DNA from: a virus
IMG/VR virus record: IMGVR_UViG_3300037587_000064
Location: 1-46,442 of that record
Strand: one strand, 5' to 3'
Length of the DNA stretch: 46,442 nt
The notes below the pieces were generated by a model, which was given only the letters and a program-made list of their open reading frames with translations, ran no database searches and was not told the DNA's origin. Position 1 is the first letter of the stretch; every line of letters starts with the position of its first letter. The position numbers and the translations under genes were made by a program. This document shows positions 1 to 46,442 of this stretch, piece after piece.

Positions 1-6102: not shown

Positions 6103-7860
6103 ATGTCTGTTCGAGTAGGTAAATCAGCTCGACGTGGTGTGAGTGGTGACTGTCAACGGCATCACTCGCAGCATAAGCGGTGGAACCAACCAATGGTAGT
6201 GCGTAACAGCACCATACCATACACCGCAATGCGGAGCATCTTGCCTCAGTCTAGTGAGTCTACCTTGATTGCAGCCACGGCTAGTAACTTAGCCTATAAA
6301 CTGCGACCTGTGTCAGATGAGCATATACGGGCTGAGATACAGGACAAGGCTCCGCCTGTCAAGTTGGCAACAGATGGTGGTCGCCCCGTAAAGGGTGACG
6401 ATGAGTACCAGCTCTGGTTGCAGGAGTTCGCATGGACCCCTAAGGCTAAGCGTAACTCAGTAGTGTACCTCGCACAGCCCGGAGATACCCTCCGTGTAGT
6501 GCATACAGAGGAGCTGCGACCTGTTACTGTGAACGGAATACGGATGGGAACCTTGAAGGTTAAACACCTCTTGACTCATCACGTACCGTCATCATGGCGA
6601 CATGTCAAGGCTGAACACCTGAAGCGTGCAGCTAACAGCCGGAAGGAACGACTCAACAACTGCCATCCCGAAAAGGTAGCTGAGTTCTGTGAATCATTGC
6701 GATTGCAGAAACGGCATGCTGAGCCGACGATTCATCAACCAATTCCCGAGGACATAACTCCTCCGTGGAACACGGATGCTGTGGCACAGAACGACGCCAC
6801 TCATACCGTCAGCGTGGAACAAGCCGCGCATAGCCCACCCGATAAGCCGGAGCCTCTGGCGGAACGCAACGGTGGGTTCATGGAACAAGTGCATCTGATG
6901 CGCCAGACCCGGCAGGATGTGGCGAGAGCTGAACATCACCGGTCATCTGGGTTCATGCATGATGTAACCAACCAACGTCTCGGTGCTAGCCAGTATTATG
7001 AACGTCATAAGCTGGTGTTGCATAGCAATATCAACAAGCGCCTGAGCGACACCATGTATGCCAATCGTAGGGCGTACTACCAGTACCTGTACAAGCATGG
7101 GGATGTATGCGTTCATACCGCAGTGACACCCCGTCCACTCCCTGACCTGAAGAATAGCGACAGCTCTAGTACTGCTGCGACGCCTTCATCAGTGAAGTCC
7201 GCAAGTGAAGAAGCTTTCGCTTGCATGTACCACAACTACACGAACCGTGAGTTCTGGAACGGTCCACCTCAGAAAGTACCGGCTAAGCCTTATCGCTTCC
7301 CGGAAACTGCTGAGATTATTAGCCGGGCAGAGCAGCGGATAGCGTGTGAAGATAGGGCAGCGCAAGCAGCTCTTGATAGCCTGTTAACTCAGGACATGGA
7401 CGGTCTCGACGCCAAGATGTATAAGGCGTGGATGCGTGGTCACGAACTGCGTAAGGAGTCCGTGTTTGATCAGTTGCTTTACAGAAGCGTGCGTAGTCCT
7501 GTGCACTTTGCCAGGTACCGACACGTGTGGGCCACTGCATGTAAGAGGAAATCTGAATTCGACAGGGACGCTGTGCGTCTGGCGTGGTGGCTCAATGCTT
7601 ACCAACATCGGAGATTCAATACGGTTGACTCGATCATACGGTGGTCAGTGATCTCTAGGCTCCAACCCAGCAAGCCCACCACTATTGATGTGTTCTCTCA
7701 GTGTAACAACCTGATGCAGAAGGCATGGCGGGCATTAAACAGAGCCGATCATGGGTCACTGAGATCCACCATGGCACAAATGACCAAGGGTATGCTCCTC
7801 CCTTCGACTCACGTAACCAACCGTGACCCCGCTATGGCTCAGCCGCGTGGTAAGTCTTAG
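6103..7860 (+). CDS. Large protein of unknown function, 585 aa
   Basis: AAAAGGAT lies just before ATG 6103, within a TATCC/GGATA hairpin. This is the biggest gene of the first 14 kb and its product is strongly basic, rich in Arg, His and Gln. The first 40 residues are Arg/His-rich and probably disordered. Residues 75-220 look structured; a proline- and Asp-rich linker occupies about 205-260. The C-terminal half (about 390-560) is helical with repeated Trp, Tyr and Arg. I see no polymerase, nuclease, helicase, methyltransferase or protease motif. It sits where Autographiviridae carry RNA polymerase, but no A, B or C motif supports that. Nucleic-acid binding, host shut-off or a virion role are all open. 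Confidence 0.85.
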   Translation: MSVRVGKSARRGVSGDCQRHHSQHKRWNQPMVVRNSTIPYTAMRSILPQSSESTLIAATASNLAYKLRPVSDEHIRAEIQDKAPPVKLATDGGRPVKGDDEYQLWLQEFAWTPKAKRNSVVYLAQPGDTLRVVHTEELRPVTVNGIRMGTLKVKHLLTHHVPSSWRHVKAEHLKRAANSRKERLNNCHPEKVAEFCESLRLQKRHAEPTIHQPIPEDITPPWNTDAVAQNDATHTVSVEQAAHSPPDKPEPLAERNGGFMEQVHLMRQTRQDVARAEHHRSSGFMHDVTNQRLGASQYYERHKLVLHSNINKRLSDTMYANRRAYYQYLYKHGDVCVHTAVTPRPLPDLKNSDSSSTAATPSSVKSASEEAFACMYHNYTNREFWNGPPQKVPAKPYRFPETAEIISRAEQRIACEDRAAQAALDSLLTQDMDGLDAKMYKAWMRGHELRKESVFDQLLYRSVRSPVHFARYRHVWATACKRKSEFDRDAVRLAWWLNAYQHRRFNTVDSIIRWSVISRLQPSKPTTIDVFSQCNNLMQKAWRALNRADHGSLRSTMAQMTKGMLLPSTHVTNRDPAMAQPRGKS

Positions 7861-8727
7861 GACACAGTGTATACCTTGATGAGTAAGTACTTAGGGATGT
7901 AGTTGGGATGAGCATAGTCGTAGATGAGCGCTCGTCTTGGGAGAATATGGCGGCAACTTTCCCCCCCGTCGATCGGTGTGAAAAGCTGACCTCCCCATGT
8001 ATGATTCCTTTCATAACTGACGGTACGTTACTCAAACAACCTAAGACCTGTACATACCACTGCTTGATAGCTTCGAGCAGGGCGGTGGTAGTGAGACAGG
8101 CCGGGCATATCTGCCAGCTAAGATTGATTGTAACTCATTCCCTCAGCAACTCATGATCATTGCAATACATACACCTCAGTCCTAGGCTGTCGTCACTGTG
8201 CTATTACAATACGTGAACCTGATCAGCGAATGAGACATACCTTAGCTGGCCTAATGTATAAGTGCCCCTTCCACCTGTACTGATGAGATGGTAACTCAAG
8301 TCCTCCGAGGTAGACATGCGACATAGCGTGTCCTCATACAGTACAGCTTAGCTACCCATGAAACAGATGCGACCAAGTCTCTGCTCCGATGAGGAAGTAA
8401 GCCGTCGCAGCCATACTGTGGTAAACACAGGCTAGTAAGTAAGTGGTAGCGTATAGAAAAAATCTGCTAGAAATTTTTCATGAGGGTTCGAGTCCCTCCG
8501 TCCACTATAAAGGACGTGCTGGAATCAAATGTATATCCCTCAGCAATTACTGTGACTAGTCCAGAAAATACTGAGCACATGTACAGGTATACAGTAGCAG
8601 ATCATTCGTCGTTAGAAGTACCAGCTGCGCGTAAGGAACGCAGCAACCATGTAACGCTGGGGGTGTAGCGGGCCGTGTCCCTGCTCCCCTCAGCTATAAT
8701 GACAACCTCCTAATGTGGAGAACAATC
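7861..8727 (+). other. 870-bp gap without a convincing gene
   Basis: Frames here (for example 7908-8156 and 8480-8668) have weak start signals and odd composition. The interval ends with a tRNA-like T-arm and acceptor strand (8482-8506), an A/T hairpin (8457-8480, GAAAAA against TTTTTC) and TATAAT at 8695-8700 without a matching -35. A CTCC/GGAG hairpin overlaps the Shine-Dalgarno of the 8728 gene. Decayed genes or an untranslated RNA are both possible. Confidence 0.45.
8482..8506 (+). ncRNA. tRNA-like 3' end (T-arm and acceptor strand)
   Basis: GAGGG, TTCGAGT, CCCTC (8482-8498) is a perfect T-arm, followed by CGTCCAC, which would be an acceptor 3' strand, and T. Upstream GTGG at 8418 or 8443 pairs with only four or five of the seven acceptor bases. 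A D-loop-like AGTGGTAGC lies at 8442-8450. No proper anticodon arm forms, so this looks like a tRNA remnant rather than a working gene. Confidence 0.4.
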
Positions 8728-9222
8728 ATGTCTACTCATCGTTATAAGTTACTCAACGGTGGTGGGGTTATGAAGATGAAGCGTTGGTTCGGATTCTTGT
8801 GGCGTGACTATGAGAACTTTGACAATGCAATACACGCTTCGGAACACAAGCTCCACGATCAGTGGGTTAAAATGCAGACCGAGAAAGCCAACCTTGAGCG
8901 TCTGAAGAAAGGAAAGAAAGCCATCATCAAATCAATCGGTGATGCGACCGGCAAACAGAAAGGGTTGGGCGAACCTTTCGGTGGGAAACCGTTCAGCGGA
9001 TTCCGTAAGCCTGATGTTGATGCTGCTCCAAGCGATTGGAAGGAAGCGTTCAACGGTAAACGTGCTGGGCACAAGCCCGATGCGTCTTATACGTTGGATG
9101 ATGTCAACACCCCTGAAGTTCAGTCTTGGCTAATACCCAAGTCAGAGCGTGTTCAGTATGACCGGCAAGATAGGGGTGGCAAGAAAGGCCAGCAACAGAA
9201 GGGCCAGCAGCAAAACAACTGA
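8728..9222 (+). CDS. Hypothetical basic protein, 164 aa
   Basis: GGAG 8 bases before ATG 8728 supports this start over ATG 8713; ATG 8770 after GGTGG is also possible. The middle (about 45-75) is a Lys-rich amphipathic helix, followed by a Gly/Lys/Pro-rich linker and a low-complexity C-terminus with two GQQQ units. It is probably partly disordered. Function unknown. It begins a new group of small genes. Confidence 0.7.
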   Translation: MSTHRYKLLNGGGVMKMKRWFGFLWRDYENFDNAIHASEHKLHDQWVKMQTEKANLERLKKGKKAIIKSIGDATGKQKGLGEPFGGKPFSGFRKPDVDAAPSDWKEAFNGKRAGHKPDASYTLDDVNTPEVQSWLIPKSERVQYDRQDRGGKKGQQQKGQQQNN

Positions 9223-9323
9223 GCAACCATCACAAGATCATAACCGCTAAGCGCGGCGCTGTACTGTAGCAAGCACCATCACATAAAAGAAAGTGTGCCT
9301 CTACTATGAGTATAGCTTTCCTA

Positions 9324-9341
9324 AGAGTGTGGCTACACTCT
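9324..9341 (+). ncRNA. Perfect 7-bp hairpin with tetraloop
   Basis: AGAGTGT pairs perfectly with ACACTCT around GGCT in the gap between the 8728 and 9430 genes. There is no T run after it, so it is not a simple terminator. An RNA-processing or stabilising hairpin would fit. Confidence 0.4.
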
Positions 9342-9429
9342 GGGGGATCGGGTTAACCATCCCGAGTGCCTAATCTCCCACGGTGTGTCCATCTGGGCAC
9401 TGTATCAACAGCCTACACAGGAGAAACGT

Positions 9430-9648
9430 ATGGCTAAACATCGTAGTAAAGCTGACTATCATCAGCAAGAAGCGTCTGCCGTCCGCCCTGTCAGTACATT
9501 AGACAAGCGGGCCAAGGCATTGGGTGTTCATGATGATGTCTTCCATAAGAAGTCTCGTCGTGAGCGTAGTGCAATCGTGCACAAGGCCGGTGGTTACACC
9601 GGGTATCACCAGCTAACATCGGAGAAGGTTGATGAAGCTGTTCTTTAA
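9430..9648 (+). CDS. Small basic His-rich protein, 72 aa
   Basis: AGGAG lies 7 bases before ATG 9430, so I reject the longer frame from 9385. The product is soluble and basic, with several His and Lys and no recognised domain. Its 3' end overlaps the next start by 17 bases. Confidence 0.65.
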   Translation: MAKHRSKADYHQQEASAVRPVSTLDKRAKALGVHDDVFHKKSRRERSAIVHKAGGYTGYHQLTSEKVDEAVL

Positions 9649-9979
9649 GTTGATGTTCATCTTCTGTACCCTCGGCGTTGGTCTTATCTTCTGGCCTTGG
9701 TTGTTCCCAAAGCTGGATGACAAGGTTAAGGAGTACCGTGTTGACGGTGTGATGATCAACATGTGGGTCGGTAAGAAGGCGGCTACCAAGGCGCTGGATC
9801 AGTGTGGCATGGTGATGTGTAACCATGATGAGCGTATGTTTATCCAAGGTAAGTACGGTAATCTGGGGTCACAGACTGTGACTGCTCGTGCTTTCCGCAT
9901 CATAGCTGTCTCGCCCGTGTTCTCTACTCAGGATGCTCAGTACAGGACACCTGACAGCCACCACTGGAAGCATTTCTAA
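9632..9979 (+). CDS. Membrane-anchored protein, 115 aa
   Basis: GGAGAAGG precedes ATG 9632. Residues 2-25 (FFKLMFIFCTLGVGLIFWPW) form one transmembrane anchor. The remaining 90 residues are mixed-charge with two Cys in a CGMVMC pair and probably lie in the periplasm. It is coupled to the previous gene. It could belong to an envelope or lysis group with the next genes, but no family is recognised. Confidence 0.65.
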   Translation: MKLFFKLMFIFCTLGVGLIFWPWLFPKLDDKVKEYRVDGVMINMWVGKKAATKALDQCGMVMCNHDERMFIQGKYGNLGSQTVTARAFRIIAVSPVFSTQDAQYRTPDSHHWKHF

Positions 9980-9991
9980 CCGGAGGTAATT

Positions 9992-10450
9992 ATGCCTCGT
10001 ATAATATGGAGGACACTCATAGTGTTCACAAGATCTGTAGTTGTGGCGTTCTTCGCCGCTATCATAAGTGTCAGCATGCCTGTTGTCGGTATGGCTGACG
10101 GTCACGTAACCCCTGTTGTTAAGGCACAGGAATCAACGGGCATGTGGGGTTGGGTAACATCCAATGCTGCTGCCCTCAACAAGACCCGTGCTGACAAGTG
10201 GGCTAATCTGGTCGACCCTGATCAGAAGATCACGCTGTTGCATGCAACGGTTGCTGCTCGTGATACTGAGATTGCTCGGCTGACAACTGAGTTGTCCGTT
10301 CAGGAGATACGGCTTCAGGTAACAAGGAGTAACCTGTCGATCCTTCGACGTGCTATCAGTGACTTGCATCTGTTGTTTGTTACCGGCGGCATGAAACACC
10401 TGATCGAGGTGGTGCCTGATGTTCCGGCAATGGTCACCCCCGACCAGTAG
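9992..10450 (+). CDS. Exported or anchored coiled-coil protein, 152 aa
   Basis: GGAGG is 7-8 bases before ATG 9992. A basic start and a hydrophobic stretch (residues 12-33) end in a possible signal peptidase site (GMA before DG). Residues 75-125 form a heptad-like helix (ARDTEIARLTTELSVQEIRL), so a periplasmic coiled coil is likely. One membrane anchor plus a coiled coil is the layout of an inner-membrane spanin, but I see no embedded lipoprotein gene to act as partner. Spanin is therefore only a possibility. Confidence 0.65.
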   Translation: MPRIIWRTLIVFTRSVVVAFFAAIISVSMPVVGMADGHVTPVVKAQESTGMWGWVTSNAAALNKTRADKWANLVDPDQKITLLHATVAARDTEIARLTTELSVQEIRLQVTRSNLSILRRAISDLHLLFVTGGMKHLIEVVPDVPAMVTPDQ

Positions 10451-10619
10451 TACTCAGGACAAGTACCCTAAGTTTATCAAGGGTGCTTGTCAGTTCATGC
10501 ATGACTACCACGGGCTGACTGAGGGTGAGTGTGTTACATTCATCTTCATAATGTTCAGGGTGGACGTGGCTAAAGCAACGGTGCACAACTGGCTGCACCA
10601 TGGTGAGAGGGCCTACTGA
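10419..10619 (+). CDS. Small protein with helix-turn-helix-like end, 66 aa
   Basis: GAGGTG lies 7 bases before ATG 10419, inside the end of the previous gene in another frame. The C-terminal part, VDVAKATVHNWLHHGE, resembles the turn and recognition helix of small HTH regulators (A-x-x-x-V-x-N-W-L). If real, it is the best candidate in this genome to bind the 14-bp palindromes. That link is speculation. Confidence 0.55.
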   Translation: MFRQWSPPTSSTQDKYPKFIKGACQFMHDYHGLTEGECVTFIFIMFRVDVAKATVHNWLHHGERAY

Positions 10620-10873
10620 TGGCCAAAGGAAATGACAACCAGCGTAAGGATCAGGATGATAGGAAGAAAGGTCGTCGCTTGACGATCCAAGGCCTGTTCA
10701 TCATGTACCTTATATCCACATTAATGTTCCTGTTCCCCTTCCCCGAGTGGTCGATTGACTTGGCCAATTGGATGTTCAGCAAGGAGGCCCAAGCAACCAT
10801 TGCAGGTATGGTTGGCATGACTCTTGTGCTGGGCGCTGTTGTAGGTTGGTGGGCAGCACGGTACGGAGACTAA
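10619..10873 (+). CDS. Two-span membrane protein, holin-like, 84 aa
   Basis: The start overlaps the preceding stop (TGATG). A very polar N-terminal 22 residues (NDNQRKDQDDRKKGRR) is followed by two hydrophobic helices (about 26-44 and 58-79) joined by a short loop. That is the layout of class II holins. The main holin candidate is elsewhere (24152-24610), so this one may be a second holin, an antiholin or an unrelated membrane protein. Small membrane genes follow. Confidence 0.6.
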   Translation: MAKGNDNQRKDQDDRKKGRRLTIQGLFIMYLISTLMFLFPFPEWSIDLANWMFSKEAQATIAGMVGMTLVLGAVVGWWAARYGD

Positions 10874-10877
10874 GGTT

Positions 10878-11000
10878 ATGCGTGGTTGGAAACTCGCAGT
10901 ATACACCATTGCTGTAATAGCAGTGACAGCAACACTAACTGGCATGGGTGTTGTTGGTGTGGCAATGGCCTCATGCTATGCCATCATGGGATTGGGATGA
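10878..11000 (+). CDS. Tiny one-span membrane protein, 40 aa
   Basis: ATG 10878 follows the previous stop by 4 bases. Nearly the whole product (residues 6-38) is hydrophobic, Ala/Val/Gly/Thr-rich, with a MRGWK start: one transmembrane helix. The stop overlaps the next ATG. Function unknown. Confidence 0.5.
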   Translation: MRGWKLAVYTIAVIAVTATLTGMGVVGVAMASCYAIMGLG

Positions 11001-11095
11001 GTGGTGTAGAGTCATTCATGTTACAGGTAGCGGCCCCAATGATTGTGTTCATTGTGATCATTACCTGTCTTGTGTGGCTCCCACCGAGGAGGTGA
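10997..11095 (+). CDS. Tiny one-span membrane protein, 32 aa
   Basis: It begins on the ATGA overlap with the 40-residue gene. Residues 8-28 (MLQVAAPMIVFIVIITCLVW) form one helix, ended by PPRR, which would stay in the cytoplasm. Two tiny coupled membrane proteins in a row suggest a pair that works together. Confidence 0.5.
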   Translation: MSGVESFMLQVAAPMIVFIVIITCLVWLPPRR

Positions 11096-11134
11096 TCTCT
11101 CATTCAGTGGCCCTCAGGGATCGAGGGTTACTCG

Positions 11135-11191
11135 ATGAACGATCAATACGAACAACAACAGAGGGCTGTATATGCTAAAGCTTCTACGTAA
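11135..11191 (+). CDS. Possible 18-codon leader peptide
   Basis: GAGGG 6-7 bases before ATG 11135 opens an 18-codon Gln/Tyr-rich frame that ends inside the next gene. It may exist only to couple translation to the 11172 start. Evidence is the ribosome binding site and the overlap alone. Confidence 0.25.
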   Translation: MNDQYEQQQRAVYAKAST

Positions 11192-11459
11192 GATGTGGGC
11201 TGAACGTGCAGCCCTTGAGATCATGCACTTAGCATGGAGGATCAGTGATCGCTATCGCTACTGGGATGATAACGATACCATGTCCCAGTTTGCAGGTAAG
11301 CTGGACAAGTGTGCTCTTGCAGTAGCGAGGACACACGGTAAGGTACGTGACATCATGATTCAAGGTGACACACTACCCACTGATGCTGCTGCTCTCAAAG
11401 AGCTGAAGACTTTCCATGCTCGCTTGGTATCTGAGATTGATAAAAAATTAAATGATTAG
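11172..11459 (+). CDS. Hypothetical helical protein, 95 aa
   Basis: AGAGGG lies 7 bases before ATG 11172. The product is almost entirely predicted helix, with mixed charge, one Cys and no membrane span. No family is recognised. Confidence 0.6.
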   Translation: MLKLLRKMWAERAALEIMHLAWRISDRYRYWDDNDTMSQFAGKLDKCALAVARTHGKVRDIMIQGDTLPTDAAALKELKTFHARLVSEIDKKLND

Positions 11460-11474
11460 GTAGGAGATAACACA

Positions 11475-11642
11475 ATGAAATCAATAGTGTTCCTCTCACT
11501 ACTGGAGATGTATGCCTACGTTATATCGTATTGGGCATACCTCAGCAGCCTAGCTCCTACAGTCAGGCTTCCAATAGTTGAGCTGGTATACATCGGCGAC
11601 GGGTATGTGTTACTTGTCGGATGGTATACCAATGATATTTAA
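11475..11642 (+). CDS. Small hydrophobic protein, 55 aa
   Basis: TAGGAGA lies 8 bases before ATG 11475. The product is rich in Tyr, Val and Leu, with two weakly hydrophobic stretches (about 3-25 and 33-50). It may be a small membrane protein or a short beta-rich domain. It is the last gene before the tRNA-like gap. Confidence 0.55.
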   Translation: MKSIVFLSLLEMYAYVISYWAYLSSLAPTVRLPIVELVYIGDGYVLLVGWYTNDI

Positions 11643-11694
11643 TAAGCACACCCCATCGTTTCAACTGGCTTTTGAGCTTGAGGTCTTAACCAAA

Positions 11695-11771
11695 GAGTGG
11701 GCGCAGGTGATGAGGTGTGCAACTTTCGAGCTACAGGTCTACGGATAGGGTTCGAGTCCCGACTGACTCCA
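11695..11771 (+). ncRNA. Degenerate tRNA-like element
   Basis: A T-loop TTCGAGT closed by GGG/CCC (11748-11760) is followed by CTGACTC. That strand pairs with GAGTGGG (11695-11701) at six of seven positions, including one G-T. A GCA/TGC D-arm encloses GGTGATGAGG. The anticodon arm (11722-11738) is imperfect and lacks T33. It is probably a decayed tRNA gene. Confidence 0.35.
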
Positions 11772-12163
11772 AATCAGGTAGTGTAATTGGCAGCACAGTA
11801 GACGCTGGTTTAACTAGGGTTACCAGTATAAATATGATTCACCCCAGATACCCACAGGTACTGGACTCACCCGATAAGTGAGTACCCATAGACCTGAGAT
11901 CGTGTAAGTCTCAAGGGTAATACCAGCCTGTGACACTGGCTGATCCATGCCCCTTGCACCCACCGACATATGTTCAGGACTGTCGCGTTGATCCACGACG
12001 GTGAACCTACGTATGTTTGGTTGTGAAAAATGGATCAGACAAGAGACTGCCCTTGGGGATGGCAAGCGTAGTCTATGAACTTACTCTGGTGCGTTGCCCT
12101 AAACTGGGGGCCGTGTGAATGTCAGGTAGCAGACAGCCAAGGCTTCTCCTGCAACGAGAGGTG

Positions 12164-12188
12164 AGTTACCCTGAGCCAATGGGTAGCT
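12164..12188 (+). ncRNA. Hairpin with TGAGCCAAT loop, copy 1
   Basis: AGTTACCC pairs with GGGTAGCT (8 bp, one G-U) around the 9-base loop TGAGCCAAT. A second hairpin at 13079-13103 has almost the same loop and a stem that differs by compensating base changes, which points to a conserved RNA element. Confidence 0.5.
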
Positions 12189-12228
12189 GGTAAGTTTATG
12201 TAGTTGTGTGGTAGGGCATTCCGTTAGT

Positions 12229-12322
12229 CGGGGCAGCTGAGTGGTAAGCTCCAGCTATCCAACCCGTCGGCATATGCGGCGGGGGCTGGTGAAGCAGGTT
12301 CAATCCCTGCCTGCCCCGACCA
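12229..12322 (+). ncRNA. tRNA-like RNA with expanded anticodon arm (Trp CCA-like)
   Basis: GGGGCAG (12230-12236) pairs perfectly with CTGCCCC (12311-12317), extendable to 8 bp by C12229-G12318. The T-arm GCAGG-TTCAATC-CCTGC (12294-12310) is perfect. A short D-arm (GAG/CTC) spans 12239-12251. The anticodon stem CAGCT (12252-12256) pairs with GGCTG (12284-12288) and a 5-base variable loop follows. The interior is 27 bases: a 7-base ATCCAAC (T33, CCA, A37) plus 20 bases that form their own hairpin. G73 then ACCA follows the acceptor. T8 and A14 are missing. It is either an unusual tRNA-Trp or a tRNA mimic. Confidence 0.5.
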
Positions 12323-12370
12323 ACCGAGTGTCCTGCTGTTGATAATCATTCTCATTGGAGATTAATTCTC

Positions 12371-12721
12371 ATGTGGTCAGGCATAAAATGGCTGGCTGGT
12401 TTGTTTCTGGGTGGCCTACTTGACATCCTTAAGTGGATAGCGAAAGCAATTGCTATCATTGTCCTGTTACTCTGTGCTCTCTTTGCACTGGGTAAGGTAC
12501 TCGATGCTGAGTATGAGGAGATCAAGCAGCAAGTGATCAACTCACTGGACACTAATCCACTTAGCAAGCTGAGCTGGAAGGGTTTAATTCAATCGGGGAC
12601 TGACCCACCCGTACTGTACGTGGAGCCTATTGATATTGTCCCGGCTGTAGGCTACCAAGATCCATTCGGTTACCAATCCTCACAGATCTACGAGGGTTAT
12701 CTAGTCCCACTACGTCTTTAA
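12371..12721 (+). CDS. Membrane-anchored protein, 116 aa
   Basis: GGAG lies 10 bases before ATG 12371. Residues 3-45 are hydrophobic with two helices (LAGLFLGGLLDIL and AIAIIVLLLCALFALG); a polar domain of 70 residues follows. A periplasmic or cytoplasmic tail on a hairpin anchor is likely. No family is recognised. Confidence 0.65.
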   Translation: MWSGIKWLAGLFLGGLLDILKWIAKAIAIIVLLLCALFALGKVLDAEYEEIKQQVINSLDTNPLSKLSWKGLIQSGTDPPVLYVEPIDIVPAVGYQDPFGYQSSQIYEGYLVPLRL

Positions 12722-12739
12722 TCACGGGGTGTAATGACC

Positions 12740-12907
12740 ATGAACAAAACAACCTCAAACTTTATTCAGCAGTGTCGTGCCATGTTGAATGAGCTAGAAC
12801 GTGTACACAATGAAAGCACGACTGCCGAAGAGTACTACGCCGCTCGTTATGTGGCTATGGTACCCTTCAAAATGCATGACGATCTGGCTGAACTAACCTT
12901 CGGCTAG
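12740..12907 (+). CDS. Hypothetical helical protein, 55 aa
   Basis: GGGGT is 9 bases before ATG 12740 and only 3 before the in-frame ATG 12734, so 12740 is preferred. The product is soluble and helical (FIQQCRAMLNELERVHNE at the start). Function unknown. A switch-like hairpin follows at 12912. Confidence 0.55.
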   Translation: MNKTTSNFIQQCRAMLNELERVHNESTTAEEYYAARYVAMVPFKMHDDLAELTFG

Positions 12908-12911
12908 TCCC

Positions 12912-12959
12912 CCACCGGGTGTACGTGAAAGTTCTCCGGTGGTTGAGGGATGTCACCGG
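12912..12959 (+). promoter_or_regulatory. Mutually exclusive hairpins
   Basis: CCACCGG (12912-12918) can pair with CCGGTGG (12936-12942). The same CCGGTG can instead pair with CACCGG at 12954-12959. Two exclusive folds between two small genes are what an attenuator or switch would need. The pairing is seen; the regulation is inferred. Confidence 0.4.
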
Positions 12960-12994
12960 GCACCCGCCGTATTAATATTTTAAGGAGAAGGACC

Positions 12995-13045
12995 ATGCTT
13001 ATAGATGATGACGTCGAAGACGTTGCCATACTGAGCAACAACTAG
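12995..13045 (+). CDS. 16-residue acidic microprotein or leader peptide
   Basis: AAGGAGAAGG, an almost ideal Shine-Dalgarno, precedes ATG 12995 by 3-10 bases. The frame encodes only 16 residues, starting MLIDDDVEDV. Such a strong signal for so short a peptide, directly before the switch-like element at 13057-13144, suggests a leader peptide whose translation influences the downstream fold. Confidence 0.45.
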   Translation: MLIDDDVEDVAILSNN

Positions 13046-13056
13046 GCCTCGTGTAA

Positions 13057-13144
13057 GGCCCTCTAAGGGGCCTGTAATACTAACCCTGAGCCAGTGGGTT
13101 AGTCAAGCCTGTGTGAGACACTCACGGGTAAATGAGAGGCCCCT
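13057..13144 (+). promoter_or_regulatory. Switch-like leader RNA before the 13159 gene
   Basis: GGGGCC (13067-13072) can pair with GGCCC just upstream (13057-13061) or with GGCCCC far downstream (13138-13143). In the second fold it closes a junction with two arms: ACTAACCC/GGGTTAGT around TGAGCCAGT (13079-13103) and GTGAG-ACA-CTCAC near 13112-13124. Alternative partners for one strand are typical of attenuators and riboswitches. Confidence 0.5.
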
Positions 13145-13158
13145 CGCAATACTTCTGA

Positions 13159-13341
13159 ATGGGAGATATCATATTGCTAGGCGTTCAACTGTTAGAGCTG
13201 GGCTTTATTGCTCAGAGCTTGTGGCATTTTATTGTCATGATTCTTGTAGCACTGGGACTGTATCGGAAGGCTGCTGTGAAGCAACCTAAAGAGCCATGGC
13301 CTTCAGTGCTGCTGACTGAAACGTTTAACACATGGGTATAG
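13159..13341 (+). CDS. Small membrane protein, 60 aa
   Basis: ATG 13159 has no clear Shine-Dalgarno. It lies 14 bases after the switch-like element, so translation may be controlled. Residues 3-37 are hydrophobic, enough for one long or two short membrane helices; the tail is polar with KQPKEPWP. Function unknown. Confidence 0.5.
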   Translation: MGDIILLGVQLLELGFIAQSLWHFIVMILVALGLYRKAAVKQPKEPWPSVLLTETFNTWV

Positions 13342-13345
13342 AACC

Positions 13346-13591
13346 ATGTCCGAAGCTACCATGAACACGCTATACCAGCGTACTGGTATCTTTTGGTGGG
13401 TATATGACATGCTTGCTTCGTTGTTTGAGGTAGCATTGTTTCTGCTGATGTTTGACTGGTGGACCCCCACCTCTACGTTGGGTAAGGTGATCAAATTTCC
13501 GCTTAAATGTGCGGGTATTTTCGTAGCCTTTCCCGGAACATTAACCTTAACCGCCATCGCTTATGCGTGGTGGACTGGTGCTGTAGTGTAA
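13346..13591 (+). CDS. Two-span membrane protein, 81 aa
   Basis: ATG 13346 starts 4 bases after the previous stop, with no good ribosome binding site of its own, so translational coupling is likely. Two hydrophobic helices (about 15-38 and 54-78) carry many Trp and Phe. Function unknown; it ends just before the three-way-junction RNA. Confidence 0.55.
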   Translation: MSEATMNTLYQRTGIFWWVYDMLASLFEVALFLLMFDWWTPTSTLGKVIKFPLKCAGIFVAFPGTLTLTAIAYAWWTGAVV

Positions 13592-13608
13592 CAAACTGCT
13601 GAACCGGA

Positions 13609-13696
13609 TCTCCTAGACGATAGACACGGTATCGTTTGGGCTACACTCCATATGTATCTTGTAACAGGGTACGTATGAGGTGTAGCCTCTAGGAGA
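13609..13696 (+). promoter_or_regulatory. Three-way-junction RNA that buries a ribosome binding site
   Basis: TCTCCTAGA (13609-13617) is a perfect 9-bp match to TCTAGGAGA (13688-13696), which contains the AGGAG Shine-Dalgarno of the 13703 gene. Inside this outer stem are CGATA-GACACGG-TATCG (13618-13634) and, after TTTG, a rod pairing 13639-13659 with 13667-13687 (20 pairs including G-U, one mismatch). The layout is that of a riboswitch or RNA thermometer in the OFF state. RNase III cutting of the rod could also free the start. Confidence 0.65.
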
Positions 13697-13702
13697 ACTG
13701 TC

Positions 13703-13867
13703 ATGTACAATCCGAAATTCAGTGAGTTCAACCGCACAGCCGAGTCAATCCTCAAACGTCATGCTGAAGAACTACTCACGTTTAAAACACGTTGGGTGGA
13801 ACTGAAGGATGATGATGGTCATGTCTACCAGATCGTCCCAATCTATGACATTACTTTCAAATCGTAA
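13703..13867 (+). CDS. Hypothetical protein, 54 aa, RNA-controlled start
   Basis: AGGAG (13691-13695) is 7 bases before ATG 13703 but lies in the closing stem of the upstream RNA element. The product is a small mixed-charge alpha/beta protein with no recognised domain. It is the last gene before the primase-helicase and may be the first of the replication transcript, so its control could set the timing of replication. That is inference. Confidence 0.6.
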   Translation: MYNPKFSEFNRTAESILKRHAEELLTFKTRWVELKDDDGHVYQIVPIYDITFKS

Positions 13868-13972
13868 CATGTTCTTTCATGTGACGGAACTATATTTCTA
13901 TCGCATTGTCCATATTATCACTAGGTTGTTTGAAACACTAACAGCAAGCGATGATACTGGAGCAAAGAATTC

Positions 13973-15781
13973 ATGGGACAAGTTGTTGAAGAAAGGGAAT
14001 GTAACAGTTCCAAGTGTAGTTCGAGCGATGCCTTGAAGGTGTACCTTCAGGAAGATGGCTCGTTCAATGCGTCGTGCTTCTCATGTAAGGGATTCGACCC
14101 TGATCCTTACAACAAGTTAGAGATCCCGGCAGCCATCATACTGCCATCGGGTGAGCGTGTCCCCAAGACCAGCTCAACCCATCTCGATACCCCTCGCGTG
14201 AGAAGCATACCGATCCGCAGTACCCCTATCTTGCAAGATAAGCAATCCGTTCTGGATGAATGCTTAACCTACCCCATTAGAAATATCCTTGATCGTGGCA
14301 TAACAAAAGAAACGTGTGAACATTATGGTGTACGCGTAGCCCTCTCTCCTACTGATGGCAGCACCATCACCTCACATTTTTATCCTCGTTACCGTAAGGA
14401 TAAGCTTACCGGATTCAAAGAACGTATCGTTGAGTCTAAACGTTTCTTCTCCAAGGGTGACTGCAAAGACGTAGAACTCTTTGGTCAGCACGCGTGTAAG
14501 GCCGGAGGCAAGAAGCTCTGGATCACTGAGGGTGAGTGTGATGCCCTCGCACTGTATCAAATCCTCGTCACCCACTCCACCCTCCAAGGGTGGCAGCCCG
14601 CAGTAGTCTCCCTCTCTAACGGCAGCGCTTCAGCTGTCAAAGACATTACCCTATCATTTGATTTCGTAGATTCATTCGATGAAATAATTCTCTGCTTCGA
14701 CATGGATGAGCCCGGCCAAGAAGCAATCAAGGACGTGTGTCCTCTACTGGCTGGCAAGGTATCCATTGCTAAGTACGCAGAGAAAGATGCTAATGACATG
14801 CTGCTCAAAGGCAAGTCCTCCGAGCTGTACTGGGACGTCATGAAGCACGCACGTGCATACATGCCTGACAACATCATCAACTATGGTGACTGTTGGGAAC
14901 GGTACAAGACTGGCAAGAATAAGAAGTGTTACCCCTACCCCGAAACATGGACCGATCTTAATGCCAAGACCTATGGCGTACGATCAGGTTCACTCGTCAC
15001 TATCACATCTGGCTCTGGTATGGGCAAGACTCAGTTCATGCGTGAGCTGAAAGACCACTACCACCGTACCACTGACTTCAAGTTTGCTGACATCGCCCTC
15101 GAAGAGGATGCAGGTGACACTATGGCAGGCATGATGTCCATCTATCTTAACAAAAGAATTGAACTACCTGACGTAGAGGTGTCTATTGAAGAAGAACAAG
15201 AAGCCTTCGACTATTATTATTCCAGTGGCAGGTGGTTTGGGTACGATCACTTCGGAGGGATGGACGACTCTAATCTCTTCTCTAAGATCCGTTACTTCGC
15301 GGCTAAGGGATGCAAATTCATATACCTGGACCACCTCTCTATCATCGTATCAGAGTATGCAGCTCAAGGTGGAGAGCGTGAACGAATAGATACTATCATG
15401 ACTAAGCTAGCCAAGCTGGTCAAGGAGTTAGACATTGTTATATTCCTCATTGTCCACCTCAAGAAAACAACAGGGGGCTTCAATGCACCATCATTTGAAC
15501 AAGGCGCAACGCCTTCTCTCGATGACCTCCGAGGCTCTGGAACGCTTAAGCAACTCAGCTGGGACGTCATTGCTCTCTCTCGAAATCAACAGCATAGTGA
15601 CAGCTACTGCGCTAATACAAGCAAGATTACGGTGCTTAAGTGCCGCTTCACTGGACGGACTGGAGACAGTGAATGGCTCCACTTCGACGGTAAGACAGGA
15701 CGTATGAGAAAGGTACCTGAGCCTGCTGGGTATGACGAGCATGCAGCTAAGAAAGATTCTAATCCGAGGAGTAGACTATAA
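13973..15781 (+). CDS. Primase-helicase, T7 gp4-like, 602 aa
   Basis: This is a bifunctional enzyme that primes lagging strands and unwinds the fork as a hexamer. An N-terminal zinc ribbon uses C10, C15, C35 and C38; the first pair is C-x4-C. The Toprim domain follows, with ITEGECDAL near residue 183 and CFDMDEPG near 241. A DnaB-like helicase has Walker A SGSGMGKT near 348, Walker B FIYLDH near 450 and the arginine-finger region RGSGTLKQLSWD near 525. Length is close to T7 gp4 (566 aa). GGAG lies 10 bases before ATG 13973. It heads the replication block and overlaps the next start. Confidence 0.95.
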   Translation: MGQVVEERECNSSKCSSSDALKVYLQEDGSFNASCFSCKGFDPDPYNKLEIPAAIILPSGERVPKTSSTHLDTPRVRSIPIRSTPILQDKQSVLDECLTYPIRNILDRGITKETCEHYGVRVALSPTDGSTITSHFYPRYRKDKLTGFKERIVESKRFFSKGDCKDVELFGQHACKAGGKKLWITEGECDALALYQILVTHSTLQGWQPAVVSLSNGSASAVKDITLSFDFVDSFDEIILCFDMDEPGQEAIKDVCPLLAGKVSIAKYAEKDANDMLLKGKSSELYWDVMKHARAYMPDNIINYGDCWERYKTGKNKKCYPYPETWTDLNAKTYGVRSGSLVTITSGSGMGKTQFMRELKDHYHRTTDFKFADIALEEDAGDTMAGMMSIYLNKRIELPDVEVSIEEEQEAFDYYYSSGRWFGYDHFGGMDDSNLFSKIRYFAAKGCKFIYLDHLSIIVSEYAAQGGERERIDTIMTKLAKLVKELDIVIFLIVHLKKTTGGFNAPSFEQGATPSLDDLRGSGTLKQLSWDVIALSRNQQHSDSYCANTSKITVLKCRFTGRTGDSEWLHFDGKTGRMRKVPEPAGYDEHAAKKDSNPRSRL

Positions 15782-15987
15782 TGACATCTCAAATGACTAC
15801 TAACACTATCCAAGCACATCTCTTAGAAGAGAACGCGGCACTACGTAAAGCTATCTCTGAGTGCCAATCAATACTACTAGACCTTATTGTACCCGACTCT
15901 GTTATGTCTGACAGGACAGCAGTCTCCCTACTTCTTGGTGTACTAGACAATAAAGACATCGTTAAACTTATGAAAGGAAATGTATAA
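15781..15987 (+). CDS. Hypothetical helical protein, 68 aa
   Basis: The start shares a base with the primase-helicase stop (TAATG) and GAGGAG lies upstream. Residues 8-35 form a short coiled-coil-like helix (HLLEENAALRKAISECQSIL); the rest is helical too. A small accessory factor for the replisome is conceivable from its place. The stop overlaps the next ATG. Confidence 0.6.
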   Translation: MTSQMTTNTIQAHLLEENAALRKAISECQSILLDLIVPDSVMSDRTAVSLLLGVLDNKDIVKLMKGNV

Positions 15988-16298
15988 TGAACCATACACA
16001 AAAGATTGACAGCATTATTAAAGAACTGACCGCACTTAAGATTGAGCTTGATGTAGTACAGTGTTCAACCCCATGCACCGACCAGGGTTATACGGTGGGT
16101 GATGTATTTATTATCGAAAACAACTACGGCGGATCTGGTGACGCATTCGGTCAAGGCTCTATTGTAGAATTATATGAAGATGACGGAACTACTTGCCCTA
16201 AGTTTAAACTATTGAAGGGTACGTGTCGGTGGAATAACGCTGACGGTGAGTCAGGGGCATTCACTTCCATGCGCAACGTACGTAAGATCGCACCGTAA
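15987..16298 (+). CDS. Hypothetical protein, 103 aa
   Basis: AAAGGAAA precedes ATG 15987. A short helix (1-25) is followed by a beta-rich domain with Gly and aromatic residues and three further Cys. The pattern GDVFIIENNYGGSGDAF suggests a small barrel. Function unknown. Confidence 0.6.
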   Translation: MNHTQKIDSIIKELTALKIELDVVQCSTPCTDQGYTVGDVFIIENNYGGSGDAFGQGSIVELYEDDGTTCPKFKLLKGTCRWNNADGESGAFTSMRNVRKIAP

Positions 16299-16311
16299 CT
16301 ACGGAGTACCT

Positions 16312-16500
16312 ATGAACTTAACGTTCATCAAGGAAAACTCTATAGGTATCGAAGGAACTTCAGCATGGGTATGGTATCAAATACCTGACAGTACCAGTTG
16401 GCGATGCTACGGTGTCGCCGAAGATACTATAGAAGAAAGCCTAGATCTTATAGAACAATTTTTAATTAATAAGGACGACGACGATGACTACCATTACTAA
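16312..16500 (+). CDS. Hypothetical acidic protein, 62 aa
   Basis: CGGAG lies 6 bases before ATG 16312, so the longer frame from 16246 is rejected. It is a small alpha/beta protein with an Asp run (KDDDDD) at its end. That acidic tail is encoded by GAC repeats overlapping the start of the next gene. Confidence 0.55.
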   Translation: MNLTFIKENSIGIEGTSAWVWYQIPDSTSWRCYGVAEDTIEESLDLIEQFLINKDDDDDYHY

Positions 16501-16591
16501 CTTCTTTATCTCCCTCGCATGTATCACCTTCCTCTTTGAAAACCCACAGGCAATACAGACTATTGCGGTTGGTATCGCAAACCTGTTCTAA
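16484..16591 (+). CDS. Tiny hydrophobic protein, 35 aa
   Basis: ATG 16484 follows AAGGACGACG and overlaps the end of the previous gene by 17 bases. The product is mainly hydrophobic (FFISLACITFLF, then AIQTIAVGIANLF), enough for one membrane helix. No function is assigned. Confidence 0.4.
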   Translation: MTTITNFFISLACITFLFENPQAIQTIAVGIANLF

Positions 16592-16610
16592 TTGAAAGAG
16601 GGTTCGGGTC

Positions 16611-16793
16611 ATGAACTTACCATATAAGCAAGGCAGGGTAGCATCTAGAGCAGGTGCATTATGTTTCAGTTACCCCCCTGATTACCCTGAGGAACAGAAG
16701 GATGACTGGGTACTAGGGTATCTTGAAGAGAACCAGAGGGTGGGTACTGAAGATGAACGATTATCTAGAGACGCGCTACCGGATCTTCCATGA
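16611..16793 (+). CDS. RMF-like small protein A, 60 aa
   Basis: AGAGGGTTCGGGTC precedes ATG 16611. The pattern YPPDYPEEQKDDWVLGYLEE resembles the core of ribosome modulation factor-like proteins (Gly/Ala helix, Pro turn, then W-x2-G). The next gene has the same layout, W-x2-GWKEG. If the likeness is real, the pair could bind ribosomes or another RNA. The family assignment is tentative. Confidence 0.5.
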   Translation: MNLPYKQGRVASRAGALCFSYPPDYPEEQKDDWVLGYLEENQRVGTEDERLSRDALPDLP

Positions 16794-16950
16794 AGGAAAG
16801 CAAGCGTACCACAACGACGTGGGCATCAACGAGGTGCCTGAAGAATACTCGGTTGATCAAGACCTGACAGAACTCTGGCAAGATGGATGGAAGGAAGGGT
16901 CACTGAGAGATAAGTGGTACCAGCATCAATCGGAGATACACTACAAATGA
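16753..16950 (+). CDS. RMF-like small protein B, 65 aa
   Basis: GAGGGTGGG lies about 8 bases before ATG 16753, so I prefer this to the in-frame ATG 16723. Residues 13-50 carry a Gly-containing helix, PEEY, then LTELWQDGWKEG, the RMF-like signature also seen in the preceding gene. The two genes overlap by 41 bases. Its stop overlaps the polymerase start. Confidence 0.5.
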   Translation: MNDYLETRYRIFHEGKQAYHNDVGINEVPEEYSVDQDLTELWQDGWKEGSLRDKWYQHQSEIHYK

Positions 16951-18947
16951 GGCTGATGTACGATACAGAAGGTAACGGTCTTTACCAAGCTTGGAATAGC
17001 AAGAAGAAAGCTTACCACCCACAGATCACCAAGTTCTGGGTCATCTCCCTAATGGATATGGATACCAGAGAGACATGGACATTCGACCACAGTCAGGGAG
17101 ACAACTGGTGGTTACCTGCACTGGAGATGATGAGCAATGCTACTGAATTACTTTGCCATAATCAAATTGATTTCGACCTTATTGCTTTGCGGAGCATTCT
17201 GGGATGGACTCCGCCATGTAAGATCAAGATCACAGACACTCTGGTACTCTCTCGGTTACTTAATCCTGATCGTGAGTTTGTTGATGGATGTGGCGCTGGC
17301 CCCCATAGCGTAGAGGCTTGGGGTAGACGTCTAGGTCTATGGAAACCTGAACAAGAGCAGTGGTTAAAGTTTGAACCTTCCATGATCAATCGATGTCAGA
17401 AAGATGTAGAGATTCAAGTAGCTATGTACGAAGCCTTGATGCAAGAGAAGGGCAGGCACAGCTGGAATCAATCAATCGCCATCGAGCATGAGTCAGCACG
17501 TATCATGACACAGCAACGGCTGAATGGTGTATACATTGACAAGGAACATACTGATGCCTGCATCTCAGATCTTAGCGCACGGATTGATGAAGTCTCATCT
17601 TCACTGTCACGTCATGCACCAACCATTGCCAAGCAATACGGTGTTGTTGTCGACGAACCTTACACAAAGCAAGGCCGTCTCAAGGTCATGGTCACCAACC
17701 ATTGGCTTGACATGCTGGCTTCTGATTCTACTGCCGGTATTCCTGATATCAGCGGCTCCTTTTGTCGTATTGAGTGGCATAGCATTAACCTCAATAGCTA
17801 TCCACAACTTAATGAATGGCTCCTCAGCGTAGGCTGGCAGCCAACTGAGTACAACTACAAGAAGGTAACGGAGAAAGAGAGTGAAGATCCAGAATCTCCG
17901 TTCTTCCGGCAGCGACCTAAACAACTTGCAACTGATGCTGACGGACAGAACATTAGAACATCCCCCAAGCTTACTGAAGATTCCTTTGACTCCATCCCCG
18001 GTGTCATCGGAGAAGAAATCAAGGCAAGGTTTAGATACGGTAAGCGTCTTGGTTTATTCACTGGAGTCATGGCAGCCATCAGGTCCGACGGCAGAGTCCC
18101 AGCCTTGGTTAACCCGTTGGGTACTAACACGAGTCGAATGAAGCATCAGATCGTAGCTAACATACCTAAGGCATTGAGTGATAAGAAGACACACGAGCTT
18201 CTTCATGACCTACCTATCACTAACTCCTGCTTCTATGGGGTACAATGCAGAGAGATGTTCTGTGCCCCTGAAGGCAGGGTGTTTGTAGGCCACGATGCTA
18301 GCGGTATTGAACTACGTATGCTGGCTCACTACATTAACAATGAAGAGTTCACACACCCTATCGTTAATGGCAGTTCATCAGATGGTACTGACGTACACTC
18401 GATGAACCAGAAGGCAGCAGGCCTACCTAACAGGGACATGGCTAAGACTATGATCTATGCCATCAACTATGGTGCAGGTAAGGACACACTAGCCAAGCAG
18501 TTAGAGGTTACCCCTGCTGAAGCTGATCAACTGAAGAAGAAGTTCCTAGATGCTAACCCTCTGATCGTTAAGCTTATCAAGCACGTGAAGAAGGCAAGCA
18601 AGAAGGGATACCTCAAAGGATTGGATGGTCGTAAGGTTCCTATGCGTTCATTTGAAGGACGTATACAAGAACACAAGGCCCTCAATACCTTGCTTCAATC
18701 GGCTGGCTCAGTAGTCATGACTAACTCCCGTGTGATCCTAGATCAATGGGTACGTGATGAAGGTCTAGATGTAGTCAAGGTCATCGACATGCACGATGAA
18801 GCTCAGGCTGATGTAGCTGAGAAAGATGTTGAAAGATATATGGAACTTGCTGAGCTGAGCATAGTCGAAGCAGGTAAGAGATTAAAACTTAACCTACCAC
18901 TGGCAGCAGAAGCTAAGCGTGGGAAGAACTGGGCCGAAACTCACTAA
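16947..18947 (+). CDS. Family A DNA polymerase with proofreading domain, 666 aa
   Basis: This is the replicative T7-type polymerase. ATG 16947 overlaps the preceding stop. The 3'-5' exonuclease has Exo I DTEGNGL (residues 6-12), Exo II CHNQIDFD near 70 and Exo III CQKDVE near 150, where the usual Tyr is replaced (RCQKD). Motif A is HDASGIELR (near 449), motif B RDMAKTMIYAINYG (near 493-506) and motif C HDE (near 614). The residue four after the motif B Lys is Tyr, equivalent to E. coli position 762 and T7 Tyr526. No 5' nuclease domain is attached; that activity is the separate 21163 gene. Confidence 0.96.
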   Translation: MRLMYDTEGNGLYQAWNSKKKAYHPQITKFWVISLMDMDTRETWTFDHSQGDNWWLPALEMMSNATELLCHNQIDFDLIALRSILGWTPPCKIKITDTLVLSRLLNPDREFVDGCGAGPHSVEAWGRRLGLWKPEQEQWLKFEPSMINRCQKDVEIQVAMYEALMQEKGRHSWNQSIAIEHESARIMTQQRLNGVYIDKEHTDACISDLSARIDEVSSSLSRHAPTIAKQYGVVVDEPYTKQGRLKVMVTNHWLDMLASDSTAGIPDISGSFCRIEWHSINLNSYPQLNEWLLSVGWQPTEYNYKKVTEKESEDPESPFFRQRPKQLATDADGQNIRTSPKLTEDSFDSIPGVIGEEIKARFRYGKRLGLFTGVMAAIRSDGRVPALVNPLGTNTSRMKHQIVANIPKALSDKKTHELLHDLPITNSCFYGVQCREMFCAPEGRVFVGHDASGIELRMLAHYINNEEFTHPIVNGSSSDGTDVHSMNQKAAGLPNRDMAKTMIYAINYGAGKDTLAKQLEVTPAEADQLKKKFLDANPLIVKLIKHVKKASKKGYLKGLDGRKVPMRSFEGRIQEHKALNTLLQSAGSVVMTNSRVILDQWVRDEGLDVVKVIDMHDEAQADVAEKDVERYMELAELSIVEAGKRLKLNLPLAAEAKRGKNWAETH

Positions 18948-18959
18948 GGCGTACTCACT

Positions 18960-19172
18960 ATGAAGAAGCTGAAGAAGATGGTACTCATGACACGTGTTGA
19001 CCTAGTCAAGATGCTGATTGATGCACGTAAGGAAGGCTTCGACTGTAGTGGTGAGGGCTACAATGCAGAGTACCCGTACGACTTTGAGACAGAAGAAGAG
19101 TGGGGTAGGGTGTGTTGGGGCAACAGACGTTGGGCACTAGAAACTATTAAAGAATTTACGGAGACACACTGA
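18960..19172 (+). CDS. Hypothetical protein, 70 aa
   Basis: ATG 18960 follows the polymerase stop by 12 bases with only a weak Shine-Dalgarno; in-frame ATGs at 18981 and 18987 are alternatives. The product has a Lys-rich helix (TRVDLVKMLIDARKEGFDC) and an acidic aromatic half. Its stop overlaps the next ATG. Function unknown. Confidence 0.6.
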   Translation: MKKLKKMVLMTRVDLVKMLIDARKEGFDCSGEGYNAEYPYDFETEEEWGRVCWGNRRWALETIKEFTETH

Positions 19173-19357
19173 TGGGACTTGTGATTAGACAGGAAGGTGG
19201 AGAGATACCTTCAGGATTATCCTTCTCTTCTGGACCACACAGTGTGGAGATCTACATCAGGACTAAGGCTTATATACGGCGATTAAGATTTCGGTGGCTG
19301 GCTTGTGATAGCTTCCCATGTTCCACATACTATAGCAAAGAGGCACTACCCCAATGA
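19172..19357 (+). CDS. Hypothetical protein, 61 aa
   Basis: GGAGA lies 7-8 bases before ATG 19172, which overlaps the previous stop (TGATG). The product is beta-rich, with a basic run KAYIRRLRFRW and two Cys. No domain is recognised. Confidence 0.5.
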   Translation: MGLVIRQEGGEIPSGLSFSSGPHSVEIYIRTKAYIRRLRFRWLACDSFPCSTYYSKEALPQ

Positions 19358-19578
19358 TTTCATTCTACGATGAGCCAAAGAAAAAGTCAGTACTTAAAGA
19401 GATTATCGATGCTGTTAGGGATGCTAAGATGGAAGACCGCCGTCTTGTTAAGGTATCACTCACTTCAGCTGAAGAGTGGCGTAACATCCATAACGAAGCC
19501 GCTGATGACTACCTATACCCTTACTTCCAACCAGCTCACTGCCAGATTTTTGGTGTAACAGTAACACGAGGATATTGA
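19354..19578 (+). CDS. Hypothetical protein, 74 aa
   Basis: AAGAGG is about 10 bases upstream and ATG 19354 overlaps the previous stop. Basic N-terminal half (KKKSVLKEIIDAVRDAKMED) and an aromatic C-terminal half. Function unknown; likely part of the replication-block transcript. Confidence 0.55.
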   Translation: MISFYDEPKKKSVLKEIIDAVRDAKMEDRRLVKVSLTSAEEWRNIHNEAADDYLYPYFQPAHCQIFGVTVTRGY

Positions 19579-19579
19579 A

Positions 19580-19798
19580 ATGAAAGCAACACGTAATAAA
19601 GTAGAAACATTTGAGCCTGTAACACTCACCATCGAGACACAGGAAGAGTTTGATATCCTGTATCAGGTAGGTAATTGCAGCGGGCGTATGACTACAGCTC
19701 TACGAGAGGTCAGCTCCCCCACACGTAGCAAATACTCATACTGTAAGGTGGACACTGTTCTCTCTACTCTTTGGTCACAACTACGTAAGGTACAATAA
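19580..19798 (+). CDS. Hypothetical protein, 72 aa
   Basis: GAGGAT lies 6-7 bases before ATG 19580. The pattern FEPVTLTIETQEEFDIL resembles the 61-residue gene at 4575 (FQPVKITVIIDNEEQF): a strand, then a QEEF/EEQF helix. A family of small phage proteins sharing this fold is possible. Function unknown. Confidence 0.6.
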   Translation: MKATRNKVETFEPVTLTIETQEEFDILYQVGNCSGRMTTALREVSSPTRSKYSYCKVDTVLSTLWSQLRKVQ

Positions 19799-19799
19799 C

Positions 19800-20414
19800 A
19801 TGGCACTTCAAGCACGTAACACCACAGGCGGCGGTAGCAAAGAGCAACCACCAGTAGGCACACACCTAGCACGATGTGTAGGTCTAGTAGACCTAGGTCA
19901 TCAGCCCTCATATGAGTGGCAGGGTAAAACAGTTGACTCACAGTTCAAGGTTGTGTTCATCTATGAGCTGGTCAATGAGAACATGGAAGATGGTCGTCCA
20001 TTCTGGGTAGATGAGGACGTTAAAGTCTCTGACTACGAGCCTACTCAACCCGGTAAGGTTACCTCTAAGATGATGGCTCGGGTACGTACCCTTGACGGTC
20101 ATGATGGTGACACTAACAATGGACAAGCACTGCAAGGACTGATCGGCAAGCCATGTATGGTTGAAGTGTACCATAATGACAAGGGCTACGCCAATATCAA
20201 GGATGTAGCTGGCTGTCCTAAAGGCTTCGCAGTACCCGAACTTCGTAACCCACCTATTGTGTTCAATACGGATGAAGAAGATGTCGACACGTTCCTTAAG
20301 TTCCCAGAGTTTCGTCAGAACAAAATTAAAAACTCTCTGGACTTTGTTGGAAGTGGCATCCACGGAGCGCTACTCAAAGCTGGACTGGACGAACCCCAAC
20401 AGCCGGATGTATAA
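19800..20414 (+). CDS. Single-stranded DNA-binding protein, 204 aa
   Basis: AAGG lies 11 bases before ATG 19800. The N-terminal motif GTHLARCVGLVDLGHQ, an OB-fold-like beta domain (about 20-130) and an acidic stretch (NTDEEDVDTF) are familiar from phage proteins annotated as ssDNA-binding, comparable in role to T7 gp2.5. It would coat displaced strands and organise polymerase and primase-helicase. Unlike gp2.5, the acidic run lies inside the chain and the end is DEPQQPDV. Family by pattern; role by position. Confidence 0.7.
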   Translation: MALQARNTTGGGSKEQPPVGTHLARCVGLVDLGHQPSYEWQGKTVDSQFKVVFIYELVNENMEDGRPFWVDEDVKVSDYEPTQPGKVTSKMMARVRTLDGHDGDTNNGQALQGLIGKPCMVEVYHNDKGYANIKDVAGCPKGFAVPELRNPPIVFNTDEEDVDTFLKFPEFRQNKIKNSLDFVGSGIHGALLKAGLDEPQQPDV

Positions 20415-20496
20415 CCTGATGGAGGTAGATCCGATTGCGGACCCTGCCTCCTATCTAGGCACTAGGCCTGACAGTGAATTGAGGTGGAAGATATGA
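20407..20496 (+). CDS. Possible tiny gene, 29 aa
   Basis: A frame from ATG 20407 (or ATG 20419) fills the gap between the SSB and SLOG genes and overlaps both. The product is acidic and Pro-containing (MEVDPIADPASYLG). It has a weak ribosome binding site; the only support is the fit to an otherwise empty gap. Confidence 0.25.
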   Translation: MYNLMEVDPIADPASYLGTRPDSELRWKI

Positions 20497-20867
20497 GAAC
20501 TATTATAGCAGGCGGTCGTGAGTTTAGTGACAGTGGGCTGATGCTCGACTCTATTAACGAACTAGAATGGGACATCTCACAAGTAGTATGTGGGCTGGCA
20601 CGTGGTGCTGACCTTATGGGCAAAACGTGGGCTGAGGGATACGATGTTTCTGTTGCTGAGTACCCTGCTAAGTGGAAAGAGCTTGGCCGTAAGGCTGGCC
20701 CACTACGTAACATCGAGATGTCAGAGAATGCCGACGCTTTGCTAGCCTTCTGGGATGGCGAGAGTAAGGGCACTAAACACATGATTGATCAGGCCACTAA
20801 GAAAGGTCTTAAAGTTAAGGTTATCCGATATGAAACTAAACCACAAGGACTGGCTCCTCTACCCTAA
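20493..20867 (+). CDS. SLOG-family (DUF2493-like) protein, 124 aa
   Basis: GAGGTGGAAG supports ATG 20493. IIAGGREFSD at the start, GLARGADLMGKTWAE near 40 and PLRNIEMSENADALLAFWDG near 75-95 are the signature of the small Rossmann-like SLOG proteins (DUF2493). These are thought to bind nucleotide-derived ligands and are common in phages. A role in sensing or hydrolysing a nucleotide, or in counter-defence, is possible. The exact ligand is unknown. Confidence 0.8.
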   Translation: MRTIIAGGREFSDSGLMLDSINELEWDISQVVCGLARGADLMGKTWAEGYDVSVAEYPAKWKELGRKAGPLRNIEMSENADALLAFWDGESKGTKHMIDQATKKGLKVKVIRYETKPQGLAPLP

Positions 20868-20921
20868 GCAGGCAGGCACTAACCATGCTGTGGTTTTCCT
20901 TAGATCTTGGGGAGTAGAGAT

Positions 20922-21179
20922 ATGAAAGCTGTAGAGTCTATCAACAAGCCTGAAAAGTATACCATCAAGGCGCTGGAAGACATGCTTGAAGAGGCCAAGT
21001 CAGGTGAGATCACAGGGCTAGTGTACGCAGCAGTGCATGGTGATGGCAAGTGTTCTCATGGTGAGGTAGGGGACTTAACTTCTCAACCTAACAGACTGGC
21101 TGGTGCTTTAGCTAACGCATTGCTTAAATACCAGCTAGACCACGTTCTGGAGTATACCCCTTATGAAAGCATTGATTGA
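20922..21179 (+). CDS. Hypothetical protein, 85 aa
   Basis: GGGGAGTAGA lies just before ATG 20922; an in-frame TTG at 20907 is less likely. An N-terminal acidic helix (TIKALEDMLEEAKSGEITG) precedes a beta/alpha domain with two Gly-rich turns. The pattern resembles small phage proteins of unknown function. It overlaps the exonuclease start by 17 bases. Confidence 0.65.
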   Translation: MKAVESINKPEKYTIKALEDMLEEAKSGEITGLVYAAVHGDGKCSHGEVGDLTSQPNRLAGALANALLKYQLDHVLEYTPYESID

Positions 21180-22023
21180 CGGTGATATCCTACGCTATGA
21201 GATCGGGTGTGCTACTGATGATGAGGGGCACCCCCTTATATGGCCACTAGTGAAGGCACGAGTAGATGGAAAGCTCAGAAGCATTGCGGAGAAGTCTGGT
21301 GCAGGGTCATATGTGGTTTATATGTCAGGCAAGGACAACTTCCGAGTTGAAGCAGCGACTATACGACCGTATAAAGGGAACCGAAGCTCAGACAAGCCCT
21401 ACTGGCATGATAAGGTCGAAGAATACCTTAAGTCAGGACTCAACCATCCTGTAGTTATCTGTGATGGATACGAAGCTGACGATGGGATGAGTATCGCTCA
21501 GTGTGCAGGCTTCGATGAGATTTGGGAAGACGGTATCTTCTATGGTGTAGAGCCTAATGGTAAGACATACGCCCGAGAAGAATTAAAAACCATCATCTGT
21601 TCTCGTGACAAAGATCTTCATATGGTACCCGGCTGGCACTACTCATGGGGCAGTGGTAAGCAACCTGAAAGGGAACCTTGGTTCACTACTGAAGATGAAG
21701 GCATGAAACTCTTCTTCTTACAGCTGCTTACAGGGGACGTGACAGACAACATCCCCGGACTCTACATGATCGGGCCAGTCAAGGCAGAGAAGCTGTTAGA
21801 GGGCATTACAGAGCCTCTGAGCATGTATGCTAAGGTACGTGAACAGTACGTACTACGGTTCGGGCATTACTGGGATATGTTCATGAACGAGAACGCTGCT
21901 TTACTGTGGATGTTACGTGAAGAACCTAAAGAACTTCCTGAGTACGAGTCTGAGGAACTGTTAATCAAGTTCAATGAGCAGGTAGTGGCTATGGAAGAGA
22001 TGGCGGAGGTGCCTGATGTCTAA
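21163..22023 (+). CDS. 5'-3' exonuclease, T7 gp6-like, 286 aa
   Basis: A FEN-type nuclease that would degrade host DNA and remove RNA primers. Seen in order: IDGDILRY (residues 4-11), YKGNRSS near 70, the metal-binding YEADDG near 104, SRDKDLHM near 147 and GDVTDNIPG near 191, then a helix-hairpin-helix-like GPVKAEKLL. Length is close to T7 gp6 (300 aa). It overlaps the genes on both sides and sits in the block that also holds endonuclease I. Confidence 0.92.
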   Translation: MKALIDGDILRYEIGCATDDEGHPLIWPLVKARVDGKLRSIAEKSGAGSYVVYMSGKDNFRVEAATIRPYKGNRSSDKPYWHDKVEEYLKSGLNHPVVICDGYEADDGMSIAQCAGFDEIWEDGIFYGVEPNGKTYAREELKTIICSRDKDLHMVPGWHYSWGSGKQPEREPWFTTEDEGMKLFFLQLLTGDVTDNIPGLYMIGPVKAEKLLEGITEPLSMYAKVREQYVLRFGHYWDMFMNENAALLWMLREEPKELPEYESEELLIKFNEQVVAMEEMAEVPDV

Positions 22024-22249
22024 GAAGATTAACCTACTTGTAATGAGCCACAAGCGCTCAATCACTGACCAACTACATACAGATATTGCTGAGTGGTTTA
22101 GTGATATGGAGCCGCATGAGTTTAATGACACACAATCTAGCATAGATGCGTGTGCAATTGGAGACTTCATGTATCTAGCAGACCATAAGATGTACTTATC
22201 CGGCTTTAACGATGAAGATAAACCGATCTTCCAACCTATGGAGCATTAA
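22016..22249 (+). CDS. Hypothetical protein, 77 aa
   Basis: GGAGGTG lies 5-6 bases before ATG 22016, which overlaps the exonuclease end. The product is acidic, with MSKKINLLVMSHKRS at the start and a DFMYLADHKMYLSG stretch. No domain is recognised. Confidence 0.6.
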   Translation: MSKKINLLVMSHKRSITDQLHTDIAEWFSDMEPHEFNDTQSSIDACAIGDFMYLADHKMYLSGFNDEDKPIFQPMEH

Positions 22250-22250
22250 T

Positions 22251-22421
22251 ATGCTGACAAAAGAAGAACGTCTTAAAGAATTCGAGGCCATCACACGTCC
22301 AGTAATGGAATGGCTGAACAACAACATGCATCCACACGCTACTGTGTTGGTGGATACTACACGAGCTGAGCTAGTCGAGGGTGTTTGTGCATATTCATGC
22401 ATGGACTACGTCAAGGACTAG
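22251..22421 (+). CDS. Conserved small phage protein, 56 aa
   Basis: GGAG precedes ATG 22251 by 8 bases, so the longer frame from 22212 is rejected. The pattern V-M-x-W-L-N-N-N-M-H-P-H followed by a short strand and AELVEG is one I know from many small phage proteins of unknown function. The His-Pro-His pair could bind metal. The stop shares its G with the GTG start of endonuclease I. Confidence 0.7.
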   Translation: MLTKEERLKEFEAITRPVMEWLNNNMHPHATVLVDTTRAELVEGVCAYSCMDYVKD

Positions 22422-22843
22422 TGAAGAGGTACCACAAGAGTACATACCGTAGCGGGTTAGAAGACAAGGTAGCTGCACAGCTTACCAAGAAAAAGATTCC
22501 TTTCAAATATGAACCATTAGATGGGAAGATAGTCTACCAAGTACCCGCTAAAGAATGTACATACACACCTGACTTCTATATCACGACTAAAAGCGGTAAA
22601 GAAATCATTATCGAGAGCAAAGGAATCTGGGACTATGATGACAGATATAAACATCTCCTTATCAAGCAACAATATCCGCACCTCGATATACGTTTCGTCT
22701 TCTCACGCTCTAAGTCAAGGATTAGAAAAGGAAGTAAAACAACTTATGCTGAAATCTGCGAGGGAAATGGACGTCCTCCTTTCAAAGGAGTCTGTTGGCC
22801 CTATGCAGATAAAAGTATCCCCAACGAATGGTTACTCGAATGA
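22421..22843 (+). CDS. Endonuclease I (Holliday-junction resolvase), T7 gp3-like, 140 aa
   Basis: This enzyme cuts branched DNA as a dimer and helps degrade host DNA. GTG 22421 overlaps the previous TAG. RSGLEDKVAAQL, YTPDFYI, IIESKG and DDRYKHLLIKQQYP match T7 endonuclease I in order. The catalytic set is visible: Glu in GLED, Asp in PDF, and Glu with Lys in ESKG. The end IPNEWLLE also fits. Length 140 aa against 149 in T7. Confidence 0.95.
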   Translation: MKRYHKSTYRSGLEDKVAAQLTKKKIPFKYEPLDGKIVYQVPAKECTYTPDFYITTKSGKEIIIESKGIWDYDDRYKHLLIKQQYPHLDIRFVFSRSKSRIRKGSKTTYAEICEGNGRPPFKGVCWPYADKSIPNEWLLE

Positions 22844-23127
22844 TTAAACAATTTAAAAAGAAGCCAGTAGTTATCGAAGCGATTCAGTTTTCAGATGATA
22901 CTGGTGTAATTCTAGAGATTCAAGAGTTCATGGACATCGACACACTGACGGTGTCATATGAGATTCCCGGAGCCCCCGAACTATACGTACCTACCCTTGA
23001 GGATGGCGCAGACAACACAGTAAAGCATGTCGCTTCAGTAGGTGACTGGATTATTAAAGGCATTCAAGGGGAATTCTGCCCATGCAAGCCTGATATCTTT
23101 GAACAAACATACGACGAGGTTGAATAA
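22840..23127 (+). CDS. Conserved phage protein of unknown function, 95 aa
   Basis: ATG 22840 overlaps the endonuclease stop. KKPVVIEAIQF at the start and VGDWIIKGIQGEFCPCKPDIFEQTY at the end (quoted in two parts: VGDWIIKGIQGEF, CPCKPDIFEQTY) form a pattern widespread in phages of many kinds. It is probably a small beta protein. Role unknown. Confidence 0.75.
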   Translation: MIKQFKKKPVVIEAIQFSDDTGVILEIQEFMDIDTLTVSYEIPGAPELYVPTLEDGADNTVKHVASVGDWIIKGIQGEFCPCKPDIFEQTYDEVE

Positions 23128-23128
23128 C

Positions 23129-23506
23129 ATGGCACAAGAAACACTATACGAACTGTACTTTGCACAAGTAGCTGGTCATATCATCGATGTTCGTGACATC
23201 CAGCACATCGGCCCAACGGAACAACATACTAAGTGGGAATCTACTGGTGATGATGGTGCGTACGGTGATGTACCTGACGGCTACCAGTTTCAGTACGCCA
23301 TGAAGGGTACTGGTGAGTTCCAAACCTTCGAGGTTGTTGTCGATACTGAAGAAGAGATTGCAGCAGCACGAGATATCCTAGTAGCAGCGCATGCTAAGCT
23401 GTGGCTACCGTACCCAGACGAGGAGAAGGCAGATGTCGTGGAGCAAGTCGAATCTACAGTGGTTGATGCGGGATCAGTGGCAACGGAGGCTGAAAGCAAT
23501 GTTTGA
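23129..23506 (+). CDS. Hypothetical acidic protein, 125 aa
   Basis: ATG 23129 begins just after the previous stop. The first 90 residues look like an alpha/beta domain (ETLYELYFAQVAGHIIDV); the tail from about 95 is Glu/Val-rich and likely disordered. Function unknown. Confidence 0.65.
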   Translation: MAQETLYELYFAQVAGHIIDVRDIQHIGPTEQHTKWESTGDDGAYGDVPDGYQFQYAMKGTGEFQTFEVVVDTEEEIAAARDILVAAHAKLWLPYPDEEKADVVEQVESTVVDAGSVATEAESNV

Positions 23507-23819
23507 AGCACCTAAGCAAGAGCACACTAAGTACACCACAGCTGAACTGACGAAGATGGTCCCATGCTACATGGTATCTATGGATGCACAAGACGAAGAG
23601 GCAGGTGTTGAGTACTTGAAAGAGAAGTTTCATGAACGTCCAGTCGATATCCTAGTGTTTGCAGGTATGATCGCTACACTACTGGATGACCGTAAGAAAG
23701 ACCCTACTTATGGAGAGCAAGAACATGTTGTCAAGGGAACAGATGCTGGACAGGATGATACAGTGGAACCGGCAGTACCAGCTGGGGGTAACAGTGGAGC
23801 AGATGTGGTCGTTGATTGA
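23499..23819 (+). CDS. Hypothetical acidic protein, 106 aa, last gene of the left arm
   Basis: GGAGG lies 10 bases before ATG 23499. The product has a helical domain (residues 10-70) and a disordered Gly/Val/Asp tail. The 3' end is followed by the hairpin array at 23840-24039 and the convergent terminator. Function unknown. Confidence 0.65.
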   Translation: MFEAPKQEHTKYTTAELTKMVPCYMVSMDAQDEEAGVEYLKEKFHERPVDILVFAGMIATLLDDRKKDPTYGEQEHVVKGTDAGQDDTVEPAVPAGGNSGADVVVD

Positions 23820-23839
23820 AGATATAAACTAAAGAATGC

Positions 23840-24039
23840 AGTAGGCAGGGCTAACTTTCCCTAACAGGAGATGACCAAGCCCGGAGCCTACTCTAAGTGA
23901 GAGCACTGTTTAACTCAGGCTCTTGCAAGGGATGACGATCCCCCAATATACATAATGCGACATCCGATTGGGGCTGGCCCTCGACGGTGAGGCATGCTAA
24001 GTATTATGAACCCGCGTACAGGTAATGCTGTTGCGGGTT
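23840..24039 (+). ncRNA. 3' hairpin array between the arms
   Basis: Five stems follow one another: AGTAGGC/GCCTACT (23840-23892) enclosing AGGG/CCCT, AGAGC/GCTCT (23900-23923), GGGAT/ATCCC (23929-23942), CCCCAAT/ATTGGGG (23941-23973) and AACCCGC/GCGGGTT (24009-24039). There is no gene. A folded 3' untranslated region that protects the transcript, or a separate small RNA, would fit. Confidence 0.5.
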
Positions 24040-24072
24040 AAGTTGGTATAGCTGTACAAGAGTACTAAACGC

Positions 24073-24131
24073 AAAAAGGGCCTACCGGCCATAGGGAAAT
24101 TAATCCTTATGACTGGTAAGCCCTTTTTTTT
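24073..24131. terminator. Bidirectional intrinsic terminator at the arm junction
   Basis: AAAAAGGGC (24073-24081) pairs with GCCCTTTTT at the other end, and the interior continues as an almost perfect stem around a small AATTAA loop. The rod is more than 20 bp long, with T8 on the + strand and T5 on the - strand. It lies 21 bp after the end of the last right-arm gene and 250 bp after the left-arm end, exactly where convergent transcription must stop. Confidence 0.92.
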
Positions 24132-24151
24132 GTCTACGATTTGTGTAGTTT

Positions 24152-24610
24152 TTACTTGTTACTGTCGCCTAGGTAGAATCCCCAAGCTGACATGATCAAG
24201 TGAGTGTGGAAAGGCGTGATAAGTATGCCATTCTCAGAGGTTACCCACTTAGTAGTGTCCTGATCTGACAGGAAAGGCCAGAATCCTTGCACTAACTCAG
24301 TATATCCGAATGTAACTGGGATACTGGGGAAGGGGAAGTCAGAGAACAGGTAAGAATACATGGATAATAGGGGAGCAAAGATAGGTAAGGCCACAATACA
24401 CATAACAGCGGTGATCACCATGAACCTACGGGTAAATGCAAACCCTTTGTTCTCATGCTCCCGTACTTCTTGCCTTATCTTAGCCCTAGCATTGAGCGCA
24501 AGTAGCTGCGCCTCTGCTAGATTAGCTTTATTCTTCATCTTAAGCATGATCATGCTCTTGATGGCACCAAGGATGGCACTGCCTAGGAATGTAATTAACT
24601 CAAAGGGCAT
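24152..24610 (-). CDS. Holin-like membrane protein, 152 aa
   Basis: GGAGGT lies 5 bases before ATG 24610, which overlaps the stop of the upstream gene. An N-terminal hydrophobic segment (5-24), a charged Lys/Glu/Arg helix (27-58), a strong helix near 63-85 (RFMVITAVMCIVALPIFAPL) and a hydrophobic C-terminal segment make two or three spans. This layout and its position after the XhlA-like gene fit a holin of the three-span phage/GTA type. The exact family is tentative. Confidence 0.65.
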   Translation of the reverse strand: MPFELITFLGSAILGAIKSMIMLKMKNKANLAEAQLLALNARAKIRQEVREHENKGFAFTRRFMVITAVMCIVALPIFAPLLSMYSYLFSDFPFPSIPVTFGYTELVQGFWPFLSDQDTTKWVTSENGILITPFHTHLIMSAWGFYLGDSNK

Positions 24611-24894
24611 CAAGCACCTCCATTAAAGAATGTTGTCCAGATCTCTTTGGCTACGCCCCACTTAAAGGCTATAATAGCGGCAATTATGAGAGCCATAGAC
24701 CTGATAAAGAAGGTCAAGTGCCTGTACATACTGAGTTGTTCTTCAATACGTGACAACTGAGCACCGATCTTAGCTTGCATCTTGTGCTCATCATCCATGT
24801 GCTGCTCTAGCCGTTCTTCGATACCTTCTATACGTCCAGTTAGGTAGCCTATCTGTGCGTCAGCAGTACGTCTGTCGAAGTTTTCCATTATCAT
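24610..24894 (-). CDS. XhlA-like coiled-coil membrane protein, 94 aa
   Basis: A coiled coil covers residues 10-60 (YLTGRIEGIEERLEQHMDDE) and a single membrane helix covers about 65-85 (IRSMALIIAAIIAFKWG). That is the plan of haemolysin XhlA-type proteins, which assist holins. Start and stop overlap the genes on both sides. A lysis accessory role is inferred from layout and context. Confidence 0.6.
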   Translation of the reverse strand: MIMENFDRRTADAQIGYLTGRIEGIEERLEQHMDDEHKMQAKIGAQLSRIEEQLSMYRHLTFFIRSMALIIAAIIAFKWGVAKEIWTTFFNGGA

Positions 24895-27233
24895 CAGCCC
24901 TTGGACGCTATGCTGTTATAATGTTTCTCCCACTCGGAGACCCACTTACTAACCTTAACCTCAGGCTTACCCTTAGCAGCTTCCCATCCCTTGGTAGGTG
25001 GTGGGTTAGATGCAAGGTTACGTTGTCGAGACTTAGAAAGACTAGAGATCTTCAGATCTTGGCTAGTGAGGATGTCAATGCCCCCACGTACTCCCTGTTG
25101 CCATAGCAAGTAAGCGTTGAACCCTGAAGGCTCCTCACCTATGCTAGACAGGACAGGCTTGACACGCTCTGAGTGTGCCTTGAACACCTGAATAGAGGCA
25201 TCAGGGTCAAGAGGGTCGATACCCTCCTCAGCGGCACGCTCAGGTGTCAGCTGTAGTAGGCCAGCGGCACCTGATCCTTCATTGACAGCCTCTGGATCAC
25301 CACTACTCTCCAATTGGATAGCAACAGCAGTGTCTACATCAACAGTTTCTGTTACGCCAGCAGGTAGCTCGACAATAGAAGCTGTTGACTGAGGCTGTGC
25401 GGTCTCCACAGGTGCCTGTACAGTGGCCTCACGTCGTGCAGCCGCAGCTGCTGTCTCACCAGCACCAGTAGTAACATCGAATACCTGTATACCTGTGCCA
25501 AAATGTTTCTGAATATCGGAAGGGGTGAGATAACCCTCCGCTATAGCTTTTTTGCTAAGTGCTGCATAGCTGGCGAGAGCTGTTCTAAGGACTTGGTCTG
25601 CACGTTTTGCAGATGCAGGGACAATACCCAGATCACCACCAAACTCAGGACGAAGTTGGACCGTCGGTAGCCCCTCATCGTTGATAGATATTGTGAGTGA
25701 AGACTTTCGCTTTGACTTATCGATGAGGTCGATAGACAAACGCTTGAGCCGGTCAAGTGTATTAGCTTTATGAGTACTTGTTGTATCATTCCTCTTAGCG
25801 TTAGAAGCTTCTCCGTCAAATACTTGGACAATAGTCTGTATATTTGCGGCAGTATCAGATAAGTCAAGTCCGACATTAGCCAGTTCATTAGTCACCGTCT
25901 GTTGTGCTTCTGACTCTTCAGGAGTTGAGGTGTCTTCAGCTGTTAGTGTAGCTGAGAAGTATCGCAGCATGTCAGTATTGATTTGTCCAGTACGGTGAGC
26001 GTCAGCAAGTGAAGCACCACCACTCATAATAACTGAGAGTGTCTCAGCTGCTTGACGATGCATCTTCTCCGGTGTCATTCCGGGGATAGTGCTCGCTTCA
26101 GCCAAGGTCTGTAGCAGACGAGACTGCTTAGGGTCTTCCTGAAGGATACTCATCATCAGATCAGAGCCCATCTTACCTAGGCTGCTAGTTCCTGATGCTG
26201 CCCCTGAGATCATCTTAGAGTTCATAGACAGGTTAAGCTGGTTCATCTTATCAACAGCAGTCTGGGTACGCTTAAGCGCCTCAGAGGCTGTGAAGCCCTC
26301 GTGACGGCCCTCTGCACGGAACACACCTAGGTAACTATCACGTACTGCTAAGAGCTGTGCCTGAGCTGCATCAATACGCTTCTGAGCACTAGGAGTATAG
26401 ATACCCTCAGTACGTAGTAGCTGACGTTTCTCATCAAGGTTCTTAATATTCTGAACAACAGAGGTATTCACAGCGATCTCATAGTTCTGCTGCTCATCAG
26501 CAGTAATGATACCGCGAGAAGCTGAGCCAGTGATCATAGTGTTAGCCATGACTTCTAGGTCAGTCTTCATAGCACCCACAAGAGCGTTGGTATTAGTCTC
26601 CACACCCCTCATGACTGCGTCCGCACGTACCTGAGTAGACGCAAACTCAGCAGCTTTGGTAGCTGTCCAGTTGTTCTCTCCGAACTGTGCGTTCATAGCT
26701 GCTTCAAGCTTAGCCTGTGCAGGGTCTTGTACAGGTGCACCCTCAACCATGCTACGGTTATTCAAGAACAGTTGTCCGATCTGTCCTTGGATGCCTAGGT
26801 TCTCTGCACTAGACAGAGCAGAGCGGAACAGGGTGTTGTAACGAGTACTGAAACCTTGACGGCTCAATACACCACTACGCCTAGCCTCATCTAAGAACCG
26901 TTTCTCTAGTTCTAGACCTCCTAGGATATCCCGCTCATCGTCTGTGATCTCTCCATCAGCACTAATGCTAGCGATATCCTGAGAGACTGAACGTTGACGC
27001 CCTAACAGGACATCGCGTTCTTCTTGTAATCCCAAGATACCCTCGATAGCTGTGCCTACAGTCTTGTCTGACTTGATCTCTAGTTGGTCTTGAGAGATCG
27101 CAGCAGCTGCACCACCTATAAAGCTGGCAGCATCTGTAGCGCCACCAATCAGGACAGCCAAGCCGGGATCGGCCGGGGCTGCCTGAACTCCAGTATTAGG
27201 AGTGATGGGTGTTCCTTGTTGTGTGAATGCCAT
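24894..27233 (-). CDS. Internal virion protein with lytic transglycosylase domain, 779 aa
   Basis: The N-terminal 600 residues are helical and Ala/Gln-rich, as in ejected internal proteins. The C-terminus (about 630-720) is a lysozyme-like transglycosylase: AIQLESSGDP, with the likely catalytic Glu near residue 642, then GAAGLLQLTPERA. T7 gp16 carries this domain at its N-terminus; here it is at the C-terminus of a shorter protein. It would locally open the peptidoglycan during DNA ejection, and may also serve lysis since no separate endolysin is evident. AGGTGACTGATA precedes the start. Confidence 0.85.
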   Translation of the reverse strand: MAFTQQGTPITPNTGVQAAPADPGLAVLIGGATDAASFIGGAAAAISQDQLEIKSDKTVGTAIEGILGLQEERDVLLGRQRSVSQDIASISADGEITDDERDILGGLELEKRFLDEARRSGVLSRQGFSTRYNTLFRSALSSAENLGIQGQIGQLFLNNRSMVEGAPVQDPAQAKLEAAMNAQFGENNWTATKAAEFASTQVRADAVMRGVETNTNALVGAMKTDLEVMANTMITGSASRGIITADEQQNYEIAVNTSVVQNIKNLDEKRQLLRTEGIYTPSAQKRIDAAQAQLLAVRDSYLGVFRAEGRHEGFTASEALKRTQTAVDKMNQLNLSMNSKMISGAASGTSSLGKMGSDLMMSILQEDPKQSRLLQTLAEASTIPGMTPEKMHRQAAETLSVIMSGGASLADAHRTGQINTDMLRYFSATLTAEDTSTPEESEAQQTVTNELANVGLDLSDTAANIQTIVQVFDGEASNAKRNDTTSTHKANTLDRLKRLSIDLIDKSKRKSSLTISINDEGLPTVQLRPEFGGDLGIVPASAKRADQVLRTALASYAALSKKAIAEGYLTPSDIQKHFGTGIQVFDVTTGAGETAAAAARREATVQAPVETAQPQSTASIVELPAGVTETVDVDTAVAIQLESSGDPEAVNEGSGAAGLLQLTPERAAEEGIDPLDPDASIQVFKAHSERVKPVLSSIGEEPSGFNAYLLWQQGVRGGIDILTSQDLKISSLSKSRQRNLASNPPPTKGWEAAKGKPEVKVSKWVSEWEKHYNSIASKG

Positions 27234-27243
27234 TATCAGTCAC

Positions 27244-30200
27244 CTATCGTGCAGTTGCCGGATGAAGACGCTCTCGTCCACCGGATAGTATATAATTTTC
27301 TAAGAAGGATGAACTCTGTCTATCGAAGTCAGAGTCTCCAGTAAGTCCTTCGACTACTGAATCCTTCATCGCTTTCCATTCGGATGGGGTCTTGCCTAAC
27401 TTGAGCAGTGCAAGCTTAGCCTTATACGAACGGATATCACCATTACGCATAAAGTCAAGATGTGCATTCTTCATTGTAGATAGGTCTTCTTTCTGACGGA
27501 TACGTGTGGTACGGTTAGTATCCTTCAAGTCCCAGTATGATGCCTCAATGTCCGTCTGGAATCCCATAGCACGTGCAAGTGTAGTCTGCAAGTTGATATC
27601 AGCGAACTGAGAGTTGCTAAAGATCGTGTTACCTTGCTTACTAACCATACCTACATCGTGAAGGAAGATTGCCTTACGTGCGTTGGACCAAGTAGATGTG
27701 ATACCTGCAAAGGAGTCTACTACCGAGAGTACCTGAGTACCGAGAACCTCTAGTGAGGGATCTTCAGCCAGTACCTGAGCAGCCGATACCATAGAACGTA
27801 ATGAGTCTACACTCTTACCTATGGTAGAGACTGATGGACCTGCCAAGGCACGTACGAGATCGACATCCGATCCCCCAGTAGTGACGCCCTGATAGATAGC
27901 CTTACCAACCTGCGCTAGGTTAGTACCGGAAGTACCGCCAATCAAGCTCAAGTCAGAAGAGAAGTCAGCCTCGATGCCCATCATCTGGGACATGAAACCG
28001 AACACACCCTGTGACATAGATTTCTCTACCCAAGGATACTGTTCCCTAGCCTGAGTAGGTGTCAGGTTAAATGCTTCTGAAAGATACGCATAGGCATCTT
28101 CAGCTACTGGGATACCGACGGTACCATACACAGTAACCTGACCTGCCAGTACACTGGCCGCCTCTTTACGTGTCCACTTACCCTTGTTGAACAGAAGTCC
28201 GGGGATAAGAGATTCATAGAACTTGGTGAATACCTGCATATACTGAAGCGGTACACCCATCCAGTTCTTCTGCCACGTAGCTGCGTTAGCAGACTGCATG
28301 TTCATAGACAAGCGAAGGTGTTCATCAAATACTTCTTGAGGAGTAGCCTTCGGTCCTAGTCGACGACGTGCGATGTTGAAGGATGTCAGACGGGCCATCA
28401 GTTCTCCCTCTCGGAAGAAGATACGACCTGCACTAGCAACCTCACGCATCTTAGCCAAGGTGTTGCCACCTAGGTTAACTACGTCAGCATCGAAGTCAGC
28501 GTTCTGTTTGATAGAGTCCCACAGACCTGTCTTCCTGAACATGTCCACCATCTCTTGAAGCTCTGCTACGTCACGGCCTACAGCCTTAGCAGCAACCTTC
28601 ATCAGTCCGGGCAGCTGTGCATCAGTAGCCATGACTAGCGTACGCATAGCAAGGGCGTCTGCCACAGCACCGGGTGCATGTAGAGGACTCACAGATGCTG
28701 CGATAACAGCGTTCTGTGCTTGCATGATAAGCTGGCGAGGGTTGAACATACCCAACTGCATGTTGAAGGTAAAGCCCTTCAGCTGTTGCACTGGGTCTTT
28801 GTCAATCATACCACGGACCATAGACCGGGTAAGTTCAGCAGCCTTGCTTGGGTCATTAGAGTATAGAGAGTCAGACATCTTCTTCAGTGTGTGGTTAAGG
28901 AACTTCTCCTCATCCGTCTGAAGCTTCAACTGGGTCTTGATATACTCCCGTGCATTCTCCATCATCGCCATCTTCTGAGGGCTAAGATCGATAGGGCTGT
29001 TGAAGTCAGTCTTATCTATCAGACCTAGACGGCCTTCTTTCTCTGCTACATAATCTACACTGTTAGCCCACTGACGCATTAGAGTGTGACGATACTCAGC
29101 AACAGGCATGAGGCTAGCAAGGTTCGACATGTATCGAGCTGTAGCTTCTCCGTTACCTACACGCTGAGGGCGATAACCACCCTCAGAGGTGCGTACCAGG
29201 AGTTCACGACGTCCACGAGCACCTGTGTATAGACCACCGAAACTATCAGCATCCATTACAAGGCGTTCAGCAGAGGTCAGCTCCCGGTCACCCTTGGCCA
29301 CATAAACTGTGGTGTCATCAGCGAATCCGTTTAGCTGTGCTGCAAACTTCTCAGCATCAGCCCGTGTCTCTGTAGCAAAAGCAGTGACAGGCCGTGCTGG
29401 GTTGCGCATATCCTTAACAAAGGAGTAGCCCTTCCTATATACACGGGGGATATATCCGGGCTGGAAGTTAAGAACCTTAGCAGGTAGATCCCCTACCTTA
29501 GCTCCGAAGTCATCAGCAACTAAAGCGAACTTAGTTACTAACGTCTCCTTACCTTTAGCCAGTTTCATGTGTGGTTCGTACATCTCTACAAGCTTATAGC
29601 CTGAGTCTTCCCACACTTGGATGTTACCACGGAGGGAGGCGAGGTCTTGATACTGTGTCTCACCACCGGGCGTGAACACTACACGTACATCGTCTAGGTC
29701 TTGGCCACGGAAGTTATCGATAGGACGTCCGAGGAATCGGATAGTCTCACCAGCATCATCGACATAGCTTACATCCTGATACCCGGCAAACTTAAGATCT
29801 TTGCGTACAAAGAAGTCCCGCATGTCGTGCATCTCATCGTAGAACGCACGCAGTTGGTAGTACGCTTTGATAGTGGCAGCGTCTTGTGGCTTCAGAGAGA
29901 TCTTAGTCTCTACGATACCTGCTTCCAGCTCATCAATAGAGAATACCCGTCCGTTCTCATCGCCAGTCAGCAGCAGGGAGTCAAGCTCACGCTTCTGATT
30001 GACAGACAATCCTTTGTGGATACTCTTGTGCATGTCCTGTAGACGCTTACCGATCTTAGCAGCTTGGTCACCAGCGAAGGTAAGGTTATTAACAAACCGT
30101 CCTAGGTCGTTGAACAAAGTACTTGGAGACAGGAGGTTACCCATGTGGTTAACCAACGAGTCTGTGATCAGACCTGCACCTTCAAAGATACCTGTGTCAC

Positions 30201-32286
30201 TTAGGGTGTACTGATACTCGAACACTTCGTCCACGTCATCAGTACGGTACACTACACGGAAACCTTCGTCACCAGTAGGTACGATGTCAGCAACCTTAAC
30301 TTCCTTGCCAGCATCCTTAGCTTCTTTAGTAATCTTCTGGAGTACCCGCTCTTGTATCTCTTTCTTACGTGTCTCAGTAAACTTCTGTAGAGCTACTGAG
30401 TCAGTCTCTGCGATCAGATCATCCAAAGGAGTACGGATCAGCTCACGTAGGTCAGCAGCGAAGTTATCGCTAAGACCGTAACGAAGAGGGTCATCAATGA
30501 TACGACCAGCTACACCAGAAAGCTTAGCAGCTACCAACACCTCCATAGCCTCAGGGGCCATAGTATCGCTCACATCGTCCGCATGCATCTTGACTGCCTG
30601 ACGTGCCTTAGGTGCCCGCTGCTGTGCTTGTGCGGCTTCCTGTGCCCTGTGTGCGATGGCTGATTGGATATGCTCAGACAGTGATGCAGGTACATGTCCA
30701 GACTCAAGCTGTCGGAGTTCCCCATCCAGTCGGTCAATCAACCGAGAGTCTGCAACTACACCTTCAGCATGCTTAATGCGTGCACGCACTACTGCCAGCT
30801 TCTGAACCTTTATATTGAGTTCATCAGAGAACAGTGTAATGTTATCCTGAGCAGCCTTGTTACTCTTAGTAGGCTTGGCACTCTTCATCTTCGCAAGGGT
30901 ACGACTAAGGATCTTGATATCTTTCTTAAGACGTTCTTCCCGACGAGGCAGGGTTACCAGCCGTTTGTTAGCACCACTACGTACAGCAACATTTCCCTGC
31001 TGTTCAATACGCAGAGCTTCGATACGCTTGGCCACTAAGACCTCTTGTATCTGCGATTTGTGTAGACGTACCATGCTTTCGGCGATAGTATCTACCGAAC
31101 CGATAATGATTGGGAGTTCAGCATTACGAAATGGGGATGCAGTATCAGCAGCATCCAGACGAGTAACTCCTAAGAACTTAGCAGCTTCGCCATCCATGCC
31201 AGCCAGGGTCATAGACTCGGCAGCAGCCTGTTCATTACGGATCTGCATCATACCGTGAGGTACTGAGTTCTGACGACCAGTATCTTTAATGATCTGGATC
31301 TCGGAAGGTACGTCAGGTTGTTGTGTAGGCTTTGCTCTCATGGAGGAAACATCAGCCACTGCGTCTGCCTTACCACGTGTCAGAAGCTTTCCTGCACCCT
31401 TAACCAAAGCACCTGCTGCCCAGATATCACCGGGAGCGAATGCAATGTTCAATGCAGTCAGGGTAGACTCAAGCATCAAGTCACCATACGCATCACGAGA
31501 GTGCATCATGGCTACTGCATCAGCAACCTTAAACACGTTGTGATCGTATGCTACTTTGATACGCTCGAAGATCTCTGGGAAGATAGCTGCCTGTTCATCA
31601 GGATCTAAGTCTTGATAGAACTGTACATCACGTGCTACTTCCTCAGCAGAGGCTACAGAAGAACCACCGCCAATCAAGTCAGCACGATCATGCCAAGTAT
31701 CAACAGCAAACATAGTAGTAAGGAAGTCACCGACCTTACCTACTGATCCAGTCTCATCAGCCCAATCAGCAACCATCTGGTTAGCTGCGTAAGCCTGAGT
31801 CTGGCGACGTACTGTAAAGTCATCAGCTGACTCATCAGCGTACAATTCTTTGATAGTCTTAGCACCAGCATCGAATTCAAGAGACTCTTGGATCTGTGCA
31901 TTGATCGCAGCTTCTCGATTAGATACCATGTCAACAACAATCTGACGGGCCTCAGGATCATCAGAGGATGCGTTCTTACGTACTAGGTCTAGCAAGTATT
32001 GATCTGTCTTGATGACGTACTGGTCACGTAGTCGAGCTTTCTCTTCTACAGGACTGAGTCCAGAACGGATAGCTTGGAAGTAATCCTTCTGTGATGTGGC
32101 TACGTCAGCACCGTCAATGCCATGACGCATCAACGATAGGTCACGCGCATCACGGAAGGTTAGATCTACAGACTGACGGCCTTGCTCAATGATGCCTTGC
32201 ATCTCTGTAACCACAGACACAGGATCTATCTGCGTAACATTGATGTCATCTGTTGCCAACTCGCTTGGCTGTATAACTTCTGCCAT
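27244..32286 (-). CDS. Giant internal virion / DNA ejection protein, 1680 aa
   Basis: The largest gene. AAGGAGAG lies upstream of ATG 32286. The product is mostly helical with charged coiled-coil stretches near 430-590. A beta-containing region lies at about 660-1010, and helical Gln/Ala-rich repeats follow to the end. Position between the small internal protein and the transglycosylase protein, and size, match the large ejection proteins of T7-like phages (gp15/gp16 class). It would leave the capsid and form the trans-envelope channel. I see no peptidase or transglycosylase motif in it. Confidence 0.8.
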   Translation of the reverse strand: MAEVIQPSELATDDINVTQIDPVSVVTEMQGIIEQGRQSVDLTFRDARDLSLMRHGIDGADVATSQKDYFQAIRSGLSPVEEKARLRDQYVIKTDQYLLDLVRKNASSDDPEARQIVVDMVSNREAAINAQIQESLEFDAGAKTIKELYADESADDFTVRRQTQAYAANQMVADWADETGSVGKVGDFLTTMFAVDTWHDRADLIGGGSSVASAEEVARDVQFYQDLDPDEQAAIFPEIFERIKVAYDHNVFKVADAVAMMHSRDAYGDLMLESTLTALNIAFAPGDIWAAGALVKGAGKLLTRGKADAVADVSSMRAKPTQQPDVPSEIQIIKDTGRQNSVPHGMMQIRNEQAAAESMTLAGMDGEAAKFLGVTRLDAADTASPFRNAELPIIIGSVDTIAESMVRLHKSQIQEVLVAKRIEALRIEQQGNVAVRSGANKRLVTLPRREERLKKDIKILSRTLAKMKSAKPTKSNKAAQDNITLFSDELNIKVQKLAVVRARIKHAEGVVADSRLIDRLDGELRQLESGHVPASLSEHIQSAIAHRAQEAAQAQQRAPKARQAVKMHADDVSDTMAPEAMEVLVAAKLSGVAGRIIDDPLRYGLSDNFAADLRELIRTPLDDLIAETDSVALQKFTETRKKEIQERVLQKITKEAKDAGKEVKVADIVPTGDEGFRVVYRTDDVDEVFEYQYTLSDTGIFEGAGLITDSLVNHMGNLLSPSTLFNDLGRFVNNLTFAGDQAAKIGKRLQDMHKSIHKGLSVNQKRELDSLLLTGDENGRVFSIDELEAGIVETKISLKPQDAATIKAYYQLRAFYDEMHDMRDFFVRKDLKFAGYQDVSYVDDAGETIRFLGRPIDNFRGQDLDDVRVVFTPGGETQYQDLASLRGNIQVWEDSGYKLVEMYEPHMKLAKGKETLVTKFALVADDFGAKVGDLPAKVLNFQPGYIPRVYRKGYSFVKDMRNPARPVTAFATETRADAEKFAAQLNGFADDTTVYVAKGDRELTSAERLVMDADSFGGLYTGARGRRELLVRTSEGGYRPQRVGNGEATARYMSNLASLMPVAEYRHTLMRQWANSVDYVAEKEGRLGLIDKTDFNSPIDLSPQKMAMMENAREYIKTQLKLQTDEEKFLNHTLKKMSDSLYSNDPSKAAELTRSMVRGMIDKDPVQQLKGFTFNMQLGMFNPRQLIMQAQNAVIAASVSPLHAPGAVADALAMRTLVMATDAQLPGLMKVAAKAVGRDVAELQEMVDMFRKTGLWDSIKQNADFDADVVNLGGNTLAKMREVASAGRIFFREGELMARLTSFNIARRRLGPKATPQEVFDEHLRLSMNMQSANAATWQKNWMGVPLQYMQVFTKFYESLIPGLLFNKGKWTRKEAASVLAGQVTVYGTVGIPVAEDAYAYLSEAFNLTPTQAREQYPWVEKSMSQGVFGFMSQMMGIEADFSSDLSLIGGTSGTNLAQVGKAIYQGVTTGGSDVDLVRALAGPSVSTIGKSVDSLRSMVSAAQVLAEDPSLEVLGTQVLSVVDSFAGITSTWSNARKAIFLHDVGMVSKQGNTIFSNSQFADINLQTTLARAMGFQTDIEASYWDLKDTNRTTRIRQKEDLSTMKNAHLDFMRNGDIRSYKAKLALLKLGKTPSEWKAMKDSVVEGLTGDSDFDRQSSSFLENYILSGGRERLHPATAR

Positions 32287-32299
32287 TGGTGTACTCTCC

Positions 32300-32779
32300 T
32301 TAGAGTTTGGCGATCAGATTACGACCTGCCTCTGTCTGACGGAACATGCCGAAAGACTTACCTGCAATTGTAAACCCTAGCTTAGAAGCTGCTAGGAAGT
32401 TGTTTCCTCTGGCCTGTAGTGAACTGGCCTGATCCAAGAAGGATGCACGTGCACCTGTTAGGGTGGTGCTTACATCTAGGAAGTTGAGGTTAGAGGCTAG
32501 GTTAGTGTTTAGTGCACCTTGAATACCCGCAAGAGATGAGCTTCCACTCATACCCTGTGCGGCTCCACGTGCTTGGTTAGATGCTACTGCAATACGTCGT
32601 TCACGAATAGCCTCACGACGTTGACGGGCAGATGTTATAGCTTGCTGTCTACGCTGTAGTGCTACTGCCGCTGATTGCGCTTCTGCTGCATCACTTGCAG
32701 CCTCCGCACCTTTGAATGCTCCGACAGCTCCAGCTACTGCTGCGCCTACGGAAATAGCTCCTGATATTGAAAATGCCAT
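32300..32779 (-). CDS. Small internal virion protein, gp14-like, 159 aa
   Basis: AGGACTATA precedes ATG 32779. A Gly/Ala-rich hydrophobic N-terminus (SISGAISVGAAVAGAVGAF) is followed by an Arg/Gln-rich helix (about 45-75) and an Ala/Ser/Leu-rich region. This is the usual look of the smallest ejection protein, equivalent to T7 gp14, thought to insert in the outer membrane. Its place directly before the giant protein supports this. Confidence 0.75.
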   Translation of the reverse strand: MAFSISGAISVGAAVAGAVGAFKGAEAASDAAEAQSAAVALQRRQQAITSARQRREAIRERRIAVASNQARGAAQGMSGSSSLAGIQGALNTNLASNLNFLDVSTTLTGARASFLDQASSLQARGNNFLAASKLGFTIAGKSFGMFRQTEAGRNLIAKL

Positions 32780-33531
32780 TATAGTCCTATGCCTCCGCCT
32801 GCTCCAACTTCACCACCACCACCGGAGTCTGTGTCACCACCTCCGAAGCCTCCCGGCCCTGTTTGAGATAGTCCTGATTGATCTCTGCTGTCTGTTGTTG
32901 CGGTACCTGGAGCAGATTGTCCAAGTCCCGATACATCACCCCTAGTATCCCCCCGACTTGTTCCGGGAGCAGACTGTCCGAGTCCTGCTCGCTCTGCGCT
33001 TTGTCGCGCACTCTGCCTTGCGGCAGCGGCAATCTCAGGGTTAATAGAAGGTTCATCAAACCCTCTTAAAGAGCTAGAAGAGAATCCTGCTTTAAGTCCC
33101 GTCGGTGTATTGACAGAGAAAGAGCCTAACGGGCCTTGCCTTACAGACCCCACAGGCGCTCCAAACTGAGCGGCTGTACCTACAGCAAACTGGAAACCCA
33201 GAGATGCTAATGGGCTAGCTACGCCTAGAAGCCCTAGAGTAGTGTCAGCAGCAGCAGATATATCGAAGTCTGAGAGTGCAATCAGACCAACAGCAGCAGC
33301 GTTTACATCAGGATTTGCTCTTCCTGTTTGCCCGCTAACCTCGCCAAAGCCTGCTTCACCAACACCCGTACTGGGTCTAGAGGTGGGGGCTTCTGCGGTA
33401 TCTGGAATAGAGAATGCTTCTAAGACTTGTCGTCTAGCAGCGATCCTACGTCCACGCACAGTTTCTATATCGACCGCACGTGTCTGTGATTCTAATTGTT
33501 GTTGCCTGCTATGAAATATAGTGTGAGACAT
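32779..33531 (-). CDS. Gly/Ser-rich virion-associated protein with repeats, 250 aa
   Basis: The stop overlaps the next start. The N-terminal 40 residues are Arg/Gln-rich helix; residues 70-160 are Ala/Gly-rich and may be membrane active. The C-terminus contains repeats, GLGQSAPGT twice and GLSQTGPGG once, followed by a poly-Gly end. It lies between the tail nozzle and gp14-like genes, so an internal or tail-associated structural protein is likely. No family is recognised. Confidence 0.65.
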   Translation of the reverse strand: MSHTIFHSRQQQLESQTRAVDIETVRGRRIAARRQVLEAFSIPDTAEAPTSRPSTGVGEAGFGEVSGQTGRANPDVNAAAVGLIALSDFDISAAADTTLGLLGVASPLASLGFQFAVGTAAQFGAPVGSVRQGPLGSFSVNTPTGLKAGFSSSSLRGFDEPSINPEIAAAARQSARQSAERAGLGQSAPGTSRGDTRGDVSGLGQSAPGTATTDSRDQSGLSQTGPGGFGGGDTDSGGGGEVGAGGGIGL

Positions 33532-35744
33532 TATACCACCGTATTCCCGTCAGCTGCTAAACCCCAGCCGAATAAGTAGCAATCTTTACCGGGAGTAGTA
33601 CTGAAACGTAATGAGAGTGCTCGTCCTGAACCACGAAGCTTAGTCTTGGTAGTGATTACTTCTTGACCATAGTCAAACGTATCACCAACACCTGACGAAA
33701 TATAGCTACGTGTCAGCCTATAAGCCTCAAAGGTATTCCCAAACTTGCCTGAGTTAGCACTATCAGAGAAGTCCCAACGTGCCTGTACAGTACATGAGCT
33801 GGGGTTAAGGGGTTGCAATTCCCCACTACCGTCTAGGAAGAACCCAGTCTCGGTGCGTAAAAGGTGAGCTGTAAAGTAAGATACCTGTTTATCTCGTTGG
33901 GTATCTCCAAGCAGTTCTTCACCAGTCAGCATAAACGCAGGAGCATCAACACCTGTAGAGTTGAATGTCTGCCAATCTAAGAAGTCAGGATCTCGAAAAG
34001 AACTTAGTGTGATCTTATCTGTAGTATTAGGAACTATAGTCACATACTTGATAGTGGTGTTACCACGAGACCTGACTTCTTCTGTAATGATTACATCTAC
34101 ACCTGAAGCCTGTACCTGTACACCTGACGCAACTACTGGTTCCTCTACGTCTTGGTTGATAAAGTCTGACGTCTGCAAATAACCACTAACATAAGGTCCG
34201 CTGGTTATCTCTCCGATGTCTAGGATATAGAAGGCTCCCAGCACAAAGTCTAGGATTAGTTCTTTGTTGTATGAATTTATACGTGATGAACCGTCATAGG
34301 TTTCATCATCATTAAACAGCCATTTCACTCTACGAGTAGGGCTGTCAAAAGTACCATTAGCAAACTTCTTAGTGATACTACTGAAGTCGCTGTACGTCTC
34401 TTGGATGGTGCGTTCTGTGATGTTCTGTGCTACTAGACGTCCTGAACGTGGATCAGGAACTAGCTGATAGATGCCGCCTTTAGCCCAGTAAAGTACTGTA
34501 CCGTCTACGTCTACTATACTACCTGCACCTTCTGCACCTACGTTAGTGATCTTACGTACGAAGAAGTTGTCAGCGACAAAGCTACCATCAGAACCTGAGA
34601 TAAGCCATACGCCATTCTCTGCGAACACTAGCAAAGAATCTTCCTTAGGGAGTAGCTTTATAATACCAGCAGCCTCAGGGATTTGGAGAGTGCCGCCATC
34701 GTTAGCTACTACCTCAGCAGTAAACTCAGATGAGGGATCGCCAGCCTGATAGCAGTGGCCAAGCTTATTGTTAGAGTCAATGATCTGACTAAAGAACACT
34801 GTACCTGAGAACTGAGGAGATGCTTTATCCCCGTCCATTAAGTTACCACGTACACCCGAATAGAAGATACGACCTGCATATGCAGCAGCAGTGGATATGT
34901 TGCCAGTCTCCCTATCCGATGGCAAACCTGTCAGCCCTGTAGCAGACTCACGTTCTGCACCACGGTTAAAGGCATCGATAATGAACCGACCTGAAGATGC
35001 TCGGGTAGTTCCGAACTCTTGCTTAACCATTAGAGCTGGATCGAAGTCATCACTAGAGTCTTTTCCTAAGAACCAGATATCAGCTAGTGAGGGGTATTCG
35101 CTTTGGCTAGTGAAGAAAGAACTAATCTTTTCATTCGTCCAGCCCTGATTACGGATATTGTATTGATGTACATCTGTGAGTGAAGTAGGACGATCATCTA
35201 CAGGAACATCTTCAAAGATACCCCACATATCACGAACTTCCATAGAGATGATCTGCTGTGTTACAGAGTCACCAGTCTGATCGTACTCCAAGAATATTGG
35301 ATTATCGATACCCTCCCCTACAATCACAAGCACTCCGTTAACTGCTGAGTAGCTAAACGGTAGGTCAACAAGGGTAGTCACAGTAATGGGAACACCGGCA
35401 TTCAGCAGGTTAGCAGACGGGCTGGCCTTGGTCATATCGAAGAAAAATAGTTTGCTCGATACTTGCACAACTCCGATGGATACTGTAGCGTCATTGCCTA
35501 CGTTATCCCAACGGAAGGATGTGATAGAGGCTGTGTCAACAACTGCTGTTGTAAACGTACTATCAACCAAAGCATTGCCAGATTCGTAGTCCATACCTAG
35601 TCTACGTTGACGAGACCCATCTTTGTTAAGTACAAAGTTTAGTTCGTCCTTACTAGCATTCTCTGGGAATGTTAATGGCCCGGCCTCAGTGACCAGACCT
35701 CGTATGAACGTATTACGTTCTACGTTAGTCCCTCGTCTCGCCAT
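33531..35744 (-). CDS. Tail tubular protein B (nozzle), gp12-like, 737 aa
   Basis: GAGGTAG precedes ATG 35744. The start RRGTNVERNTFIRGLVTEAGP (quoted: NVERNTFIRGLVTEAGPLT) with NEL-type sequence around residue 30 and a long beta-rich body is typical of the T7 gp12-like nozzle found in marine podoviruses. It would form the hexameric tail tip. Length is near T7 gp12 (794 aa). It overlaps the genes before and after by a few bases. Confidence 0.88.
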   Translation of the reverse strand: MARRGTNVERNTFIRGLVTEAGPLTFPENASKDELNFVLNKDGSRQRRLGMDYESGNALVDSTFTTAVVDTASITSFRWDNVGNDATVSIGVVQVSSKLFFFDMTKASPSANLLNAGVPITVTTLVDLPFSYSAVNGVLVIVGEGIDNPIFLEYDQTGDSVTQQIISMEVRDMWGIFEDVPVDDRPTSLTDVHQYNIRNQGWTNEKISSFFTSQSEYPSLADIWFLGKDSSDDFDPALMVKQEFGTTRASSGRFIIDAFNRGAERESATGLTGLPSDRETGNISTAAAYAGRIFYSGVRGNLMDGDKASPQFSGTVFFSQIIDSNNKLGHCYQAGDPSSEFTAEVVANDGGTLQIPEAAGIIKLLPKEDSLLVFAENGVWLISGSDGSFVADNFFVRKITNVGAEGAGSIVDVDGTVLYWAKGGIYQLVPDPRSGRLVAQNITERTIQETYSDFSSITKKFANGTFDSPTRRVKWLFNDDETYDGSSRINSYNKELILDFVLGAFYILDIGEITSGPYVSGYLQTSDFINQDVEEPVVASGVQVQASGVDVIITEEVRSRGNTTIKYVTIVPNTTDKITLSSFRDPDFLDWQTFNSTGVDAPAFMLTGEELLGDTQRDKQVSYFTAHLLRTETGFFLDGSGELQPLNPSSCTVQARWDFSDSANSGKFGNTFEAYRLTRSYISSGVGDTFDYGQEVITTKTKLRGSGRALSLRFSTTPGKDCYLFGWGLAADGNTVV

Positions 35745-35970
35745 CTAAAACTACCTCGATAGTATTCTTCTTTCGTCTGCTGGGATACTTGGCGTCTTGC
35801 CAAGCAGTAACTGCTTTCTTCAGGTCACTTAAGGATGTGTACAGTCCTGCGATCTCTTTGGATATCTCACCACCACCCTCCCACTTAGCATAATAGCATC
35901 CACGGTTGGGTACGGCTACAAGTCTTTTACTTACGGGTTTGTCGTCCGTAGTTCGGGAACTTAATTCCAC
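35725..35970 (-). CDS. Small conserved tail-region protein, GTG start, 81 aa
   Basis: GTG 35970 has GGAG 8-9 bases upstream and overlaps the adaptor gene by 44 bases. The product has NRGCYYAKWEGGGEISKEIA and a basic end (YPSRRKKNTIEV). Tight packing between adaptor and nozzle genes suggests a tail assembly role. Unknown family. Confidence 0.65.
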   Translation of the reverse strand: MELSSRTTDDKPVSKRLVAVPNRGCYYAKWEGGGEISKEIAGLYTSLSDLKKAVTAWQDAKYPSRRKKNTIEVVLDGETRD

Positions 35971-36685
35971 CGCTAACTCTCCATGCCTTACGACTCAGCC
36001 AGTTACGTTGGCGAGTAGCCTGTTGTTCTGATTTCTGATCCGGCATCTGTTTAAGACGCAAGAACGTAGCTGACTTGGCTTCTGCCAGTAATGCAGGGAA
36101 TGCTTCTGAAGGTAGGTCAGGCGTGAATGTATCAGCGTGTGTCCAATCCGGCTCACGGTATCCTGAAGACTGTACCTTGATTGACTGGAGCACTGAGTCA
36201 ACAGTATTGTCGTGTGAGTTAAACACAACGAAGTCATCATCAAAGGATGTCCAGAATTCTGGAGCAATGTCATTCTTGATGTTAAAGACCACACCACTGA
36301 AATCAGTTACCTGTGTTACATCAGTCTGGTCGGTCTTGTAAGCGTTAGTACGCACCAAGAACTCATCAGGATGTACAAACTCCATAGGTTCAAACTTATC
36401 GAATGTATCTGAAGTCTTACGGATATTGTACTTAATCCACTCCATCTCTTTAATAAGTTCTGGGAGTTTCATGTGTGTGGGTTTATCGGAATCAGTTGAT
36501 GAATCTAGAAAGAGAAGCCCACGTAGGTGTGGCCAATTCTTATTACCAATTAATTCAAAGTAAGCACTCTTAACAATCTGAGCTACCTGTAGGGAGTCAG
36601 GAGTATCACTGATACTATTGACATCATCCATGTTAGCATCGCTCATGATGTCCTGAACGATTTCAATCAATGTCATTTTAGCCAT
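35927..36685 (-). CDS. Tail tubular protein A (head-tail adaptor), gp11-like, 252 aa
   Basis: AAGGAG precedes ATG 36685. LIEIVQDIMSDANMDDVNSI at the N-terminus, IVKSAYFELIGNKNWPHLRG near 35-55 and the basic C-terminus are typical of the gp11-like adaptor that connects portal to nozzle. Length is somewhat above T7 gp11 (196 aa). Gene order, directly before the nozzle, agrees. Confidence 0.85.
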   Translation of the reverse strand: MAKMTLIEIVQDIMSDANMDDVNSISDTPDSLQVAQIVKSAYFELIGNKNWPHLRGLLFLDSSTDSDKPTHMKLPELIKEMEWIKYNIRKTSDTFDKFEPMEFVHPDEFLVRTNAYKTDQTDVTQVTDFSGVVFNIKNDIAPEFWTSFDDDFVVFNSHDNTVDSVLQSIKVQSSGYREPDWTHADTFTPDLPSEAFPALLAEAKSATFLRLKQMPDQKSEQQATRQRNWLSRKAWRVSGGIKFPNYGRQTRK

Positions 36686-36695
36686 TAGTAACTCC

Positions 36696-37310
36696 TTAAG
36701 ACGGCTTCAGTAAGATGCATGTAAATGAAGATACCCCGACAGTAGGGTCGTTGACCCCTGTCTGGTTAGCCACCATAGGTTGGATAGTATCGTTAGCTGC
36801 GAGTACCACGTACTCTGAGAAAGCTACGTTACCAATATCTGAGCTTGATGTCTGCCGTAGTGCGTGTGCGTGTGCGGTCTGTTCGACACCGTTAATACCA
36901 AAATTGAAACGGTATACGTTACCAGCACCACCGCCGCCGCCAGAGAAGGAGGCATTAAGGCTCACCTCATAGACACCCGCAGTAGGTACACGGAGTAGCT
37001 CGTTATTGCCTGTGTTCTCAAAAGCAACCGTATCTACAACTCCTTGTGTGTATAATACTCCGGGAGTTGTTAACGTAGCGCCTGAGAGATTTACCGCATT
37101 ACCATCCCCAACAGTGGGAGATGCAGTTGTAATTGTTGTTGCTAAAGTGTTGGTTGTAAAGTCCATATCGCCAAAGAGCGCACCAGCTTGGGCCGTCCAT
37201 GAGCCACCACCTACACCATCAGCAGTATATACTGTATCAGCAGCAGCAGCAGAAATACCCTTGGGTTCGTGAAGCTCTGCCTCTGGAAGCGTACTGTGTT
37301 CTGTGGCCAT
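36696..37310 (-). CDS. Structural protein with C1q-like jelly roll, paralogue 2, 204 aa
   Basis: I start at ATG 37310 because its N-terminus, MATEHSTL, aligns with the upstream paralogue; a GTG at 37319 would add three residues. The first 40 residues match the 37312-37884 product (MATEHSTLPEAELHEPKG). The C-terminal part has VPTAGVYEVSLNASFSGGG and FNFGINGVEQ, a C1q/TNF-like strand pattern. It probably decorates the head or tail. Start is 2 bases after the previous stop. Confidence 0.75.
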   Translation of the reverse strand: MATEHSTLPEAELHEPKGISAAAADTVYTADGVGGGSWTAQAGALFGDMDFTTNTLATTITTASPTVGDGNAVNLSGATLTTPGVLYTQGVVDTVAFENTGNNELLRVPTAGVYEVSLNASFSGGGGGAGNVYRFNFGINGVEQTAHAHALRQTSSSDIGNVAFSEYVVLAANDTIQPMVANQTGVNDPTVGVSSFTCILLKPS

Positions 37311-37311
37311 A

Positions 37312-37884
37312 TTACTCACCTACCTTATGTAGCAAGAATGAGGAGTCTTGTACGGTTAATCCGACTGTTTTATCTGAAACAATGTATAGGTCTACAGCAT
37401 CGTTATCGGAAAGGCGTACAATACCTGACGCAGCTAGATTATAAAAACTACCGGTATTAGCTAGAAAGTGACGAGGTCTCCGAGAAACTCCTGAAGCACC
37501 GTTGACTGCGAACTTAATTGCCACCTGAGTATTGATCGTATCAGAAGCAACGTTCATGTAAGCATCTACTAAGTAGAGGCCGCCACCATCAACAGGGATA
37601 GTTAGTTGGTTGGCTGCGAAAGTAATCTTGTCTAGCTCCCCTGCCATCCAGCCTGTGATCTGTATGTAGTCTGAGAAAGTATTCAATGTACTGTCTGTAG
37701 CTGCGGTCAGCGCTAAAGGAGTGGCATTATTTGTAATTGTCATGGCACCTGTAACTTCAGCTAATTGACGCCATACACCTGAACCGACACCGTTAGCTAC
37801 ATACACATCTCCAGATGCAGCAGTAGACACGCCTTTAGATTCGTGTAACTCTACCTCTGTGAGTGTGCTGTGTTCTGTGGCCAT
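37312..37884 (-). CDS. Structural protein with C1q-like jelly roll, paralogue 1, 190 aa
   Basis: AGGAGA precedes ATG 37884. The N-terminal linker MATEHSTLTEVELHESKG and DVYVANGVGSGVW are shared with the next gene, so the two arose by duplication. The C-terminal half has IPVDGGGLYLVDAYMNVASD and AIKFAVNG, again C1q-like. It follows the terminator at 37907, so it may be expressed less than capsid. A head fibre or receptor-binding decoration is likely. Confidence 0.75.
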   Translation of the reverse strand: MATEHSTLTEVELHESKGVSTAASGDVYVANGVGSGVWRQLAEVTGAMTITNNATPLALTAATDSTLNTFSDYIQITGWMAGELDKITFAANQLTIPVDGGGLYLVDAYMNVASDTINTQVAIKFAVNGASGVSRRPRHFLANTGSFYNLAASGIVRLSDNDAVDLYIVSDKTVGLTVQDSSFLLHKVGE

Positions 37885-37906
37885 AAGGCTCTCCTAAACT
37901 GTAGAG

Positions 37907-37930
37907 AAAAGAAAGGGGCCCGAAGGCCCC
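37907..37930 (-). terminator. Intrinsic terminator after the capsid genes
   Basis: Read on the - strand: GGGGCC, TTCG, GGCCCC, then TTTCTTTT. A 6-bp GC stem with a stable UUCG loop and a T-rich tail is a standard intrinsic terminator. It sits between the 37937 gene and the first C1q-like gene and would set a high level for capsid relative to tail genes. Confidence 0.85.
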
Positions 37931-37936
37931 AGTCGA

Positions 37937-38413
37937 TTAGATCTTCAAGTAGCGAATAACTACTTTCAGTTCACCAGCAGCAGTAACGGTAGGGGTAGTA
38001 CCATCCAGCTCAACTGCGATAATAGTATCAGCAGCCAGATCATCAGCGAAAGTACCAGCGCCAGTAGCGTTGTATATAGTGCCTAGAGCTTCGCCTTCGG
38101 CTTCACTCAGTTCGATCGCAAAGTTAGTACCTGCTGAAGTAGAAGTACCTACGTTGATAGTAGGAGTAGTTCCACCCAGTACGAATGCTTCGGTCACCTC
38201 AGCGATAGCTTCAATGAACTTAGAACCGGCAGGCAAAGTCTTGTTAGTGATGAAGGTAGTTCCGGTACCGAAATCTTTGCCACGGGCATAGACAACAGCT
38301 TCGTGCATAGCACCAGCATGTGGCAGTTCACCACCGCCCAGCAGGCCTTCTTGTGTATCGCGAGGGCCGTACTGGTTGTTAACACCCAGACCAGCAGTAT
38401 TTTCAATAGCCAT
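37937..38413 (-). CDS. Probable head-associated protein, 158 aa
   Basis: AAGGAATAAT precedes ATG 38413, 18 bases after the capsid gene. The product is beta-rich with Ala, Thr and Gly and no Cys; the middle resembles small jelly-roll decoration proteins (KFIEAIAEVTEAFVLGG). It ends in KVVIRYLKI. Placement between capsid and terminator suggests a capsid decoration or stabilising protein made in large amounts. Confidence 0.7.
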   Translation of the reverse strand: MAIENTAGLGVNNQYGPRDTQEGLLGGGELPHAGAMHEAVVYARGKDFGTGTTFITNKTLPAGSKFIEAIAEVTEAFVLGGTTPTINVGTSTSAGTNFAIELSEAEGEALGTIYNATGAGTFADDLAADTIIAVELDGTTPTVTAAGELKVVIRYLKI

Positions 38414-38431
38414 TATAATTATTCCTTATGA

Positions 38432-39406
38432 TTAAGCAGTAGCAACTGCGTCAGATACGATAACACCCAGAGTGTCTACACGCTGAACACCCATACCCCA
38501 ACGTGCGGATTGAGCGAACTCATCACGACGCTTGGAGATGTTACGCTCAGACTCAACACGTGGGGCACGACGCCATGCAACCATGCCGGGCTTAACACCG
38601 TCATCCGCAATACACATGAAGATGTTTGCAACACCAGCAGCAGTAATACTTAGGGTACCGTCAACTCCTGCACCGGCAGCCAGAGTAGGCAGGCGGTTAG
38701 AAGTCCAGATCTGCCAGCCATGAAGCATGGTGACAAATTGGTGTTCCATGTCAAAGCCATCTTTAACCAGAGTTTCAGACAGACCACCAAGAGCACCACC
38801 GTTGTTCAGGTAAGTAGTCAGAGTAGAAGTCTTAGCAAAGGTAGCAGCTACAACTGGATCGACGATAGCGACACGACCAGACATTGGAACGTTAGCTTTG
38901 TCGAAAGCCAGACGCATGTTGATCAAGTCAACTTCAAGCATCTGCTCGTTGCCGCCAGTAGCACGGACACGGTGATTGAAACCGTTGATGGTATTCGGAT
39001 CATCATCAGTTTGACCGGCGTTCAGAGTGATCAAGAAGCGAGTCTCGAAGTGCTCTTGGATGGCGCGAGTAGCTTCCAGTCCACGTTGAGCAGTCAGAGC
39101 TTCGATCTGATTACCGTCTTCACGCATGTCATCAGTAACATACCAGCCATCACCGACATGGTCAGTCATTTGCAGGGTAACATTACCAGTTTCAATTGGG
39201 TTGAAAGTAATGTCTTCGTTCTCAGTAACTTCCTGAATAGTAGCCTTACCGATGGTCTTGATATTCAGGGTAGTACCCATACCAAAATCGGAAACGTTAC
39301 GGTAGAAGTTAGTAGGCAGCAAGCCATCTTTCAGAGTTTCCAGAATGAACTGGGAATACTGCTGAGCTTCGATGAACGCAGTATTAGTTTGAGTAGTAAT
39401 TGCCAT
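38432..39406 (-). CDS. Major capsid protein, HK97 fold, 324 aa
   Basis: Located directly after the scaffold gene. The pattern (AFIEAQQYSQFILETLKDGL at the start, IQEHFETRFLITLNAG near 115, MLEVDLINMRLAFDKANVP near 155, then GWQIWTSNRLP) is that of the coat proteins of SIO1-like podoviruses. Length is close to T7 gp10A (345 aa). The initiation signal is only AAGG some 11 bases upstream, weak for so abundant a protein. Confidence 0.9.
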   Translation of the reverse strand: MAITTQTNTAFIEAQQYSQFILETLKDGLLPTNFYRNVSDFGMGTTLNIKTIGKATIQEVTENEDITFNPIETGNVTLQMTDHVGDGWYVTDDMREDGNQIEALTAQRGLEATRAIQEHFETRFLITLNAGQTDDDPNTINGFNHRVRATGGNEQMLEVDLINMRLAFDKANVPMSGRVAIVDPVVAATFAKTSTLTTYLNNGGALGGLSETLVKDGFDMEHQFVTMLHGWQIWTSNRLPTLAAGAGVDGTLSITAAGVANIFMCIADDGVKPGMVAWRRAPRVESERNISKRRDEFAQSARWGMGVQRVDTLGVIVSDAVATA

Positions 39407-39411
39407 TAGGG

Positions 39412-40158
39412 TTATACCTTAATTTTAGAAGCAGCAGCGCGCCACTTCTGTACAAGTTCTGATTCGGATGAACGGAACTGAGCCATTGGATCGACAGGAG
39501 TGTCGTCCTTAGCAAAGCCAGATGCAATGTTTACATCTGAAGTTCCGAACCCACTAGATGACTGTGATGGGGAGTTGAAGTATGCAAGCACAGCTTTAGG
39601 GCTGGCACCTGCCAAGGTATTCAGTGTTGCCACAGTAGTACCTAGTTCTTTGGCCTTGGCGATATACACCTCCTCAGCCTTCTCTCCAAACATAGTCTTC
39701 AAAGAGTCAATCACATTATCATGATTGGCTTTCTGCACTTGTTGCTTATCCCGCTGGGTTAGCTGGGCTTCCACAAGCTGTGCTAGCTTAGTCTCATCAA
39801 GCTCTTGCTTAGGGGGTTGTCCTTGGCTTGCTTGCTGTGACTGAATACGCTCCAGTACATCGTCGATGTTACTAGCACTGTTGACCTTCTGCTCCAGCTC
39901 TTTGACCTGCGTAGTGAGGTCCATAATATGTTTCTGGGCGTGAGGTACAGATGCTAATGCTTCGTCAACTGTAGAGTATTTCTGTCGTCCGTCATCAGCC
40001 TGAATGCCCGCTAGCAGGTGTGCGTAGGGGTTAGGGTTGGCGTCGGACTCAGCAGGATTACCGCTCTGCTGTGGTGGCGTTACACCATCAGCTGGTGGCT
40101 GATTAGGTGGTGTGGGGGGAGTCTGGTCACCGGGGTTACCGAAGATCGTATCAGACAT
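39412..40158 (-). CDS. Scaffold (capsid assembly) protein, 248 aa
   Basis: GGAGTAAATA precedes ATG 40158. The first 45 residues are Pro/Gln/Asn-rich and disordered. A central coiled coil (DLTTQVKELEQKVNSASN) follows, and the end is a basic amphipathic helix (LVQKWRAAASKIKV), the usual capsid-binding tail. Size and position between portal and capsid agree with T7 gp9. Confidence 0.85.
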   Translation of the reverse strand: MSDTIFGNPGDQTPPTPPNQPPADGVTPPQQSGNPAESDANPNPYAHLLAGIQADDGRQKYSTVDEALASVPHAQKHIMDLTTQVKELEQKVNSASNIDDVLERIQSQQASQGQPPKQELDETKLAQLVEAQLTQRDKQQVQKANHDNVIDSLKTMFGEKAEEVYIAKAKELGTTVATLNTLAGASPKAVLAYFNSPSQSSSGFGTSDVNIASGFAKDDTPVDPMAQFRSSESELVQKWRAAASKIKV

Positions 40159-40412
40159 TATTTACTCCAAATATGAATTAGGTCATTGACCTTACGTAAA
40201 GTCCTGATCTTTCCGAGGCGATCAGCTTGCCTCTCAGCCCAAGCAGGAGAGTCGTAACCATCCTCCTCAGACATCTCCTTAACCGTATCATCGAGTTCCT
40301 TGGTAAGGATCTCATGTAGACGCCTAAGGTTGTCCGTGTTGGAAAGAAGGTAAGCACGGAACCTATCCTTCTCTTCCTTAGTGGAGAGATGTGATGTCCA
40401 CTTGGTGTTCAT
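40158..40412 (-). CDS. Small helical protein between portal and scaffold, 84 aa
   Basis: The start overlaps the portal stop (TAGATG) and its own stop overlaps the scaffold start. Highly charged helical protein (KEEKDRFRAYLLSNTDNLRR). It may help portal or scaffold assembly, judged from position only. Confidence 0.65.
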   Translation of the reverse strand: MNTKWTSHLSTKEEKDRFRAYLLSNTDNLRRLHEILTKELDDTVKEMSEEDGYDSPAWAERQADRLGKIRTLRKVNDLIHIWSK

Positions 40413-42155
40413 CTACTGTCCCTCAATAGGTGTGGCAGCCTGTACTGCAAGGTCTTCTTGCATCTGCTGTACCAATCCTTGTGCTTCTTGCTGCTCGAAC
40501 AGAGCGATGTTATCCGACACAAGATCAAATCGATTAAGCTGTAAGCTCTCTTCGACAAGCTTGGCCAGTCCTTTGTCAGAGAAGTGGCGTTCAATCTTAG
40601 GCCACACACCAGAGTTGGTGATCCCTGTAAGGTTCTGTAGAAGCTGTGCACGTGCCGCAAAGTGGCGAGCACCGATAGGTCGTAGGTGTCCTTTAGCTGT
40701 GATGTCTTCCTTAGTGATAGACATGAACTGAGCTACACCCAAATCATTATCCATTACCCGAACCACATCAGCACCAGAGATATTACGACGTGCTACTTCT
40801 AGCATGTTGTTAAGACTCTTCTCAAGCAACTCGATCTCGAACTGAGTGATCTTCTCTTGGAAGATACGGCCAGCTGCATTCTCTAAGCTCTGCACTTCAA
40901 AGGCTGTCTTCTCGCCCGGAGTACGGATACCCATAGCCTGCTTAGGCGCACCAGCAAACTCTTCCATAAGCTGGAGAAGCTGTGCGATCTCGATGTTAAC
41001 TCTAAGCGCATCAGTAGCTGGGGCTAGTGGTTGTACATCTCCACCCTCAGCAATGTGAATCTCTGCAAAGGGACGCCACTCGAACTCATCTACATCACCA
41101 ATGATCTTCAAGGGCGGTGCAGCTACTAGGTCGAGGATGTCTGCCTTGAGGTTCTCAAGATGATCTAGGCGGTACTGCATGCCTACCAGATTATCAAGTG
41201 GACCCATCCCATACAGATTATCAGGACGCTTACGCCAGCTAGTATGTGAAATATATCCACCACGCTTCCATGCTGGGAGGGGTTCTTTACGCACGACCAG
41301 AGTGCGATCAATGACAGTGATAACATAATCATCAAGTAAAGTGTTGCTAGTGTAATCATGCAAAGACCCTTGGAACTCTAGGATCTCAACATAACCAGAA
41401 CCATAGTATTCTTGTAGACTGCCGAAGCCGTCGATCTCGAAAGATCCTGTCTTACGGAAGTCATCAACAGTGAAGGTGCTGACACTAGAACGTGTCTTCT
41501 TCGCCTGTGCAATGATCTCTGCGTAATGAGGGTTGTCAGCAGTCTCACGCTCTAGGACACCAAGCTGTTTGATACTACGCTTGATCTTCCATGTACCTTC
41601 AAAGCTAGAGGCTGAAGGATCGAATACGATATCGAGTGGGGAGATACGCATGAGCTTAGGGCCGACATAACCGGGGATAAGCTCTCCAGTTTCAACGTCA
41701 ACCTTAGATTGGTTCACCCATTCGACATCAGCAAAAGCGTTACCATAATCAATGTAATCATACAGCAGTTGACTAACCGTAGTGCGGAAGTCAGACTGAC
41801 GTGTCTTGTTAGACATGTATGCGTTGATAGCTTCCTTCTTCGTTCTGATCTCATCATCAAGTGTATAGCCCTCCCACTTCAACCAGTCATCATTAGGGAA
41901 TGCAGCTGACAGGTAGTTAGCGTGTAGGTTATCCCTGATCTGAGCTAGCTTAGGAAGAGTAGTCTTGTTCTTCCAAGGAAGCGTAGAGTTAGATGTTGTG
42001 GTAGTGTCTGTTGCAAAGATATAGTTGCGACGCTCTTGAAGCTCGTTCAACCATGATTGCCGTTGTCCGTTAAAGGAGTCCCAACGTTCTGAGATAGTCT
42101 TAGCTAATCCATCGCGGGATAGCAGGTCTCTTAATTCTAATGTGCGATCGCTCAT
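40413..42155 (-). CDS. Portal protein, 580 aa
   Basis: Dodecameric gate for DNA packaging. GMGPLDNLVGMQYRLDHLEN near 310 and PKQAMGIRTPGEKTAFEVQS near 395, followed by the long helix AAGRIFQEKITQFEIELLEK, are typical of podovirus portals. The length is close to T7 gp8 (536 aa). ATGA overlap with the terminase stop couples the two genes. Confidence 0.92.
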   Translation of the reverse strand: MSDRTLELRDLLSRDGLAKTISERWDSFNGQRQSWLNELQERRNYIFATDTTTTSNSTLPWKNKTTLPKLAQIRDNLHANYLSAAFPNDDWLKWEGYTLDDEIRTKKEAINAYMSNKTRQSDFRTTVSQLLYDYIDYGNAFADVEWVNQSKVDVETGELIPGYVGPKLMRISPLDIVFDPSASSFEGTWKIKRSIKQLGVLERETADNPHYAEIIAQAKKTRSSVSTFTVDDFRKTGSFEIDGFGSLQEYYGSGYVEILEFQGSLHDYTSNTLLDDYVITVIDRTLVVRKEPLPAWKRGGYISHTSWRKRPDNLYGMGPLDNLVGMQYRLDHLENLKADILDLVAAPPLKIIGDVDEFEWRPFAEIHIAEGGDVQPLAPATDALRVNIEIAQLLQLMEEFAGAPKQAMGIRTPGEKTAFEVQSLENAAGRIFQEKITQFEIELLEKSLNNMLEVARRNISGADVVRVMDNDLGVAQFMSITKEDITAKGHLRPIGARHFAARAQLLQNLTGITNSGVWPKIERHFSDKGLAKLVEESLQLNRFDLVSDNIALFEQQEAQGLVQQMQEDLAVQAATPIEGQ

Positions 42156-43693
42156 CGGTACGCAGGCCCTCCGAATCGGGGGTGATAAGTTATGTTGGAA
42201 ACTTTCAGTAGGTTACGCTTAGCTCTAGGAGCCTTAGCTATCTCTATAACAGAGGCTAGCGCATCCTTGATATCATCATGTGGCGGTCTTGCCAATACTA
42301 GTTCTTCTTCTAGTACAGGGGTATACCCACCCCGATAATGATAGATTGTTTGGTTGTCATATCGTGGCTCAAGTACTGCCGTGATACGTTCTTCCTTGTT
42401 GCCTGAATGACGAGTAGGTTTATGCTCATCAATAGCGAGTTGCATTCCTTCCTGTCTAATCCGGTCTTTTAAATCTCTAGCGATCATTCCTTGTGCGGCG
42501 TTCACCTCAGCCCGAAGCTTGCGGAAATTCCATTTCTCGTGTGCCGACACTACATGATCGAATAGCCCAGAGATCTTGTCTGACCTGAATCGGTCAATGT
42601 CTAATACGTAGATGTATCCTTCAGGGGTTACACCCACAACTACGATGGCAGAGTAGTCAGCCTTCTTACTCATCGTAAATGCGAAGTCTATCGATGCATA
42701 CACATTCAACGGCTGTCCTTTGTAATACCAAGAACCTCCTGTTGATTTGATATGCTTCTGGTCGTAGTACTGGAACCTGTCTCTGCTAAGCCTGTCCGAA
42801 CTAGGATCATTCGGATCATTATAATACTGAGCAAAGAACTGAGTCTGGTCAGTATATAGCGCCTTGATTCTGCTAAGCTCTTTACGGTTGAATCCGAAAG
42901 ACTTTCCATCTGGACGAACTCCACGAGGCCAAAGGAATACACCCTCTTCCTCAACTACACGTTCCATAAGATCCCAGATAAGTTCCTCACCGCAGATCTC
43001 ATCTTCTTCATTAAAGATCATTTGCTTCTGATCTTTCCAGATATCGTACTGATCTCTCGGATGGTAACGTGTACCACACGCCTTGATCAATCCACCTGTA
43101 TTCAGGATAGATGCCATCTGGGACATAGCAGCAGCACACTTACGTCTACCTTCTTCGGTATATGCATTGTCCGGGACTACTACGTCATCCGGCACAATAA
43201 CGTCAGCGTGCGTACCTGCCGTGTTCGTGGTCAGGCCAGCTGCTACGATGGTAGGGTCACGTACGCCTTCCTCTTTACGGGCGGGATGGTCTACGGAGAT
43301 AGAAGTAGTTGACCACTTCTCTCGTTTACCTTCCTCTCGATTCACCATCTCAGGCCAGTACTGTCTGTACTTCTTGCCAGTCAATATGTTCTTGATAGCG
43401 TACAGTTGTTGCTCGGCCAAGGTAGAGGTTGCAGAGAGATAAAGGATAGTCGTCTCTGGGTACTTAGTGATCCACCATGCACACCATACCGCGATACAGT
43501 GCGACTTCATATGGGCACGTGGGAGTAGCAAGAGTTGGTTAGGCATCTCAGCATTCTGAAGCCAGTAGAACACTTGCTTATGGAGATCTCCATACAGTCG
43601 GTTCGGGTTCACTAGCTGAGCGAACATCCAAAGATCATTCTCCGCTAACTCCCGTACCTCCTTCTTCGCGTCTACTGATTTCTTTTTACTCAT
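42152..43693 (-). CDS. terL: Terminase large subunit, 513 aa
   Basis: The packaging motor and headful or site-specific nuclease. Walker A-like LLLPRAHMKSHCIAVW is near residue 54 and Walker B DVIVPDDVVV near 164. The RNase H-like nuclease has ASIDFAFTMSKKADYSA near 335, an acidic RAEVNAAQG near 390 and HDDIKDALASV near 475. ATG 43693 overlaps the small-subunit end. Gene order (TerS, TerL, portal) is compact. Confidence 0.95.
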   Translation of the reverse strand: MSKKKSVDAKKEVRELAENDLWMFAQLVNPNRLYGDLHKQVFYWLQNAEMPNQLLLLPRAHMKSHCIAVWCAWWITKYPETTILYLSATSTLAEQQLYAIKNILTGKKYRQYWPEMVNREEGKREKWSTTSISVDHPARKEEGVRDPTIVAAGLTTNTAGTHADVIVPDDVVVPDNAYTEEGRRKCAAAMSQMASILNTGGLIKACGTRYHPRDQYDIWKDQKQMIFNEEDEICGEELIWDLMERVVEEEGVFLWPRGVRPDGKSFGFNRKELSRIKALYTDQTQFFAQYYNDPNDPSSDRLSRDRFQYYDQKHIKSTGGSWYYKGQPLNVYASIDFAFTMSKKADYSAIVVVGVTPEGYIYVLDIDRFRSDKISGLFDHVVSAHEKWNFRKLRAEVNAAQGMIARDLKDRIRQEGMQLAIDEHKPTRHSGNKEERITAVLEPRYDNQTIYHYRGGYTPVLEEELVLARPPHDDIKDALASVIEIAKAPRAKRNLLKVSNITYHPRFGGPAYR

Positions 43694-44169
43694 TTAACTA
43701 ACCTTAATAGGTCACCCTCTACTTCCGCATGGATGCCTGCCTGCTGTTTGAGTTCCGCATTCACCTCTGCTTTAGAGGGAGCACCGCGCTTCTTATCTAC
43801 CCAACCTTTCTCAGCCAACCACTTAGCAGAGGTCTGGCCTTTAGGGGATAGGGAGTGGGAGATCAAAGCTTTGATGCCCTGAGAACGTACACGTACTTCA
43901 AGTTCTTCTTGCCAGTCAGCTAAGTGAGGGGCGAACCACTTACACTTTCTCAGTGCTTTCCAGTGGTTCCATCCGCCTAGATGATCGACAGCAAACTCAT
44001 ATTCAGTGAGGTCTTCGCTGTCTAGATATAGTTGCTTAAGGGATGGGAGTCCCTTATGCTCTGACTCTTTAAGAGTATATGAAGCTCGGGCTTTGTTCTC
44101 AGGAAAGCACATCTCCCAGAACAATCCCTTAGTGTACCACCGACCCATAGAGTCTTTAAACTTATCCAT
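43690..44169 (-). CDS. terS: Probable terminase small subunit, 159 aa
   Basis: GGAGTAACCC precedes ATG 44169. Directly before TerL, with a helix-turn-helix-like region (KGQTSAKWLAEKGWVDKKRG near 110-130) and a helical C-terminus with acidic residues for oligomerisation. The assignment is by context and helix pattern; it would recognise the packaging site. Confidence 0.72.
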   Translation of the reverse strand: MDKFKDSMGRWYTKGLFWEMCFPENKARASYTLKESEHKGLPSLKQLYLDSEDLTEYEFAVDHLGGWNHWKALRKCKWFAPHLADWQEELEVRVRSQGIKALISHSLSPKGQTSAKWLAEKGWVDKKRGAPSKAEVNAELKQQAGIHAEVEGDLLRLVK

Positions 44170-44172
44170 GGG

Positions 44173-46248
44173 TTACTCCATAAAGATTGTTGTGCCAACA
44201 TCCGTGACAGCTATGATGAAGACACCGTCGTTAGACTCAGCCGACCCCCAGATTTCTAGAACATCATCTTTATCAACGGCGATAGTAAGATGGCCTGCCA
44301 TAGTGGTTCCGTTTACTCCGTCAGTATAACCGTCACCTTCATTGATAATTGTACCCGCAGTAACTGAATTGACTTTAACTGTTATGCTAAAGAAATTACC
44401 AGCTACAAGAGTTCTGAAATGTTCCTGAAATCTAACTGTGCAAAGTCCTTTGTGGGGAACTGTGTACTGATCATTGGCATTACTCCACAATCCGAAGTCG
44501 TCCCAAGAGCTTGCAAAGCTGATCTTCTGCTCTGCAATATCCAAAGCATTGGAGGAGTCAGCACGAATAAATACTTTATTGGTATTACTGATTGCGCCTT
44601 GGTGAGATGCAAAAGTAACGTGACCATCCTGAGACACTACGTTACGCTGACGTGTAGTCCCTAGAAGATTACCAATGACTACGTTCGAGTCGTCGTCACC
44701 ACCAGTGACTAGATACTTCAGATCAATGTTGTTGTCTTCTGTACCTGCGCTATCTGTAGTTGTAATTACATTTATAGCAGCGCCAGCAATAGAATCTATG
44801 CGAGTAATAAGATTCAACTCATTCAATGCAGCAAAGCCAGAGACAGAGGAGTCTATCTTAACCATGTCGGTAGCTCGGAAGGTATTGCCACCCACACCCA
44901 ACGTACCATTCTGAATGATCCGTGTGTGGATCTTATTCTTGTAGCCAGCAATCCGAAGATCAACACCCCAGTTATTGTCAAGCTCTATACCTTGGATATC
45001 ACAACCGTGCTGTGTAAACCCAGTAGCGTGGGCCAAGTCTAGACCAAAGCCATCTACACCATTAACACCGTTGCTTGCGCCGTTCCCCGAGAGGGTTCCT
45101 GATGTGACTTTGTGAGCAGCACCGGGTAGGAGTATACCACCCATTGCGTTAGTAATGATATAGAAGTCATGCATCCGAAGAGTTAATGAGGGAGTCTCGA
45201 TGTTCAGACCGATACCTTCACCACCACTTGCACTAAAACCGAGGATACGGAACTCACCACATGAGTAACGGTCTGGCAATACATTCAGTGCTGCGTCCAG
45301 TGGGATAGAGAAGCCATTACCTTTCAGAGCTACTTCATCATAGTCAACAGACTGACCGAACCATGCAGAGTAGATCTCAGCACCTGCCGCACCAGAAGGA
45401 CTAGAGCCGTCAGTTGTAGCGGTCATGAAACTTAAGCTAAAGCCTGTGAACCGTGCACCAATAGTGTTCCCAGCAATAGATGCTTGAGCAACACTAGGCT
45501 TATGGACTACCCAGCTACCGGCAAATCTGTTTATGATGACTGTCTTGTTCTTACCCATACCCCGCAAAGAGTTGGTAGGCTGTAGTATAGTAGTATCATC
45601 TGTTGATGTCATCATGTCTACTTGGTTGTTGATGATAAACGTATTCTCACCTAGGCGAGTACCACGCTTACTATCAGCAGTGTCAAGAGCAGCTTGAATC
45701 TCTACATCAGTGAATGTAGTGCCATCAGTTGAGAAGTCATCAGCCCACACACTATCGATAGGCATAGCAAACAGACCACCACCTAAAGCAATATTAGTTG
45801 TGGATGTAACTACCTTCCAAGTTGTATATCCGGTAGTACACCGTGCGCCAGTAACCAGAGTAACTGTCGTACCATCTACTGTAGTCCCTGCTTGCATGTT
45901 AGCAACAGAAGAGAATGTAAAGGTAGGCATCTCAGTCCAAGATGCAGTAGTGCCATTAGTCTTTAGAAGCTTACCAGCATTACTAGTTTGATCAGGGAGA
46001 GTAGATACAGCTGAGTCAGCTGATGTAATGTTATTACCACCAACACTCAAAGATATGAATCCTGCTGATCCACCGTTAAGAATATCGTTAGAGTTCATAT
46101 CGAAGTCATTCAACATCTGGTTAGGTTCACCAGTAGGATTATCTCGATATAGGACTTTATTATTTAGCTCGTCATCAATAGCTGAGAAGTTAGTATTGAT
46201 TGTGTTATTAAAACCTGACGAGACGTTAGTACTTGTAATCTTGGCCAT
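44173..46248 (-). CDS. Tail fibre / tailspike, 691 aa
   Basis: First gene of the right arm. The N-terminal 60 residues (KITSTNVSSGFN, then INTNFSAIDDELNNKVLYRD and DFDMNSNDILN) form the virion-attachment module common in podovirus fibres. Residues about 150-540 have the Gly/Asn/Ile pattern of a right-handed beta helix (pectate-lyase-3-like), possibly a depolymerase. The last 100 residues have VPHKGLCTVRFQEHF and ITVKVNSV, a C1q-like jelly roll shared with the 36696 and 37312 products. It would bind, and perhaps cut, surface polysaccharide. Confidence 0.85.
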   Translation of the reverse strand: MAKITSTNVSSGFNNTINTNFSAIDDELNNKVLYRDNPTGEPNQMLNDFDMNSNDILNGGSAGFISLSVGGNNITSADSAVSTLPDQTSNAGKLLKTNGTTASWTEMPTFTFSSVANMQAGTTVDGTTVTLVTGARCTTGYTTWKVVTSTTNIALGGGLFAMPIDSVWADDFSTDGTTFTDVEIQAALDTADSKRGTRLGENTFIINNQVDMMTSTDDTTILQPTNSLRGMGKNKTVIINRFAGSWVVHKPSVAQASIAGNTIGARFTGFSLSFMTATTDGSSPSGAAGAEIYSAWFGQSVDYDEVALKGNGFSIPLDAALNVLPDRYSCGEFRILGFSASGGEGIGLNIETPSLTLRMHDFYIITNAMGGILLPGAAHKVTSGTLSGNGASNGVNGVDGFGLDLAHATGFTQHGCDIQGIELDNNWGVDLRIAGYKNKIHTRIIQNGTLGVGGNTFRATDMVKIDSSVSGFAALNELNLITRIDSIAGAAINVITTTDSAGTEDNNIDLKYLVTGGDDDSNVVIGNLLGTTRQRNVVSQDGHVTFASHQGAISNTNKVFIRADSSNALDIAEQKISFASSWDDFGLWSNANDQYTVPHKGLCTVRFQEHFRTLVAGNFFSITVKVNSVTAGTIINEGDGYTDGVNGTTMAGHLTIAVDKDDVLEIWGSAESNDGVFIIAVTDVGTTIFME

Positions 46249-46411
46249 GATTAGTATGTCTCTGTAGTTATTAAGTGTATATACTAAGTATCCTCACTAC
46301 GTTCGCAGATACACAAACATAATACATATACTTAATAAAGATTAGAAGAATAAAGAGAAAGAAGATATATCTGAATTACCTTCGCAGTAATATGAATCTA
46401 TAATACATAGA
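46249..46411. promoter_or_regulatory. AT-rich divergence region between the arms
   Basis: The 163 bases before the tail fibre start are strongly AT-rich and gene-free. Together with positions 1-60 they form the only place from which both arms can be transcribed outward. TATTAT-like -10 candidates exist on the - strand near 46340 and 46395 but without good -35 partners. TTCGCAG occurs at 46302 and 46381, and inverted at 63. Promoters are expected here; their exact positions are not resolved. Confidence 0.5.
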
Positions 46412-46442
46412 CCCCTAAAAGTACCATTTAGTTCCCTTAAAT
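46412..46442. repeat. Terminal direct repeat, right copy
   Basis: Identical to bases 1-31. See the left copy for interpretation. Confidence 0.95.

Follow-up and report, generated by a model that had tools for sequence, protein, structure and literature searches.

A three-way-junction leader precedes the replication genes

The 46,442-nt stretch of viral DNA analyzed here (IMG/VR record IMGVR_UViG_3300037587_000064, hereafter the window) carries a cis-acting RNA leader before its replication genes, predicted to fold as a three-way junction that hides a Shine-Dalgarno (SD) sequence. Comparison with related phages supports this element, which is conserved in shape with changed letters. The window is a T7-like podophage genome, coded on the plus strand in its left half and on the minus strand in its right half. 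Where the two gene blocks converge lies a strong hairpin (24073-24128) that resembles a two-way terminator and carries runs of A and T. As the first-pass annotation had placed it, the leader directly precedes the replication genes: beyond a 54-aa gene come a primase/helicase and then a DNA polymerase gene. The features are as follows.

13609..13617, plus strand: outer stem, 5' (anti-SD) strand, TCTCCTAGA; from sequence and minimum free energy (MFE) folding
13618..13634, plus strand: short arm, CGATA-GACACGG-TATCG, 5 bp with a 7-nt loop; strands CGATA (13618-13622) and TATCG (13630-13634) flank loop GACACGG; from MFE folding
13638..13688, plus strand: rod of 23 pairs, the size of an RNase III substrate; from folding
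13688..13696, plus strand: outer stem, 3' strand, TCTAGGAGA, with the SD inside; from sequence and MFE folding
13691..13695, plus strand: SD AGGAG, 7 nt upstream of ATG 13703
13703..13867, plus strand: 54-aa gene downstream of the leader, starting at ATG 13703
13879..13912, plus strand: second conserved element, lying between the 54-aa gene and the primase; a hairpin whose loop is GGAACUA, flanked 3' by UGUCC
13973..15781, plus strand: primase/helicase, T7 gene 4 type (PHROG 239, E 1.6e-160)

The perfect 9-bp outer stem that holds the AGGAG of ATG 13703 can be read directly from the letters, with TCTCCTAGA and TCTAGGAGA pairing throughout. The three-way junction is also the unconstrained MFE structure of positions 13590-13730 (-59.4 kcal/mol, z -6.83), and none of 200 shuffles was equally stable. 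When the whole 46 kb record was scanned on both strands in 110-nt windows (mean z of all windows -0.5, sd 1.3), 13591-13700 ranked second among plus-strand structures, with z -8.3. The previously proposed architecture of outer stem, 5-bp arm with a 7-base loop, and rod was thus recovered, with small adjustments. In the MFE register the outer stem has 8 bp and the arm 6 bp, A13617 pairing with U13635 rather than U13688; the 8+6 and 9+5 divisions are equivalent. The rod, described earlier as having 20 pairs, has slightly more: 23, including 5 G-U, with two unpaired bases (one mismatch) and a 3-nt loop.

The SD is predicted to be more than 99% paired from 15 to 45 °C, with an unpaired probability of at most 0.006 at 45 °C. 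Its calculated opening cost (6.8 kcal/mol) is the second highest among 41 window genes scored, and the corresponding SD in the closest named relative, phage GX1-k141_326647 (PQ867844, Zobellviridae; locus L003; 75% identity over primase DNA), ranks second of 61 genes. A scan of the leader for promoters gave nothing above background.

The protein encoded behind the leader belongs to a family seen only before the primase, in related phages. It is predicted to form a helix and two long strands (pLDDT 91); profile searches of Pfam and PHROG gave no match, and Foldseek against PDB and viral models returned no recognizable RNA-binding fold and nothing usable. Upstream of the leader, an 81-aa ORF (13346-13591) encodes a small, membrane-protein-like product with a WWxPxTLxGxLxK-type motif, and the same type of small ORF recurs just before the leader in loci L001, L002, and L003. 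The second hairpin, before the primase, is found in at least 11 relatives, at approximately 3892-3928 in L003, 2905-2940 in L002, 2881-2915 in L001, 2285-2312 in L005, 476-508 in L006, and 2832-2863 in L008. The stem differs in sequence from locus to locus; the near-invariant parts are GAACU in the loop and GUCYAA downstream of the stem. RNAalifold returned no consensus for the element.

Conservation of shape among related phages

Relatives were gathered by primase searches and degenerate patterns, and their leaders were folded one by one; a scan of genome contigs gave no close relative. Sixteen related phage loci share the gene order of a 54-aa homologue followed by primase/helicase. Unconstrained folding gave a junction built of outer stem, then short arm, then long rod, and closing upstream of the start codon, in PQ867844/L003, L002, L001, L005/L216, L006, L008, L222, and L217. 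Two further leaders (L208 and L011) can be drawn as the same junction, by our reading rather than by MFE alone, and six (L009, L010, L204, L213, L085, and L242) keep the rod without a clean junction. Loci with the junction mostly have the primases nearest to that of the window, at about 57-78% identity; in the remaining loci the identity is mostly 52-57%. Rods have about 20-35 pairs in most loci; measured as a single helix, those of L010, L085, L208, and L222 are shorter, and some rods are imperfect or have just 12-17 pairs when counted this way.

Occlusion of the SD is more variable. Pairing of at least 97% is predicted in the window, L003, L002, L008, and L222, and partial pairing in others. 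The SD of L208 is covered only in part, and that of L005/L216 is not part of the junction and falls instead in a small hairpin of its own downstream, so partial occlusion persists there by another route. Predicted placement of the SD inside the outer stem is therefore not strictly conserved.

Pairwise evidence for maintained pairing comes from the short arm. Between the window and PQ867844, four of the five arm pairs are altered on both sides and all remain paired, around an identical GACACGG loop; the arms were aligned by sequence alone around that loop, the comparison involves two sequences only, and slid controls fail to pair. In a helix table covering ten loci, both partners have changed at each paired position of the three stems; the table is descriptive rather than a test, given that the helices were selected for pairing. 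The first-pass annotation had named an absence of compensatory changes in relatives as evidence against its proposal; such changes are present.

Because a search of 518 kb of loci with a covariance model built from the window and PQ867844 recovered those two alone, the leader family is united by shape and not by letters, and descriptor scans with a measured background were used. A strict geometric descriptor matched 33 sites in 3.26 million strand-bases of loci, about one per 100 kb. Five distinct matches are the leaders of the window, L003, L005, L008, and L217, where by our arithmetic ~0.02 would be expected. A looser descriptor tied to the start codon matched the window and 6 of 16 relatives, compared with 3 of 1,600 random windows and, among other SD-ATG leaders, about 5 of 850. 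Since the window and several relatives had been inspected before either descriptor was written, the ratios as such flatter the result; the size of the gap is independent of that. With the length fixed at 225 nt, at least 6 of 15 relatives also had the architecture as their MFE structure, whereas it arose in ~2-3% of shuffled leaders. Two approaches were dropped: a MAFFT alignment of whole leaders, which is not structure-aware and misplaced the stems in all but the closest pair, and a loose count of rods across whole genomes, which did not discriminate.

These data bear on whether the leader could be a product of chance or an inverted repeat acting in DNA, such as a terminator or a replication-origin hairpin. 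Phage hairpins can serve as DNA elements, but position and shape are conserved here with changed letters, shuffles fail to reproduce the fold, and the rod is not followed by a U-run. In addition, for 16 of 17 leaders the coding-sense strand gives a more stable fold than the complementary strand, the bias expected from selection on G-U pairs, which points to RNA and not DNA. We regard this explanation as largely refuted and give it almost no weight.

A probable translational mask and its possible opening

The leader most likely acts as a translational mask on the 54-aa gene, judging from the predicted folds, and perhaps also on the primase by coupling. Transcripts reading through from upstream would fold at 13609-13696 into the three-way junction, whose outer stem is predicted to tie up the SD, a step supported by the conservation of shape; initiation at the 54-aa gene would thereby be kept low. 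The two-turn rod would make the leader a likely substrate of host RNase III, and a double cut there would detach the SD-bearing strand of the outer stem from the anti-SD strand, leaving the SD free. The freed SD could then switch on the 54-aa gene and possibly the primase, through coupling or message stabilization. A mask of this kind relieved by RNase III cutting is the reading that we favor, at a confidence approaching but not reaching an even call.

Several features make RNase III the best candidate for opening the mask. Rods are substrate-sized, that of the window (23 bp) exceeding the approximately two turns (at least 20 bp) required of a substrate, and a 3' fragment beginning within the rod is predicted to leave the SD weakly structured. 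Sequestration of the ribosome-binding site, the other feature of an RNase III-gated leader, is predicted for the window, L003, L002, L008, and L222, the SD of L005 not being in the outer stem. Long early-strand rods occur at matching places in the window (2177-2258 and 3451-3566) and PQ867844 (43761-43870 and 42231-42352), which we count in favor of RNase III, as in phages whose early message is cut by that enzyme. There are also precedents: RNase III unmasks a ribosome-binding site in phage lambda cIII and E. coli adhE (PMC5371410), and the T7 early message is cleaved by RNase III at hairpins between phage genes (PMC4858673). Opening by a cut in the rod is plausible by analogy, from size, position, and known cases.

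The likeness to these systems is partial. What sets the window apart from lambda cIII and adhE is an SD placed within the stem that closes a three-way junction, with the rod as a separate arm alongside; cleavage is a candidate event here. With T7, the resemblance lies in a hairpin between phage genes before a small gene that precedes primase/helicase; the T7 RNase III site R3.8 occupies that position. The T7 gene 3.8 leader, however, folds as a 12-bp hairpin without an SD-hiding junction and rod, whereas the window has a junction with a 23-bp rod. Within the family, the predicted exceptions count against the favored reading: the SD outside the junction in L005/L216, the partial cover in L208, the loci without a clean junction (L009, L010, L204, L213, L085, and L242), and the rods that are imperfect or reach just 12-17 pairs as a single helix.

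Other repeats were seen in these genomes. The rod at 3451-3566, with more than 30 near-perfect intergenic pairs on the plus strand, is the strongest structure of the window (z -11). A perfect palindrome, TATCTTAAGATA, occurs at 2254, 3565, and 5468, two of the three copies directly after the rods at 2177-2258 and 3451-3566. In PQ867844 the matching rods are followed by another palindrome, GTTGTCTAGACAAC (near 43771 and 42243). Given that the palindromes differ but both follow matching rods, the pairing of rod and palindrome appears to have been kept with changed letters. Near the left end, three 21-nt units, inverted repeats themselves (GCGGCAAACTATTGCCGC), stand in tandem at 647-707.

Alternative modes of control

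The main rival to RNase III opening is control by a protein. Autogenous leader control occurs with ribosomal proteins and T4 repressors, and a phage protein, conceivably the product of the 54-aa gene, could bind the arm loop and rod of the junction and stabilize or open the mask. This possibility, which we consider improbable on balance, would fit the invariable position of the conserved junction, immediately upstream of a member of this single gene family. The loops of the arms are short, and most of them include GG (GACACGG, AUCGUGG, AGGUAGGG, AGGUGGAA, AGUCGAGG, and GGACGGA); the window and PQ867844 share GACACGG unchanged despite the altered stem around it. Against this, the loop motif is loose, is missing from L008, and was spotted only in hindsight, and Foldseek gave no recognizable RNA-binding fold for the 54-aa protein. 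An unlikely alternative dispenses with any opening on cue: the leader could passively set a low, constant translation rate, shield the message from decay, or both. Retention of rod and stems while their lengths, loops, and exact SD placement vary widely among relatives agrees with such a role. Yet occlusion above 99%, with an opening cost of about 7-10 kcal/mol, would nearly silence a conserved gene, and a merely weak gene would require just a weak SD.

The first-pass annotation had suggested that the leader might sense a metabolite or temperature. Three-way-junction translational riboswitches and S15/rpsO-type protein-bound junctions can likewise sequester an SD, and the layout of the window leader resembles that of known riboswitches. 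It differs from both in having no conserved ligand or protein core in its unpaired nucleotides and no Rfam counterpart. Rfam 15 covariance models gave no match above the gathering cut-off in the window, L001, L002, L003, or L008, and merely chance matches to eukaryotic families at a permissive E-value. No conserved unpaired core was found at the junction or loops across relatives, where letters vary apart from the loose GG of the arm loop, and a search by eye for loop-to-leader pseudoknots found no covarying partner. A metabolite riboswitch is unlikely because the unpaired letters are hardly conserved, and an RNA thermometer because no melting of the stem is predicted, the SD still being paired at 45 °C. 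Neither sensing proposal is supported, and together we judge them very improbable.

Implications

The claim that no phage element of this form has been described holds for Rfam 15 and the open-access literature, in which we found none; this is not proof of absence, since subscription papers fell mostly outside that scope. The claim needs narrowing in one respect, in that masking of a ribosome-binding site until RNase III cuts is already known from lambda cIII and adhE (PMC5371410). A structure-masked SD leader is accordingly a known principle, and its three-way-junction form is, as far as we checked, new. More speculatively, and at rather low probability, the junction could represent a new class of phage cis-regulatory RNA, conserved in shape and specific to a Zobellviridae-like podophage branch. 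With a phage factor bound to it, possibly the 54-aa protein, it would time the onset of translation of the replication genes, in concert with the second hairpin before the primase.

The leader provides a comparative, covarying RNA structure that would gate a phage gene right before the replication genes, in a phage group whose gene control has been little studied. Two companions of the primase in this group are defined as well: a small gene family and another conserved RNA hairpin. It further raises a testable question, namely whether host RNase III may act as a timer of replication genes in phages beyond the T7 and lambda groups.
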